From Comamonadaceae bacterium (lineage in GTDB: Bacteria; Pseudomonadota; Gammaproteobacteria; Burkholderiales; Burkholderiaceae_C): a stretch of 64,000 nucleotides of DNA. Below are positions 1 through 64,000 of this stretch, piece by piece. A program made the translations under genes and the position numbers. The notes below the pieces were generated by a model that made no database searches, was not told the DNA's origin, and worked only from the letters and a program-made list of their open reading frames with translations. The stretch lies in contig CANEVH010000015.1 of the NCBI GenBank assembly GCA_947442105.1, positions 1-64,000 of the forward strand. Direction: 5' to 3'. Within the stretch, counting starts at the first letter, position 1. The number at the start of each line of letters is the position of its first letter.

Positions 1-992
1 ACCGAGGGCAGGCGCTTCATGATGGTCTCGGCGCCCAGGTGGGTCATGTCGAGGTTGATGTAGTCCTTGTTCGGGCCGCAACCCCGGCCTTCCTTGATTT
101 CTTGGTCCATGCAGCGCGACACGTAGTCACGCGGTGCCAAGTCTTTGTAGGCGGGCGCATAGCGCTCCATAAAGCGCTCGCCGTTGCTGTTGCGCAAAAT
201 CGCGCCTTCGCCGCGGCAGCCTTCGGTCAGCAAAACGCCCGCGCCGTGCACGCCGGTGGGGTGGAACTGCCAGAACTCCATGTCCTCCAAAGGAATGCCT
301 GCACGCGCTGCCATGCCCAGGCCGTCGCCGGTATTAATAAACGCATTGGTCGACGCCGCAAAAATGCGACCCGCGCCACCGGTGGCCAGGAGCGTGGTTT
401 TCGCTTCTAGGATGTGGACATCGCCGGTCTCCATCTCAATGGCGGTCACTCCCAGCACGTCGCCGTCGGCGTCGCGGATCAGGTCCATGGCCAGCCACTC
501 GACAAAAAAGCTGGTTTTGGCCGCCACGTTTTGCTGGTACAGCGTGTGCAGCATGGCGTGGCCGGTGCGGTCGGCCGCAGCGCAGGCGCGCTCTACCGCT
601 TTTTCGCCGTAATTGGCGGTGTGGCCGCCGAAGGGGCGCTGGTAAATCGTGCCGTCGGGGTTACGGTCAAAAGGCATGCCCATGTGCTCCAGGTCGTAGA
701 CAACCTTGGGCGCTTCGCGGCACATGAACTCGATAGCATCTTGGTCGCCCAGCCAGTCCGAACCTTTCACGGTGTCGTAAAAGTGGTAATGCCAGTTGTC
801 TTCGTTCATATTGCCCAAAGAGGCGCCAATGCCACCTTGGGCTGCCACGGTGTGTGAGCGGGTGGGGAAGACCTTGGACAACACTGCAACGTTAAGGCCG
901 GCGCGGGCCAGTTGCAAAGAGGCGCGCATACCGGAACCACCGGCGCCTACGATGACGACGTCGAACTTACGCTTGGATACTGGATAGGACAT
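1..992 (-). CDS. sdhA: Succinate dehydrogenase flavoprotein subunit (partial, 3' end outside window)
   Basis: Catalytic flavoprotein of succinate:ubiquinone oxidoreductase (complex II), oxidising succinate to fumarate on the cytoplasmic face of the inner membrane. About 330 N-terminal residues are visible on the minus strand from an ATG whose first base is 992. The FAD dinucleotide fold (GAGGSG, near residue 17) is followed by the RSHT motif holding the histidine (about residue 47) that binds FAD covalently, and by AAQGG and the HPTG substrate region. The C-terminus, and presumably sdhB, lie before base 1. It follows sdhC and sdhD in the order sdhC-sdhD-sdhA, with a 27-base gap after sdhD. 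Identification is firm. Confidence 0.96.
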
Positions 993-1019
993 GAGGTAAA
1001 TATCTTGAAGGTAGACGGC

Positions 1020-1385
1020 TTAAACGCGCCACAAAACTTGAACAGCCCAACCGGCGCAGCCGACCAGCCAGACGATCGAAAAAACCTGGAGCGAGAGACG
1101 CAGTCCCACGGGCTTGATGTAGTCCATCCAGATGTCGCGCATGCCCACCCACACGTGGTAGAGCAGCGCCACGATGATGGCAAAGGTCAGCGTCTTCATC
1201 CATTGGCTGGAGAAGATGCCGGCCCACTTGTAGTAGCCCATCGGGCCTTTAGAGAAGATGACCTGGGCCAAAACGACCACAGTGAACAAGGCCATGAGTG
1301 CGGCGGTGACGCGCTGGGCCAGCCAGTCGCGCAGGCCGTAATGGGCACCCACAACAATGCGTTTGGAACCGTAATGAACTGCCAT
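1020..1385 (-). CDS. sdhD: Succinate dehydrogenase membrane anchor subunit
   Basis: Small integral membrane subunit (121 aa) that with SdhC anchors complex II and shares haem b and ubiquinone. Three hydrophobic segments are visible, at about residues 25-45, 66-85 and 97-118. The motif HVWVGMRDIWMDY after the second helix is typical of SdhD and contains the likely haem-ligand histidine. The gene sits between sdhC and sdhA with short gaps, as one operon transcribed away from the GntR regulator. Length is normal for the family. Confidence 0.93.
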   Translation of the reverse strand: MAVHYGSKRIVVGAHYGLRDWLAQRVTAALMALFTVVVLAQVIFSKGPMGYYKWAGIFSSQWMKTLTFAIIVALLYHVWVGMRDIWMDYIKPVGLRLSLQVFSIVWLVGCAGWAVQVLWRV

Positions 1386-1451
1386 GGTGGTTTTCTTTCC
1401 GAATGTGGGGAACGGGTGAGCGGGTCGCTTAGATGGGCGCAGCGCAGAGGA

Positions 1452-1895
1452 CTAGTACAGGCCAAACAGTTTGGCGCCCAGCACCAGGGTCATGCCCACG
1501 CTGAGCACCAGCGTGAAGATGGCCGAGGATTTGCCAAATTCTTTGGTCACCGCATGGCGCGCATCCATCCACAGGTGGCGCAAGCCCGCGATCAGGTGGT
1601 GCAAAAACGCCCAGATGATGGACAGCGCCACCAGTTTGACGAACCAGCCCGGCACAAAACCCACGCCGATATTGAAAATGCTGGTGAAGCGGGCAAAAGA
1701 GATCTCTGAGGAAATGGAGGTGTCAAACATCCAGATGATGAAGGGCATGAGCAAGAACATCAGCGCGCCGCTGACGCGGTGCAAGATGGACACAATGCCC
1801 GCTACCGGCAGCCGGTAGCTTGGCAAATCGGTGAAGGCGTTGATGTTGCGGAATTCGGGCCGCTTGGGCCGGGTGCTGGGGGAGGGCGCAGACAT
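1452..1895 (-). CDS. sdhC: Succinate dehydrogenase cytochrome b556 subunit
   Basis: Haem/quinone-binding membrane subunit of complex II (147 aa from the chosen start). The N-terminal RPEFRNINAF region, the SILHRVSG motif at the start of helix 1, and HHLIAGLRHLWMD before the last helix are SdhC signatures. The frame is open 28 codons further upstream, but the protein MSAPSPSTRPKRPEF begins where family members do, so the ATG at 1895 is preferred. First gene of the sdhCDA(B) operon. The 119-base gap to the gntR gene probably holds its promoter; a TAGAAT box read on the minus strand is present but has no convincing -35. Confidence 0.93.
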   Translation of the reverse strand: MSAPSPSTRPKRPEFRNINAFTDLPSYRLPVAGIVSILHRVSGALMFLLMPFIIWMFDTSISSEISFARFTSIFNIGVGFVPGWFVKLVALSIIWAFLHHLIAGLRHLWMDARHAVTKEFGKSSAIFTLVLSVGMTLVLGAKLFGLY

Positions 1896-2014
1896 GGGCG
1901 GGTGCTTTCTAAGGTGTAACCGGTTTGTAATTCTGGCTTGTTGCAGCGCAAATTCTATTGCACTGCACCATTCTGACACTGTCCTTGCAGCCCCGGCATG
2001 CGGCGTCTGGAATG

Positions 2015-2842
2015 TCAGTGAAGTTCATTGCGGTAGTGGTGGGTGGTGGTGACATAAATGCACTGGCGCATTTCCATGGGCACATCGTTGTAGGTGCAGG
2101 CGATGCGCTCCACGCTCAGCAATGGCGTGTTTGCAGTCACTCCTAAAAGTTCCATTTGTGTCGCGTCGGGCAGCACGGCGCGTATTTTTTCACCGGCACG
2201 CACCATGCGCACGCCAAACTCGCGCTCAAACATGGCGTACATCGGGCCGTCGTCGTTGCGCAGGCGCTCGGCGGTCAGGCCTTTGAACGCTGCGCCGGGC
2301 AACCAGATGTCTTCCAGAATGGTCGGAACCTCGCCAAAAGACAGCACGCGGCGTATTTGGAGAACTGCATCGCCCGCACGAAGCCCTAGCCCACGCGCCA
2401 CTTCAGCAGAGGCGCGGGCGCGCTTGCAATCGATGATTTGCCGCTGTGCCGGTCCTTCGCTGTTGGCGTCGCCCGTGTCAGGCACCAGTTTGAGAAACCG
2501 GTATTGCACATGCTGTTCGGCGTGGGTGGCGACGAAAGTTCCTTTGCCTTGGCGGCGCACCAGCAGGTTGTCGGTGGACAGTTCGTCAATGGCTTTGCGC
2601 ACCGTGCCTTGGCTGACCTTGAACCGCGCCGCCAGTTCTTGTTCGCTGGGAATGGCGGCCCCGGACTTCCATTCCCCCGCTTCTAGGCTTTGCAAGAGCA
2701 GCGCCTTGATTTGCTGGTACAAAGGGCTAAACGCTGGCGCTGCGGCTGCAACAGCCGCTGGCGCTGCGGACTCAGCCTGCGAAACGTCTGCGCCCATTTT
2801 CACGGCAGCGGGGTCGCTTACAAGGGAGGTCGTGGCAGCCAT
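2015..2842 (-). CDS. GntR-family (HutC/UTRA) transcriptional regulator
   Basis: DNA-binding regulator of 275 aa. A winged helix-turn-helix of GntR type occupies roughly residues 40-105 (PLYQQIKALL, IPSEQELAARF, VSQGTVRKAI, RQGKGTFV). A UTRA ligand-sensing domain fills about residues 115-270. The first ~38 residues are alanine-rich and probably disordered. It lies between the sdh operon (same strand, downstream) and mdh (divergent), so control of these TCA-cycle genes by a metabolite is the natural inference. A 12-bp palindrome inside its own promoter suggests autoregulation. The ligand cannot be read from the sequence. Confidence 0.88.
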   Translation of the reverse strand: MAATTSLVSDPAAVKMGADVSQAESAAPAAVAAAAPAFSPLYQQIKALLLQSLEAGEWKSGAAIPSEQELAARFKVSQGTVRKAIDELSTDNLLVRRQGKGTFVATHAEQHVQYRFLKLVPDTGDANSEGPAQRQIIDCKRARASAEVARGLGLRAGDAVLQIRRVLSFGEVPTILEDIWLPGAAFKGLTAERLRNDDGPMYAMFEREFGVRMVRAGEKIRAVLPDATQMELLGVTANTPLLSVERIACTYNDVPMEMRQCIYVTTTHHYRNELH

Positions 2843-2888
2843 AGATGGGTGTTTTTGTCAGCGCGAAGTCAGTCTCATATTCGGATAA

Positions 2889-2916
2889 ATCATATCTTAT
2901 ATAAGACATAAGACAA
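2889..2916 (-). promoter_or_regulatory. Putative gntR promoter
   Basis: Read on the minus strand, TTGTCT (2916-2911) and TATGAT (2894-2889) are separated by 16 bases, a good sigma-70 match. The spacer begins with the palindrome at 2895-2906. The start codon of the regulator is 47 bases downstream of the -10 box. Confidence 0.55.
2895..2906. promoter_or_regulatory. Candidate GntR operator, perfect palindrome TCTTATATAAGA
   Basis: Perfect 12-bp inverted repeat lying inside the spacer of the putative gntR promoter and 11 bases upstream of the -35 box of the mdh promoter. A second partial copy (ATAAGAC) follows immediately. GntR proteins bind short palindromes as dimers, so binding here could repress both divergent units. 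That is inference from position. Confidence 0.5.
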
Positions 2917-2917
2917 G

Positions 2918-2947
2918 TTGACCTTTTCAGAAAATCGAGGGTAAACT
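2918..2947 (+). promoter_or_regulatory. Putative mdh promoter
   Basis: TTGACC at 2918-2923 and TAAACT at 2942-2947 with an 18-base spacer fit a sigma-70 promoter reading toward mdh, leaving a leader of about 85 bases. No other strong match was seen in this divergent region. Confidence 0.5.
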
Positions 2948-3038
2948 CTTAGCCATTCCGCTTGTTCGGCGCAGCTACTACCCGCGCCACCCAGCCCAGA
3001 CTTTCACCACGCTTTCACCACACTTCCTGGAGTTTTTT

Positions 3039-4025
3039 ATGAGCAAGAAGCCCGTTCGCGTTGCCGTTACCGGCGCAGCAGGTCAAATCGGATACGCCAT
3101 TTTGTTCCGCATCGCCTCAGGCGAAATGCTGGGCAAAGACCAACCCGTGGTGCTGAGCTTGCTCGAAGTTCCGTTCGAGAAGCCCCAGCAAGCATTGCAA
3201 GGCGTGATGATGGAACTGCAAGACTGCGCATTCCCCTTGCTCGTGGGCATGGAAGCGCACGGCGACCCGATGACCGCGTTCAAGGACGTGGACTACGCCT
3301 TGTTGATCGGTTCGCGCCCCCGTGGCCCCGGCATGGAGCGCGCTGAGCTGCTCGCCGTCAACGCCGAAATCTTTACCGCCCAAGGCAAGGCCTTGAACGC
3401 CGTGGCCAGCCGCGACGTGCGTGTGCTAGTGGTGGGCAACCCCGCCAACACCAATGCTTACATCGCCATGAAGAGCGCGCCCGACCTGCCGCGCAAAAAC
3501 TTCACCGCCATGCTGCGCCTGGACCACAACCGCGCCCTGAGCCAGTTGGCCGCCAAAACCGGCAAAGCCGTGGCTGACATCGAAAAACTGGCGGTCTGGG
3601 GCAACCACTCGCCCACCATGTACGCCGACTACCGCTTTGCCACGGTGCACGGCGAAAGCGTCAAGGACATGATCAACGACCACGACTGGAATGCCAACAC
3701 CTTCTTGCCCACCGTGGGCAAGCGCGGCGCAGCCATCATTGCCGCACGCGGCGTGTCGTCTGCCGCATCTGCTGCCAACGCCGCCATCGACCACATGCGC
3801 GACTGGGCGCTGGGAACGAACGGCAAGTGGGTCACCATGGGCGTTCCTTCGGACGGCCAATACGGCATTCCCGCAGACACCATGTTTGGCTTTGCCGTGA
3901 CCTGTGAAGGTGGCGAATACACGGTGGTAGAAGGTTTGCCCGTGGACGCGTTCAGCCAAGAATGCATCAACAAAACCCTCAAAGAGCTGCAAGACGAACA
4001 AGCGGGCGTCGCCCACCTGCTCTGA
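3039..4025 (+). CDS. mdh: Malate dehydrogenase
   Basis: NAD-dependent malate dehydrogenase, 328 aa, interconverting malate and oxaloacetate in the TCA cycle. The Rossmann glycine motif (TGAAGQIGY) is at residues 9-17. The substrate arginines appear in [24 protein letters not shown] follows, and the catalytic histidine is in [12 protein letters not shown] (about residue 190). This is the dimeric LDH/MDH-superfamily type common in Burkholderiales. The ATG has a CTGGAG ribosome site 6 bases upstream. First gene of a plus-strand run with the CitE-like gene and acnB. Confidence 0.97.
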
Positions 4026-4077
4026 TCGCGCCCCAGCCCGAGCACCGCTAGGGTGCGTGGGCGGGCGCTAGCGCGCA

Positions 4078-5109
4078 ATGCAACACCCCCGCAACATTCT
4101 TCTAGGTGCCCAGGCGCGCACCGGGGTGTTGCCGGTTTGCGACCATTACAGCGGCGCACCGGCGCGCATGCGCAAAAGTTTGCGCTTGCAGGCCGAACTG
4201 ATCGAAGAGTTTGGCGCTTGCGTGTTTGATGTCACCCTGGACTGCGAAGACGGCGCCCCGACCGGTGGCGAGGTGGAGCAAGCCCACACCATTTGCGAGT
4301 TGTTGAACGTTTTGCCGACTACGGCGGGCGGCGGTGTGCGGGCGCCTCTGCCCCGCGTGGGCGCACGGGTGCATGCCGTGGGCCATTCGTCGTTCGCGTC
4401 TGATATAGCCGTCATCGTGGGCGGTGCGGCAGCAGCCCTGAGTTACCTCATGGTTCCCAAGGTGGAGTCTTTGGATGATGTCGAGCAGGCTTTGAGTGCG
4501 ATTGACGCTGCCGCCGGTCACACCAAGGTGCCGTTGCACGTGCTGATCGAGTCCCCTGCGGCAGTTCAACAGGTGTTTGCCATTGCGGCTCATCCCCGGG
4601 TGCAGTCGCTCAGTTTTGGGTTGATGGACTTTGTGTCAGCGCACAGCGGCGCCATTCCTGGCTCGGCCATGGGTTTGCGCACTGAACAGGACCAATACAC
4701 CTTGGACCAGTTTCACCACCCCTTGGTGCGCCGGGCCAAGCTGGAGATTGCCAGCGCCTGTCACGCCTATGGCAAGGTACCGTCGCATTGCGTGGTCACC
4801 GAGTTGAGGGATGCGGCAGCGGTGGAGCGCGCCGCGCGTTATGCCGCCACCGCGCTGGGTTTTACCCGCATGTGGAGCATCCACCCCGACCAGATTCGCC
4901 CTATCCTGCGGGGCTTCGCGCCTTTGGCTTCCGAGGTGGATGTGGCGGCACGCATCCTGCAAGCGGCATCCCAGACCGACTGGGCGCCGGTTGCCGTGGA
5001 CGGCAAGTTGCACGACCGCGCGAGTTACCGTTATTTTTGGCAGGTTTTGGAGCGCGCGCACCGCACCGGCCAAACCATTCCTGCCGAGTTGCAGCATTAT
5101 TTTGTTTGA
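4078..5109 (+). CDS. HpcH/HpaI aldolase / citrate lyase beta (CitE)-like protein
   Basis: 343-aa TIM-barrel protein of the CitE/HpcH superfamily, which cleaves or forms C-C bonds of acyl-CoA or keto-acid substrates with Mg2+. Visible family features are the metal-site [11 protein letters not shown] near residue 59, the MVPKVES strand, HVLIESPAA, and the SLSFGLMDF loop with its acidic residue. It lies 52 bases after mdh and 20 before acnB, an arrangement common in this order, so a role next to the TCA cycle (for example malyl- or citramalyl-CoA chemistry) is plausible. No citrate lyase alpha or gamma gene is nearby, so it is not a classical citrate lyase. The exact substrate is unknown. Confidence 0.82.
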
Positions 5110-5129
5110 TTGAATAAGGAGAAAACACC

Positions 5130-7721
5130 ATGTTGAACGCCTACCGAGCCCATGTTGCCGAGCGCGCCGCGCTGGGTATCCCCCCGCTACCCCTGGATGC
5201 CAAGCAAACCGCCGAACTGATCGAGCTGATCAAGGCGCCCATTGCGGGCGACGAAGCCTTTTTGCTCGACATGCTGACCCACCGCGTGCCCCCAGGCGTG
5301 GACGATGCGGCCAAGGTCAAAGCCTCCTTCTTGGCCGCTGTGGCGCACGGCGATTTGGCTGTCGCCCTGATCTCCAAGTCCAAAGCCACCGAACTGTTGG
5401 GCACCATGGTGGGCGGCTACAACGTCAAGCCCCTGATTGATTTGCTTGACGACGCCGAAGTGGCCTCTGTGGCCGCCGCTGCGCTGAAAAAGACGCTGCT
5501 GATGTTCGATTTTTTCCACGACGTGGAAGTCAAAGCCAAGGCCGGTAACGCGCACGCCAAAGAAGTGATCCAAAGCTGGGCCGATGCCGAGTGGTTCACC
5601 AGCCGCCCCGAAGTGCCGCACACCATCACCGTGACCGTGTTCAAGGTGCCCGGCGAAACCAATACCGACGACCTGTCCCCCGCGCCCGACGCCTGGAGCC
5701 GCCCGGACATTCCGCTGCACTACCTGGCCATGCTGAAAAATACGCGCGAAGGCGCGGCCTTCAAGCCCGAAGAAGACGGCAAGCGCGGCCCCATGCAGTT
5801 CATCGACGACTTGAAGAAAAAAGGCCATCTGGTGGCCTATGTGGGCGACGTGGTGGGCACGGGTTCGAGCCGCAAGTCGGCCACCAACAGCGTGATCTGG
5901 GCCACCGGCCAGGACATTCCTTTTGTGCCCAACAAGCGCTTTGGCGGCGTTACCCTGGGCGGCAAGATCGCCCCCATCTTCTTCAACACGCAAGAAGACT
6001 CCGGCGCCCTGCCGATCGAAGTGAATGTGACGAAGCTGGAAATGGGTGACGTCATTGACGTGCTGCCCTACGAGGGCAAGATTCTGCGCAACGGCGAACT
6101 GGTCGAAACATTTGCCCTCAAAAGCGATGTGCTGTTGGACGAAGTGCGCGCCGGTGGCCGTATCAACCTGATTATTGGCCGCTCGCTGACCGCCAAGGCG
6201 CGTGAGTCTTTGGGCTTGCCCGCGTCCACCGCCTTCCGCCTGCCTTCTGCGCCCATCAGCACCCAGGCTGGCTTCACGCTCGCGCAAAAAATGGTGGGCC
6301 GCGCCGTCGGTTTGCCCGAAGGGCAGGGCGTGCGCCCCGGCACTTACTGCGAACCCAAAATGACCACGGTGGGTTCGCAAGACACCACCGGCCCCATGAC
6401 CCGCGACGAACTCAAAGACCTGGCGTGCCTGGGCTTTAGCGCTGATTTGGTGATGCAGTCCTTCTGCCACACCGCCGCCTACCCCAAGCCCGTGGACGTG
6501 AAAACCCACCGCGAGCTGCCCGCCTTTATCAGCAACCGCGGTGGCGTGGCCCTGCGTCCGGGCGACGGCGTGATCCACTCCTGGCTCAACCGCCTGCTGC
6601 TGCCCGACACCGTGGGCACCGGCGGCGACAGCCATACGCGCTTCCCCATCGGCATCTCCTTCCCCGCAGGCTCTGGCTTGGTAGCGTTTGGGGCTGCCAC
6701 CGGCGTCATGCCCCTGGACATGCCGGAGTCGGTGTTGGTGCGCTTCAAAGGCCAGATGCAGCCCGGCATCACCCTGCGCGACCTCGTGCACGCCATTCCG
6801 CTGTACGCCATCAAGGCCGGTTTGCTCACCGTGGCCAAGGCTGGCAAGGTCAATGTGTTCTCTGGGCGTATTTTGGAAATCGAAGGTTTGCCCGACCTGA
6901 AAGTCGAACAGGCGTTTGAGTTGTCTGACGCCTCGGCCGAGCGTTCAGCCGCCGGTTGCACCGTCAAGCTCAACCCCGCGCCCATCAAGGAATACCTCAC
7001 CAGCAACGTCGTGCTCATGAAAAACATGATCGCCGACGGCTACGCCGACAAGCGCACCCTGGAGCGCCGCATCCAAAAGGTCGAAGCCTGGCTGGCCAAC
7101 CCCAGCTTGCTAGAGGCCGACAAGGACGCCGAGTACGCCGAAGTCATCGAGATCGACCTAAACGACTTGAAAGAGCCGGTGCTGTGCTGCCCCAACGACC
7201 CGGACGATGCCAAGCTGCTCTCGGACGTGGCCGGTGCCAAGATCGACGAGGTGTTTATTGGCTCTTGCATGACCAATATTGGCCACTTCCGCGCGGCCTC
7301 CAAGCTGCTCGAAGGCAAGCGCGATATCCCGGTCAAGCTGTGGATTGCGCCACCCACCAAGATGGACGCGGCTGAATTGACGCGCGAAGGCCATTACGGC
7401 GTGTTCGGCGCCGCTGGCGCGCGCACCGAAATGCCCGGCTGCTCGCTGTGCATGGGCAACCAGGCGCAGGTGCGCGAAGGCGCGACCGTGGTATCCACCT
7501 CAACCCGCAACTTCCCCAACCGCTTGGGCAAGAACACCAATGTTTATTTGGCCTCGGCCGAGCTGGCGGCGATTGCGTCCAAGCTGGGCCGCATTCCCAC
7601 CGTGGCCGAATACCAGGCCGACATGGGCGTGATCAACAAGGACGGCAGCAAAATTTACCAGTACCTGAACTTTGACCAGATCGAGGAATACGCTCACGTC
7701 GCTAAGGGAGTGAGCCCCTGA
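5130..7721 (+). CDS. acnB: Aconitate hydratase B (bifunctional aconitase / 2-methylisocitrate dehydratase)
   Basis: 863-aa [4Fe-4S] aconitase of the AcnB type, isomerising citrate to isocitrate. The order is typical of AcnB: an N-terminal HEAT-like helical domain (to ~160), a swivelling domain (GTGSSRKSA near residue 246), then the catalytic domains. Cluster cysteines are in SFCHTAAYP (about residue 445), GSCMTNIGH and PGCSLCMGN near the C-terminus. Substrate-binding GGDSHTRFP is present. The ribosome site AAGGAG is ideal. It ends the mdh-acnB run; the accessory island starts 209 bases later. Confidence 0.97.
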
Positions 7722-7890
7722 CAGTACGGTGTATTCCCTAAGCCTTGGTGCGTGGGGTGACGCGTCATGCGACAGGTTGACCGTAACCCATGGAAACATG
7801 CATTTCGCGCGTGTTTTCTGGGTGGCAATGATGCGAAACTTGCTCCCCCTTTTCCGTTACCTTTGTTATAGTGCAAGCCGACAAAGAAAC

Positions 7891-7918
7891 TAGGACTTAG
7901 GACTTAGGACTTAGGACT
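7891..7918 (+). repeat. Four tandem copies of the 7-mer TAGGACT
   Basis: Four perfect head-to-tail copies of TAGGACT directly precede the ribosome site (GGAGGGGAAGGA) of the first island gene, so they lie in its 5' leader. Such a tract could change copy number by slippage and alter leader length. It also sits at the left edge of the atypical island. Function is unknown. Confidence 0.85.
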
Positions 7919-7930
7919 GGAGGGGAAGGA

Positions 7931-9853
7931 ATGGCCAGCATTTTTTTTCATAACTCATTTGGGGTTTTCCAAGGTGGTGGAGTCCGCGCAACGGCGTTTG
8001 CCGGAGCATTCCGGGAGACCTATACCGCCGGCATTCGTCACACCTCAGTGGCGGGTACATCGGCTGGCGCGATCGCTGCCGTACTTGTCGCCGCAGGAGC
8101 AACACCCGATCAACTAGAAAAAATTCTCCGGGATCTCGACTTTCAGTCGCTGCTAAGGAAGCCGGACCAGCGCCATAAATTTTCCGAACTCTGGCCTCGT
8201 TTCATAGGAACGTTGCTTGTGCCCTTTGGATGGTTCTCCAAGAAGTTCTACTTGGTGAGTAGGGTCCTTCGCTATGGTGGATGTTATTCGTCCTCAGGAA
8301 TAGAGGAGTGGATTGACGGGCATTTGCAAAAGTTGCTGCAAACTAAGGGCCGAGTGAAGTTCCGTGATCTGCCCATTCCGGCATTCATCGTGGCGACCGA
8401 CCTTAGTAGCAATGTGGCCAAGGTGTGGAGTAGCAGCCAGAATCCGGATGATTCAGTCGCACTTGCGGTGCGCGCATCGTGTTCTATCCCCCTGTTCTTT
8501 CAGCCGGTGCTGGTTGGGGACTCGAGGATTGTCGACGGCGGAATGCTGAGCAACCTACCGACATTCACCTCAGATGGCGACAGCCTCATCAGTTCTCGGC
8601 CGGTGCTGGCATATCGCCTTGTCGGCGCGTCTGCGGCACAGCCGAACTGGACTACGAGCCATTTGTTACGAAGTTTGATCGCCACGGTGTTGAGCGGTGC
8701 CGCAGAACTGCAGATCAGGATGCACAGGCAGGTGACTTGCATCAATATCCAGATCGACAATCTGGCGGCAACTGACTTCGACTTAATTGACAGCGATATG
8801 AAGGGCCATTTGGTTAAAACCGGCGCGGAGGCAGCGCGCAAGTTCTTAGAAAGCGGCATGCTCGGGGTTAAGCAGCAGACCTACTACAGCAGTTCGCTGA
8901 GTTGCCTGGACGAGGTCTATGGAGCGATTGCGTCCCAGAGCGACAAATTACCTGAAGAAGTCCTTATCTCAGAGGTCGCGACTGATTGGTACTGGCAACT
9001 GTTTCCATCCGTTCTATTCTGGCGGACTCGAGGCGTGCCGGTCAGCGTGCTTCTGGAGTCGGCCAAGGGCGATGTGCACAACCTGTCTAAGGAAAGGTCC
9101 CGCCGGTCCAACCTTAAGGGAATGGGGGTTGCCGTTAAGGAAGTCGAGCACATTCCTTTTCAGGCCTATGTGTTCCGGCGTCCCAATCAACGGGCCAGCA
9201 CCGCTGTGCTGTTCACGCAAACGAACCAACATGAGCCGCTCGCCACTCTCTATGAAGGACCTTTGCATCAGACAGTCATCCTAATGCTCGCAAGCAGACT
9301 TGTCGAGAGCGGCATTGTGGCTTCAACTACAGCGTTCCGCCCCAGTCTGGTTCCCGTTTTACCGGATGAGGTCCTGAAAGCGCTTAAAAAAGGCGTGTCG
9401 CAGTACTCGGCGCCCAGTGTACAACTTAGCTGGGAGCGCGTTCCGCTCTCGAAGGCGCGAAGCATCACGAAGCTAGTCCGCGGATTCAAGTACACACAGC
9501 TTCAGATGCTCGTGCAGATGTTGAAGGAGTCCGATATCGAGCCGTTCTCTCCTACTGCGGTTGTGTTGGATGGTGACCGCCATTCTCTTATGGGGCCACC
9601 GGTCTTCGAGCTGGTGGGTAATTCATTCGTTGGGGTCGAAGGCAATACTCGAACGTTATACGCCCACCTTCATGAATATGACGAGATGTTTGGCGTCGTG
9701 GCGAGGGGCGTAACCGATCCACCGCCCGGCGACTCTGTGCTTCTGTCCGAAATGAGCCGAATTGACACTGAGGTGCACATTAATGAGCGTATGCCCGGCT
9801 TCGCATACCATCACTTTCGACGCATTGAAGGTGCATGCCATCCGCATAGATAG
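7931..9853 (+). CDS. Patatin-like phospholipase with long unassigned C-terminal half
   Basis: 640-aa protein. The first ~300 residues are a patatin-type Ser-Asp acyl hydrolase: glycine-rich oxyanion loop QGGGVRA (14-20), nucleophile elbow GTSAG with Ser44, and the catalytic Asp202 in VDGGMLSNLP. No signal peptide is seen, so a cytoplasmic phospholipase acting on the cell's own membrane is plausible. Residues ~330-640 match no family I can name. Part of it (near 350-450) has a pattern faintly like a degenerate PLD-type fold without HxK motifs. First gene of a five-gene run, one base before the next start. G+C is visibly lower than acnB. Patatins are recurrent effectors in phage-defence operons. 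Confidence 0.85.
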   Translation: MASIFFHNSFGVFQGGGVRATAFAGAFRETYTAGIRHTSVAGTSAGAIAAVLVAAGATPDQLEKILRDLDFQSLLRKPDQRHKFSELWPRFIGTLLVPFGWFSKKFYLVSRVLRYGGCYSSSGIEEWIDGHLQKLLQTKGRVKFRDLPIPAFIVATDLSSNVAKVWSSSQNPDDSVALAVRASCSIPLFFQPVLVGDSRIVDGGMLSNLPTFTSDGDSLISSRPVLAYRLVGASAAQPNWTTSHLLRSLIATVLSGAAELQIRMHRQVTCINIQIDNLAATDFDLIDSDMKGHLVKTGAEAARKFLESGMLGVKQQTYYSSSLSCLDEVYGAIASQSDKLPEEVLISEVATDWYWQLFPSVLFWRTRGVPVSVLLESAKGDVHNLSKERSRRSNLKGMGVAVKEVEHIPFQAYVFRRPNQRASTAVLFTQTNQHEPLATLYEGPLHQTVILMLASRLVESGIVASTTAFRPSLVPVLPDEVLKALKKGVSQYSAPSVQLSWERVPLSKARSITKLVRGFKYTQLQMLVQMLKESDIEPFSPTAVVLDGDRHSLMGPPVFELVGNSFVGVEGNTRTLYAHLHEYDEMFGVVARGVTDPPPGDSVLLSEMSRIDTEVHINERMPGFAYHHFRRIEGACHPHR

Positions 9854-9854
9854 C

Positions 9855-10250
9855 ATGCCCAACCTAGTACTCATTCGAGGCTTGCCGGGAAGCGGCAAGT
9901 CCACAATAGCTCGGTCGATGGCTGGGTATGCACATCTGGAAGCCGACATGTATTTCGAATTTTCTAACGGTTATCGCTTCGATCCCGATAAGCTCCAAGA
10001 GGCACATGACTGGTGCTTAGCCGAAACCAGAGCTACGCTCGGACGCGGTTTGAGCGTCGTAGTCGCCAATACGTTCGTGACAAAAGCTGAAATGGAACGG
10101 TATTTTCGCTTGGCGTATCCCACTTCGGTCGTTGAGGCTAAGGGGAACTTTCTCAGCCTGCACAAAGTGGATGCTGCCAAGTTCCAGCAAATGCGCGATT
10201 CCTGGGAACCCATTGAGCCGCCACAGTCGATGGTTCAGCGAGGGCATTGA
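9855..10250 (+). CDS. Small P-loop ATPase, AAA_33 / polynucleotide-kinase-like (N4BP2L1-like)
   Basis: 131-aa cytoplasmic P-loop protein. The Walker A motif GLPGSGKST is at residues 9-17. An acidic LEADMYF strand follows, then an AHDWC...VVVANTF pattern and a C-terminal HKVDAAKFQQMRDSWEP. To my eye this matches the zeta-toxin/AAA_33 class of small kinases related to T4 polynucleotide kinase and animal N4BP2L1. Kinase activity on nucleic acid or nucleotide 5' ends is inferred from family, not shown. The frame is open 31 codons upstream inside the patatin gene. The ATG at 9855, one base after the patatin stop and directly before the P-loop strand, is the natural start. Confidence 0.72.
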   Translation: MPNLVLIRGLPGSGKSTIARSMAGYAHLEADMYFEFSNGYRFDPDKLQEAHDWCLAETRATLGRGLSVVVANTFVTKAEMERYFRLAYPTSVVEAKGNFLSLHKVDAAKFQQMRDSWEPIEPPQSMVQRGH

Positions 10251-10251
10251 G

Positions 10252-10944
10252 TTGGACGCCATAGCCTACTGGACACAGGTTGTATCTGAGTCTGCGGAAG
10301 TCGGCGCGCTTTACATAAGCCGTTACAGGCCCGCTCCGAAGTTTCCGGAGGGGTTCGGTACGGATGGTGACTACCGTCTGCTGGCCGAAGAAGCTCAACA
10401 AAATGCGTTGCGTGATGAAAAGCCATATTGGGACGCGCTTTTGCGGATTGCCGCACGAAAAGGGATGCTGACTGAAGATCTTCTGGCCCGCGCATCGAAG
10501 TCTCATCCAAAGGAAATGCACTTGCTACCAATTGCCGCGCCGGTGATTAGGGCTGGGGAACTAGGCTCTTTCGTTACTCAAACTATGAAGGACGAAGTGA
10601 TAGTGATGGCGTCGAGGGTAAGTTTGATGAACGGTCAGACCAAGCACTTCCCAATGATGGACCTGCGCTGCGAAGAAAATGCCGCTTCTTTGCACTCCGT
10701 GGAGCGACTCGCCAACTGGCTGCTTCCCTGCGGCTATGCACTGTTCGCTTCCGGCCGTTCCTACCACCTAATCGGTACTGAACTGGTCTCCGAACTGGAA
10801 CTCTCGAAGTTCCTAATTCATTCGCTTTATGCCGGAGATTTGATCGACCGCAAATATGTCGCCCATCACCTGGAGCGTGGGTTCTGTACGTTGCGGATTT
10901 CTCCTTCTGGGCAATTCGGCAGTCCTGTCTGGATCCGACAATGA
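10252..10944 (+). CDS. Unknown protein, possible divergent primase-like (AEP) fold
   Basis: About 230 aa. The frame runs further upstream but only as overlap with the kinase gene. No ATG fits, so TTG at 10252, two bases after the kinase stop and preceded by GCGAGGG, is proposed; ATT at 10246 is a weaker alternative. The C-terminal half shows a hydrophobic strand ending MMDLRCEE (Asp137), then SGRSYH (167-172), then DRKYVAHHLERGFCTLRIS. This order resembles the acidic, sxH and terminal LR-S motifs of archaeo-eukaryotic primase/primpol domains, but the acidic dyad is not classical. It overlaps the next start by four bases (ATGA), suggesting translational coupling. Function unproven. Confidence 0.55.
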   Translation: MDAIAYWTQVVSESAEVGALYISRYRPAPKFPEGFGTDGDYRLLAEEAQQNALRDEKPYWDALLRIAARKGMLTEDLLARASKSHPKEMHLLPIAAPVIRAGELGSFVTQTMKDEVIVMASRVSLMNGQTKHFPMMDLRCEENAASLHSVERLANWLLPCGYALFASGRSYHLIGTELVSELELSKFLIHSLYAGDLIDRKYVAHHLERGFCTLRISPSGQFGSPVWIRQ

Positions 10945-12662
10945 ACCTGAAATCTTGGGTTGAAGAAACCTTTCAGACGTTGACCTTTGGCCGCGTGCCA
11001 AACCGTCAACAATTGCGGGCTGCACTCAGTGGCTCGCCGATCCCTGAGTCGGTCGCGCTAGTGTTATTGTTCGGAAGCGCGGCACGGGCTGAAACTGCAA
11101 ACGATATCGACATTGTCGTACTCGTTGAGGACGGGTCCGGTCCATTTCACAACTACGAGCGACTTGAGTTCAATGGCATCAAGCTCGATCTGAATATTGT
11201 CGATACTGAGTGGCTCGCACGAGCGCTGCTGGATCTAGAGCAAAGCCATTGGCTTTCGGAGTCGTGTGCAGTGTTCGCCAGGTCCGAAAGCTGGTTGGAG
11301 CGCTGGATTGGGGCTGCGAACAACTACTGGACGATTGAGGCGGTCAAGAGGAGGCGTAATCAATTTGCCGATTTGATCGAAAGCTATGCTGATGCGTCGC
11401 GCAGTGCGTTTCGGTTGGGGCTAGTGCGAGTGTCCCGACTTGCCGCGCACGAGGCCGCACGTGCCTATGTTTGCGATCTAATGGATCAGGATGGTGCCGC
11501 TACCCATTCGCACGGACTAGTCGCGCGTTGTCTTCTAGACGGTGGGCTGGACAAGGCGCCTCCCCACATCAGGGCACATCTCGAGAGGTGTCTTTCAAAT
11601 AATGCATCTTCAATCGATGGCTACCTGGCGTTGCGCAGGAGTCTGTCCGCGTTCAGACGTGCAGCGACAACACTTCAGCTTCTCGGACTTAGCTCACTGC
11701 ACTCGCATCGCCTTGCGGTAACGGCGCTAAGTCAACAATTGCCCACCCATGGAACCGAGATTGAGGCGCTGATATCGTCTTTGGATGTCGAAGACGCACT
11801 ACCCATCGAATGCCCCTCGCAACTGACGGAATCGTTTGCCTACACTGACCGAAGATTCCCGGTCGAAAGGCGTAGTATCCAAGAGTTATCCGTCCCGGTT
11901 TTGGGGGGCATCGAGGGCGCACGCTGGGTCGAGCGAACCCAGGACCGCATGAAAGTGATCGTTAACACTGGCGGCTGCAGGACTCCCACATGCAACTTCT
12001 GCAGTCTTCCTAAATTTGCGCGTCGGCTGCCTCGTCGCGAGCCCGCGGAGGTGGTCCGGGCTGCGCTGAGGTTGCATGAGGTGAACGGCTTGTCGCTCTA
12101 TAACGACGGGAATTTTCTCAATGAAGCGGAGATTTCCGTCCAAGACCGCAAGCTTCTTTGCGCTGCAATCTTGGAGAGGCGAATTCGAAGTTTAACGATC
12201 GAGTCGGCTCCTCGATTTATCACCGAGCGCAAGCTCCGCGAGGTGCAGGCGTGGAGTGGCGTGTCCGAGCTTGTCGTTGCAATGGGGTTGCAGATGACGG
12301 GAAGCTTGACTGCCGCGCGTCTTCTGGGGCGGCCCGATGTCGATTCGGTTTTCAGCTTTGCGATCGATGAAATCCATGCTGCGGGCGCGGCTGTGCGCCT
12401 GTACGTCCTTCATGGGTATGGCCGCGACTTCGCTTTCTGGGATCAACGGTTGGTCGAGTCCATCGAATGGGCCAGTGCGAGAGGTGTCGAGCGCGTCAGC
12501 ATTTGTCCTTACGTAGATGCGAGCGGTGCACCACTCGATCAAGCGCACGTGGCTCATCTGGAGGTGGTCGTCCGCGCGCTGTCTGTTGGGGAAGGCATGA
12601 CCGTTGAACTTGTTGGGCGCGGACTGACGTCTTGCGGAACGGGCGCGCGCGGTGGCAGCTGA
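10941..12662 (+). CDS. Fusion of nucleotidyltransferase domain and radical SAM domain
   Basis: 573 aa. Residues ~35-110 form a polymerase-beta/MNT-type nucleotidyltransferase: LFGSAAR (43-49) and the metal-binding DID at 55-57. A helical linker (~110-290) follows. From ~335 there is a radical SAM domain whose cluster cysteines are C346, C351 and C354 (CX4CX2C instead of CX3CX2C). Downstream motifs YNDGNFLNEAEI, TIESAPRF and a VVAMGLQ strand resemble the Elp3-like/RaSEA radical SAM group that acts on tRNA in archaea. This comparison is from memory. I do not know a named protein with this fusion. It overlaps the genes on both sides, so it belongs to one operon. Substrate unknown. Confidence 0.75.
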   Translation: MNLKSWVEETFQTLTFGRVPNRQQLRAALSGSPIPESVALVLLFGSAARAETANDIDIVVLVEDGSGPFHNYERLEFNGIKLDLNIVDTEWLARALLDLEQSHWLSESCAVFARSESWLERWIGAANNYWTIEAVKRRRNQFADLIESYADASRSAFRLGLVRVSRLAAHEAARAYVCDLMDQDGAATHSHGLVARCLLDGGLDKAPPHIRAHLERCLSNNASSIDGYLALRRSLSAFRRAATTLQLLGLSSLHSHRLAVTALSQQLPTHGTEIEALISSLDVEDALPIECPSQLTESFAYTDRRFPVERRSIQELSVPVLGGIEGARWVERTQDRMKVIVNTGGCRTPTCNFCSLPKFARRLPRREPAEVVRAALRLHEVNGLSLYNDGNFLNEAEISVQDRKLLCAAILERRIRSLTIESAPRFITERKLREVQAWSGVSELVVAMGLQMTGSLTAARLLGRPDVDSVFSFAIDEIHAAGAAVRLYVLHGYGRDFAFWDQRLVESIEWASARGVERVSICPYVDASGAPLDQAHVAHLEVVVRALSVGEGMTVELVGRGLTSCGTGARGGS

Positions 12663-13371
12663 CCAAGATATCGATATCCCATGGACAGAAGTGCCGACCT
12701 TCGACGGCACCATCAACGTACGCCGATTCTATGAAGCTACCCTTCCTGTGATCTCGCAATTGCACCATCAAGCAATGGCGCATCAGTCAGTGTCGAGCGA
12801 GCTTCGCACTTTGCGCGAACGTGTGGGCACGATGCCTGCGGAAGTCGTTTGCGACCTAGGTTGCGGCTTCGGGGATTGGGCCTCTGTCTATGGCCCAACA
12901 GCCAACCGAATCCACCTTGTTGACTTATCGACTTCAATCCTGGCGCGCGCCATGGAATATGTGTCTTTCTGGGCGCCTGCATCCAACGTCACTTGCAGGG
13001 TCTTCGACCTCTTTAGCGAGACTGACTGGCAGAGCCTGGCTGGTTTCCGAATGTACCTGCTAGCCTTTGTTGTAGGGCATGCAACCGAACCCCAGCGCTT
13101 CGGTGCGCTGGCGTCCTTGAGAAAGGTTGTTCGTAGTGGCGATAGGGTTGTTTTGATCGATTCGCTACAGCCCGGTCCTTTGCAGAATACCGACGCCGTA
13201 CGCTACGTCGACCTCGACGGACACACGGTGGGAGCCTTCAAGCACTACTTCTTCCGCGATGAGGTGTTGGCGCTTGTACGCCAGGCCGGATTCGAGGTTG
13301 CTTCGTCTTGGTGGGGACGTCGCTATTTCCTAGTCGAGCTTAGCTTGCCGCTTAAATATACAGTGAGTTGA
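12652..13371 (+). CDS. Class I SAM-dependent methyltransferase
   Basis: 239-aa cytoplasmic methyltransferase. Motif I CDLGCGFGDW (about residues 66-75) binds SAM, and IHLVDLS gives the acidic end of strand 2. The closing YFFRDEVLALVRQAGFEV is typical of small-molecule or nucleotide methyltransferases of the Methyltransf_11/25 type. It starts at GTG, overlapping the previous gene by 11 bases, so it is translated with the nucleotidyltransferase/radical-SAM gene and is the last gene of the island. Substrate cannot be predicted. No DNA methyltransferase NPPY/DPPY motif is present. Confidence 0.8.
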   Translation: MAADQDIDIPWTEVPTFDGTINVRRFYEATLPVISQLHHQAMAHQSVSSELRTLRERVGTMPAEVVCDLGCGFGDWASVYGPTANRIHLVDLSTSILARAMEYVSFWAPASNVTCRVFDLFSETDWQSLAGFRMYLLAFVVGHATEPQRFGALASLRKVVRSGDRVVLIDSLQPGPLQNTDAVRYVDLDGHTVGAFKHYFFRDEVLALVRQAGFEVASSWWGRRYFLVELSLPLKYTVS

Positions 13372-13432
13372 TAGAACACTGATTGCATTGGATGCTTACC
13401 GCATAGCCGAAACCGACAGGTCTTTGATTAGA

Positions 13433-13450
13433 ATTCGCTATATAGCGAAT
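13433..13450. repeat. Perfect 18-bp palindrome (ATTCGCTATATAGCGAAT)
   Basis: The two halves, 9 bases each, are exact reverse complements with no central loop, so this looks like a protein-binding site more than a terminator: a centre-symmetric palindrome without loop or T-tract makes a poor intrinsic terminator. It lies 62 bases after the last island gene. Confidence 0.7.
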
Positions 13451-13600
13451 AGAAGACTAGGTGCTAGGGAAAGACAGTTTCAGTATCAAGAAATTGACAA
13501 AAACGCTCACCGCCTGATCATAGGTAGGTCGCGAGCTTGTAACTCTTCGTTATTGGCTATTCAGTAATATATAAATGCAAACTACTAAATAAATGAAAAG

Positions 13601-13626
13601 AAAAAAAGGACACCGAGGTGTCCTTT
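13601..13626 (-). terminator. Intrinsic terminator of the rpmB-rpmG transcript
   Basis: Stem AAAGGACACC / GGTGTCCTTT with a 2-base centre. On the minus strand the stem runs into a T-tract (seven As on the plus strand from 13601). It lies 62 bases past the rpmG stop. It could also stop leftover transcription from the island on the plus strand. Confidence 0.8.
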
Positions 13627-13687
13627 ATCTAAGAGCGTTTTGACTCAAGTAGCTGCCTCATAAAGACAACTAAGGACTTAACAAGTC

Positions 13688-13858
13688 TTACTTCAGCTTC
13701 ATTTCCTTGTAGTCCACATGCTTGCGAGCTTTGGGATCAAATTTCTTGATCAACATTTTCTCGGGCATGGTTTTCTTGTTTTTGCTGGTCGTGTAGAAGT
13801 GACCGGTGCCGGCTGTCGATTCCAGCTTGATTTTTTCGCGTCCGCCTTTGGTTGCCAT
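13688..13858 (-). CDS. rpmG: 50S ribosomal protein L33
   Basis: 56-aa basic protein of the large ribosomal subunit. The sequence [20 protein letters not shown], then FYTTSKNKK and [14 protein letters not shown], is the L33 pattern of proteobacteria lacking the zinc-cysteine motifs (the C-minus form). It is too short for most ORF cut-offs. It follows rpmB at a 17-base distance, the usual rpmB-rpmG pair, and is followed by a strong terminator. Confidence 0.95.
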
Positions 13859-13875
13859 GGTGTGTTCCTTGAATA

Positions 13876-14109
13876 TTAAGCTTGACCACGTGCGCGCAAA
13901 TCGGCGAGCACCACATCAATACCTTTTTTGTCGATCAAACGCAGACCGGCGTTAGAGATGCGCAAACGGATCCAGCGGTTTTCTGTTTCGACCCAGAAAC
14001 GGCGGTATTGCAGATTGGGGAGAAAACGACGTTTCGTTTTGTTGTTGGCGTGGGAAACATTGTTCCCAACCATCGGGCCTTTGCCCGTGACTTGACATAC
14101 GCGTGCCAT
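13876..14109 (-). CDS. rpmB: 50S ribosomal protein L28
   Basis: 77-aa ribosomal protein. [24 protein letters not shown] is the diagnostic L28 N-terminus (shown here in part: [22 protein letters not shown]). The C-terminal [14 protein letters not shown] is also typical. The frame extends 18 codons upstream, but family homology fixes the ATG at 14109. It is first in the rpmB-rpmG operon on the minus strand. Confidence 0.95.
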
Positions 14110-14275
14110 TATGGTCACTCCGATACTTAAAACGGCCACAGTGCCTGTGTCGCCACAAGCCACCGAACCTCACCTCGCCAAAATAGTGGGTGGCGGTAAC
14201 CCATCTGCCCACCTCAAACCGCAGATTGGCCCAAGGCAGCAAAGCCCACGATTATAGCCAGGCACTGATCGTGAT

Positions 14276-15688
14276 TTAGCCCAAGCGCGCCCGGTGCCGT
14301 TCAATCTCCGCCCGCACCCGCGCGGGCGCTGTACCCCCCAGGGTGTTGCGCGCCGCCAATGAGCCTTTAAGGCTCAAGACGTCAAACACATCGGCTTGCA
14401 CCGCTGGGTTAAAGGTTTGCAGCGTGGCCAGGGGCAGCTCCGACAAGTCCACGCCCAGGTTTTGTGCGGTTTTGACGGCGTGGGCCACCACCTCGTGGGC
14501 GTCGCGAAAGGGCAGACCTTTTTTGACCAGGTAGTCTGCCAGGTCGGTGGCGGTGGCGTAGCCCCGGCGGGCGGCGGCTTGCATGGCGCTGGCATTGACC
14601 GTTATGCCGCCTATCATTTCGGCAAAGATGCGCAGCGTGTCCTTGAGCGTGTCCACGGTGTCAAAGAGTGGCTCTTTGTCTTCTTGGTTGTCTTTGTTAT
14701 AGGCCAGGGGCTGGCCTTTCATCAAAGTGATCAGGCCCATCAGGTGGCCGACCACGCGGCCAGTTTTGCCGCGTGCCAACTCGGGCACGTCGGGGTTTTT
14801 TTTCTGCGGCATGATGGACGAGCCGGTGGTAAAGCGGTCGGCCAGTTGGATAAAACCAAAGTTTTGGCTCATCCAGATGATGAGCTCTTCGCTCAGGCGG
14901 CTGATGTGCACCATGCAAATGCTGGCGGCAGCGGCAAATTCCATGGCAAAGTCGCGGTCGCTGACCGCGTCCAGGCTGTTGTGGCAGACCTGGGCCACGC
15001 CTTGCGCGTCCACCATGCCCAGCGCGCGGGCTACGCGTTCGCGGTCCAGCGGGTAGCCGGTGCCGGCCAGCGCGGCGCTGCCCAGGGGCAGGCGGTTGGT
15101 GCGGCGGCGCACATCGGCCATGCGCTCGGCGTCGCGGGCAAACATTTCCACATAGGCCAGCAAATGGTGCGCAAAACTCACCGGCTGCGCCACTTGCAGG
15201 TGGGTAAAGCCGGGGAGTATGGTTTCGGTGTGGTCGGCGGCGGCCTCAATCAAAGCTTTTTGCAAACCCACCAAAAGTTCGCCAATCAGGTCAATCTCTC
15301 CGCGCAACCACAGGCGCACGTCGGTGGCAACCTGGTCGTTGCGGGAGCGGCCCGTGTGCAGACGTTTTCCGGCAATGCCTACGAGCTGGGTGAGGCGTGC
15401 CTCGATGTTCAGGTGCACGTCTTCCAGATCGAGCTTCCACTCGAAGGTGCCGGTTTCGATTTCTACGGTAATTCGCGCCATGCCGCGCTCAATGTCGGCC
15501 AGGTCTTGCGCGCTGATGATGCCCTGGTGCGCCAGCATGTCGGCGTGTGCCAGGCTGCCTGCGATGTCGGCCTGCCACAGCCGCTTGTCAAAAAAAACGC
15601 TGGAGGTGTAGCGCTTGACCAACTCGCTCATCGGTTCTGAAAAAAGCGCCGACCAGGCCTGGGATTTTTTGTCGAGTTGGTTTGTCAT
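14276..15688 (-). CDS. argH: Argininosuccinate lyase
   Basis: 470-aa enzyme splitting argininosuccinate into arginine and fumarate, the last step of arginine synthesis. The fumarase/aspartase superfamily signature [11 protein letters not shown] is present, with [13 protein letters not shown] binding substrate and [15 protein letters not shown] near the active-site histidine. The N-terminus ([19 protein letters not shown]) and length match the family. It stands alone between rpmB and ppc, all on the minus strand. No odd features were seen. Confidence 0.97.
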
Positions 15689-15750
15689 GCGCGAATTTTA
15701 TCGGGGCGGGGTAGGGCGCCTGTTCATTGCGCCTGTTCACCGCCGCCCGC

Positions 15751-18579
15751 TTAGCCCGTGTTGCGCAAGCCTGCCGCTATGCCGTTGATGGAGATATGGA
15801 TGCCGCGCTGCACCCGCTCATCCGCCTGGCCCGCGCGGTAGCGTCGCACCAGTTCGACCTGCAGGTGGTGCAGCGGGTCAATGTAAGGAAAGCGGTGGCG
15901 GATGGAGTGCTGCAAGGCGGCGTTGTGCGCCAGGCGCTGTTTGTCGCCAGTGATGAGCGTGAGCGCCTGCGCGGTGCTGTGCCACTCGGCCTCTAAGGCG
16001 CTGAAGATTTTTTTGCGCAGCCGGGCGTCGGGCACCAGCTCTGCGTAGCGGGCGGCTAAGGCCAGGTCGCTTTTGGCCATCACCATGTCCATATTGGAGA
16101 GCAGCGTCTGGAAGAAGGGCCACTGGCGTTCCATCTTGCGCAGCAAGGCGGTGCGCTCATTCACCTGGGCTGCGCTGTGCGACCCCTGCTCGCCGTGCAC
16201 AAAGCGCTGCACCGCCGCGCCAAAGCCCAGCCAGCCGGGCAGGGCCAGGCGGCACTGGCCCCAGCTAAAGCCCCAGGGGATGGCGCGCAGGTCTTCAATG
16301 GCCTGCGTTGCTTTTCTTGAAGCGGGGCGGGAGCCGATATTGAGTTCGGCAATTTCGCGGATCGGCGTGGAGCTGAAAAAGTACTCTGTAAAACCGGGTG
16401 TTTCATAGACCAGTGCGCGGTACGCGTCCATGCTGAACTGCGACAGTTGCGCTGCGGCTTCCAAAAAGGCGGGCGGCGCCGGTTTGGTGGCTTGCAGCAG
16501 GGTGGCTTCCAGCGTCGCGGCGACCAAAGTCTCCAAATTGCGGCGTCCGATTTCGGGGTTGGCGTATTTGGAGCCAATCACTTCGCCCTGCTCGGTCAGG
16601 CGAATCTGCCCGCGCACCGTGCCAGGGGGTTGGGCCAAAATGGCCTGGTAGCTGGGGCCGCCGCCGCGCCCCACCGTGCCGCCTCGGCCATGGAACATGC
16701 GCAGTTGGATTGGATGTTTTGCCGCCAAGGTGTCAAACAACTCGACCAAGGCGATCTCCGCGCGGTACAGCTCCCAGTTGCTGGTGAAGATGCCACCATC
16801 TTTGTTGCTGTCCGAGTAGCCCAGCATGATGTCTTGCTCGGCGCCGCTGCGCTGCACCAGCGCGGCCACGCCGGGCAGGGCGTAAAACTCGCGCATGATG
16901 GGCGCGGCGTTGCGCAGGTCTTCAATGGTTTCAAACAGCGGCACAACGATCAGGTCGCACACCGCGTCTCCGTCGAGCGTGCCGCGTAGCAGGCCAGCTT
17001 CTTTTTGCAACACCAGCACTTCGAGCAAGTCGCTCACCGATTCGGTGTGGCTGATGATGTAGTGGCGTATGGCCTCGCGGCCAAAGCGCTCGCGCATGAC
17101 CTTGGCCATGTCAAAAATGGCCATCTCCGACACGGCATGGGCCGAATACATGGTGCCGGCCACTTTCAGCGAGCGGGCGTCGCACAGCAAGCCCATCAAC
17201 AGGCTGCGCTTGTGCGCCTCGTCCAGCGCGCTGTAGTCGGCCTCCAGACGGGCGGTGCGCAGCAGCTCGGCCACCACCGCCTCGTGCTTGTCCGAGCTTT
17301 GGCGCAAGTCCACGGTGGCAAGGTGAAAGCCAAACACCTCGACCGCCCGAATCAGCGGGTGCAGGCGCTCGGTGGTCAGGGCCTGGCCGTGGTTGCTGTT
17401 GAGCGAGGCCTCAATAGTGCGCAAGTCCGACACCAGCTCTTCGGCGCGCAGGTAGGGGTTTTGCGGCGGCACCGCGTGGCGCGCGGCGTCGGTGCCGGTG
17501 AAAGCGTTCAGGGTGGCGGCCAGACGGGCGTACATGCCCACCAGCGCGCGGCGGTAGAGCTCGTCCTGGCGGTGGGGGTTTTGGTCCGGGCTGCGAGCAG
17601 CCAGCGCCTGCATCTCGTCGCTGCACTTGGTGAGCATGGCCGAGATGGAGAGTTCGCCGCCCAGCAGGTGCACTTCGGTCAGGTAGTAGCGCAGCGCCAC
17701 CTCGCTTTGGCGACGCAAGGCGTATTCCAGGGTTTGGGCGCTGACGTTGGGGTTGCCATCGCGGTCGCCACCAATCCATTGGCCCATGCGCAAAAAGGAA
17801 TGCACCGGGTGATCGCCCAGCAAGTGCTCCAGGTCAGCGTAAATTTTGGGGATTTCGCGCAAAAAGGTGGATTCGTAGTAGCTCAGCGCGTTTTCCACCT
17901 CGTCGGCCACGGTGAGTTTGTTGTAGCGCAGCAAGCGGGTTTGCCACAGCTGGGACACGCGGGCACGGATGTGGGCGTCGATGGCGGCGAGCTCGCGCTG
18001 GCTCAGCGCGTTGCGGGGTTGGGCTTTTTCCCGCTCCAGCGCTTCGTCGCGGGCGGTGAGCAGTTGGGCAATGGCGCGCTCGGCGTCCAAAATGCTTTTG
18101 CGCTGCACCTCGGTGGGGTGGGCCGTGAGCACCGGTGACACAAAGCTGTGCGCCAGTGACTGGGAAATGGCGCGCTGCGTGATGCCCGCCCAGCGCAGGC
18201 GCGACACCGCTACGTCCACGCTGCCTTCTTGCGCCTCGCCTGCGCGCTCGTGCGCTGCGTGTCGGCGGATGTGGTGGCGGTCTTCGGCCAGGTTGGCCAG
18301 GTGGCTGAAATAGCTAAAGGCGCGAATCACGCTGACCGTCTGGTCCGCGCTCAGGCCTTTGAGCAGCTTCTTCAGGGCCCGGTCCGCTTCGTGGTCCGCG
18401 TCGCGTCGAAAAGCCACTGACAGGCTGCGAATTTGTTCTACCAGCGCGAATGCATCCTCGCCGTCGTGCTCCCGAATCACGTCGCCCAAGATGCGGCCTA
18501 GCAGGCGAATGTCTTCCACCAGGGGGCGGTCGTTGTTCTTTGGAGGCTTGGGCGCGACGGTGGTGGCAGTGCTTTTCAT
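15751..18579 (-). CDS. ppc: Phosphoenolpyruvate carboxylase
   Basis: 942-aa anaplerotic enzyme adding bicarbonate to PEP to give oxaloacetate. The catalytic histidine motif [13 protein letters not shown] (about residue 155), [10 protein letters not shown] and the glycine loop [14 protein letters not shown] are all intact. The C-terminal ...[10 protein letters not shown] matches the conserved allosteric end. It lies 62 bases after argH's start side and is divergent from hemC, sharing a ~110-base promoter region. Length is typical of proteobacterial enzymes. Confidence 0.97.
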
Positions 18580-18692
18580 AGGTCAATCGGGTCTACAAAA
18601 GAGGGCGCGAAGCCGGTGCAACGCGGTACGTTGGGGGGCCTTTTTTGTTCTGGCTGCAGAGGGAAAGTCCGGTGCTGAGGATCCCACAGGCC

Positions 18693-19670
18693 ATGCTAGC
18701 ATTCCATACGGCCTTTGGCCCCCCTACGAATTACCAGCGGCGAACAACTTTGCAACACTTCACCATAGCCACCCGCGAAAGCCGACTTGCCCTGTGGCAA
18801 GCCCGCCATGTGCAATCCCTTTTAACGGAACAGGGCCACAGCGTCACGCTGCTGGGCATGACCACCAAGGGCGACCAGATTCTGGACCGCTCCTTGAGCA
18901 AAGTCGGCGGCAAAGGGCTGTTTGTCAAAGAGCTGGAAACGGCACTGGAAGAAGGACGCGCCGATCTGGCTGTGCATTCGCTCAAAGACGTGCCCATGGA
19001 GTTGCCCGAAGGCTTTGCCCTGGCTTGTGTGATGGAGCGCGAAGACCCGCGCGATGCCTGGGTATCCAACCGCTACGCGCATTTTGCAGACCTGCCCCAG
19101 GGCGCGGTGGTGGGTACGTCGAGTTTGCGCCGCGTCGCCTTGCTGCGCGCCTTGCGCCCCGACCTGAAGATTGAACCCCTGCGCGGCAACCTCGATACCC
19201 GCCTGAAAAAGCTCGACGACGGTTTGTACGACGGCATCGTGCTCGCAGCCGCAGGCCTCAAGCGCCTGGAACTGGGCGCGCGCATCGCCCAGGTGTTTGA
19301 GACGGGCCAAATGCTGCCTGCGGCCGGTCAGGGCGCGCTGGGCATTGAAATCCCCGAAGGTCGCCAGGACGTGGCGCAGGCGCTCGCCTGTTTGGTGCAC
19401 CTGCCGACCATGCTGGCGGTGTCTGCCGAGCGTGCGGTCAGCCGCGTGATGGGCGGCAGCTGCTCTATGCCGCTGGCGGCGCACGCCACGTTCAGCGGCG
19501 ACGTGCTGCACCTGGAGGCCGCCTGGGGCGACCCGGAAGGCGCGGCAGCCCTGGTGCAAGTCAGCGGTCAGGCCACGGTGATCAGCCTGGTGGAGGCGGT
19601 GCAGTTGGGGGAACAGGTCGCGCAGTCGCTACAAGCAGCCGTGGCGGCCCAAGGCAAAACAGGCCATTGA
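18693..19670 (+). CDS. hemC: Hydroxymethylbilane synthase (porphobilinogen deaminase)
   Basis: Joins four porphobilinogens into hydroxymethylbilane in haem synthesis. Signatures are [15 protein letters not shown] at the N-terminus, [17 protein letters not shown] and the dipyrromethane-cofactor cysteine in GGSCSMP. The frame is open from 18645. The start is unsure: ATG at 18693 is listed (325 aa), but homology begins at FTIATRES, so TTG at 18750 may be used instead; neither has a strong ribosome site. It heads the hemC-hemD-hemX-hemY run and is divergent from ppc. A REP-like element separates it from hemD. Confidence 0.94.
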
Positions 19671-19696
19671 TTGCACACGGGCGCAGCCCTTTGGGT

Positions 19697-19741
19697 CTCA
19701 CTTTGATGAGGGTGCGCAGCACCCCCAACCATGAAAGTTCT
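19697..19741. repeat. REP-like palindromic element, copy 1
   Basis: About 45 bases containing ATCA...AAGTG / CATGAAAGTT flanks around a GGTGCGCAGCACC core. Its reverse complement matches the element at 30003-30045 almost base for base, differing by a few substitutions and two single-base indels. It lies between hemC and hemD. It is a dispersed extragenic palindrome by structure and position. Confidence 0.65.
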
Positions 19742-19803
19742 CTCCCCTTACCGCCCGGTGGGCGGCGATCGCTGATCGAGTTGCCACTTTGTTAACGCAG
19801 ACC

Positions 19804-20601
19804 ATGCCACGCGCCATCGTTACCCGCCCGGCCAAGGAGGCGCAGGAATGGGTACGCAATTTGCGCGCGCGCGGAATTGACGCACTGGCGCTGCCCCTGA
19901 TTACGATTGTTGCGGCGGCTGACCCCGCACCGCTGCGCCAGGCCTGGAGCCAGCTTGGGCAATTCGATGCGGTGATGTTTGTCAGCGGCAACGCGGTGCG
20001 CCATTTTTTTGCCATGCGCCCCGCGCACAGTGCGTCGTACTTTGGCGCATCGCACACGCGCTTGCGGGCCTGGGTCACCGGTCCGGGCAGCCGCGCCGCG
20101 CTGGAGGCCAGTGGCGTGGCGCCCGGCTTGATTGACACCCCTGCGCTTGGCGATGGGCAGTTCGACTCAGAGGCACTCTGGCAGCAGGTGCGCGGCAGTG
20201 TGGCGGCGGGCATGCGGCTGCTGATCGTGCGCGGAAGTGCGGCCGGCGAGGACCTAAGCGCCCAAGGCGCCGGGCGCGACTGGTTGGCCCAACAAGTAGT
20301 CCAAGCCGGTTGCGCAGTGGACTTTGTGGTGGCCTACGAGCGCCGTCCGCCGGTCTGGGCGGCGGCGCAAATCAGCACTATCGCAGACGCCGCCCAAGAC
20401 GGCTCGGTGTGGATTTTTAGCAGTGCCGAGGCGGTCGCCTATTTGCATGCCTCGCTGCCGCAGCAAAGCTGGGCCCAGGCGCGTGCGCTGGCCACGCATG
20501 CGCGGATTGCACAGGCTGTGCGCCAGATCGGTTTTGGGCAGGTGCTGGAGTCGCGCCCCGTGTTGGAGGACGTGGTGGCGTCTATAGAATCACCGGCATG
20601 A
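19804..20601 (+). CDS. hemD: Uroporphyrinogen-III synthase
   Basis: 265-aa enzyme cyclising hydroxymethylbilane to uroporphyrinogen III with inversion of ring D. HemD sequences diverge widely. Here the N-terminal AIVTRPAKEAQEWV, a central VTGPGSRAALEASGV, LIVRGSAAGEDL and the late VWIFSSAEAV strand fit the two-lobed fold. An in-frame TTG lies at 19789, but the ATG at 19804 begins the first strand and is preferred. Its stop overlaps hemX by four bases. Confidence 0.9.
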   Translation: MPRAIVTRPAKEAQEWVRNLRARGIDALALPLITIVAAADPAPLRQAWSQLGQFDAVMFVSGNAVRHFFAMRPAHSASYFGASHTRLRAWVTGPGSRAALEASGVAPGLIDTPALGDGQFDSEALWQQVRGSVAAGMRLLIVRGSAAGEDLSAQGAGRDWLAQQVVQAGCAVDFVVAYERRPPVWAAAQISTIADAAQDGSVWIFSSAEAVAYLHASLPQQSWAQARALATHARIAQAVRQIGFGQVLESRPVLEDVVASIESPA

Positions 20602-21641
20602 CTCCAGCTGCAGACCAAGCGCCCCCAGCCCCGCCAGCGGCGTCTTTATCTGCCGAGTCACAGCCCGCCATGCGTCGGCTTTTGTACGCCACTGCGGCAG
20701 TGGCTACGGCAGCGCTCTTGGCCTGCGTCCTCCTGTGGCAAAAGGTGGGCGCCATGCAGGAACACTTGGCCCGCCAAAGCAGCGACGCCATCAGCCAGTC
20801 CAGTGACGCCAAGGCCAGCGCGCGCCAGGCGCAGGACGTGGCAATCGAGACGGCGGCCAAGCTGGCCGTGACCGATGCGCGGGTCAGCGAGGTGGCGCTG
20901 CAACGCGCGCAGATCGAAGAGCTGATCCAGAGCCTCTCGCGCTCGCGCGACGAAAATTTGGTGGCCGATATCGACTCTGCGATTCGCCTAGCCCAGCAGC
21001 AAGCGCAGCTAACAGGCAGCGTAGACCCCTTGCTCTCTGCCCTGAAAACGGCCGATATCCGCCTGGCCCGCGCGGCGCAGCCGCGCTTGGCGTCGGTGCA
21101 ACGCGCGGTTGCCCGCGACGTTGCCCGCATTCAGTCCACCCCGCTTTCCGACACGCCCACGCTGCTGTTGCAGCTCGACGAGTTGGCGCTGCTGGCCGAC
21201 GACTTGCCACTTGCCAACGCGGTGGGACAGGCCCGCCCCCTTGAACCCCTGGCGCGCAAGCCGCAAGAAAAAATGTCGGTCTGGTGGCTGCGCATCGGTG
21301 CAGAACTTCAGGCCCAAGCCAAAGATCTGGTGCGCGTGAGTAAGATCAGCGAGCCCGAAGCGGCCTTGCTGTCACCCGAGCAGTCGTTTTTTCTGCGTGA
21401 GAACTTCAAACTGCGCATCTTGAACGCCCGCCTGGGCCTGATGTCGCGCCAAATCGAACCGGCCCGGGCTGACTTAGCCAGCGCCTCCATTTTGCTCACG
21501 CGCTACTTCGCCGGGGCATCGCGCAAGACCCAGACTGCAGCGGCCCTGATGGCCCAGTTGCAAGCAAAAATGCGTTCGCTGGAGCTGCCCCGTGTTGACG
21601 AGACGCTTGCCGCCTTGTCCACGGCTGCGGCGGGGCGATAG
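20598..21641 (+). CDS. hemX: HemX-like membrane protein (uroporphyrinogen-III C-methyltransferase-related family)
   Basis: 347 aa. A proline/alanine-rich cytoplasmic start is followed by one transmembrane helix (about residues 27-46), then a long coiled-coil-like helical periplasmic part rich in Ala, Gln and Arg. This is the HemX family layout; despite its database name it has no methyltransferase motifs. The role is thought to be support of haem synthesis or complex assembly at the membrane. ATGA overlap with hemD and a 3-base gap to hemY show translational coupling. Confidence 0.87.
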   Translation: MTPAADQAPPAPPAASLSAESQPAMRRLLYATAAVATAALLACVLLWQKVGAMQEHLARQSSDAISQSSDAKASARQAQDVAIETAAKLAVTDARVSEVALQRAQIEELIQSLSRSRDENLVADIDSAIRLAQQQAQLTGSVDPLLSALKTADIRLARAAQPRLASVQRAVARDVARIQSTPLSDTPTLLLQLDELALLADDLPLANAVGQARPLEPLARKPQEKMSVWWLRIGAELQAQAKDLVRVSKISEPEAALLSPEQSFFLRENFKLRILNARLGLMSRQIEPARADLASASILLTRYFAGASRKTQTAAALMAQLQAKMRSLELPRVDETLAALSTAAAGR

Positions 21642-21644
21642 CCC

Positions 21645-22877
21645 ATGCGCGGCGTGCTGTGGCTTATGGCGCTGTTTGGCGTGGCCGTGGCCAGCGCCTT
21701 GTTTGCAGTGGGCAACCCCGGCACGGTCACTCTTTTTTGGCCGCCTTACCGGGTGGACTTGTCGCTGAATCTGGCGCTGTTGGTGCTTTTGCTGAGTTTT
21801 GCGGTGCTCCATCTGGCCCTGCGCGGGTTCGCCGCTTTTGCCAGCATTCCGGCGCAAGCCCGACGCTGGCGCACCCAGCACCGCGAGCGTTTGGTGCACG
21901 CCTCCTTGGTCGATGCGCTGCTGCACTTGGTGGCGGGGCGTTTTTTGCGTTCGCGCAAGGCGGCTGAACATGCCTTGACCCTGCAACTCTCGCCCGAAGC
22001 GGATGAGGATTCGGCACGCAGCACAGCGCGATTGCAAGCCATGCTGCACTTGGTCGCGGCTGAGAGTGCCCATGCCTTGCAGGATCGCCCGGTGCGCGAT
22101 GCACATTTCCAACAGGCCAGCGAGGTGTTGCGCAGCCCCGACGTGGCCAGTACCCAAGAAGGCCTGTTTTTGCGTGCGGCGCGCTGGGCGCTCGACGACC
22201 ACGATGCAGGCGAGGCCATGCAGTGGCTTGACCGGCTACCCCAAGGTGCTGCCCGGCGCACCGTGGCCTTGCGCCTGCGGTTTCGCATTGCGCGCCGGCA
22301 GGGCAAAACCGCGCTGGCGCTGGAGACCGTACGTCTGCTGGTCAAGCACCGTGCGGTTGCCAAAGCCAGCGGCCTGAGCCTGCTGCGCGCGCTGGCCCTG
22401 GAGCTGATTTCTGCCAGCAAGTTGCCAACCCAAATCACCCAGGCATGGAGCACGCTGGACGCCAGCGAGCGCGCCATGCCCGATGTGGCGCTGAGCGCCG
22501 CGCGCCATTGGCTGGCCCTGGGCGGCGATGCCACGCAGTCGCGCGCGTGGCTGCTGCCGGTGTGGGAGCAGATGGTGGACAAGCCCAGCGACCTGACACC
22601 GGCACAGCGCCTGGCGCTGGTTCGCACGCTGGAGTCGGGCTTTGCACAGCAAAACGGTACGCCGGATGCGGCCTGGTTGGCGCGCATTGAGGCGGCTCAG
22701 ATGTCCGATCCGCGCGACGCGCTCTTGCAATACCTGGCCGGCGTCATGTGCGCACGGCTGGGCCTGTGGGGCAAGGCGCAACACTTGCTTCGCCAATCGG
22801 TGGCCGTCACTGCCGACCTGGAGCTCAAACGGGACGCGCAGCGCGCCCTTGATGCCTTGGCGCAACGCAGCGAATAG
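21645..22877 (+). CDS. hemY: HemY, inner-membrane haem biosynthesis protein with TPR-like repeats
   Basis: 410 aa. Two N-terminal transmembrane helices (about 1-20 and 40-62) enclose a short periplasmic loop (NPGTVTLFWPPYRVDLS) typical of HemY. The rest is an alpha-helical TPR-like region in the cytoplasm. Known in proteobacteria as the last gene of the hemCDXY cluster and linked to late haem synthesis; its biochemical action is not settled. It ends facing rne, with a two-way terminator between. Confidence 0.88.
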   Translation: MRGVLWLMALFGVAVASALFAVGNPGTVTLFWPPYRVDLSLNLALLVLLLSFAVLHLALRGFAAFASIPAQARRWRTQHRERLVHASLVDALLHLVAGRFLRSRKAAEHALTLQLSPEADEDSARSTARLQAMLHLVAAESAHALQDRPVRDAHFQQASEVLRSPDVASTQEGLFLRAARWALDDHDAGEAMQWLDRLPQGAARRTVALRLRFRIARRQGKTALALETVRLLVKHRAVAKASGLSLLRALALELISASKLPTQITQAWSTLDASERAMPDVALSAARHWLALGGDATQSRAWLLPVWEQMVDKPSDLTPAQRLALVRTLESGFAQQNGTPDAAWLARIEAAQMSDPRDALLQYLAGVMCARLGLWGKAQHLLRQSVAVTADLELKRDAQRALDALAQRSE

Positions 22878-23055
22878 ACGGCCCACTGGAAGTTTGTTTG
22901 GCCAAGCCGGGTTGGTTGGCGCTCTGCGCTGGTGCTGGGCTTGAAAGTACAACGGCTGCGCATCAGTAAGGCGGCTAGCGCTCACATCAACTGCTGGCGC
23001 CCACGCATGCCTGCGAGGCCACACGGCTACAAGCCCGCAAAAACACCCGGCAAAG

Positions 23056-23081
23056 AAAAAGGGCACCAAAGTGCCCTTTTT
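23056..23081. terminator. Bidirectional intrinsic terminator between hemY and rne
   Basis: AAAAAGGGCAC / GTGCCCTTTTT hairpin with a 4-base CAAA loop; both strands give a G+C stem followed by Ts. It serves the convergent hem operon and rne transcripts. Confidence 0.85.
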
Positions 23082-23134
23082 CCACGGGTGCTGGCTGTGG
23101 GCCAGCACCATGGTGGTGTTGCTATTGCGGGTCT

Positions 23135-26100
23135 TTACTCGTCCAAAGGCAGGTTCAGTGCACGCAAGTCGCGCTTGGTTTCCACCAAAACCAGCGGGCC
23201 TTCGTGAATCGCCAAGGGTGCGGGGCGCTCACGCGGCGTGTGCGTTGCCTGTGGTTCTGCGGCGATGGCCGCTTGCACGGCGGCAATACGTTCCGGGTCG
23301 GAGTTGACCCATTGCAGCCCCGAAGTGCTGGCCACTGTTTGCAGGTTTTCCATCGGCAAATCGTAGCTGGACACTTTGGGCATGCCGCTCGCAGCTGCGG
23401 CTGCTGGAGCCAGCGGCGCTGGTGCTGGCGTCTTTGCGGCCATCGTCGCTGGCGGGGCCATCACTGGGGCTGCGGTTGCCACGGGCGCGGCTTGCACCAC
23501 CAGAGTTGGCGCTTCTACCGGTGCAGCAGCTTGTACCGCAGCGGCTGGCGCTGGCACTGGCGTGGCCTCGGGCGCTTGCTCCGCAGTCGCAACCACAGGT
23601 TGTGTCGGCACTGCGGCGGGCTGGGTGAAGTAAGAGGCACGCACCACGTGCTCGACTTCCTGACTTGCCTCGCCCGGCGCTGCGCCGGACTGGGGCGCTG
23701 CATCATTGCGTTCGCCCCGGCCACCGCGTTCGCCACGGTCGCGGCCATAACGGTCACGCGAGCGGCGTTGGCCGGACTCGCGGCCTTCCTGGCCTTGGTC
23801 GATGCCGCCCTCAGGTGCGCCTTCCGCGTTGCCGGAAGCTTCGGGTGCTGCTACGCCGCTGGCGTCGCTGCTGCCGTCTTCGGTGCGTGGGCCACGGTCG
23901 TTGCGGCGTCCACGGCCACCGCGTGAGCGGCCTTCGCGGGGTTCGCGCTCGCTTACTGCGGCTTCGCCGTTGCCCGCATCTGCGGCGGGTTCGGTGCTGC
24001 GTTCTTGGCGTTCGCCGCCGTCCATGCGCTCATTGCCGCGCTCGCCGTTGCGGCCACGGCCACCACGCTCGCTGCGGGGTGCACGCTCTTGGCGGGGTGC
24101 CTCGGCGTCGCCGGTTACGCCAACCGCGTCCATCTCCGAGCTGCTGCCTTTGTTTTCTGCCTCAAAGCGGTCACGCTGGGCGCCGCGCTCGGCGCGTTCA
24201 CCGCCACGTCCACCACGGCCTCCGCGCGATTCGGCGCGGGCGTCACCCCGCGATTCGGGGCGGGCGTCACCTCGTGGTTCGCCACGGCCTTCGCCACGAC
24301 CCTCCGCGCGGGGCTCGCTGCGGCTGCCATCGGCGCGTGCTTCGCTGCGGGGGCCACGGCCCTCGCCGCCCCGTGCACCGCGACCGCCGCGGGCGCCGTC
24401 GCGTCCACCTTCACGTCCACCTTCGCGTCCACCTTCGCGCGGAGGACGGCCATCGCGGCGTTCGTCGGTTTTCACGGGGGCGACAACAACAGGGGTTACA
24501 GGTGTACTGGCGGGTGCGCCAAAGAGGCCCTTGATCCAGCCAAACAGGCCTGTGGGTGCAGTCACCGGCGCTGGCACGGGAGCGGGCGCCTGCACAGCGA
24601 CGGGCACCGGCTTGGGTGCTTCAAGCTTCACGGGCGCCTGGGGAGCCGGTGCGTCGGGCAGCACGCCTTTGATGATGGGCGTTTGCTTGTTGGTCGGCTC
24701 TTGCGAGCGGCGGGTCACTCCGGTGGCCTCTTCCATGTCGTCGGCCATTTTGTAGCTGGCTTCGATGTGGTCCAAGCGCGGGTCGTCGTGCTTCAGGCGC
24801 TCAAGCTTGTAATTAGGCGTTTCCAGCGTCTTGTTGGGCACCATCAGCACGTTAATCCGCTGCTTGAGCTCAATCTTGGCGATCTCGGTGCGCTTTTCGT
24901 TCAGCAGGAACGACGCCACGTCGACTGGCACCTGGCACAGCACCGACGCCGTGTTGTCCTTGAGAGACTCTTCCTGGATGATGCGCAGAATCTGCAGCGC
25001 GCTGGATTCGGTGTCACGGATGTGGCCGGAACCACCGCAGCGCGGGCAGGGGATGGATGCGCCTTCCGACAACGCAGGCCTTAGCCGTTGCCGGCTCATT
25101 TCCATCAGGCCGAATTTGCTAATGGTGCCAAACTGGACGCGGGCGCGGTCCTGGCGCAGGGCGTCGCGCAGGCGGCTTTCCACCTCGCGGCGGTTGCGGC
25201 TTTCTTCCATGTCGATAAAGTCGATCACGATCAGGCCGCCCAGGTCGCGCAAACGCATCTGGCGCGCCACTTCGTCAGCGGCTTCCAGGTTGGTGCGGGT
25301 GGCGGTTTCTTCGATGTCGCCGCCTTTGATGGCGCGCGCCGAGTTCACGTCCACGCTCACCAACGCTTCGGTGTGGTCGATCACGATGGCGCCGCCGGAG
25401 GGCAGTTGCACCGTGCGGGCGTAGGCCGATTCGATCTGGTGCTCAATTTGGAAGCGGCTAAACAGCGGCGCGTCGTCGCGGTAGCGCTTTACGCGGGCTG
25501 CATGCTCTGGCATGACGTGGGCCATGAACTGCTGCGCTTGCTCGTACACATCGTCGGTGTCGATCAGGATGTCGCCAATGTCGTGGTTGAAGTAGTCGCG
25601 GATGGCGCGGATCACCAGGCTGGACTCTTGGTAGATCAGGTAGGCGCCTTTTCCGCCTTTGGAGGCGCCGTCTATGGCGTTCCAGAGTTTGAGCAGGTAG
25701 TTCAGGTCCCATTGCAGCTCAGGCGCACTGCGGCCAATGCCGGCGGTGCGGGCAATGATGGACATGCCGTTGGGGTATTCGAGCTGGTCGAGCGCTTCTT
25801 TCAGGTCTGCGCGGTCGTCGCCCTCGATGCGGCGGCTCACGCCACCGCCACGGGGGTTGTTGGGCATGAGCACCACGTAGCGCCCGGCCAGCGACACAAA
25901 AGTGGTTAGCGCCGCGCCCTTGTTGCCGCGCTCTTCTTTTTCCACTTGCACCAGCAGTTCCTGGCCTTCGCGAATGGCGTCTTGGATGCGGGCGTTGTTG
26001 ACGGCCACGCCTTGCTGAAAATACTGCTTGGAGATTTCTTTGAAGGGCAGAAAACCGTGGCGGTCTTCACCGTAGTCCACGAAACAGGCCTCTAGTGAAG

Positions 26101-26251
26101 GCTCAACCCGGGTGACCACAGCCTTGTAGATATTGCCCTTGCGCTGTTCGCGCCCTTCGATTTCGATTTCGTAGTCGAGTAGTTTTTGTCCGTCGACGAT
26201 AGCCAGGCGGCGTTCTTCTGCCTGGGTGGCGTTGATTAGCATCCGTTTCAT
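23135..26251 (-). CDS. rne: Ribonuclease E
   Basis: 1038-aa endoribonuclease that starts mRNA decay and processes rRNA and tRNA at the inner membrane. The N-terminal catalytic half shows [21 protein letters not shown], the S1 domain ([23 protein letters not shown], given in part), the catalytic acidic motif VIDFIDME and the zinc link CPRCGGSGH. The C-terminal half (about 570-1000) is low-complexity, Arg/Gly/Glu-rich then Ala/Pro-rich, as expected for the degradosome scaffold. An ATG three codons upstream exists, but AAGGA lies 8 bases before 26251, so that is the start. Long antisense open frames here are composition artefacts. Confidence 0.96.
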
Positions 26252-26748
26252 GGAGTGCATCCTTTTTCAGTTGTCAGCTGCCCAAAATGGGCTAACGACG
26301 CCTAGACCGAAAAACTGAACTGAGGGGGAATTGCCGGAGAACTTCGGTTCACACAAGGTGACGAAGCGTAGGCGCAGGGATGCAGACGAGAGGGTGGATA
26401 TGCGTTTTGGACGTCCGCCGTGCAGCGATGGGCGCACAGCAGCCGTTGAGCGAAGCCCAAGACGTGCCGGTAAACGGCGCGAAAACGCTCCGCAGGCACA
26501 TGTTTATCAAGGGGATCAACACAAATATCTCGTTTCATTCCGCCTCCAGACCCGTGGGGCCTGGAGGTTTTGGGTATTCCGTATCAGGGGTTCAATTCTT
26601 CGGCTTGACCGTGTTGTGTGCTTGCCATTCACCGCATCTGGCGAGGAATTTGCAAGCAATGCAGCAAGGCGGCATCGACCGGCTAGCGCGGCTTTGGGTG
26701 GGCGTGGACTAAACTCCAAACAAATCAACCACTTACAGCAAAGCGCTA
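26252..26748. other. Divergent leader region of rne and rluC
   Basis: About 500 bases without a supported gene between divergent rne and rluC. On the minus strand it probably holds a long 5' leader of rne; in E. coli such a leader mediates RNase E autoregulation. One clear hairpin is CCTCCAG (26543-26549) pairing with CTGGAGG (26561-26567). No convincing promoter box pair was identified on either strand. Confidence 0.6.
26543..26567 (-). promoter_or_regulatory. Stem-loop in the presumed rne leader
   Basis: CCTCCAG and CTGGAGG pair perfectly around an 11-base loop that can pair further (CCC with GGG). It lies about 290 bases upstream of the rne start. A role in leader control is inferred by analogy with E. 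coli rne. Confidence 0.4.
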
Positions 26749-27915
26749 GTGAAACACATTATAGGGACCAATCCCACGCCGCAGAATCTGGCAGTTCCGC
26801 AAGGGCCAGGCACTGCCGTGCAGTGGATCACGGTGCAAGAAAACGGCAGCGAACAGCGCCTGGACAACTACCTGGTTCGCCATCTCAAGGGCGTGCCCAA
26901 GACGCACATTTACCGCATCATCCGCAGCGGTGAGGTGCGGGTCAACAAAGGCCGCGCCAGCGCCGACACCCGTTTGCAGGTCGGCGACGTGCTGCGCCTG
27001 CCGCCGGTGCGGGTGTCGGAGCGTGCTGCGGACAAAGCGCAGGCCATGACAGAGCAGGCGCGCTCGGTGCCCGCCAAACAATTCGATATTTTGTTTGAGG
27101 ACGCCCATTTTTTGGCCATTGACAAGCCCGCCGGGGTGGCGGTGCACGGAGGCTCGGGCGTGAGTTTTGGCGTGATAGAGCAGTTGCGCATGGCGCGGCC
27201 CCAGGCGGAGTTTTTGGAGTTGGTCCACCGCCTGGACCGGGAAACCAGTGGAATTCTGTTAGTCGCCAAGAAGCGCAGCGCGCTCAAGCACCTGCAAGCC
27301 CAGTTTCGTGACCGGGAAACGGGAAAAACCTACCTGGCCGTGGCGCTGGGCCGCTGGCCGTCAAATAAGAAGGTGCTGGACAAGCCGCTGCACAAGTACT
27401 TGCTGGACGCCGTGTCGGGCCAGGGCGAAGGCGAGCGCCGCGTCAAGGTGGTGTCCCAGGACGACCCCGACGGCATGCCGTCCCTGACGCTGGTGAAAGT
27501 CAACACGACTTCGCCCGTGGGCGCGGCGCAGCCCTATTCGCTGCTGGAGGTGACGATCAAGACCGGGCGCACCCACCAAATTCGGGTTCACTTGGCCTCT
27601 GAAGGCATGCCGATTGCGGGCGACGACAAATATGGCGACTTCGAGCGCAACAAGGCGTTGGCCCGCGCGCTGGGTGAAACGTCGCTCAAGCGCATGTTTT
27701 TGCATGCATGGCGCCTGCAATGCGACCATCCCGCTACGGGCCAACGCATGGAGCTGCACGCCGCACTGCCCGCCGAATTGGCGCAGTTTCTACACGCCGT
27801 GCTGCCCCAGGCCAAAGTTCTAGGCCCTGCGCCTTCGGCCCCTGGGAGCACATCCATTTCAAACCCAACTTCCGACGCCTTACGCGTCGTCCTACCAGCC
27901 CATGACATTGCATAA
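26749..27915 (+). CDS. rluC: 23S rRNA pseudouridine synthase C-type (RluA family)
   Basis: 388 aa. An S4 RNA-binding domain (RLDNYLVRHLKGVPKTHIYR, shown only in part here: RLDNYLVRHL, HIYRIIRSGEVRVNK) precedes the RluA catalytic domain with HRLDRETSGILL, whose Asp is the nucleophile. Later GRTHQIRVHLA and the HAWRL strand are conserved. RluC modifies 23S rRNA at 955, 2504 and 2580 in E. coli. GTG start. The divergent rne/rluC pair is a common proteobacterial arrangement. The C-terminal ~40 residues are a variable tail overlapping the next gene by 14 bases. Confidence 0.93.
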   Translation: MKHIIGTNPTPQNLAVPQGPGTAVQWITVQENGSEQRLDNYLVRHLKGVPKTHIYRIIRSGEVRVNKGRASADTRLQVGDVLRLPPVRVSERAADKAQAMTEQARSVPAKQFDILFEDAHFLAIDKPAGVAVHGGSGVSFGVIEQLRMARPQAEFLELVHRLDRETSGILLVAKKRSALKHLQAQFRDRETGKTYLAVALGRWPSNKKVLDKPLHKYLLDAVSGQGEGERRVKVVSQDDPDGMPSLTLVKVNTTSPVGAAQPYSLLEVTIKTGRTHQIRVHLASEGMPIAGDDKYGDFERNKALARALGETSLKRMFLHAWRLQCDHPATGQRMELHAALPAELAQFLHAVLPQAKVLGPAPSAPGSTSISNPTSDALRVVLPAHDIA

Positions 27916-28582
27916 ACCCGCCGAGCGCGCCCGGCGCTTTGACCTGATTGCTTTTGACTGGGACGGCACGCTGTTTGATTCCACGGCCATCATCACCCGC
28001 TGCATTCAACTGGCCGTGGCCGACGTTGGTGGCACCGTGCCCAGCGACAGGGACGCGTCTTACGTCATTGGGCTGGGCCTGGCGCAGGCTTTGGCCCATG
28101 CCGCGCCCGATGTGCCCCGAGAAAAGTACCCCCTGCTGGGTGAGCGCTACAAGCACCACTACTTTTTGCACCAAAACGACATCACCTTGTTTTCTGGCAT
28201 CGTGGACATGCTGGCCGCGCTCAAGCAGCGCCAGCATTTTTTGACGGTAGCCACAGGCAAAAGCCGCTGGGGCCTGGACCAGGCCCTGGGCCACGTCGCG
28301 CTCAAAGATCTTTTTCACGCCTCGCGAACGGCGGACGAGACGGCGGGCAAGCCCCATCCGCGCATGCTCCACGAGCTGATGGCCGAACTGGGCGTAACGC
28401 CCGAACGCACCTTGATGGTGGGCGACACCACGCACGATTTGCAAATGGCCCTCAACGCCGGGTGCGCCGCAGTGGGCGTGAGCTACGGTGCCCATGACCA
28501 CGGCGCCTTGGAGGCCTTAGGCCCACTTTTTGTCGCCCACTCCGCCGACCAATTGAGCCAGTGGATGCTGGAGCATGCCTGA
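27902..28582 (+). CDS. HAD-superfamily hydrolase (phosphoglycolate-phosphatase-like)
   Basis: 226-aa subfamily IA HAD phosphatase. Motif I FDWDGTLFDS (about residues 18-27) carries the nucleophile Asp. Motif II is the TVATGKSR strand, Lys is in GKPHPRML and motif IV is GDTTHDLQMA. The cap is alpha-helical (IA). It overlaps rluC and is followed 9 bases later by the Rieske gene, an arrangement common in beta-proteobacteria. The substrate is uncertain; phosphoglycolate or a similar small phosphate ester is likely. Confidence 0.9.
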   Translation: MTLHKPAERARRFDLIAFDWDGTLFDSTAIITRCIQLAVADVGGTVPSDRDASYVIGLGLAQALAHAAPDVPREKYPLLGERYKHHYFLHQNDITLFSGIVDMLAALKQRQHFLTVATGKSRWGLDQALGHVALKDLFHASRTADETAGKPHPRMLHELMAELGVTPERTLMVGDTTHDLQMALNAGCAAVGVSYGAHDHGALEALGPLFVAHSADQLSQWMLEHA

Positions 28583-28591
28583 GGCTGCGCG

Positions 28592-28966
28592 GTGACCCTG
28601 CCCCAGGACACTATGGCGCTGTGCAAGTCCGCAGATTTGGTGGACGGCGGCTTGGCCGTGCCCTTTGACGTGGTGTACCAGGGCCAATCTTGCTGGGCCT
28701 TCGCGGTTCGCTTTGAGGGAGCGGTGCACGCCTACCTCAACCGCTGCGCCCATGTGGCCATGGAAATGGACTTCCAGCCCAACCGGTTTTTTGACACAAC
28801 CGGGCGCTGGCTCATATGCGCCACGCACGGGGCGCTGTATGAGCCCGCCACGGGCGCTTGCATGTCAGGCCCCTGCCGCCGCTCCCTGGTCAAAATCACG
28901 ACCAGCGAATACGGTGGTCTCGTCCACTGGCATACTGAGCCCCAACTTCAGCCTATCCGCTTCTAA
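28592..28966 (+). CDS. Rieske [2Fe-2S] protein
   Basis: 124-aa soluble Rieske protein. The cluster ligands are visible as CAH (NRCAHV) and CATH, spaced about 27 residues apart, longer than in dioxygenase ferredoxins. No signal or membrane helix is present. It starts with GTG at 28592 or ATG at 28613 and lies between the HAD phosphatase and sppA, the usual trio in Burkholderiales. An electron-transfer role is inferred; its partner is unknown. Confidence 0.85.
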   Translation: MTLPQDTMALCKSADLVDGGLAVPFDVVYQGQSCWAFAVRFEGAVHAYLNRCAHVAMEMDFQPNRFFDTTGRWLICATHGALYEPATGACMSGPCRRSLVKITTSEYGGLVHWHTEPQLQPIRF

Positions 28967-28967
28967 T

Positions 28968-29987
28968 ATGAACGAACCCGAATCTTCCCCAGGCCCTGCT
29001 GCGGCCCCAGCGCACACTGCCGTGGACGCCAAGCCCGCTGCGGACACCGGCGAACGTGGCCCGAGCTGGGAACGCTCTGCCATCGAGCAGTGGGTAAACG
29101 CTACATTGCACGAGCAGCGCATTGCGCGGCGCTGGAAGTACGGCCTGCGCACCGCGTGGCTGCTGTTTTTTGTCGTGCTGGCCTGGTTTGGAGTGGACCG
29201 CGGTGGCATGCGCAACGCCGATGTCAGCCACCCGCACACTGCGGTGGTGGAAATCAAAGGTGAGATCGCCTCGACTTCGGAGACCAACGCCGATCTGATC
29301 GTTTCCTCCATGCGCAGCGCTTTTGAGGACGAGGGTGCGCTGGCGGTGGTCTTGCTGATCAATTCGCCCGGCGGCAGCCCGGTGCAGGCCGGGATTGTTA
29401 ACGACGAAATTCGCCGCCTCAAGGTACTGCACAAGAAGCCGGTGTACATCGTGGTCGAAGAAACCTGCGCGTCAGCCGCGTACTACATCGCCGCAGCGGG
29501 CGACCAGATTTTTGTGGACAAGGCCAGCGTCGTGGGCAGCATTGGCGTGCTGATGGACGGGTTTGGATTTACTGGACTCATGGAAAAGTTGGGCGTGGAG
29601 CGCCGCCTGATGACGGCGGGGCAAAACAAAGGTTTCTTGGACCCGTTTAGCCCGCAGACGGAGAAGCAACGCGAATTTGCTCAGGCCATGCTCAATGAGA
29701 TTCACCAACAGTTTATTGGCGCAGTCAAAGCCGGACGTGGGGACCGCCTCCAAGAAACGCCGGAGACGTTTAGCGGCTTGTTCTGGACGGGCGAGCAGGC
29801 AGTAAAAATGGGGCTGGCCGACCAACTCGGCAATTTAGATTTTGTGGCCCGTGAAATCGTCAAGGCCCCTGAAATCATTGACTACACCCGGCGTGACAAC
29901 GTGGCCGAGCGGCTGGTCAAGCGCTTTGGAGCATCCATGGGCGAGTCGCTGGCCACGGCCCTGCGCACGGCGCCCGCCTTGCGTTAA
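28968..29987 (+). CDS. sppA: Signal peptide peptidase SppA, S49 family (36K type)
   Basis: 339-aa membrane-bound serine protease that degrades cleaved signal peptides. A Pro/Ala-rich cytoplasmic start leads to one transmembrane helix (about residues 60-80). The periplasmic protease domain contains LINSPGGSP, the nucleophile Ser169 (CASAAYY) and the general-base Lys221 (GQNKGFLDP). The frame is open far upstream, but that part overlaps the Rieske gene; the ATG at 28968, one base after the Rieske stop, is correct. Confidence 0.93.
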   Translation: MNEPESSPGPAAAPAHTAVDAKPAADTGERGPSWERSAIEQWVNATLHEQRIARRWKYGLRTAWLLFFVVLAWFGVDRGGMRNADVSHPHTAVVEIKGEIASTSETNADLIVSSMRSAFEDEGALAVVLLINSPGGSPVQAGIVNDEIRRLKVLHKKPVYIVVEETCASAAYYIAAAGDQIFVDKASVVGSIGVLMDGFGFTGLMEKLGVERRLMTAGQNKGFLDPFSPQTEKQREFAQAMLNEIHQQFIGAVKAGRGDRLQETPETFSGLFWTGEQAVKMGLADQLGNLDFVAREIVKAPEIIDYTRRDNVAERLVKRFGASMGESLATALRTAPALR

Positions 29988-30002
29988 CGAAGTTAACGTT
30001 GC

Positions 30003-30045
30003 AGAACTTTCATGATGGGGTGCTGCGCACCTTCATGAAAGTTAG
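30003..30045. repeat. REP-like palindromic element, copy 2
   Basis: 43 bases in which AACTTTCATGA at the left pairs with TCATGAAAGTT at the right around a GGTGCTGCGCACC core. It is the inverted counterpart of the element at 19697-19741. It fills the short gap between the convergent sppA and RsmI-like genes and covers the latter's stop codon, so it may also work as a terminator. Confidence 0.7.
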
Positions 30046-30806
30046 GGGCCAATGGCGAACACAGTGGGCGTGGCGTTGTTCAGCACCCAGCCGCGCTGTC
30101 TCCAGGTTTTTACATCTGCGCTGAGGTTTACACCGTCGGACAGCGTCAATCCACTCGATGTTGCCAGCCGGGTGCTTGGTTGCAGGGTTTGCAGCAAGGT
30201 CGCCAGCAAGGCCTGGTTGCGGTAGGGCGTTTCAATAAAGAGCTGGGTCTGCTGCGTCTTGAGCGCAAGTGCTTCTAGCGACTTCACGCTCTGCGCTCGC
30301 TCTGTGGGGTCGCTGGGAACGTAGCCGACAAACGCAAAGTTCTGCCCATTCAAACCGCTGGCAGCCAGTGCCAGTAACAGCGAAGCCGGTCCAACCAGAG
30401 GGACCACGTGCAAGCCCAGTTGGTGTGCAGCGCGTACTACCGACGCGCCGGGGTCTGCCACAGCAGGCATGCCAGCTTCGCTGACCAGCCCCATAGCGTG
30501 GCCCTGCATGGCAGCAGCCAGCAGGGGGCGGGCGTCAAAGCCCCCCTGGTGATCGCCCTTTTTGTGCACTTCGCGGGGCAATTCTTGCAGTGTTTGCGCC
30601 TGAATCGGCGTGTGCAAGGGCACGACTTCACCCACACGTTTGAGGTAGGCGCGGGTTGACTTGGCGTTTTCACACACCCAATGCTGGAGCGAGGCCGCGA
30701 TCCGCAGCGTTTGCAGGGGCATGGACTCTTCAAGCGGACTCTGGTGCGCGCAGCCAAAGTCCAGTGGCGCAGGCACCAGGTACAGGCGCCCGACAGGCGT
30801 GCTCAC
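30042..30806 (-). CDS. RsmI-like SAM-dependent methyltransferase (tetrapyrrole methylase superfamily)
   Basis: 254 aa. The N-terminal GRLYLVPAPLDFG replaces the usual RsmI start GxLYVVPTPIGN, and VSEAGMPAVADPGASVV is the signature loop. FIETPYRN also matches the RsmI family (16S rRNA cytidine-1402 2'-O-methyltransferase). Burkholderiales carry this divergent paralogue next to maf, so the target may differ from C1402. The frame is open much further upstream inside maf, but GTG at 30806 overlaps the maf stop by four bases and fits homology. Confidence 0.83.
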   Translation of the reverse strand: MSTPVGRLYLVPAPLDFGCAHQSPLEESMPLQTLRIAASLQHWVCENAKSTRAYLKRVGEVVPLHTPIQAQTLQELPREVHKKGDHQGGFDARPLLAAAMQGHAMGLVSEAGMPAVADPGASVVRAAHQLGLHVVPLVGPASLLLALAASGLNGQNFAFVGYVPSDPTERAQSVKSLEALALKTQQTQLFIETPYRNQALLATLLQTLQPSTRLATSSGLTLSDGVNLSADVKTWRQRGWVLNNATPTVFAIGP

Positions 30807-31405
30807 GCAGTCCCCAGCAAGGGCAAGCCGGCGGCACGCAGCATGTGGCTCAGGCGAATGAGCGGCAAACCGACCAAGGAAGTTGGATCGTCGTTTGCAA
30901 TACTTTCTAGCAAGGCGATGCCCAGGCCCTCGCTTTTGCAACTGCCCGCGCAGTCGTAGGGCTGCTCGGCCCGCAGGTAAAAATCGATCTCCTGGTCCGT
31001 CAGGTCGCGGTAGTGCACTTTGACCGGGGCGAGCGCTTCGCTGCAAAACCCGCTGCTGTGGCACACCACGGCGGTTGCGGTTTGAAAAATCACGGTCTGT
31101 CCGCGCATGCGGCGTAATTGCTCGGTGGCCCGCACATAGTCACCGGGCTTGCCCAAGGCCGTGCCGTTCAGGTCGGCCACCTGGTCGCAGCCAATCACGA
31201 TACAGTCTGGAAACTGCTGCGCCACGGCCCGCGCCTTGGCCAGCGCCAGACGTGCGGCCAAGGCGGCGGGTGCTTCGCCCGGTTGCGGTGTCTCATCCAC
31301 TCCGGGCGATTGCATGGTAAAAGGCAGACCCAGGCGTTCGAGTAACTGGCGACGGTAGACCGATGTCGATCCCAAAATGAGAGGGCGGAGCAGGGTGATT
31401 TGCAT
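30803..31405 (-). CDS. maf: Maf-like nucleotide pyrophosphatase (YceF type)
   Basis: 200-aa house-cleaning enzyme hydrolysing modified nucleoside triphosphates, with 7-methyl-GTP preferred by the YceF group. The N-terminal LGSTSVYRRQLLERLGLPF (part), PGVDE, the catalytic IGCDQVA and the KPGDYVRA loop define the family. It is divergent from yceD-rpmF, which matches the yceF-yceD-rpmF-plsX order of many proteobacteria, so the YceF assignment has positional support. Four-base overlap with the RsmI-like gene downstream. Confidence 0.9.
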   Translation of the reverse strand: MQITLLRPLILGSTSVYRRQLLERLGLPFTMQSPGVDETPQPGEAPAALAARLALAKARAVAQQFPDCIVIGCDQVADLNGTALGKPGDYVRATEQLRRMRGQTVIFQTATAVVCHSSGFCSEALAPVKVHYRDLTDQEIDFYLRAEQPYDCAGSCKSEGLGIALLESIANDDPTSLVGLPLIRLSHMLRAAGLPLLGTA

Positions 31406-31430
31406 GCGTCGATTCTCTTACACTGAGGCC

Positions 31431-31973
31431 ATGAGTACGAAACCCAACCTGCGCAAATTCACCGTTCTTGCTTTTTCCAGAACCCAGGCCAGCTTGGAAA
31501 CCGCCGAGCCGCTCACCCAATTTGAACGCCTTGAAGGCATGCAGCAAGACGATGCTGCGCCCACTGAGGTGCGGTTCCAGGTGCAGGGCGCGATGCGGCC
31601 CAACAGTGCGGGCGTGGCTGAACCCTGGTTGCATTTGGCGGCGCAAACCCGCCTGAATTTGGTGTGTCAGCGCTGCCTCGGGCCGGTGGAAGAGGCCATA
31701 TCGTTCGAGCGCGATTTTCGCTTCGTCGCTTCGGAGGAGCAGGCCGAGCGCGAGGACGAAAACTCCGAAGAAGACGTACTCGCCCTGAGCGCAGATTTTG
31801 ATTTGCTGGAGTTGGTAGAAGACGAGTTGTTGATGGCCTTGCCGGCGTCGCCCAAGCACGCAGTGTGCCCGCAATCTGTCAAGTTGCAAGTGGCCGATGC
31901 CGACTACGTGGAGGCCGATGAAAAGCCAAATCCATTTGCCGCACTGGCTGCGCTGAAAACCCCTAAAGGTTAA
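31431..31973 (+). CDS. yceD: YceD family protein (DUF177)
   Basis: 180-aa protein of the DUF177 family, linked to 23S rRNA accumulation and encoded next to rpmF in most bacteria. The conserved CQRCLGPV motif is near residue 78, and an acidic stretch ([14 protein letters not shown]) follows. The C-terminal CPQS has replaced the second metal-type motif. The frame is open 18 codons earlier, overlapping maf, but ATG at 31431 gives the family N-terminus. 157 bases before rpmF. Confidence 0.87.
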
Positions 31974-32130
31974 CCCGCCAAGTCTTGCTTGGTGCGGTCA
32001 TAAGCAAAGGCCAAAGCGACTGGAGCCCATGGGCTATACTCAAAGGCTTAGCATGACCTCAAGCGGTCGTGTGATTTCACTCTCTACACCGTGTTGCGGG
32101 TTTCGCGGCACTTTTGACCAGGAGCCCACC

Positions 32131-32313
32131 ATGGCAGTTCAGCAAAACAAAAAATCTCCCTCCAAACGCGGTATGCACCGCTCGCACAACGCGCTGGTTG
32201 TTCCCGGTATCGCGGTAGAGCCAACCACTGGAGAAATCCATCTTCGCCACCATATCAGTCCTACCGGTTTTTACCGTGGTCGCAAGGTGTTGAAGACTAA
32301 GTCCGAAGCCTGA
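32131..32313 (+). CDS. rpmF: 50S ribosomal protein L32
   Basis: 60-aa ribosomal protein. [20 protein letters not shown] is the classic L32 start. The [18 protein letters not shown] part follows, with no zinc cysteines (the C-minus form), consistent with the C-minus L33 in this window. AGGAG sits 8 bases before the ATG at 32131. First of the rpmF-plsX-fab cluster, coupling ribosome and phospholipid synthesis. Confidence 0.96.
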
Positions 32314-32329
32314 TTCTCATTGAGGCGAC

Positions 32330-32368
32330 AAGCCCGAAGCTGCATGCTCTGTAGCGTCGGGCTTTTCT
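32330..32368 (+). terminator. Terminator or attenuator between rpmF and plsX
   Basis: AAGCCCGA pairs with TCGGGCTT across an 18-base loop and is followed by TTCTCTTTT. It lies 17 bases past rpmF. Partial termination would give more rpmF than plsX mRNA; this is inference. Confidence 0.6.
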
Positions 32369-32419
32369 CTTTTCTGAGCCTGCGTTTTTTTCGATTTCTA
32401 CCTTGCGAACACTCTCGGC

Positions 32420-33469
32420 ATGATCACCATCGCAGTTGACTGCATGGGGGGCGATCATGGTCCCTTGGTCACTTTGCCAGCCTGTCGCAAATTCTTGCAG
32501 CAGCGCCCGCAGGCCTACCTGATATTGGTGGGCTTGCCCGATGCGTTGCGAGGTTTCTCGCATCCGCGCGCCAGGGTGGTCGAGGCTTCTGAAGTCGTGA
32601 CCATGGATGACCCCCTTGAAGTCGCCCTGCGTAAGAAGAAAGACTCTTCCATGCGCGTGACGGTGCTGCAAGTCAGAGATGGCTTTGCGCAAGCGGCGGT
32701 GTCTGCGGGCAACACCGGGGCCTTGATGGCGATTTCCCGCTATTTGCTCAAGACTTTGGACGGAATAGAGCGCCCGGCACTCTCGGGTCAAATTCCCAAC
32801 GCCTTGGGCGGCGCTACCACCGTTTTGGACCTTGGTGCGAATGTGGATTGCACTGCGCTGCAGTTGCTCCAGTTCGCAGTCATGGGGTCGGCGCTGGTGT
32901 CTGTGATGCAGAACAAGTCGGCGCCTTCGGTGGGCTTGCTTAATATCGGTACCGAACTGATCAAAGGCAACGAAACAATCAAAGAAGCCGGGGACTTGAT
33001 GCGTGCTGCGGCCGAGGCCGGAGACCTGCAGTTTCACGGCAATGTAGAAGGCAACGACATCTTCAAGGGCACGGTGGACTTGGTGGTCTGCGACGGGTTT
33101 GTGGGCAATGTGGCGCTGAAAACTGGCGAAGGACTGGCCAGCATGATTGGTGGATTTTTAAAGGCCGAGTTTTCAAAAAATATCTTCACCAAAATTTCGG
33201 CGCTGTTGGCTAGCTCTGTTTTGTCCGCCCTCAAGGGCCGGATTGACCCCGGACGCCACAACGGTGCGGCCCTCTTGGGCTTGCGTGGCGTGGTGTTTAA
33301 AAGCCATGGTTCGGCAGATGCCTGGGCTTTTGGTAACGCCCTTTTGCGGGCGTATGATGCAGTCGACCACCAATTGCTTGAGCGCGTGCAGAGCCGACTC
33401 GCACACGCGGCACCGTTGATTGCGGGTGCCAGTAACGACACGGAAAAAGCCGCGTATTCCCATCCATGA
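32420..33469 (+). CDS. plsX: Phosphate acyltransferase PlsX
   Basis: 349-aa peripheral membrane enzyme making acyl-phosphate from acyl-ACP, the first step of phospholipid synthesis with Pls[16 protein letters not shown] (part) is the family start. [18 protein letters not shown] and GNEAI-like KGNETIKEA are conserved. The C-terminal [12 protein letters not shown] is intact. Its stop overlaps the fabH start (ATGA). Confidence 0.96.
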
Positions 33470-34443
33470 GCAGATATTCACGCATTACCGGAACGGGAAG
33501 CTACCTTCCCCCGCACCAAGTGACCAACGCCAACTTGGTGACCCAACTGGCGGCAAAAGGCATTGAAACCTCCGATGACTGGATCGTCGAGCGCAGTGGC
33601 ATCAGCGCCCGCCACTTTGCAGCCGACGGGGTTTTCAGCAGCGACCTCGCGTTAGAGGCGTGCAAATCAGCGTTGCAAGCAGCCCATCGGCAGCCCCAAG
33701 ATATTGATTTGATCATCGTTGCCACGTCAACGCCGGACATGGTGTTTCCGTCCACGGCTTGCATATTGCAGGCCAAGCTGGGTGCGTCTGGCGGCGCAGC
33801 TTTCGACGTGCAGGCGGTATGCAGTGGCTTTGTCTATGCACTCACTGTGGCAGACGCACTGATCAAGTCGGGCACCGCGCGTTGTGCCTTGGTGGTCGGC
33901 GCCGAGATTTTTTCCCGCATTCTGGACTTCAACGACCGCAGCACCTGTGTGCTTTTCGGCGATGGCGCAGGTGCCGTGGTGTTGGAGGCTTCTGACACCC
34001 CCGGTATTTTGTCTAGTGATTTGCACGCCGATGGCAATCACGTCGATTTGTTATGCGTGCCCGGCCATGTTTGCGGTGGTGCGGTATCGGGCAAGCCCTT
34101 GTTGCAAATGGCGGGTCAGTCGGTGTTCAAGTTGGCGGTCGGCGTGCTAGAAACTGCGGCGCGGGCCGTGCTGGAAAAAGCGGGCAAGACCGAGGCCGAC
34201 ATCGACTGGCTGATTCCGCACCAGGCGAATATTCGCATCATGCAAAGCACCGCAAAAAAACTCAAACTCGCTATGGACAAGGTCATTGTCACGGTGGGCG
34301 AGCACGGGAACACCTCGGCTGCATCCATCCCGCTGGCCTTAGACCATGGCGTACGCAATGGCCAGATACGGCCCGGACAAACGCTGCTGCTCGAAGGCGT
34401 GGGCGGCGGCTTTACTTGGGGCGCAGTCCTTTTGAATTTTTAA
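33466..34443 (+). CDS. fabH: 3-oxoacyl-ACP synthase III (FabH)
   Basis: 325-aa condensing enzyme starting fatty acid synthesis from acetyl-CoA and malonyl-ACP. The catalytic triad is visible: Cys in [12 protein letters not shown], His in IPHQANIRI and Asn in [12 protein letters not shown]. The start [15 protein letters not shown] is typical. It follows plsX by overlap and precedes fabD by one base, in the standard cluster order. Confidence 0.97.
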
Positions 34444-34444
34444 G

Positions 34445-35395
34445 ATGAAGCCATTCGCATTTGTTTTTCCGGGTCAAGGCTCCCAGTCCGTGGGGATGCT
34501 GGACGCCTGGGGTGATCACCCGGTCGTGGCCCGCACCCTGCAAGAGGCGTCGGACGCTTTGGGGGAAGACCTGGCCACCTTAATCCATGAAGGCCCCAAA
34601 GAGGCGCTGGGCCTGACCACCAACACCCAGCCGGTGATGCTGGTTGCGGGCGTGGCTGCTTACCGGGTGTGGATGGCAGAAGTGGGTGTGGCGCCCCTGG
34701 CGGTGGCGGGTCATTCTTTGGGCGAATATGCAGCATTGGTGGCGGCCGGTGTGCTGACACTGGCGCAAGCCACGCCTTTGGTGCGCCTGCGGGCGCAGGC
34801 GATGCAAGACGCCGTACCCGTGGGTGTGGGCGCTATGGCGGCTATTTTGGGCATGGATGCAGCGCGAGTCGCGGCCTTGTGCAGTGAGGTGACGAAAGAG
34901 TTTGGTGTTTCGTCCGGCGAAGTGGTAGAGGCTGCCAATTTCAACGACCCGGCCCAAACCGTCATATCGGGTAGCAAGGCCGCTGTCGATCGCGCTTGTG
35001 AGCTGCTCAAGGCCCAGGGTGCAAAGCGCGCATTGTTGCTGCCGGTGTCGGCGCCGTTTCATTCCTCGCTGATGCTGCCTGCGGCCCTGCGGCTCAAAGA
35101 ACGCTTGGCCGATGTCGTATTTGCGGCGCCGCAAGTGGCTTTGGTCAACAACATTGACGTCGCGGTCGAAGTCGATCCCGATCAGATTCGGGACGCACTG
35201 TACCGGCAGGCCTTTGGGCCGGTGCGCTGGGTTGAAACCGTGCAGTCCATCAAGCGGCGCGGCATCGAGCACGTGGTCGAATGCGGGCCTGGCAAGGTGC
35301 TCGCAGGGATGGCCAAGCGCATTGACCCAAGCCTAACGGGACTGGCAGTGTTCGATCCCCCGTCGCTGCTCGACGCACAGGGGGCGTTGGCATGA
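34445..35395 (+). CDS. fabD: Malonyl-CoA:ACP transacylase (FabD)
   Basis: 316-aa transferase loading malonyl onto ACP. FVFPGQGSQSVGM starts the protein, the nucleophile Ser is in GHSLGEYAALVAAG (about residue 96), the catalytic His is in APFHSSLM and the GPGKVLAGM loop is near the end. Overlaps fabG by four bases (ATGA), one base after fabH. No anomalies. Confidence 0.97.
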   Translation: MKPFAFVFPGQGSQSVGMLDAWGDHPVVARTLQEASDALGEDLATLIHEGPKEALGLTTNTQPVMLVAGVAAYRVWMAEVGVAPLAVAGHSLGEYAALVAAGVLTLAQATPLVRLRAQAMQDAVPVGVGAMAAILGMDAARVAALCSEVTKEFGVSSGEVVEAANFNDPAQTVISGSKAAVDRACELLKAQGAKRALLLPVSAPFHSSLMLPAALRLKERLADVVFAAPQVALVNNIDVAVEVDPDQIRDALYRQAFGPVRWVETVQSIKRRGIEHVVECGPGKVLAGMAKRIDPSLTGLAVFDPPSLLDAQGALA

Positions 35396-36138
35396 ATCAG
35401 ATGGATTTCGCGGGCCAGGTGGCCCTGGTGACTGGCGCCTCCCGGGGCATTGGCGCGGCGATTGCGCTGGAGCTGGCGCGCAAGGGTTTGCGTGTGGTGG
35501 GAACCGCCACCACACCGTCTGGCGCGCAGGCCGTGGCCCAGGCGCTGGCGGCCTTTCCTGGGTGTGCGGGGCGCCTGCTAGACGTGACCGACGGCCCCGC
35601 TGCCGATGCATTGATCGACACGGTCGTGAAAGAGTGGGGCGGCATTCAGGTGCTGGTCAACAATGCCGGCATTACCCGAGACAACCTTGCCATGCGCATG
35701 AAAGACGAGGACTGGGATGCGGTGATCGACGCCAACCTCAAAGGCGTATTCCGAATGAGCCGCGCCGTGATGCGACCGATGATGAAGCAGCGCTATGGGC
35801 GCATCATCAACATTACATCGGTGGTGGGTGCGTCTGGCAACCCCGGTCAAGCCAATTACGCGGCTGCCAAGGCCGGCGTGGCCGGAATGACACGGGCATT
35901 GGCGCGTGAACTTGGATCGCGCAAGATCACTGTCAATTGCGTGGCGCCAGGCTTTATCGAAACCGATATGACAGCCGGTCTGGGCGAGGCGCAACAAGCA
36001 GCGCTGCGGGGACAAATTCCACTCGGACATTTGGGGAAACCCGAAGACATTGCCTACGCCGTAGCCTATTTGGCTTCGCCCGAGGCATCGTACGTAACCG
36101 GTCAAGAGTTGCATGTCAACGGTGGTATGTACATGTAA
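35392..36138 (+). CDS. fabG: 3-oxoacyl-ACP reductase (FabG)
   Basis: 248-aa NADPH-dependent short-chain dehydrogenase reducing 3-oxoacyl-ACP. The cofactor motif TGASRGIGAAIA is near residue 15, NNAGIT follows, the catalytic Ser is in NITSVVG and the Tyr/Lys pair is in NYAAAKAGV. The end LHVNGGMYM is characteristic of FabG. Directly upstream of acpP. Confidence 0.97.
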   Translation: MNQMDFAGQVALVTGASRGIGAAIALELARKGLRVVGTATTPSGAQAVAQALAAFPGCAGRLLDVTDGPAADALIDTVVKEWGGIQVLVNNAGITRDNLAMRMKDEDWDAVIDANLKGVFRMSRAVMRPMMKQRYGRIINITSVVGASGNPGQANYAAAKAGVAGMTRALARELGSRKITVNCVAPGFIETDMTAGLGEAQQAALRGQIPLGHLGKPEDIAYAVAYLASPEASYVTGQELHVNGGMYM

Positions 36139-36209
36139 AGTAGGGCTTTCGTTTCAGTCGATGGGTCCGTTCGACCGCCGGTGCAAAGTTACTGACTTGA
36201 CGCTGGTAA

Positions 36210-36485
<276 letters not shown>

Positions 36486-36491
36486 TCCACC

Positions 36492-36520
36492 GGCGCCGCT
36501 TCAGCGGCGCCTTCGTGTTT
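36492..36520 (+). terminator. Hairpin after acpP
   Basis: GGCGCCGCT / AGCGGCGCC stem with a two-base loop, followed by TTCGTGTTT. Strong stem, weak T-tract; probably a partial terminator separating the abundant acpP message from fabF. Confidence 0.6.
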
Positions 36521-36632
36521 CTGGTTTTCTTGCGGGCCATTGGATGCTTCGCACGAAGCGGCAAGCCGTGGCCCGTTCGCGTGGCTGCAACGATGCAGCG
36601 TTACGTTGAAGCAACATTCAATACAGGTGAAT

Positions 36633-37877
36633 ATGTCCCGTCGTCGTGTAGTAGTTACCGGTTTGGGTTGCGTCAGTCCCGTAGGCAATACGGTGGGGCA
36701 GTCGTGGTCTCAGCTACTAGCAGGCCAATCCGGTATTGGTTTGATTACGAAATTTGACGCTTCTGCTTTTGCTTGCAAAATCGCGGGCGAGGTGAAAAGT
36801 TTTGAACTTGAGCGCTACATCAGCGCCAAGGATGCGAGAGCAATGGATACCTTTATCCATTACGGTATCGCAGCAGCGGTTCAAGCGGTGGAAGACGCCA
36901 GTTTAAAGACGGGCGACGCTTTGGGTGACGAAGAGTCCACCCGTATTGGCTGCGTTATTGGGTCGGGTATTGGTGGCTTGCCGATGATTGAGGCGACCAA
37001 TATCGAGTACAGCTCCCGCGGTCCGCGCCGCATTTCGCCATTTTTTGTACCGTCGTCCATTATCAATATGACGGCCGGACACGTGTCCATGCGTTTTGGC
37101 TTCAAGGGACCCAATCTTTCCATTGCCACCGCATGCACCACCGGCCTGCATTGCATAGGCCAGGCCGGTCGAATGATCGAGTACGGCGACGCTGATGTGG
37201 TAGTCGCCGGGGGCTCCGAGGCCAGCGTGTCACCCTTGGGCGTAGGCGGCTTCGCAGCAATGCGCGCGCTGAGTACGCGCAACGACGATCCAACCACGGC
37301 GTCACGTCCCTGGGACAAGGACCGCGATGGCTTCGTTTTGGGCGAGGGCGGTGGCGTCATGGTGCTTGAAGAGTACGAGCACGCAAAGGCGCGGGGCGCA
37401 CGTATTTACGCCGAGTTGGCGGGTTTCGGAATGAGCGCCGATGCCGGTCACATGACCGCGCCCAATATGGACGGGCCGCGACGGGCCATGGTGATGGCCA
37501 TGCAAAACGCGGGGGTCAATGCCGATCAGATTGACTATCTCAATGCGCACGGCACATCGACCCCATTGGGCGACACCAACGAAACCAATGCCATCAAGGC
37601 AGCCTTGGGCGATCACGCCAAACGCATCGTCGTTAACTCGACGAAGTCGATGACAGGCCACCTGCTCGGTGGCGCAGGCGGCATTGAATCGGTATTTACG
37701 GTGCTGGCCCTCTACCATCAAAAAAGCCCACCTACGATCAATATATTTAACCAAGACCCGGACTGCGATCTCGACTACTGCGCCAACGTCGCGCGTGACA
37801 TGCCGATCCAATATGCCCTGAAGAACAACTTTGGGTTTGGCGGTACCAACGGAGCTTTGGTTTTTAAGCGCGCATAG
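36633..37877 (+). CDS. fabF: 3-oxoacyl-ACP synthase II (FabF)
   Basis: 414-aa elongating condensing enzyme. [16 protein letters not shown] begins the protein at the ATG at 36633, behind AGGTGA; the frame is open 31 codons earlier but that part is unlike the family. Catalytic Cys is in [12 protein letters not shown], and the two His are in [11 protein letters not shown] and [10 protein letters not shown]. Ends [15 protein letters not shown]. Last of the fab cluster. Confidence 0.97.
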
Positions 37878-37920
37878 TGCACGGTTGCTGCTTACTGCAA
37901 TGCGTTTGCGCTGAACCGCC

Positions 37921-38385
37921 ATGCACCTGCCACCTCCCGCACAATGGCGTGTCGAGCGAAGCCTAGTTCATGCGCGCCTTCTAGCAGTGATATCAACGGT
38001 GAATGCATTGGTAATCTTCGCCATGTACGGTGTGGCTTCTTTCGGGGCGTGGTGCGCGCTGCTGGCATTGAGTGTCATCCTCTCGGCGTACGCGGCTTGG
38101 CGCTGGAAGCACGCTTGTGTCGGCTTGCTCAGCTGGACCGGGAGCCATTGGACTTGGCTGCAAATGGGCCAGATGCCAAAACCGGAGGTTTGCGAACTGC
38201 GTTGGGCCATGGATTTTCAGGCCGTCGTGCTGGTGCAGATGCGCCTGGGTAGTGGCGAGTCTCCGACCCATTGGATTTGGCTTGAGCGAGGCAAAGCAAG
38301 CCCCGGTGGCTGGTTGGCGTTTCGCCGCGCCTTGGTTCCCTGCTTGGCTGCTAATGGTTTCCGCTCTGGTGGTTCGCTTGCTTAG
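37921..38385 (+). CDS. Small two-helix membrane protein (YgfX-like layout)
   Basis: 154 aa, not firmly recognised. Two adjacent hydrophobic segments (about residues 20-38 and 43-62) form a hairpin, followed by a soluble part with many tryptophans (WSW-like patterns GSHWTWLQMG, THWIWLERG). This layout resembles the YgfX/CptA family of small inner-membrane proteins, but there is no neighbouring SdhE (ygfY) gene. In related genomes a small gene often stands here between fabF and rpoE. Here rpoE is missing and the DegP protease gene comes next. No signal peptide. Confidence 0.6.
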   Translation: MHLPPPAQWRVERSLVHARLLAVISTVNALVIFAMYGVASFGAWCALLALSVILSAYAAWRWKHACVGLLSWTGSHWTWLQMGQMPKPEVCELRWAMDFQAVVLVQMRLGSGESPTHWIWLERGKASPGGWLAFRRALVPCLAANGFRSGGSLA

Positions 38386-38521
38386 CGGCCAGCAGTTCAC
38401 TTTATTTTGCAGTTGGCTATTTAATTCATGCGCGCCTTCCCCAAATCACAAGGGATAGGGGCGCGCACTGTGCAGCCGCGCGTTTGAACGGGCTTTTTGA
38501 TTCGACTTTGAGGTGACTTTT

Positions 38522-39988
38522 ATGGTTTCATTGCTGAACATCCAGACCATTCGCAGAGCGGTACTCGCACTGTCGGTAACTTGCGCGACGGCTGTCATTG
38601 CTGTGTATCCCTCGCAAAGCGCGCTGGCGCAAGTGCGAACTCTGCCTGACTTCACCGACCTGGTAGACCAAGTGGGTCCCTCAGTGGTCAATATCCGAAC
38701 TTTGGAAAAAGTCGTACCCCGCACGGCGCCTGGCGGCTCCGGTGATGAAGAGATGCTGGAGTTTTTCCGGCGCTTTGGCTTGCCTATGCCCAATATGCCG
38801 CGGCAAGCGCCCCGTTCGAACCGGCCGGCACCCGAAGAAGAGCAGCCCAAGGGCGTGGGCTCAGGTTTCATTTTTTCGTCGGATGGTTTGATCATGACCA
38901 ACGCCCACGTGGTCGAGGGCGCCGACGAAGTGCTGGTGACCCTTACCGACAAGCGCGAGTTCAAAGCCCGAATTCTGGGTGCGGACAAGCGCAGCGATGT
39001 TGCCCTGGTGAAAATTGAGGCAACTGGCTTGCCCGCAGTCAAGGTGGGCGATGTCGGGCGGCTAAAGGTTGGTGAGTGGGTGATGGCCATTGGGTCGCCG
39101 TTTGGCCTAGACAACACTGTTACCGCTGGCATTGTGAGCGCCAAACAACGGGACACCGGGGAGTACCTTCCCTTCATCCAGACCGATGTGGCTATCAATC
39201 CCGGTAATTCAGGCGGGCCACTGATCAATATGCGGGGCGAAGTGGTGGGCATCAACAGCCAAATTTACTCGCGCTCCGGTGGGTTTATGGGGATTTCCTT
39301 CGCCATTCCGATGGACGAGGTGGTTCGCGTGGTGGAGCAATTGCGCACCCAAGGGCGTGTGAGCCGCGGGCGCATCGGCGTGCAAATCGGGCCGGTGAGC
39401 AAAGAACTCGCCGAGTCTATGGGTTTGGGCAAAGCGCAAGGCGCTTTGGTAACCGGCGTGGAGGCGGGTGCGCCTGCTGAAAAAGCGGGGGTGGAAGCCG
39501 GGGACATTATTCTGAAGTTCGATGGCAAGGCCATTGAAAAGTCCGGTGATTTGCCGCGCATTGTGGGCGCCATCAAGCCCGGCACCCGGTCGTCGATGAC
39601 CGTGTTTCGTCGCGGCAGCATGAAAGATTTGACGGTGATGGTGGCCGAAATTGAAGCGGACAAAGTCGCTGCCAAGCCAGAGGCGGCGGAACCCAAGCCC
39701 AAGGGTGTTGCTGGACAGCTGTTTGGTCTTGCGGTCAGTGACCTGACGGACGCGCAGAAAAAGGAGCTCAAGTTGAAATCAGGCGTTCGCGTGGACGCTG
39801 CGGCAGATGCGGCGGCCCGCGCGGGTTTGCGCGAGGGCGACATCATCCTGTCGGTGGGGAATGCCGAGGTGGCAAGCGCGCGCGACCTGGAGGCTGCGCT
39901 TGCCAAGCATGACAAGAAGAAATCCTTGAGCGTACTGTTCCGACGCGGCGACTGGACCCAGTTTGCGGTGATCAAGCCTGTGAATTGA
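38522..39988 (+). CDS. degP: DegP/MucD-type periplasmic serine protease (HtrA family, two PDZ domains)
   Basis: 488-aa periplasmic protease/chaperone for misfolded envelope proteins. The signal peptide (1 to ~36, ending SALA-Q) is followed by the trypsin-like domain with His129 (NAHVV), Asp159 (SDVAL) and Ser230 (GNSGGP). Two PDZ domains occupy about 275-370 and 395-485. Start at ATG 38522, behind GAGGTGA; a GTG three codons earlier is less likely. It precedes lepA as in other Burkholderiales, but the sigma-E genes rpoE-rseA-rseB normally upstream are absent here. Confidence 0.94.
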   Translation: MVSLLNIQTIRRAVLALSVTCATAVIAVYPSQSALAQVRTLPDFTDLVDQVGPSVVNIRTLEKVVPRTAPGGSGDEEMLEFFRRFGLPMPNMPRQAPRSNRPAPEEEQPKGVGSGFIFSSDGLIMTNAHVVEGADEVLVTLTDKREFKARILGADKRSDVALVKIEATGLPAVKVGDVGRLKVGEWVMAIGSPFGLDNTVTAGIVSAKQRDTGEYLPFIQTDVAINPGNSGGPLINMRGEVVGINSQIYSRSGGFMGISFAIPMDEVVRVVEQLRTQGRVSRGRIGVQIGPVSKELAESMGLGKAQGALVTGVEAGAPAEKAGVEAGDIILKFDGKAIEKSGDLPRIVGAIKPGTRSSMTVFRRGSMKDLTVMVAEIEADKVAAKPEAAEPKPKGVAGQLFGLAVSDLTDAQKKELKLKSGVRVDAAADAAARAGLREGDIILSVGNAEVASARDLEAALAKHDKKKSLSVLFRRGDWTQFAVIKPVN

Positions 39989-40271
39989 GAGGCGCACTGT
40001 CAAGGCACCCAAGCCCCTTTTGGGTCCGGGGGCTTGTATGAGAATGTCGCCTAGGTTTGCGCGTCCTGCTAACCATGTTTTCGTTAGAATGAAGTACGTA
40101 AATCGCTAGTGGCGGTAATAAGCGAGGGTCTGAAGTTCGCCATGTGGAAACAGACGGACGAGATTTTTGCTCAGTCACCGGCCAACCGGACCTGGCAGCC
40201 AAAAAGCGGTGCGTAAGCTGTGGATAGTTCTTTTGATGCCTGCGACCGGCAAACCAGCGCCCCTGCCTGCC

Positions 40272-40299
40272 TTGGTATTTCATGGTTTTTGCCTACAAT
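40272..40299 (+). promoter_or_regulatory. Putative sigma-70 promoter upstream of lepA
   Basis: TTGGTA (40272-40277) and TACAAT (40294-40299) are separated by 16 bases. Transcription would start near 40306 and meet the terminator at 40340 after about 35 bases. Confidence 0.5.
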
Positions 40300-40305
40300 G
40301 AACTC

Positions 40306-40371
40306 CCAGCTTTCGCAGTTGCCAAAGATTGTTGGTTCAGGGCGCGTTCGTTCAAAGACGCGCCCTTTTTT
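40306..40371 (+). ncRNA. Candidate small RNA or lepA leader attenuator
   Basis: The predicted start near 40306 to the end of the T-tract at 40371 gives a transcript of about 66 bases ending in a perfect intrinsic terminator, with no reading frame of note. It could be a free small RNA, or a leader whose read-through controls lepA. No known RNA family was recognised. Confidence 0.35.
40340..40371 (+). terminator. Intrinsic terminator before lepA
   Basis: GGGCGCG / CGCGCCC stem with a 12-base loop and six Ts. It lies 44 bases upstream of the lepA ATG and on the same strand, so it must be read through, or lepA must have a promoter after it. Confidence 0.8.
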
Positions 40372-40415
40372 CTGGCCGTCGCTCTTTTAACCCAACACCT
40401 TGAAACCTTTGCTTG

Positions 40416-42227
40416 ATGCAACACATCAGAAATTTCTCCATCATTGCCCACATTGACCATGGCAAATCGACGCTGGCTGACCGGCTTATCCAGCGCTGCG
40501 GCGGCCTGGAGGAGCGCGACATGCAGGCGCAGGTGCTCGACTCCATGGACATTGAAAAAGAGCGTGGGATCACGATCAAGGCGCAAACCGCAGCGCTGCA
40601 GTACAAAGCAGCAGATGGTCAGATTTACAACCTCAATCTGATTGACACGCCCGGCCACGTGGACTTTTCGTATGAAGTCAGCCGTTCTTTGTCGGCGTGC
40701 GAGGGTGCGCTTTTGGTGGTGGATGCCAGCCAGGGCGTGGAAGCCCAAACCGTGGCCAATTGCTACACCGCGCTGGAACTCGGTGTGGAAGTGGTGCCGG
40801 TGCTCAACAAGATTGACCTTCCCAACGCAGACCTGGACAACGCGCGCAGCGAGATTGAGGACGTGATCGGCATTGACGCCACCGACGCGATTGCTTGCTC
40901 CGCCAAAACGGGCGTGGGCATTGACGACATCTTGGAAGCCATTGTGGCGAAGATTCCGGCGCCCAAAGGCAATCCCGAAGGCCCCTTGCGCGCCATGATC
41001 ATCGACAGCTGGTTTGACGCCTACGTGGGCGTGGTGATGCTGGTGCGTGTGGTGGACGGTCGCTTGATGAAGGGCGAGCGCATCAAGATGATGGCCTCGG
41101 GCGCCATGTACAACGCCGACAGCCTGGGCGTATTCACCCCGGCCAACCAGCCGCGCCAATCGCTGCAGGCCGGCGAGGTGGGTTACATCATTGCGGGCAT
41201 TAAGGAACTGCAGGCCGCCAAGGTGGGCGACACGGTCACCCTTATCAAGCCCGGAACCGGCGGCGCGGCTGCAACGGCCACTGAGGCGCTACCTGGATTC
41301 AAGGAAATTCAGCCCCAGGTGTTTGCCGGTCTGTATCCCACAGAGGCCAGCGAGTACGACTCCCTGCGCGACGCGCTGGAAAAACTCAAGCTCAACGACG
41401 CGTCGCTGCACTATGAGCCGGAAGTCTCGCAAGCCCTGGGCTTTGGCTTTCGCTGTGGCTTTTTGGGCTTGTTGCACATGGAAATCGTGCAAGAACGCTT
41501 GGAGCGCGAGTTTGACCAAGACCTGATTACCACCGCGCCCAGCGTGGTGTACGAGGTCATGAAGAACGACGGCGAAGTGCTGATGGTCGAGAACCCGTCC
41601 AAGATGCCCGACATTGGCAAGACCGCCGAAATCCGAGAGCCCATCGTGACCGTGCATCTGTACATGCCCCAAGAGTACGTGGGCGTGGTGATGACGCTGG
41701 CCAACCAGAAGCGCGGCATTCAGATGAACATGGCCTACAAGGGGCGCCAGGTGGTGCTGACCTACGAGATGCCCTTGGCTGAAATCGTGCTGGACTTTTT
41801 TGACAAGCTCAAAAGCGTGAGCCGGGGCTACGCGTCTATGGACTATGAGTTCAAGGAATACCGGGCGGCGGACGTGGTAAAAGTTGACATCTTGCTCAAC
41901 TCAGAAAAGGTGGACGCGCTCTCCATCATGCTGCACCGCTCGCAGTCGCAGTACCGCGGGCGAGCGGTGGTAGCCAAGATGCGCGAGATCATCTCGCGCC
42001 AGATGTACGACGTGGCGATCCAGGCGGCCATCGGCTCCAACGTGATTGCGCGTGAGACAATCAAAGCCCTGCGCAAAAACGTGCTCGCCAAGTGCTACGG
42101 CGGCGATATTTCGCGCAAGAAGAAGCTCTTAGAGAAACAAAAAGCAGGGAAAAAACGCATGAAACAAATTGGTTCCGTCGAAGTGCCACAAGAGGCGTTT
42201 CTGGCTATCTTGCAGGTGGAGGATTGA
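40416..42227 (+). CDS. lepA: Elongation factor 4 (LepA)
   Basis: 603-aa ribosome-bound GTPase related to EF-G. G1 [13 protein letters not shown] starts at residue 12, DTPGHVDF is G3 and NKIDLP is G4. The EF4-specific C-terminal domain ends with [20 protein letters not shown] (part shown) as usual. A TTG one codon earlier is possible; ATG at 40416 is preferred. Its stop overlaps the lepB start (TGATG). Confidence 0.97.
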
Positions 42228-43192
42228 TGCAAGCGCTTACTTCCGTGGTCTTGGGCGCTTTTGTGGCCTATGCCGGTTCGTGGTATCTGGGTTGGGTCGA
42301 TGGCAATTTCGCCTTGCTGCTTTTCGTCGCAAGCGTGGTGACGGGCCTGTACTGGCTTGCCGAGCGCTTCTACTTTTTGCCTGCGCGCATCGCTGCTGCG
42401 GATCAATTGCAAAGTGCAGACGCGCGGCGCCATGCCAACCTGGCCAAGCAAGGCATCACCCAGGTCGACAGCCATGTGGCCGAGGCACGCGCGCGCATCC
42501 TGGCCCAACCCTGGTGGCTGGACTGGACCGCTGGCCTGTTTCCGGTGATTATTTCGGTGTTTTTCTTGCGCTCTTTTATCGTCGAGCCCTTCAAAATCCC
42601 CTCGGGCTCCATGATTCCCACGCTCTTGGTGGGCGACCTGATTCTGGTGAACAAGTTCCACTACGGCCTGCGCCTGCCGGTGCTCAACACCAAGATCACC
42701 GAGGGCAACAAGCCCCAGCGCGGTGATGTGATGGTGTTTCGCTACCCCCCCAAGCCCAGCTTGGACTACATCAAGCGCGTGGTCGGCCTGCCCGGCGATA
42801 CGGTGGTCTATATCAACAAGCGCCTGACCATCAACGGCCAGGTGATTGATACCCAGTCTGTGCCCGAGTTTTTTGACGAAGACGCAATGCGCTACTTCAA
42901 ACAGTTTGAGGAAAAATTGGGAGACCGCCCCCACCGCGTGCTCAACGACGAGGACCGGCCCGCCTTTGTGCCGGGCAATGACCGTTTTCCTGGCTCCGAA
43001 GCATGTAACTACACCGTCGAAGGCGTGACCTGCAAAGTGCCCGAAGGCAGCTACTTCATGATGGGCGACAACCGCGACAACTCGCTGGATTCGCGCTACT
43101 GGGGTTTTGTGCCGGACCAGAACATTGTGGGCAAAGCCTTTTTTGTCTGGATGAACTTTGGCAACCTCAAGCGCATTGGGTCGTTCCACTGA
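42227..43192 (+). CDS. lepB: Signal peptidase I
   Basis: 321-aa inner-membrane protease removing signal peptides. Two N-terminal membrane helices (about 1-20, 28-48) and a third near 103-120 lead to the periplasmic domain with the nucleophile Ser128 (PSGSM) and the base Lys183 (YIKRVVGLPGD). MGDNRDNSLDSRYWG is box E. The start overlaps the lepA stop. It is the usual lepA-lepB-rnc-era order. Confidence 0.96.
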   Translation: MQALTSVVLGAFVAYAGSWYLGWVDGNFALLLFVASVVTGLYWLAERFYFLPARIAAADQLQSADARRHANLAKQGITQVDSHVAEARARILAQPWWLDWTAGLFPVIISVFFLRSFIVEPFKIPSGSMIPTLLVGDLILVNKFHYGLRLPVLNTKITEGNKPQRGDVMVFRYPPKPSLDYIKRVVGLPGDTVVYINKRLTINGQVIDTQSVPEFFDEDAMRYFKQFEEKLGDRPHRVLNDEDRPAFVPGNDRFPGSEACNYTVEGVTCKVPEGSYFMMGDNRDNSLDSRYWGFVPDQNIVGKAFFVWMNFGNLKRIGSFH

Positions 43193-43205
43193 TTTGAACG
43201 CCGAC

Positions 43206-43886
43206 ATGCTCCAGTTGCAGCAGCGTCTGCAACACGTTTTCAAAGACCCTGGCCTGTTGGCGCGGGCGCTCACGCACCGCAGTTTTTCGGTTGACCACTA
43301 CGAGCGGTTGGAGTTTTTAGGTGACTCCGTACTCAGCTTGGCAGTGTCGGACATGCTCTACCTGCGTTTGAGTGGCTTGCCCGAGGGCGATTTGTCGCGC
43401 ATTCGCGCCAACCTCGTGCGCCAAGACACGCTGCACAAGCTCGCGGTGGACTTGGGCCTGACCCAAGTGCTCAAACTTGGAGAGGGCGAAATGCGCTCAG
43501 GCGGCCCCAAACGACCCTCGATATTGGCCGACGCGCTTGAAGCCATTATTGGTGCCGTGTACCTGGACGCTGGCTACGCTGCAGCGCAGGCGCTGGTACA
43601 GCGGCTGTTTCAAGCCGTGGACATCAGCCCGCACATGGATGCGATTGGCAAAGACCCCAAAACCCAGTTGCAAGAGCTGCTGCAAGGGCGCAAACTGAAA
43701 CTGCCCGAGTACCGCGTAGTTGCCATCATGGGCGCTGCGCACCAGCAGAGCTTTGACGTGGCCTGTGAGATTGCCGAGCTGCGCCTGTCCGAACGCGGCA
43801 TCGGTGGCTCCCGCCGCGCCGCCGAACAATCGGCCGCCGCCGCCATGCTGCAAACCCTAGAAACCAAAACCGACCATGACAACTAA
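43206..43886 (+). CDS. rnc: Ribonuclease III
   Basis: 226-aa double-strand-specific RNase processing rRNA and mRNA. The signature [16 protein letters not shown] is near residue 35. The second metal site ([15 protein letters not shown]) and a C-terminal double-strand RNA-binding domain ([10 protein letters not shown] to [12 protein letters not shown]) are intact. The frame is open into lepB, but ATG at 43206 gives the normal N-terminus. It overlaps era by 11 bases. Confidence 0.96.
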
Positions 43887-44931
43887 AAAAACAACGTCCA
43901 AAACCCCTGCAACTCCCGTTGCAGCCACCTCGGTCGTTCCGCGAATCGACGATGGCGCCGATTTGGAAAGCATGCTCGAAGGCTTACTAAAAACTACGCC
44001 ACGCGCCGCGCCCGGTGCAGCCGCCGCGCAGGAGGGTGAGCGCTGTGGCCTAGTAGCCATTGTGGGCAAGCCCAATGTAGGCAAATCCACCCTGATGAAC
44101 GCACTGGTGGGGCAAAAAATCAGTATTACCTCGCGCAAGGCGCAAACCACGCGCCACCGCATCACCGGTATCCATACCCGCGGTGCCACGCAGTTTGTGT
44201 TTGTGGACACGCCTGGTTTTCAGACCCGGCACAACAACGCGCTCAACCGTTCGCTCAACAAGACCGTGCTGGGCGCGGTGGGTGATGTGGACCTGATTTT
44301 GTTCGTGGTCGAAGCTGGTATGTTCAACCAGGCCGATGCCAAAGTGTTGGCACTCTTGAGCAAAAACGTGCCCACGCTCTTGGTGGCCAACAAACTCGAC
44401 CAAGTCAACCGCCGCGCTGACATTGCGCCCTGGCTGCAAGACATGCAGCTGCGCCACGCTTTTGCCGAATTTGTTCCCATGTCGGCCAAAAACGCCAAGG
44501 ACATTGAGCGCATGCTGGGCATTTGCGAAAAATACCTGCCCGAGCAAGCCTGGTGGTACGCCGCCGACGAGCTGACCGACCGCAGCGAAAAATTCCTAGC
44601 CAGCGAAACGGTGCGCGAAAAGTTGTTTCGCCTGACCGGTGACGAGCTGCCCTACACCTCAACCGTGGTGATCGACAAGTTTGAAGAGGAGCCAGGCCGG
44701 GGCAAGCAAAAGCGACTCTTGCGTATTGCCGCCACGATTGTAGTGGAGCGCGATGGCCACAAGGCCATGGTGATTGGTGACAAGGGCGAGCGCATCAAGC
44801 GCATCGGCATGGAAACCCGGGTCGAGCTGGAACAGCTGCTCGACTGCAAGGTCTTCATCGAGATGTGGGTCAAGGTGCGTTCCGGTTGGGCCGACGACGA
44901 GGCCCGCGTGCGCTCTTTTGGTTACGAGTAA
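43876..44931 (+). CDS. era: GTPase Era with N-terminal extension
   Basis: 351-aa GTPase needed for 30S assembly, binding the 3' end of 16S rRNA. G1 GKPNVGKST is near residue 63, DTPGFQ is G3 and NKLD is G4, followed by a KH domain ending [13 protein letters not shown]. The family usually has about 300 residues; here a Thr/Ala/Pro-rich extension of ~50 residues precedes the GTPase domain. It overlaps rnc and abuts recO with no gap. Confidence 0.96.
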
Positions 44932-45681
44932 ATGGCCACCCGGCGGATCGCCGACGAGCCCGCGTATGTGCTGCACCGCTACGACTGGAGCGAGTCCAGC
45001 CTGATCGTGGAGGTGTTTACCCGCCACCACGGGCGCATCGCCCTGGTGGCCAAGGGCGCCAAACGGCCCAGTTCCAGTTTTCGACCGATTCTGCTGCCCA
45101 TGCAGCCCTTGCACCTGGCATTTGGCGGTGATGCCGAAATTCGCACCCTCAAAAGCGCCGAATGGCAGGGCGGCCACGTCATGCCCACGGGCGACGCGCT
45201 TCTATCAGGCTACTACCTCAATGAATTGCTGCTCACGCTCTTGGCGCGTGAAGACCCGCACCCCACGCTGTTTGACGTGTACGCGCGCGTGGTCGAAGTA
45301 ATCGCCAGCCAGCACGGCGAGGTCTTGCAGGCGGCGCTGCGCAGTTACGAGCTGCTGCTGCTGCGCGAAGTCGGGCTCCTTCCCCAGCTCGATGTGCAAA
45401 CCATGACCCTGGACGCGCTGCAGGCCGATGGGCGCTACTGCCTGGTGCCCGAAGGCGGCTTGCGCCTGGCCCATGCCGACGACCGCGCCAGCCTGATGGG
45501 CGCGCAGTGGACGGATTTGCAGGCCGTGCTGTCGGATGAAGCGCCGTTTACCAGCACGCTGCGGGCGTGTGCGGAGATGAGCGCCGAGCTCAAACCCCAG
45601 TTGCGCGCGCTGCTGCACTACCATTGCGGAACCAAGACGCTGCGCACTCGGCAGATGATGATCGATATTCAGTCCCTTTAA
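44932..45681 (+). CDS. recO: DNA repair protein RecO
   Basis: 249-aa recombination mediator that helps load RecA at gaps with RecR. The N-terminal OB fold ([20 protein letters not shown], in part) and [13 protein letters not shown] are conserved. The helical C-terminal part lacks the zinc cysteines of some families. It starts directly after the era stop, in the normal order era-recO-pdxJ. Confidence 0.94.
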
Positions 45682-45713
45682 CTGACCTGTTTCAACAGGC
45701 TTGCTCTGTCGCC

Positions 45714-46472
45714 ATGACCCACCATCCGACCGCCCTGTCCGTCAACCTGAACAAAGTAGCGCTGGTGCGCAACACCCGCCACCTGGGCATTCCCAGCGTG
45801 ACCCGCGCAGCAACCTTGTGTTTACAGGCGGGGGCCTCAGGCATCACGGTGCATCCAAGGCCTGACGCGCGCCACATCCGCGCGGGCGATGTGAGCGACC
45901 TGGCGCAACTCATGCAGGCGTGGCCAGACCGGGAATTCAATATCGAAGGCAACCCGTTTCATAACCTGATGGACGTGGTGGTTGGGCTGGTGGCGCGCAA
46001 GCTGCCGGTGCACCAGGTGACTTTTGTGCCCGACGGCGAAGGCCAGTTCACCAGCGACCACGGTTGGAACTTTCCGCAGGACGCCCAGCGCCTGCGCCCC
46101 TTGATCGCCCAGACGCGTGCCTGGGGCCTGCGGGTGAGCTTGTTCATGGACGCTGAACCTGCCGCCATGGCCGGTGCTTGCGAGGTGGGTGCGCACCGGG
46201 TGGAGCTGTACACCGAGCCTTTTGCCGCCGCCTGGGGTGGTCCGAAGCAGGCTGCGCAACTCGATCGCTTTGAGCAAACTGCGCGCGCCGCTTTGCAACT
46301 GGGCTTGGGAGTCAATGCGGGCCACGACCTCAATCTGGACAACCTGGCCGCATTTGCACGCCAGGTGCCGGGATTGAGCGAAGTGTCGATCGGCCACGCC
46401 CTGATTTGCGACGCCTTGGAGCTGGGCTACGCCGGTGCGGTCGCCGCTTATTTGCGCTGCCTGCGGCCATGA
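45714..46472 (+). CDS. pdxJ: Pyridoxine 5'-phosphate synthase
   Basis: 252-aa TIM-barrel enzyme making pyridoxine 5'-phosphate from deoxyxylulose phosphate and 3-amino-2-oxopropyl phosphate. [33 protein letters not shown] and the late GVNAGHDLN and SIGHALI motifs are conserved. The frame reaches back into recO, but the ATG at 45714 fits the family. It overlaps acpS by four bases. Confidence 0.95.
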
Positions 46473-46870
46473 TCTACGGCATAGGCACGGATATTTGCGA
46501 CATTCGGCGCATTCGCGCCAGCCTAGAGCGCCACGGTGATCGCTTTGCCGAGCGGGTGTTGTCCGAGCGGGAATTGGTGACCTGGCGCGCGCGCAATGCG
46601 CGCTGGCCCGATCGCGGCGTGCGCTACTTGGCCACGCGCTTTAGCGCCAAAGAGGCGTTTAGCAAAGCCGTTGGCCTGGGGATGCGCATGCCCATGACCT
46701 GGCGGCTGTGCGAGATTGCCAACCTGGCCAGCGGCGCACCGGTGGTCTTGCTCCACGGCGGCTTGAAAACATGGTTTGAGGCCCAAGGCCTGCAAGCCCA
46801 AATCACCTTGAGCGACGAGACCGACTACGCCGTGAGTTTTTGCGTCGTGGAGCGCAGTCCCACGGCCTGA
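46469..46870 (+). CDS. acpS: Holo-ACP synthase
   Basis: 133-aa 4'-phosphopantetheinyl transferase that activates Acp[13 protein letters not shown] at the start binds metal, and [13 protein letters not shown] is the second conserved motif. The small trimeric AcpS type is evident from length. Start overlaps the pdxJ stop. The product of the acpP gene in this window is its substrate. Confidence 0.95.
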
Positions 46871-46912
46871 ACCCCAGCCCACTCCGTTTTTTTTTCATAC
46901 CCCGACTACGCC

Positions 46913-48004
46913 ATGGCTGTTCACGCGCCCTTGATCATCGACATCGCAGGCACGGCGCTGAACGCCGTTGACCGCCAGCGCCTGCGCCACCCGCTGGTGG
47001 GCGGCCTGATTTTGTTTTCGCGCAATTGGGAAAGTCGCGTCCAACTCACCGCGCTGTGCAAAAGCATCAAGCGCGTGCGCGCCGACTTGCTGATTTGCGT
47101 AGACCACGAGGGCGGGCGGGTGCAACGCTTCAAGACCGACGGCTTTACCCACGTGCCGCCCATGCGCGCATTGGGGGAGATGTGGATGAAGGAGCCCCAA
47201 GCCGGCCGCATGGCCGGGCCGCTGGACGCCATGCGCGCCGCCACAGCATGTGGCTACGTGCTGGGTGCCGAATTGCGGGCCTGCGGCGTCGATTTCAGCT
47301 TTGCGCCGGTGCTGGATCTGGACTACGGCGAGAGCAGCGTCATCGGAGACCGGGCTTTTGCGCGCGACCCACGGGTGGTCAGCATGCTGGCGCAAAGCGT
47401 CATCCATGGCCTCTTGCAAAGCGGTATGGGGAGCTGCGGCAAACACTTTCCGGGTCACGGATTCGTAAAAGCCGATTCGCACCTGGCCATCCCGGTGGAC
47501 CGGCGCAGCCTGAAGTCCATTTTGGCCGAGGACGCTGCGCCTTACCGCTGGCTCGGTGGCGTGCTGGGCGGCGTGATGCCGGCCCATGTGATTTACCCCA
47601 AGGTAGACAGCCGACCGGCCGGTTTCTCGCGGATCTGGCTGCAGGACGTGCTGCGCGCCAAGCTGGGCTTTGGCGGCGCCGTGTTCAGCGACGACCTGTC
47701 CATGGCTGCGGCGCGGGTGATCAATGGCCGCGCGCTGAGCTATACCGATGCCGCGCTGGCGGCGCTGGGAGCCGGGTGTGACATGGTGCTGCTGTGCAAC
47801 CAGTCGCTGGCGCACGCCGGGGCGGGCAGGCCGATTGACGAAGTGATTGACGGTTTGGCCCAGGCCCACATCGAACACCGCTGGACCATGGACGAATGCA
47901 GCGAGGAGCGGCGTTTGGCGCTCTTGCCCAAGCTTGCGGGCCATGATTGGGCCGACCTGGTGCGGTCGTCCGACTATATGCAAGCGCTGGATTGGCTGCC
48001 TTGA
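46913..48004 (+). CDS. nagZ: Beta-N-acetylhexosaminidase NagZ
   Basis: 363-aa family 3 glycosidase of cell-wall recycling, cleaving GlcNAc-anhydroMurNAc in the cytoplasm. MIDIAG-type start IIDIAGTAL, DHEGGRVQR, the KHFPGHGFVKADSH loop with catalytic His, and the nucleophile Asp in SDDLSMAAA are present. No signal peptide. It ends the lepA-nagZ run and faces a small minus-strand gene. Confidence 0.95.
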   Translation: MAVHAPLIIDIAGTALNAVDRQRLRHPLVGGLILFSRNWESRVQLTALCKSIKRVRADLLICVDHEGGRVQRFKTDGFTHVPPMRALGEMWMKEPQAGRMAGPLDAMRAATACGYVLGAELRACGVDFSFAPVLDLDYGESSVIGDRAFARDPRVVSMLAQSVIHGLLQSGMGSCGKHFPGHGFVKADSHLAIPVDRRSLKSILAEDAAPYRWLGGVLGGVMPAHVIYPKVDSRPAGFSRIWLQDVLRAKLGFGGAVFSDDLSMAAARVINGRALSYTDAALAALGAGCDMVLLCNQSLAHAGAGRPIDEVIDGLAQAHIEHRWTMDECSEERRLALLPKLAGHDWADLVRSSDYMQALDWLP

Positions 48005-48154
48005 TGCGCTCGCCAGCCTGACCCTGCTGCCCATTGGGCAAGCTACTTTGCCCCGCGCTTCGCCACTGGCGCGCAGCGCACCGGCGTTAAAATCCCTTTC
48101 ACCGTTTGCTGCCGGACGCCTCGATGAAACTTAACTTTCGCTGCATCGGTCAGC

Positions 48155-48382
48155 TTACGGCGAACGGTGCAGCCGTGGGGCCGACAAAGCAAGGATTTGG
48201 TCCGATGTTGCCTGGTCGATATTGGGGTGCTTGCCGAGGAGCTTTTCTTTGAGCAAGAGATCGCGCAACTGCTGCACGTCTCGCACCGATGGCGCGACTT
48301 TGATCTGCGCAAGCGCGGCTCCTTGATTGCCAGTTTTCACCAGTGCCGCGACCTTGGGTGCCCACACACTAGGACGTGACAT
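48155..48382 (-). CDS. Small hypothetical protein (75 aa)
   Basis: MSRPSVWAPKVAALVKTGN leads into a helical, basic protein (AALAQIKVAPSVRDVQQLR). Not recognised with certainty. The start at 48382 is supported by AAAGGAAG 7 bases upstream. An ATG ten codons earlier is possible. It is convergent with nagZ and divergent from the lipoprotein patatin. The regular helix pattern and good ribosome site argue for a real gene. No membrane segment or known motif. Confidence 0.55.
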   Translation of the reverse strand: MSRPSVWAPKVAALVKTGNQGAALAQIKVAPSVRDVQQLRDLLLKEKLLGKHPNIDQATSDQILALSAPRLHRSP

Positions 48383-48446
48383 ACATGCTTCCTTTGGATT
48401 TTTAATGCGCAAGCAACATTTTCACACACCGCTTTACGGATATGCG

Positions 48447-49370
48447 ATGAAAAATTGGACACAGCGATGGCTCGCTTTCACCTTGGTCATGTTCTTGGCT
48501 GCATGTGCGTCCGCGCCTCCGGCGTCTCCTGGCGGCGCGCCCATCGTCGTTGACGCATCAAGCCAGCCAGCTCCACCCGCAGTAAAGCGTCCGCCGCGTA
48601 TTGGTTTGGCTTTGGGTGGCGGCGCCGCTCGCGGTTTTGCCCATGTGGGTGTGATTCAGGTGTTGGAAGAAGCGGGCATTTACCCCAGCCTGGTGACAGG
48701 CACCTCTGCGGGTAGTTTGGTGGCCGCGCTTTACGCTAGTGGCAAAAACGGCGTCCAACTGCAGCAGACCGCCGAGACCATGGAGGAGGCCACCATCGCC
48801 GATTGGACACTGCAAATATTCACACGCGGCGTACTGCGCGGTGAGGCTTTGGCCAAGTATGTCAATGCCCAGGTCGCCCAGCGGCCCATTGAGGCCATGA
48901 CGATTCCGCTGGGCATCGTCGCAACAGACCTCAACAGCGGCAATGACGTGCTGTTCCAGCGCGGCGATACGGGCACCGCAGTACGCGCCTCAAGCGCCGT
49001 TCCCGCCATATTCCAGCCCGTGAAAGTGGGTGGACGGGAGTATGTGGACGGCGGCTTGGTCTCGCCAGTTCCGGTGCGGGCGGCGCGCAAGATGGGCGCA
49101 GAGTTGATCATCGCCGTGGATATCTCCACCCCGCCCGAGGCCAGCGCGGCCAGTGGGACGCTGGAAATTCTTTTGCAAACTTTCACCATCATGGGCAAGA
49201 GCATCAGCACCATTGAGCTCAAAGACGCCGATGTGCTAGTGCGGCCTGCATTGCAGGGTGTATCCAGTGCCGATTTTGGTGCCCGCAAGCGCTCCATCGA
49301 AGCGGGTCGCCAGGCGATGCTTGCTGCCTTGCCGCAATTGCGTGCTGCAATCGAGGCGAAAACCCGCTGA
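48447..49370 (+). CDS. Patatin-like phospholipase, lipoprotein (RssA type)
   Basis: 307 aa. A lipoprotein signal ends in LAAC, so it is probably anchored in the envelope by Cys20. The patatin domain follows: GLALGGGAARGFAHVGV oxyanion loop (in part), GTSAG nucleophile elbow near residue 90, and DGG catalytic Asp (VDGGLVSPVP). It resembles the RssA/YlbK/NTE group widespread in proteobacteria, probably a housekeeping lysophospholipase. It is unlike the island patatin in having a signal and no C-terminal extension. Frame is open upstream; ATG at 48447 starts the signal. Confidence 0.88.
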   Translation: MKNWTQRWLAFTLVMFLAACASAPPASPGGAPIVVDASSQPAPPAVKRPPRIGLALGGGAARGFAHVGVIQVLEEAGIYPSLVTGTSAGSLVAALYASGKNGVQLQQTAETMEEATIADWTLQIFTRGVLRGEALAKYVNAQVAQRPIEAMTIPLGIVATDLNSGNDVLFQRGDTGTAVRASSAVPAIFQPVKVGGREYVDGGLVSPVPVRAARKMGAELIIAVDISTPPEASAASGTLEILLQTFTIMGKSISTIELKDADVLVRPALQGVSSADFGARKRSIEAGRQAMLAALPQLRAAIEAKTR

Positions 49371-49412
49371 TCGCTCTGTTTTGGCTTGCTGATTTTCGTG
49401 CGGTGCGAGGTA

Positions 49413-49445
49413 CAAAAAAAAGGCCTCGTTTTGCAACGAGGCCTT
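49413..49445 (-). terminator. Intrinsic terminator of the phasin transcript
   Basis: AAGGCCTCGTT / AACGAGGCCTT stem with TTGC loop. Read on the minus strand it is followed by eight Ts (As at 49414-49421). It lies about 150 bases past the phasin stop. Confidence 0.8.
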
Positions 49446-49596
49446 GAAGGGATCCCTGAACCTAGAGGTTTCGAAAGGATCCGAGGAGACAACTGGCGCG
49501 AAGTTCAACTCACTTCCTACACTTCACTGTATCAGGGTTTTCCCTCGGATTACCAAGGCAATCAAAAAAATTGCCCTGGTCTCCGAGACAGTTCAA

Positions 49597-50148
49597 TTAG
49601 CGCTTTTTAGCAGCCGTCGTGGCTTGTTTCGTGGCGTTGCTGGCGGTGGCGGCAACTGCATTGAAGTTGGCTTCTGCAACGTCAGTGGCTTGCTTCACCG
49701 CTTTTTGCACCGACTCCAGTGCGGAATGCGCAGCCGATACCGCGCTCTTGATCACAGCAACGGCGGACTCTGAACCGGCAGGTGCGTTTTGAGCGGCGCT
49801 GTCAACCAAAGCGGCCAGCTTTTGCTGGGCGTCAGCAGCCTGGGCTTCCATCGACTTGGTGAACTCGGTGCCAGCGCCGGTAGCGATGTCGTACAGGTGG
49901 CGGCTGTAAGCAGCGGTTTTTTCGGCCAAGGGTTGCAGCAAACCGGATTGCAGTGCCAACAGTTCTTGTGCGTCTTTCACGCTCAACATGGTTTGGGTGT
50001 GGTTCGAAGCCTCAGATAGGGCTGCTTTGGATGCCGTCAGGTTGAGTTCAACGAGCTTCTCGACGCCTTCAAAAGCCTTGTGGGTGAGGCCAAAAATGGT
50101 TTCGACGTTGGATTTGTGGGAGGCCATTACTTGTTCGACAGTCAGCAT
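49597..50148 (-). CDS. phaP: Phasin (polyhydroxyalkanoate granule protein)
   Basis: 183-aa amphipathic helical protein coating PHA storage granules. The Phasin_2 pattern is clear: a start near [18 protein letters not shown], a long coiled helix ([19 protein letters not shown], in part), EFTKSMEAQ and an Ala/Lys-rich tail [12 protein letters not shown] like other Burkholderiales PhaP proteins. No cysteine or membrane helix. Its promoter is flanked by two TGC-rich repeats suggesting PhaR control. Confidence 0.92.
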
Positions 50149-50214
50149 AAAAATACTCCAAAGGTTAAAAAGAAAAGCTTAACTGCCCCGAACTTTGCCC
50201 CTTGGGCTCTTTAT

Positions 50215-50229
50215 GTTGCGGTGCAGCAT
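50215..50229. promoter_or_regulatory. PhaR-like operator box 1 (GTTGCGGTGCAGCAT)
   Basis: Matches the box at 50274-50288 in 14 of 15 bases. It lies just downstream of the phasin -10 box, over the expected start site. PhaR repressors of PHA-producing bacteria bind TGC-rich repeats in phasin promoters; the match here is by pattern and position. Confidence 0.55.
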
Positions 50230-50236
50230 GGTTCGA

Positions 50237-50264
50237 ATTATAGGTAGGAAAAATGACGATGCAA
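50237..50264 (-). promoter_or_regulatory. Phasin promoter
   Basis: On the minus strand TTGCAT (50264-50259) and TATAAT (50242-50237) are 16 bases apart, a near-consensus sigma-70 promoter, in keeping with the high expression of phasins. Confidence 0.7.
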
Positions 50265-50273
50265 GCGTTTTTT

Positions 50274-50288
50274 GTTGCGATGCAGCAT
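50274..50288. promoter_or_regulatory. PhaR-like operator box 2 (GTTGCGATGCAGCAT)
   Basis: Second copy of the repeat, upstream of the phasin -35 box, with its start 59 bases from that of box 1. The two boxes bracket the promoter. Confidence 0.55.
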
Positions 50289-50511
50289 TTTTTTTCTAGT
50301 TTTCGAAAACTCCTTTGTTCTTTATTGATCGAGATCAATTTTCCTCAGAGCGGTAGCCTGGGAGTGCTGCCCAGAGTGGTCTCAACCGGGACGGCTCGCT
50401 CGTCTTCGCTTGCAGCCGCAGTGGCAAAATGAAAGGCGATCGTGGCCCCAATGTTGGTGGCGTCACAGCCCCTTCGGTCCCGTCTTTGTTTTCCCAGCCC
50501 TCCCTCTTGGC

Positions 50512-50940
50512 ATGAACAAACCCCTTCCCCAGCCGCGCAGCGCCTACCGCGTTTGGCGCACCATTTCCACCCGCTGGATGGACAACGACGCCTACGGGCA
50601 CGTGAACAACGTCGTGTACTACAGCTGGTTCGACACGGCAGTGAACGCCTATCTGATAGAGCAGGGTGCCTTGGACGTGGCGCACGGTGCCAGCATCGGT
50701 TTGGTGGTCGAAACGCATTGCAGTTACTTTGCGCCCCTGTCTTTTCCGCAAACTGTAGATGTGGGCCTGCGGGTCGCGCACCGGGGAACATCCAGCGTGC
50801 GCTACGAACTTGGCATTTTTGGTACTGGCGACAGCGCCGCCGCCCAGGGCCACTTTGTCCATGTGTATGTGGACGCTGTCACACGCAAGCCAGTTGCGCT
50901 TTCTCCTTCGCTCGTTTCTGTATTGGATGCTTTGTTATGA
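50512..50940 (+). CDS. Acyl-CoA thioesterase, 4HBT/YbgC hotdog family
   Basis: 142-aa hotdog-fold thioesterase. The family motif RWMDNDAYGHVNNVVYY contains the catalytic Asp. A single hotdog domain fills the protein. Substrate may be a short or hydroxy acyl-CoA. It overlaps the nitroreductase gene by four bases. The frame is open to 50410, but ATG at 50512 fits the family. Confidence 0.88.
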   Translation: MNKPLPQPRSAYRVWRTISTRWMDNDAYGHVNNVVYYSWFDTAVNAYLIEQGALDVAHGASIGLVVETHCSYFAPLSFPQTVDVGLRVAHRGTSSVRYELGIFGTGDSAAAQGHFVHVYVDAVTRKPVALSPSLVSVLDALL

Positions 50941-51647
50941 ATTCAGGTTTGACCCAAGCTGCTGCGGTGGACGCCGCCATCACCTCACGCATGTCTGTGC
51001 GAGCGTTTAGCAGCGAGCCGGTGGAAAAGTCGGTTACTACCCACCTGCTAGAGGTGGCCAGCCGCTCGCCATCGGGCACCAACACCCAGCCTTGGAAGGT
51101 GTATGTGCTGCAGGGCGCCAGCCGCGACACCTTGGTGGAGCAAGTGTGCGCCGCGCACGACGCGGTACGCGCCGACCCGGCGCTGGCGACCCAGTACGTG
51201 GAGGAATACGACTATTACCCGCAAAAGTGGGTCAGCCCCTACATTGACCGCCGCCGCGAAAACGGTTGGGGCTTGTACGGGCTTTTGGGCATTGGCAAAG
51301 GCGATAAAGACCAAATGCACGCCCAGCACCAGCGCAATTACCGCTTTTTTGATGCGCCGGTGGGCTTGATGTTCACCATGGACCGGGTGCTGGGGCGCGG
51401 CTCCTTGGTGGACTACGGCATGTTTTTGCAAAACATCATGGTCGCGGCGCGCGGACACGGCCTGTCGACCTGCCCGCAAGCGGCCTGGAACGGCTTTGCC
51501 AAAATCATCTTGCCCCATATCGGCGCAGGACCCGACGAAATGCTGGTTTGCGGCATGGCTTTGGGATATGCGGACGAGACAGCCACGGTCAATGGCTTCC
51601 ATACCCCGCGCGTGCCGGTACAAGACTTCACCACTTGGCTGGAATAA
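50937..51647 (+). CDS. Nitroreductase family protein
   Basis: 236-aa FMN-dependent oxidoreductase. ITSRMSVRAFSSEPV (FMN-binding Arg) and SRSPSGTNTQPWKVYVL at the start, and GMALGYADE near the end, mark the family. A ~60-residue insert with an EYDYYPQKW motif is of the type seen in larger NfnB-like members. Natural substrate unknown. Coupled to the thioesterase gene; 29 bases before the dehydrogenase gene. Confidence 0.9.
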   Translation: MNSGLTQAAAVDAAITSRMSVRAFSSEPVEKSVTTHLLEVASRSPSGTNTQPWKVYVLQGASRDTLVEQVCAAHDAVRADPALATQYVEEYDYYPQKWVSPYIDRRRENGWGLYGLLGIGKGDKDQMHAQHQRNYRFFDAPVGLMFTMDRVLGRGSLVDYGMFLQNIMVAARGHGLSTCPQAAWNGFAKIILPHIGAGPDEMLVCGMALGYADETATVNGFHTPRVPVQDFTTWLE

Positions 51648-51676
51648 GCCGGACCTACTGCCCCAACCCTAGCGCA

Positions 51677-52675
51677 ATGACTTCTACCACCCACAAGCCC
51701 GCCATCCTCGTCACCCGCGCAATATTTCCCGAGGTGATAGCGCGCCTGGCCGAACATTTCACCGTCGAGTCCAACCCCGAGGACACGCTGTGGGACCGCG
51801 CGGAGCTGATCCGCCGCCTGCAGGGCAAAGTGGGCGTTTTCACCACCGGCGTGGAACGCGTGGACGCCGAGCTGCTGGCGCGATGCCCCGGCCTGAAAAT
51901 TTGCGCCAACATGACTGTGGGCCACAACAACTTTGACCTCGCCGCCATGACGGCGGCGGGCGTGCTGGGCACCAACGCGCCGGATGTGCTCACCGAGACC
52001 ACCGCCGACTTTGGCTTTGCTCTTCTGATGGCAACAGCCCGGCGGGTGACAGAGAGCGAGCACTTTTTGCGTGCTGGCTATTGGACGCGCTGGAGCTACG
52101 ACATGTTTTCGGGCGCCGAGGTGCACGGCAGCACCCTGGGCATTTTGGGCATGGGCCGCATTGGCCAGGCCATCGCCCGCCGGGGCGCGCTGGGCTTTGG
52201 CATGCGGGTGGTCTACCACAACCGCACGCCCCTGAGCGCCGCGCTAGAGCAGGAATGCAAGGCGCTCTATGTCAGCAAAGAAGAGCTACTCAAGACGGCC
52301 GACCATTTGATGCTGGTCGTGCCCTACAGCGCAGCGTCGCACCACGCCATTGGCGCGGCTGAGTTGGCACTGATGAAGCCCACTGCCACGCTGATCAACA
52401 TTGCGCGCGGTGGCGTGGTGGACGACGCGGCGCTGGCCCAGGCACTCAAAGACCGGGTGATTGCTGCGGCCGGTTTGGACGTGTTTGAGGGCGAGCCCAG
52501 CGTGCACCCGGCCTTGTTGCAAGTGCCCAATGTGGTGCTTACCCCCCACATTGCCAGCGCTACGGAGGGCACGCGCCGCGCCATGGCGGCACTGGCGATT
52601 GACAACCTGGTGGGCTATTTGGTGCAGGGGCGGGCCGTTACGCCGCTCAACCCCGAGGTGCATCCGGGCGCTTGA
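51677..52675 (+). CDS. D-2-hydroxyacid dehydrogenase (glyoxylate/hydroxypyruvate reductase, GhrB-like)
   Basis: 332-aa NAD(P)-dependent enzyme. GILGMGRIGQAIARR is the cofactor fold (near residue 155), INIARGGVVDD has the active-site region, GLDVFEGEP holds the Glu and LTPHIASAT the catalytic His. This pattern is typical of glyoxylate/hydroxypyruvate reductase B. Cytosolic. It is convergent with the LysR gene, with 25 bases between stops. Confidence 0.9.
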   Translation: MTSTTHKPAILVTRAIFPEVIARLAEHFTVESNPEDTLWDRAELIRRLQGKVGVFTTGVERVDAELLARCPGLKICANMTVGHNNFDLAAMTAAGVLGTNAPDVLTETTADFGFALLMATARRVTESEHFLRAGYWTRWSYDMFSGAEVHGSTLGILGMGRIGQAIARRGALGFGMRVVYHNRTPLSAALEQECKALYVSKEELLKTADHLMLVVPYSAASHHAIGAAELALMKPTATLINIARGGVVDDAALAQALKDRVIAAAGLDVFEGEPSVHPALLQVPNVVLTPHIASATEGTRRAMAALAIDNLVGYLVQGRAVTPLNPEVHPGA

Positions 52676-52700
52676 TGGGGGGGCAATGCGCCTTTGCGCC

Positions 52701-53609
52701 TTACAAGAGCGACAAGGCTGTTTCTTTCAGCAGTGCCAGGGTGGCCTGTTGCGTCAGCGTGGTGGGGCGGAAGGCGCTGACGGCCAGGCTCAGGCCAATG
52801 CGCAGCGGCCCGCCGCGTGCCGTAATGGGCCGCATCGAAAAAGCAGTGGGCCGTGTGGAGCGGGCCACCGCATTGCGTGACAGGATGGCGCAGCCCGCGC
52901 CATCGTCCACCAAGTCCAGAATGGCAGAAATGCCGTCAATCTCCAAGCCAATGCTGGGGCGGCAGCCCAACGCGGCCATTTCAGACTCCACAAACATGCG
53001 AATGGCATTGGGCCGGCTGGGGATGACCAAGGGCAGGGCGGCAATGTCTTGCAGCGCGATGGCGCTGGGCGTGGTGTCTTCATTCAGACCCGGCGCACGG
53101 GGCTGCACGAGTAGCAGCTCTTCGCTTGTGAGGGCGCTCAGTTCCAGGCCGGGCACCGAAGCCGTGTTGTACAGCACGGCAGTATCCAGACGCCCAGCGC
53201 TCAGCGCCTCTTGCATTGCAGTGGAAAGCCCTTCGCTGATGGACAGCTGCGCCTGCGGCAACTGAAGCCGAAAGGCACGCGTGAGCGGCACCGTCAGCAC
53301 CCGCGCCACACTGGGCGGCAGGCCCAGCGCCACGCGCCCGGCCAAGCCACCGCGCACCCGCGCCAGGTCTTCTCGGGCACGCTCCACTTGGTGCAATATG
53401 CCGCGTCCGTGCTCCAGCAGCAGTTGCCCGGCTTCGGTGGGCGCTGCGCCGCGTCCGTTGCGCGTGAGCAGGGTTTGGTGCAGCTCCACCTCCAGCATGC
53501 GTACCTGGCGGCTGAGCATGGGCTGGGTGGTGTGGAGCGCAGTGGCGGCCCGGGTAAAGCTACCGAGTTCGGCCACGCGGACAAAGTATTCCAGTTGTTT
53601 GAGTTCCAT
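52701..53609 (-). CDS. LysR-family transcriptional regulator
   Basis: 302 aa. The N-terminal winged helix (MELKQLEYFVRVAELGSFTRAA in part, TTQPMLSRQVRMLE) is typical LysR, followed by a two-lobe effector domain. It is divergent from the protocatechuate operon with a 143-base gap, so it is very probably the operon's regulator, responding to an aromatic acid or pathway intermediate. The C-terminal ...ETALSLL is short and complete. Confidence 0.92.
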   Translation of the reverse strand: MELKQLEYFVRVAELGSFTRAATALHTTQPMLSRQVRMLEVELHQTLLTRNGRGAAPTEAGQLLLEHGRGILHQVERAREDLARVRGGLAGRVALGLPPSVARVLTVPLTRAFRLQLPQAQLSISEGLSTAMQEALSAGRLDTAVLYNTASVPGLELSALTSEELLLVQPRAPGLNEDTTPSAIALQDIAALPLVIPSRPNAIRMFVESEMAALGCRPSIGLEIDGISAILDLVDDGAGCAILSRNAVARSTRPTAFSMRPITARGGPLRIGLSLAVSAFRPTTLTQQATLALLKETALSLL

Positions 53610-53646
53610 GGCCTTGCCTCGTTTTCTGGATTTTTACATGGCATGG

Positions 53647-53660
53647 TCTGCGTTATGCAG
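53647..53660. promoter_or_regulatory. Candidate LysR-type binding site
   Basis: TCTGCGTTATGCAG contains CTGC/GCAG inverted arms and a T-N11-A core in the divergent gap between the LysR gene and the aromatic operon. Short match; only position supports it. Confidence 0.3.
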
Positions 53661-53752
53661 TATTGATCTAGCTGATAGATGGCGCGCGGGCTTATCGCCC
53701 TGGTGTTTGGCACGCACAATGCTCGGACTTTATTTCTGGCCGTATTGCGCGC

Positions 53753-54883
53753 ATGACCTCAAGATCCCAAACTGCGATTCCTTGTCTGCTGATGCGGGGT
53801 GGCACCTCCAAGGGGCCGTTTTTCAAGGAAGCAGACTTGCCGAAGGATGTGGCGACGCGCGACCGGGTGCTGTTAGCCGCCCTTGGCTCGCCCGATGCCC
53901 GGCAAATTGACGGCATCGGCGGCGCCCATCCCCTGACCAGCAAGGCTGGCATTGTTGGCCGCAGCGCAGTGGCCGGCGTGGACCTGGAGTTTTTGTTCGC
54001 GCAAATCCAGCCCAACGCAGACACGGTAGACACCACGCCGAACTGCGGCAATATGCTGGCCGCCGTTGTGCCCTTTGCGCTGGAAACCGGCATGGTGCAG
54101 GCCCAGGGCGACAGCACCACCTTGCGTGTGCTTACCCGCAACACTGGCATGCAATGCGATATCACGGTGGACACGCGCGGCGGGGTCGTGCAGTACGCGG
54201 GCAGCGCGCGTATCGACGGCGCGCCGGGCACTTCGGCGCCCATCACCATCAACTTCTTAGACACTGCGGGCTCGGTCTGCGCCGGTCTGCTGCCCACCGG
54301 GCGGGTGTTGGACCGCGTTACCGTCAACGCGCCGGGCATGGAAGCTTTTTCCTTGGACGTGACGTGCATAGACAACGGCATGCCGCTGGTCATTTTCAAA
54401 GCCGCAGATCTAGGCTGCACCGGCTACGAGAGCGTGGCAGAACTCAACACCAACGAGGAGTTAAAGGGCCGCATCGAGGCGCTGCGCTTGCAAGTTTCGG
54501 TGTTGATGGGCTTGGGCGATGTGTCCAAAAAGAATTACCCCAAGATGACTCTGATTGCGCCGCCGCGTGCAGGTGGCACATTGAGCACGCGCAGCTTCAT
54601 CCCCCACGTCTGCCACGACGCCATTGGCGTGATGGCGGCGGTGACGGTGGGCACGGCCTGCATGCTGCCCGGCTCGGTGTGCGAGGGCGTGGCCGTGATG
54701 CCGCAGCAGGGCTTGGAGCGCACCGTGTCGGTGGAGCACCCGACCGGCGAATTCAGCGTGGCGCTGGGGCTGGACCCCGCCAACCCGCACAATGTCACCC
54801 GCGCCGCCTTGCTGCGCACCGCGCGCCTGCTGATGCGCGGCGAGGTGATGGTGACCGTCTCGGTGTGGGACGGCGCTGCGTGA
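53753..54883 (+). CDS. galD: 4-oxalomesaconate tautomerase (PrpF family; GalD/LigU/PmdU type)
   Basis: 376-aa PrpF-type isomerase moving 4-oxalomesaconate between keto/enol or double-bond isomers in the protocatechuate 4,5-cleavage pathway. IPCLLMRGGTSKGPFF with its active cysteine-proximal region, NCGNMLAAV, and the late TLSTRSFIPHVCHDAIGVMA stretch (in part) match the family. First gene of the operon, in the position of pmdU in Comamonas. PrpF proteins also serve in methylcitrate metabolism, but the context here is clear. Confidence 0.87.
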   Translation: MTSRSQTAIPCLLMRGGTSKGPFFKEADLPKDVATRDRVLLAALGSPDARQIDGIGGAHPLTSKAGIVGRSAVAGVDLEFLFAQIQPNADTVDTTPNCGNMLAAVVPFALETGMVQAQGDSTTLRVLTRNTGMQCDITVDTRGGVVQYAGSARIDGAPGTSAPITINFLDTAGSVCAGLLPTGRVLDRVTVNAPGMEAFSLDVTCIDNGMPLVIFKAADLGCTGYESVAELNTNEELKGRIEALRLQVSVLMGLGDVSKKNYPKMTLIAPPRAGGTLSTRSFIPHVCHDAIGVMAAVTVGTACMLPGSVCEGVAVMPQQGLERTVSVEHPTGEFSVALGLDPANPHNVTRAALLRTARLLMRGEVMVTVSVWDGAA

Positions 54884-54914
54884 TGGAAAAACAACATTTT
54901 TTATAACAGGAGAC

Positions 54915-55943
54915 ATGACGATGAAAGCTTTGAAATCCCTGCTGGCACTGCCGGTGCTGGCATGCGCTTTGGCGGCGTCGGCGCAAACAGTGACGCTGAA
55001 ACTGCATCACTTCTTGCCCGCCGGGTCGGCCGCGCAAACCATGTTCATCAAGCCTTGGTGCGACCGCATTGCCCAAGAGTCGGCTGACAAGATCAAGTGC
55101 CAGATTTATCCGTCCATGCAGCTGGGCGGCACGCCGCCCCAGTTGTTTGACCAGGTCAAAGACGGTGTGGTGGACGTCACCTGGACGCTCTTGGGTTACT
55201 CGGCCGGACGCTTTCCGCTGGTGGAGGTGTTTGAGCTGCCCTTCATGATGCAAAACCCTGAGGCCACCAGCAAGGCGGTGTGGGACTATGTGCAGATCAA
55301 CGACCAAGCCGAGTTCAAAGACGTGCATCCCTTGGCGTTCCACGTGCACGGCGACGGCGTGTTCCATATGGTGAATAAACCGATCAAGGTCATGGCCGAC
55401 CTGAAGGACCAAAAAGTGCGTGCCCCCACGCGCCAGACCAACAAAATGCTCGCGGCCCTGGGCGCCACGCCTGTTGCCATGCCAGTGCCCCAGGTGAGCG
55501 AGGCGCTGGCCAAGTCGGTGATCGACGGCGCCTTGGTGCCTTATGAGGTGGTGCCCGCTGTGAAGATTCAGGAGCTGGTGAAGTTCCACTCCGAGACCGA
55601 TCCGACCGAGCCTGCCATTTACACCTCGGTATTCATCCTGGCCATGAACAAGGCCAAGTACGACAGCCTGCCTGCCGACTTGAAGAAAGTGATTGACGCC
55701 AACAGCGGCAAGTCGCTCTCGGGCATGGCCGGTAAAGCCTTTCTGGCAGCCGATGTGGAAGGCAAAAAGCTCACCACCAAGAACACTACCAACGTGATTC
55801 CTAAGTCCGAACTGGAGGGCTGGAAAAAAGTCGGTCAAACGGTGACCGACGCCTGGGTGGCGGACGTGAGCGCCAAAGGCGCCAATGGAAAGCAGTTGTT
55901 GGACAGCGCCCGCGCGCTGATTGTGAAGAACACCGACAAGTAA
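54915..55943 (+). CDS. dctP: TRAP transporter substrate-binding protein (DctP family)
   Basis: 342-aa periplasmic binding protein. The signal peptide ends near ASA-Q (residue ~23). The mature part has LKLHHFLPAGS, the HGDGVFHMVNKPI strand, and the RAPTRQTNKMLAALGATPVAMP (part) region, whose Arg usually holds the substrate carboxylate. It is followed by its two membrane partners. By context it binds 4-hydroxybenzoate, protocatechuate or a related aromatic acid. Gene start: RBS AGGAG, ATG at 54915. Confidence 0.92.
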   Translation: MTMKALKSLLALPVLACALAASAQTVTLKLHHFLPAGSAAQTMFIKPWCDRIAQESADKIKCQIYPSMQLGGTPPQLFDQVKDGVVDVTWTLLGYSAGRFPLVEVFELPFMMQNPEATSKAVWDYVQINDQAEFKDVHPLAFHVHGDGVFHMVNKPIKVMADLKDQKVRAPTRQTNKMLAALGATPVAMPVPQVSEALAKSVIDGALVPYEVVPAVKIQELVKFHSETDPTEPAIYTSVFILAMNKAKYDSLPADLKKVIDANSGKSLSGMAGKAFLAADVEGKKLTTKNTTNVIPKSELEGWKKVGQTVTDAWVADVSAKGANGKQLLDSARALIVKNTDK

Positions 55944-56077
55944 ACCCGCGCGGCGAGGGGGCGTGAAGTAGGGCGTAGTAAGGCGAAGGGGCGCCATGCG
56001 CCACTAACTCGGCCCACGGCCCTGCCATTGCGCGCGCCGCTTTAGCCAAGCGGGCGGGCGCTGCTGAAAAGAACACC

Positions 56078-56632
56078 ATGCAAGAAACCACTTTGTCCGG
56101 CGACGCCAGCGTGTCGCCCCATGCCTTTAGCCCCTACGGACGCTGGCTTTTTGCGGCCTGCCGGTGGCTGGCGCTGCTGGGCGGCGCGGTGTTTTTGCTG
56201 CTGGTGGCCATGAGCATGGTCAGCATCGTGGGGCGCAAGCTTTTTTCCGCGCCAGTGCCCGGGGACGTGGAGATTTTGCAAATGGCGGCGGCCTTTGCCT
56301 CCGCCAGCTTTTTTGCCTATTGCCACCTCAATGGCGGCGATGTGAAGGTCGACTTTTTCACGGCCCGTGCAAGCGCCAAAACCGTGCACCGCCTGGACGC
56401 ATTGGGTTCGGGGCTGGTGGGCCTGTTTGGCAGCGTGGTGACTTGGCGCGCGCTTGAAGGCGCCCTGTCCATCCGCACCGCCGGTGAAACCAGCATGATT
56501 TTGGGCTGGCCGCTGTGGATGGCCCAAATTTTGATGGTGCCGGGTTTTGTGCTGCTTGCGCTGGCCGGGTTTTACATGGCTGCGCTGCACCTGCGTCGCA
56601 GCGCTGTCGCCACAGCGGGAGTTTCAGCATGA
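56078..56632 (+). CDS. dctQ: TRAP transporter small permease (DctQ)
   Basis: 184-aa four-helix inner-membrane subunit that pairs with DctM. Hydrophobic segments lie near residues 24-52, 62-80, 103-125 and 145-170. The VEILQMAAAF motif is typical of DctQ. The gap from dctP is 134 bases and contains a GGCGCCATGCGCC inverted repeat. Overlaps dctM (ATGA). Confidence 0.88.
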   Translation: MQETTLSGDASVSPHAFSPYGRWLFAACRWLALLGGAVFLLLVAMSMVSIVGRKLFSAPVPGDVEILQMAAAFASASFFAYCHLNGGDVKVDFFTARASAKTVHRLDALGSGLVGLFGSVVTWRALEGALSIRTAGETSMILGWPLWMAQILMVPGFVLLALAGFYMAALHLRRSAVATAGVSA

Positions 56633-57960
56633 GCGGTATTGCCATCGGCGGACTGATTTTTACCGGCCTGATGCTGCTGTTGGTGCTGCGCGTGCCCATT
56701 GGCATTGCCATGTTTACGGCGGGCGCAGCGGGTTATTTCTATTTGACTGACGGGCAGGCGCTGCCGCTGCTTAACTTTTTGAAAAATCTGGCCTATGCCC
56801 GCCTGTCGAACTACGACATTGTGGTCATTCCGCTGTTTTTGCTGATGGGCCAGTTCGCCACCCACGGGGGCTTGAGCGCAGCGTTGTTTCGCTTTGTCGA
56901 GGCCTTTATGGGCCACTTCAAAGGCGGTATTGCCATGGCGGCCGTTGGCGCTTGCGCCGGTTTTGGCGCGATTTGCGGCTCGTCTCTGGCCACGGCGGCC
57001 ACCATGGGGCAGGTGGCTTTGCCGCAATTGCGCCGCTTTGGGTATTCGGGCGCGCTGTCTACCGGCGCCTTAGCGGCCGGGGGCACGCTGGGCATCATGA
57101 TTCCGCCTTCGGTGCCGCTGGTGATTTATGCCATCTTGACGCAGGAATCGATTGGCAAGCTGTTCATGGCCGCCGTGCTGCCAGGGCTGATTGCCATGGT
57201 GGGCTACATGCTGGTGGTCAAAATCATGGTGACCTTGCGGCCCGCCTCGGGACCTGCTGGCCCGCGCGTGCCCTGGAGCGAGCGCCTGAGCGCCACCCTG
57301 CATGTGGCGCCGGTGCTGCTGGTGTTTTTGGTGGTGATCGTGGGCATTTATGGCGGCTGGGCCAACCCGACCGAGGCAGCGGCCATTGGCGCTGCGGCCT
57401 GCGGCGTGCTAGCGGTGGTCAGCGGCGGCATGCGGGGGCGCGGCGTGGTGGACAGCATCTTGGGCACCGCGCAGGCCACGGCCATGATTTACCTGGTGCT
57501 GCTGGGGGCGGACATGCTCAACACCGCGCTTGCGCTGTCGCAAATGCCGGTAGAGCTGGCTGTCTGGGTGCAGGCCAGTGCGCTCAGCCCCATGGTGGTG
57601 ATGGTGGCGATTTTGGTGATTTACATCTTCTTGGGCTGCGTGATGGACAGCCTGGCCATGATTTTGCTGACCATCCCGATTTTTTACCCGGTGGTCATGG
57701 GTCTGGACTTTTATGGCATGAGCAGCACCGACAAGAGCGTGTGGTTCGGCATTTTGGCGCTAATGGTGGTGGAAATTGGCCTGGTGCACCCGCCCGTGGG
57801 CATGAACGTGTTCATCATCAACCGTCTGGCTAAAGACGTGCCGCTGGTGGAAACCTTCAAGGGCGTGGTGCCGTTTTTGATCTCGGACTTCATGCGCATT
57901 GCGCTTTTGCTGGCCTTCCCATCCATATCCCTGGTGCTGGTGCACACTTTTAAAGCCTGA
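56629..57960 (+). CDS. dctM: TRAP transporter large permease (DctM)
   Basis: 443-aa multi-helix permease driving Na+-coupled uptake. About 11-12 hydrophobic segments are evident. GSSLATAATMG and GGTLGIMIPPSVPLVIYA (in part), and a second GCVMDSLAMILLTIPIFYP-like repeat, are DctM hallmarks. It starts in overlap with dctQ. The frame is open further up inside dctQ, but ATG at 56629 begins the first helix. Confidence 0.92.
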   Translation: MSGIAIGGLIFTGLMLLLVLRVPIGIAMFTAGAAGYFYLTDGQALPLLNFLKNLAYARLSNYDIVVIPLFLLMGQFATHGGLSAALFRFVEAFMGHFKGGIAMAAVGACAGFGAICGSSLATAATMGQVALPQLRRFGYSGALSTGALAAGGTLGIMIPPSVPLVIYAILTQESIGKLFMAAVLPGLIAMVGYMLVVKIMVTLRPASGPAGPRVPWSERLSATLHVAPVLLVFLVVIVGIYGGWANPTEAAAIGAAACGVLAVVSGGMRGRGVVDSILGTAQATAMIYLVLLGADMLNTALALSQMPVELAVWVQASALSPMVVMVAILVIYIFLGCVMDSLAMILLTIPIFYPVVMGLDFYGMSSTDKSVWFGILALMVVEIGLVHPPVGMNVFIINRLAKDVPLVETFKGVVPFLISDFMRIALLLAFPSISLVLVHTFKA

Positions 57961-59172
<1,212 letters not shown>

Positions 59173-59201
59173 AAGCTCCACTTTTTGAAAGACCCACGCC
59201 C

Positions 59202-60230
59202 ATGATCATCGACGTGCACGGCCACTACACCACCGCGCCCAAGGCGCTGGAAACCTGGCGTAACCAGCAAATCGCAGGCATCCAAGACGCCGCACTTATG
59301 CCCAAAGTGTCCGATCTGAAAATCAGCGATGACGAGCTGCGCGAGTCGATCGAACTCAACCAACTGGCCAAAATGCGCGAGCGCGGCAGCGACCTGACGG
59401 TGTTCAGCCCGCGCGCGAGCTTTATGGCGCACCACATTGGCGACTTCCAGGTTTCGTCCACCTGGGCCGCGATTTGCAACGAGCTGTGCTTTCGCGTGGC
59501 GCAGTTATTCCCGGACTCCTTCATTCCCGCCGCCATGCTGCCGCAGTCGCCCGGCGTGGACCCGGCCACCTCCATCCCTGAGCTGGTGAAGTGCGTGGAG
59601 CAGTACGGCAACGTAGGCATCAACCTCAACCCCGACCCCTCGGGCGGGCATTGGACCTCGCCGCCTTTGAGCGACCGCCATTGGTACCCCATTTACGAGA
59701 AGATGGTGGAGTACGACATCCCCGCCATGATCCACGTGAGCACCAGCTGCAACGCCTGTTTTCATACCACCGGGGCGCACTACCTGAATGCCGATACCAC
59801 GGCCTTTATGCAATGCCTGACCAGCGATTTGTTCAAAGACTTTCCGACCCTGAAGTTTTTGATTCCCCACGGCGGCGGCGCCGTGCCCTACCACTGGGGC
59901 CGCTTTCGCGGCCTGGCGCAAGAGCTGAAAAAACCGCTGTTGCAAGACCATTTGCTCAAGAACATCTTCTTTGACACCTGCGTCTACCACCAGCCGGGCA
60001 TTGATTTGCTGACCAAAGTGATCCCGGTAGACAACATCTTGTTCGCCAGCGAAATGATTGGCGCGGTGCGCGGCATAGACCCCGAGACCGGCCACTATTT
60101 CGACGACACCAAGCGCTACATCGAAGCCTCCACCCAACTCAGCGCCGCGCAGCGCCACCAGATTTACGAGGGCAACGCCCGGCGCGTGTTCCCGCGCCTG
60201 GACGCGGCCTTGAAAACCAAAGGACGCTGA
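59202..60230 (+). CDS. ligJ: 4-oxalomesaconate hydratase (amidohydrolase superfamily, LigJ/PmdE)
   Basis: 342-aa zinc-dependent hydratase adding water to 4-oxalomesaconate to give 4-carboxy-4-hydroxy-2-oxoadipate. The N-terminus [13 protein letters not shown] has the HxH metal ligands. Later [17 protein letters not shown] and the SEMIGAVRG loop fit LigJ. Length matches. It is followed two bases later by the aldolase gene whose substrate it makes. Confidence 0.93.
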
Positions 60231-60232
60231 GC

Positions 60233-60916
60233 ATGAGCACACTGGGCATCGTCAAACGCAACATCGTCCGCGCCGACGCGGCGGCGGTGGAAAAACTGGG
60301 CCGCTTTGGCGTGGCCACCATCCATGAGGCCATGGGCCGCGTAGGCCTGATGAAGCCCTACATGCGCCCGGTGTACCGGGGCGCCCGCATCTGCGGCACG
60401 GCAGTGACCGTGCTGCTGCAGCCCGGCGACAACTGGATGATGCACGTGGCCGCCGAGCAAATTCAACCCGGCGACGTGGTGGTGGCGGCCTGCACCAGCG
60501 AAAACGAGGACGGCTTTTTTGGCGACTTGCTGGCCACCAGCTTTCAGGCACGCGGCGCGCGTGGCCTGGTCATCGACGGCGGCGTGCGCGACGTGGACGA
60601 GCTCGAACGCATGGGTTTTCCGGTGTTTAGCAAGGCGATTCACGCCAAGGGCACGATCAAGGCGACGCTGGGCTCGGTCAATATTGCTGTGGTGTGCGCT
60701 GGCGCCATCGTCAATCCCGGCGACGTAGTGGTGGCCGATGTGGACGGCGTGGTGATGGTGCCCGCCGCCCTGGCCCAGACCGTGGCCGACGCGGCGGAGA
60801 AGCGCGAGAGCTTTGAAGGTGAAAAGCGCGCCAAACTGGCCGCTGGCGTGCTGGGCCTGGACATGTACAAGATGCGCGAACCCCTGGCTGCGGCTGGACT
60901 GAAATACATCGACTGA
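60233..60916 (+). CDS. ligK: 4-carboxy-4-hydroxy-2-oxoadipate aldolase (HMG/CHA aldolase, LigK/PmdF)
   Basis: 227-aa class II aldolase of the RraA-like fold splitting 4-carboxy-4-hydroxy-2-oxoadipate to pyruvate and oxaloacetate. [11 protein letters not shown] near residue 30, GDNWMMHVA, and the metal/active region [14 protein letters not shown] are typical. The products enter the TCA cycle. Comes after ligJ, before ligI, as in pmdEFD. Confidence 0.93.
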
Positions 60917-61030
60917 AGTAACGCAGGCTTGGCGGCTCGCGCGCTGGGATGGGGCGATTTCTGTCCGCAGGACAGTATGAGCCACAGCACGGTGCGCGGG
61001 CCACCGAGCCGGACCACAACTAGCACAGGC

Positions 61031-61960
61031 ATGACCAAACCCACTTCTGGCGATTTCACCAAGACCCCTGGCTGGCTGGACTGGTACAGCGGCCCAAGCC
61101 AACCGCGCTTTCAATTGCCGCCGGGCAGCGTGGACGCGCATTGCCACGTGTTCGGGCCGGGCGCCGAGTTTCCCTACGCGCCCGAGCGCAAATACACGCC
61201 CTGCGACGCCTCTAAAGACCAGCTCTTTGCGCTGCGCGACCACCTGGGTTTTGCCCGCAACGTGATCGTGCAAGCCACCTGCCACGGCGCGGACAACCGG
61301 GCGATGGTGGACGCTTTGCTGCACGCGGGCGGCATGGCGCGCGGCGTGGTCACGGTCAAACGCAGCGTGAGCGACGCTGAGTTGCAGGCCATGCACGCGG
61401 CGGGCGTGCGCGGCGTGCGCTTTAACTTTGTCAAGCGCCTGGTGGACTTCACGCCCAAGGACGAATTGCTGGAAATCGCCCAGCGCATCCAGGCCTGGGG
61501 CTGGCATGTGGTGATTTACTTCGAAGCCGTGGATTTGCCCGAGCTGTGGGACTTTTTTACCGCGCTGCCCACCACCGTGGTGGTGGACCACATGGGCCGC
61601 CCGGACGTGTCGCTGCCCGTGGATGGGCCGCAGTTCGCGCTGTTTCAGAAGTTCATGCGCGAGCACCCGAATGTCTGGAGCAAAGTGACTTGCCCCGAGC
61701 GCCTGAGCGTGACCGGCCCCAAGGCCTTGGACGGGGAACAAAACGCCTACCGCGACGTCATCCCCTTTGCCCGCGCCATCGTCGAGGAGTTTCCCGACCG
61801 CGTGCTCTGGGGCACCGACTGGCCGCACCCCAATTTGAAAGACCACATGCCCGACGACGGCTTGCTGGTGGACTTTATCCCGCACATCGCCACCACAGCC
61901 GCGCTGCAGCGCAAGCTGCTGGTGCACAACCCGATGCGCTTGTACTGGAACCAGGAGTAG
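61031..61960 (+). CDS. ligI: 2-pyrone-4,6-dicarboxylate hydrolase (LigI/PmdD)
   Basis: 309-aa amidohydrolase opening 2-pyrone-4,6-dicarboxylate to oxalomesaconate. GSVDAHCHVFGPGAEFPYAPERKY (in part) carries the HxH motif, LRDHLGFARNVIVQA, VVDHMGRPD and LWGTDWPHPN are all diagnostic of LigI. The frame is open to 60929 with an ATG at 60977. ATG at 61031 gives the length and start of known LigI. Confidence 0.94.
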   Translation: MTKPTSGDFTKTPGWLDWYSGPSQPRFQLPPGSVDAHCHVFGPGAEFPYAPERKYTPCDASKDQLFALRDHLGFARNVIVQATCHGADNRAMVDALLHAGGMARGVVTVKRSVSDAELQAMHAAGVRGVRFNFVKRLVDFTPKDELLEIAQRIQAWGWHVVIYFEAVDLPELWDFFTALPTTVVVDHMGRPDVSLPVDGPQFALFQKFMREHPNVWSKVTCPERLSVTGPKALDGEQNAYRDVIPFARAIVEEFPDRVLWGTDWPHPNLKDHMPDDGLLVDFIPHIATTAALQRKLLVHNPMRLYWNQE

Positions 61961-61962
61961 CC

Positions 61963-63284
<1,322 letters not shown>

Positions 63285-64000
63285 ATGTCTAAACCTATCA
63301 AAGTCGCCCTGGCGGGCGCCGGTGCCTTTGGCATCAAGCACCTGGACGGTATCAAGAACATAGCAGGTGTAGAAGTGGTCTCGCTGGTGGGCCGCGAGCT
63401 GGAAAAAACGCAGGAAGTGGCGCGCAAATACGGCATCGCACATGTCAGCACCCAGCTGGCGGACAGCCTGGCCCTGCCCGAAGTGGACGCGGTGATTTTG
63501 TGCACGCCCACGCAAATGCATGCGTCCCAGACCCTGGCCTGCCTGCGCGCGGGCAAGCATGTGCAGGTGGAAATTCCGCTGGCTGATCGCTGGAGCGACG
63601 CCGCCGAAGTGGTGCAGGTCGCGCAAGAAAAAGGCCTGGTGGCCATGTGCGGCCACACCCGGCGCTTTAATCCCAGCCACCAATGGGTGCACCACAAGAT
63701 TCAGGCGCGCGAATTCAACATCCAGCAAATGGACGTGCAAACCTATTTCTTTCGCCGCAGCAATATGAACGCCCTGGGCCAGCCCCGCAGCTGGACCGAC
63801 CACTTGCTGTGGCACCACGCCGCGCACACGGTAGACCTGTTCGCCTACCAGGCGGGCAGCCCCATCGTCAAAGCCAATGCCTTGCAAGGCCCCATCCACC
63901 CCACGCTGGGCATTGCCATGGACATGAGCATCCAGCTGCAAGCCGCCAATGGCGCCATTTGCACTCTGAGCCTGAGTTTTAACAACGACGGCCCCTTGGG
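63285..64000 (+). CDS. ligC: 4-carboxy-2-hydroxymuconate-6-semialdehyde dehydrogenase (LigC/PmdC, partial)
   Basis: About 238 visible residues, running off the window end. It oxidises the ring-cleavage product to 2-pyrone-4,6-dicarboxylate with NADP. The GFO/IDH/MocA Rossmann motif ALAGAGAFGIKHL is near residue 9, VILCTPTQMHA and VEIPLAD follow, and GHTRRFNPSH and WHHAAHTVDLF match known LigC. It starts directly after the ligB stop. Confidence 0.94.
   Translation, partial: MSKPIKVALAGAGAFGIKHLDGIKNIAGVEVVSLVGRELEKTQEVARKYGIAHVSTQLADSLALPEVDAVILCTPTQMHASQTLACLRAGKHVQVEIPLADRWSDAAEVVQVAQEKGLVAMCGHTRRFNPSHQWVHHKIQAREFNIQQMDVQTYFFRRSNMNALGQPRSWTDHLLWHHAAHTVDLFAYQAGSPIVKANALQGPIHPTLGIAMDMSIQLQAANGAICTLSLSFNNDGPL

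What the first reader, a model, noticed from the sequence alone, without database searches (positions are those of the whole stretch)
7931..13371. Five-gene accessory operon: patatin, small kinase, primase-like, NTase/radical-SAM fusion, methyltransferase
Seen: five genes on one strand with 1-4 base gaps or overlaps of 4 and 11 bases, so one operon. Sampled G+C differs from core genes (29 of 60 at 9481-9540 against 42 of 60 at 5641-5700). The set joins a membrane-attack candidate (patatin) with four proteins of nucleic-acid or nucleotide type. I do not recognise it as CBASS, Dnd, Dpd, BREX or another named system: there is no CD-NTase, HORMA, Cap2/3, dnd or restriction gene. Inference: a defence or conflict system in which a nucleotidyl/radical-SAM/methyl modification marks or senses nucleic acid and the patatin kills the cell. 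A small-molecule or RNA-repair pathway is the alternative.
Basis: partly seen in the sequence, partly recalled or inferred. Interest (0 to 1): 0.88.

Follow-up and report, generated by a model that had tools for sequence, protein, structure and literature searches.

The report
Patatin–primase defence-like operon
A foreign-looking bacterial gene cluster pairs a likely membrane-attacking enzyme with a primase-like protein, and the same pair sits together in two other bacteria, so it is probably a rare self-destruct defence against phages that still needs an experimental test.

Summary
Five genes (7931-13371) form one tight, low-G+C operon, absent from the same site in one same-genus genome. The effector is a patatin fused to an inactive HKD (phospholipase-D-like) domain and a C-terminal domain that may have the nucleotide-binding ParB/sulfiredoxin fold (weak model).

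The five-gene set was found nowhere else, but its core was. Relatives of the whole 640-aa patatin protein (30-37% identity) were found in five other genomes or plasmids. In two the next gene is an AEP-like (primase-like) protein, as in the window. In three the patatin is fused to, or overlaps, a nucleotidyltransferase. Three of the five lie beside defence genes (type ISP or type I restriction; HepT pair with Cas genes). AEP-like genes also pair with dGTPase-type HD genes (four loci) and SIR2 (one). Such mix-and-match is typical of abortive-infection modules.

Best reading: an effector-plus-nucleotide-enzyme suicide system with CBASS-like logic but no CD-NTase match, extended here by a kinase, a nucleotidyltransferase/radical-SAM fusion and a methyltransferase. 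The chemistry is inferred, not shown. New variant of a known kind.

The parts
7755..13687 (.). approximate extent of the inserted accessory segment, between the acnB (5130-7721) terminator region and the rpmG/rpmB region
   Evidence: in same-genus L026 (G911) the acnB match ends at 7250 and the homologue of window 13688 starts at 7344, roughly 90 bp apart; boundaries by eye
7891..7918 (+). 4.0 perfect copies of TAGGACT just upstream of the ribosome-binding site of the patatin gene; possible expression switch
   Evidence: TRF
7931..9853 (+). effector: patatin (aa 12-211; Ser44, Asp202) - inactive HKD/PLD-like domain (Pfam match aa 353-458) - possible ParB/sulfiredoxin-like C-terminal domain (about aa 490-595, tentative)
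   Evidence: PF01734 1.1e-31, PF24402 9.6e-6; catalytic residues kept in 6 of 6, HxKx4D absent in 6 of 6; fold matches
9855..10250 (+). small P-loop kinase, polynucleotide-kinase-like (AAA_33), Walker A GLPGSGKST
   Evidence: PF13671 1.9e-12; TIGR01663 PNK 1.4e-5 but 23.7 bits against 502.8; weak PNKP chains E 0.07
10252..10944 (+). AEP-like (archaeo-eukaryotic primase 1D-like) protein; alternative start 10213
   Evidence: PF24387 1.8e-23; family-invariant residues kept; AEP-like gene next to patatin in L048 and L068
10941..12662 (+). Pol-beta-type nucleotidyltransferase fused to a RaSEA-like radical-SAM domain (CX4CX2C)
   Evidence: PF18765 8.5e-4; TIGR01210 2.9e-11, aa 334-490; 31% to a Streptomyces radical-SAM protein with the same cysteine spacing
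12652..13371 (+). class I SAM-dependent methyltransferase
   Evidence: PF13649 7.5e-7

Best explanation
It is a rare abortive-infection-type system. The killer is the patatin phospholipase, predicted to hydrolyse membrane lipids through Ser44/Asp202. Its C-terminal iHKD and ParB/Srx-like domains are the predicted switch that holds it inactive until a nucleotide ligand or nucleotidylated signal binds. The partner is a nucleotide-handling enzyme, the AEP-like protein here and a GGWxRD-type NTase in the other branch, which detects infection-linked nucleic acid and makes or passes on that signal. At this locus a polynucleotide-kinase-like protein, an NTase/radical-SAM fusion and a methyltransferase have been added; they most likely process or tailor the nucleic-acid end or nucleotide that is sensed. 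Shown: domain content, conserved active sites, core pairing in unrelated genomes, partner exchange, defence-gene neighbours of relatives, accessory insertion. Inferred: anti-phage role, signal synthesis, ligand binding, membrane attack, and the roles of kinase, radical SAM and methyltransferase.
Against: No experiment. The five-gene set is known from one genome. 'AEP 1D-like' keeps one aspartate where primases usually have a DxD pair (recalled), so it may bind rather than synthesise. The ParB/Srx reading rests on a weak model (mean pLDDT 55.8, four sequences), Foldseek E-values near 0.1 and a table that does not give the aligned range; the second aligner barely tested that part. The L068 neighbours tested are metabolic (ABC transporter, formamidase, carbon-nitrogen hydrolase) and no defence gene was noticed near the window operon (by eye). 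The patatin profile is closest to PlpD (2.1e-19), ahead of VipD and ExoU, and matches cUMP-AMP- or cGAMP-activated phospholipases only weakly (3.9e-6, 0.0045). The best NCBIfam match is the T4SS effector VpdC, 75.5 bits against a cut-off of 1000.
Confidence: 0.5

Rival explanations
1. Toxin-antitoxin logic: the patatin is a toxin kept silent because the NTase or AEP-like partner nucleotidylates or binds it; loss of the partner on infection frees it.
For: One tight gene pair or fusion of a predicted toxic enzyme with an NTase; the MNT/HepT systems, one of which lies next to L008, use an NTase antitoxin (mechanism recalled).
Against: In L057 and L058 NTase and patatin are one polypeptide, so differential loss is hard; AEP-like genes also pair with dGTPase-type and SIR2 genes; the window NTase scores 15.6 bits against 60 for MntA.
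Confidence: 0.2
2. The AEP-like protein is a nucleic-acid sensor (it recognises primed or damaged DNA/RNA of the invader), not a signal maker, and activates the patatin by direct contact; kinase, NTase and methyltransferase process the nucleic-acid ends.
For: Single catalytic aspartate; AEP-like genes beside several unrelated predicted effectors; polynucleotide-kinase-like p2.
Against: Replacement by an intact-looking NTase (GGWxRD, DxD) in the other branch suggests a catalytic partner.
Confidence: 0.15
3. RNA-repair or tRNA-modification pathway, the patatin being a fail-safe or unrelated.
For: Polynucleotide-kinase-like p2, RaSEA-like radical SAM (TIGR01210), NTase and methyltransferase are an RNA-end or tRNA-type set.
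Against: Scores far below Pnkp, Hen1 and RaSEA cut-offs (11.3/750, 14/340, 43.2/212); in the five relatives the patatin's direct partners are only AEP-like or NTase proteins.
Confidence: 0.1
4. Small-molecule biosynthesis operon (nucleoside-like product).
For: The radical-SAM relatives found in plasmids are in Streptomyces; the one opened lies in a cluster with P450, SHMT, glycosyltransferase and carbamoyltransferase genes.
Against: Similarity covers only 33% of the query; no transporter, resistance or scaffold gene in the operon; the patatin-AEP pair occurs without the other enzymes in L048 and L068.
Confidence: 0.05

Closest known systems
CBASS with a patatin (CapV-type) effector
   Same: Patatin phospholipase effector next to a nucleotide-polymerising or nucleotidyl-transferring enzyme; compact accessory operon
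   Different: No CD-NTase match; patatin far below the CBASS_lipase cut-off (22/200 bits) with extra iHKD and C-terminal domains; AEP-like or GGWxRD-type NTase partner
Pfam AEP-like PF24387 and iHKD PF24402 proteins
   Same: Direct family matches; both families belong to the proteins found here
   Different: No paper describing these families was found in the held library; the patatin-iHKD-C-terminal architecture paired with AEP-like was not found described
Type VII toxin-antitoxin MntA/HepT
   Same: Pol-beta NTase paired with a toxic enzyme
   Different: Toxin is a patatin, not HEPN; the NTase is fused to radical SAM and below the MntA cut-off
dGTPase antiviral defence (recalled; paper not held)
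   Same: Short AEP-like genes form pairs with dGTPase-type HD genes, so the same partner family may serve a dNTP-depleting effector
   Different: Membrane-attacking effector here; long AEP form with an N-terminal extension shared with L004, L048 and L068
Archaeosine synthase radical-SAM subunit RaSEA (TIGR01210)
   Same: Nearest named radical-SAM family in the libraries searched
   Different: 43 bits against a cut-off of 212; fused to an NTase; in a bacterium

Membership tests
CBASS | CD-NTase (SMODS-type) synthase | tested here: not met
   Pfam, PADLOC and NCBIfam at E up to 1 list no CD-NTase family for the five proteins
CBASS | CBASS-type phospholipase effector | tested here: not met
   NF041079 CBASS_lipase 22 bits, cut-off 200; PADLOC Effector Phospholipase 2.4e-8; patatin domain itself present
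CBASS | Cap2/Cap3, HORMA or TRIP13 accessory genes (not in all types) | tested here: not met
   not among the five genes; TRIP13 hit to the kinase P-loop only, E 0.0097
Patatin-like phospholipase (PF01734) | domain match with Ser-Asp dyad | tested here: met
   111 bits, cut-off 27.7; GTSxG and DGG kept in 6 of 6
iHKD (PF24402) | domain match, HKD motif absent | tested here: met
   window protein 26.1 bits against 27 by protein scan but 30.2 and over the cut-off by genome scan; relatives over the cut-off in 4 of 5 (L008 60.4, L058 81.9, L057 70, L068 38.5) and just under it in L048 (26.7); no HxKx4D in 6 of 6
AEP-like (PF24387) | domain match over cut-off with family-invariant S/H/D/SGxSxH residues | tested here: met
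   83.3 bits, cut-off 27; alignment of 8
ParB/sulfiredoxin nucleotide-binding fold | fold of the C-terminal domain | tested here: inconclusive
   Foldseek sulfiredoxin 6ky4 and ParB 6sdk, 7bnk, 5k5a at prob 0.90-0.97 but E 0.07-0.22, aligned range not given, on a pLDDT 55.8 model; no PDB sequence match below E 0.4
Type VII TA (MntA/HepT) | MntA-type NTase and HEPN toxin | tested here: not met
   NF047752 15.6 bits, cut-off 60; no HEPN match
MADS | mad1-mad8 gene set (recalled) | tested here: not met
   only weak mad8 (8e-6, P-loop) and mad2 (1.9e-4, methyltransferase core) matches
Pnkp/Hen1 RNA repair | Pnkp and bacterial Hen1 proteins | tested here: not met
   TIGR04075 11.3/750 and TIGR04074 14/340 bits
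Prokaryotic viperin | viperin-type radical SAM with CX3CX2C (recalled) | tested here: inconclusive
   cysteine spacing is CX4CX2C; no viperin family listed, but presence of such a model in the libraries was not checked
Any of these as anti-phage defence | protection against phage | not testable with these tools
   needs an experiment

The most novel reading that the evidence does not exclude
A new class of nucleotide-signalling immunity in which a primase-like (AEP) enzyme or a CCA-type NTase replaces the CD-NTase and a ParB/Srx-like plus dead-HKD sensor gates a patatin; at this locus the messenger is phosphorylated, radical-SAM-rearranged and methylated, i.e. a chemically tailored second messenger.
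Probability: 0.25. Interest if true: 0.9.

Novelty: new variant of a known kind. Interest (0 to 1): 0.66.

Why it matters
If right, nucleotide-enzyme/effector immunity extends beyond CD-NTases and Cas10 to primase-like enzymes with interchangeable killers (patatin, dGTPase, SIR2). It would give the Pfam families AEP-like and iHKD a testable role, and offer a radical-SAM/methyltransferase locus in which to look for an unusual modified nucleotide.

Tried and rejected
Direct search for the five-gene set. Protein 4: phages none; plasmids only two remote Streptomyces radical-SAM pieces; viral contigs 1 pattern match, 0 relatives; genome contigs 18 pattern matches, 0 relatives (exact 8-residue patterns, so only close relatives could be seen). 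Methyltransferase in plasmids: none. Patatin, AEP and patatin C-terminus in viral contigs: no relatives. The kinase was not searched on its own in other genomes. AEP-like in plasmids: one record with the window and L048 queries (M. chubuense), one with L005 (Pantoea). Kovacikia C-terminus in plasmids: itself only.

Of 8 genome-contig loci with the C-terminal signature, 3 encode relatives (L043, L046, L048) and 5 were dropped as chance (L041, L042, L044, L045, L047). The viral hit L064 gave no match. iHKD family search: 2 of 299 genomes, 0 of 14 controls; one is the window, the other (G043, E 1.7e-4, below cut-off) was dropped as reading-frame noise among housekeeping genes. AEP-like family search: the control rang in 1 of 14 genomes, below cut-off (B. 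subtilis). C-terminal profile: 3 of 180, being the centre, G1211 and G1265 (E 5.3e-4, dropped). Whole-protein profile: 1 of 330, the centre itself. H19, a plasmid patatin, has no such context.

The full-length patatin model was poor (pLDDT 44.9) and was not searched. No PDB sequence match for the NTase profile, the AEP profile, the methyltransferase, or p4 beyond noise. The annotated phosphoribosyltransferase of L004 has no Pfam match at E 0.001.

Literature. Ten searches for these families or this architecture found no description among held papers; most subscription papers are not held. Passages seen by term search: PMC7159879, PMC12419801, PMC10853773, PMC12839542, PMC7824862; none showed this architecture. 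Not held.

Full report
OBSERVATION. The five ORFs, their overlaps and their strand are as described. The set stands out in base composition: G+C 0.554 against about 0.61 on both sides, and GC3 0.58-0.62 against 0.64-0.81 in nine core genes. The rest of the window reads as housekeeping genes (by eye). It lies between acnB (5130-7721) and the rpmG/rpmB region (gene names by eye). In same-genus genome G911 (L026) the end of acnB and the homologue of window 13688 are roughly 90 bp apart. I fetched 14 stretches around the rpmG/rpmB match in same-genus genomes (one search had matches in 27 of 31 genomes). None of the 14 holds a match to any of the five proteins at E 1e-4; only 1 of 14 (L026) also holds acnB, so only that one shows the empty site itself.

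THE PROTEINS. Protein 1: patatin (PF01734, 111 bits) and iHKD (PF24402; 26.1 bits in the protein scan, just under the cut-off of 27, and 30.2 and over it). Its best NCBIfam match is VpdC, far below cut-off (75.5/1000), i.e. a generic patatin match. Protein 2: AAA_33 P-loop kinase with weak polynucleotide-kinase similarity. Protein 3: AEP-like PF24387, 83.3 bits. Protein 4: Pol-beta NTase (weak, 8.5e-4) fused to a radical-SAM domain nearest to RaSEA (2.9e-11 but 43 bits against 212), with cysteines spaced CX4CX2C as in a Streptomyces relative. Protein 5: class I methyltransferase. PADLOC gives only weak matches; the best is Effector Phospholipase, 2.4e-8.

RELATIVES OF THE EFFECTOR. Kovacikia minuta plasmid L008 encodes a relative along the whole protein. 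A signature shared by the two C-termini (PP[VIL][FY]E-x9-EGNxR) was searched in genome contigs (84,980 species by the tool's description): 8 hits, 3 real (Deltaproteobacteria UBA1386 L048, Ramlibacter L043/L057, Caballeronia L046/L058). A profile search of 180 genomes of the Caballeronia family added G1211 (L068); a further 330 genomes of its order added none. With the window this makes six proteins at 30-78% pairwise identity, all with intact patatin catalytic motifs and none with an HKD motif in the middle domain. By Pfam protein scan the iHKD domain is over its cut-off in L008, L057, L058 and L068 and just under it in L048 (26.7) and the window (26.1, against 27).

PARTNERS. L048: patatin then AEP-like, 10 bp apart. 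L068: patatin then AEP-like, overlapping ORFs. L008: a separate NTase gene overlapping the patatin start by 4 bp. L057 and L058: the same NTase type fused N-terminally. The NTase carries GGWxRD and DxD in 3 of 3, as in CCA/polyA-type enzymes (recalled); Pfam only hints at PolyA_pol (E 0.053, for the L008 protein). The tree splits AEP-linked from NTase-linked proteins at 100/100, with the caveat that two rows are near-copies and 47 of 500 label shuffles were as clustered. The full window set was not seen elsewhere: protein 4 is in 1 of 300 (own), 1 of 250 (own) and 0 of 5 genomes or records of relatives, one of these a plasmid only.

CONTEXT. Defence-type neighbours by Pfam: L058 type ISP restriction enzyme, HATPase protein, HNH_2; L048 HNH_5 and PIN_12, and HsdM and HsdS further along the contig (L063); L008 Polbeta/HepT pair, Cas1, Cas2, Cas6 and Cas4. 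L057 lies near a phage tape-measure gene (PF20155). The three L068 neighbours tested are metabolic. So 3 of 5 relatives have defence neighbours, one lies by a phage gene and one shows neither. Among the eight AEP-like loci examined, four sit next to a dGTPase-type HD gene (L005, L006, L061, L062; in L062 also a deaminase), one in a group with SIR2, DprA-type and annotated-phosphoribosyltransferase genes (L004), and three with the patatin (window, L048, L068). dGTPases and SIR2 NADases are known anti-phage effectors (recalled, not checked here). One partner family serving unrelated candidate killers is the main reason for reading the patatin as an effector.

MECHANISM. I propose an effector-switch system: patatin kills; the iHKD plus ParB/Srx-like part reads a nucleotide-type signal; the AEP-like protein or NTase supplies it or senses nucleic acid; kinase, NTase/radical SAM and methyltransferase are extensions at this locus. 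Rivals are NTase/AEP as antitoxin, AEP as a pure nucleic-acid sensor, RNA repair, and biosynthesis. Nothing here distinguishes signal synthesis from nucleotidylation or direct sensing.

VERDICT. Real, accessory, probably defensive, not CBASS by definition though it may work like it. The two-part core is supported by independent co-occurrence; the five-gene form is so far known from one genome. New variant of a known kind.

Noticed in passing
window 7891-7918: Four perfect tandem copies of TAGGACT just upstream of the ribosome-binding site of the patatin gene, with a further AGGACTTA at 13673 near the right end of the insert; possible phase-variable expression or an insertion scar.
   Followed up: partly
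L005, L006, L061 (6874-8618), L062 (301-2986): Short AEP-like genes form pairs with dGTPase-type HD genes, in L062 also beside a cytidine/dCMP deaminase-family gene: a separate candidate nucleotide-depletion system.
   Followed up: partly
L004 4587-8531 (Mycolicibacterium chubuense plasmid): SIR2, DprA-type, phosphoribosyltransferase-annotated and AEP-like genes in a row beside integrases and an IS256 transposase: another AEP-linked candidate conflict operon.
   Followed up: no
L003 7836-8951 (Streptomyces sp. F8 pFRL5): Radical-SAM protein with the same CX4CX2C motif in a cluster with P450, SHMT, glycosyltransferase and carbamoyltransferase genes; may hint at the chemistry of this radical-SAM group.
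   Followed up: no
L058 366-11392 (Caballeronia fortuita): Defence-type island: type ISP restriction enzyme, hydrolase-like ORF (by eye), HATPase protein, NTase-patatin fusion, HNH endonuclease.
   Followed up: partly
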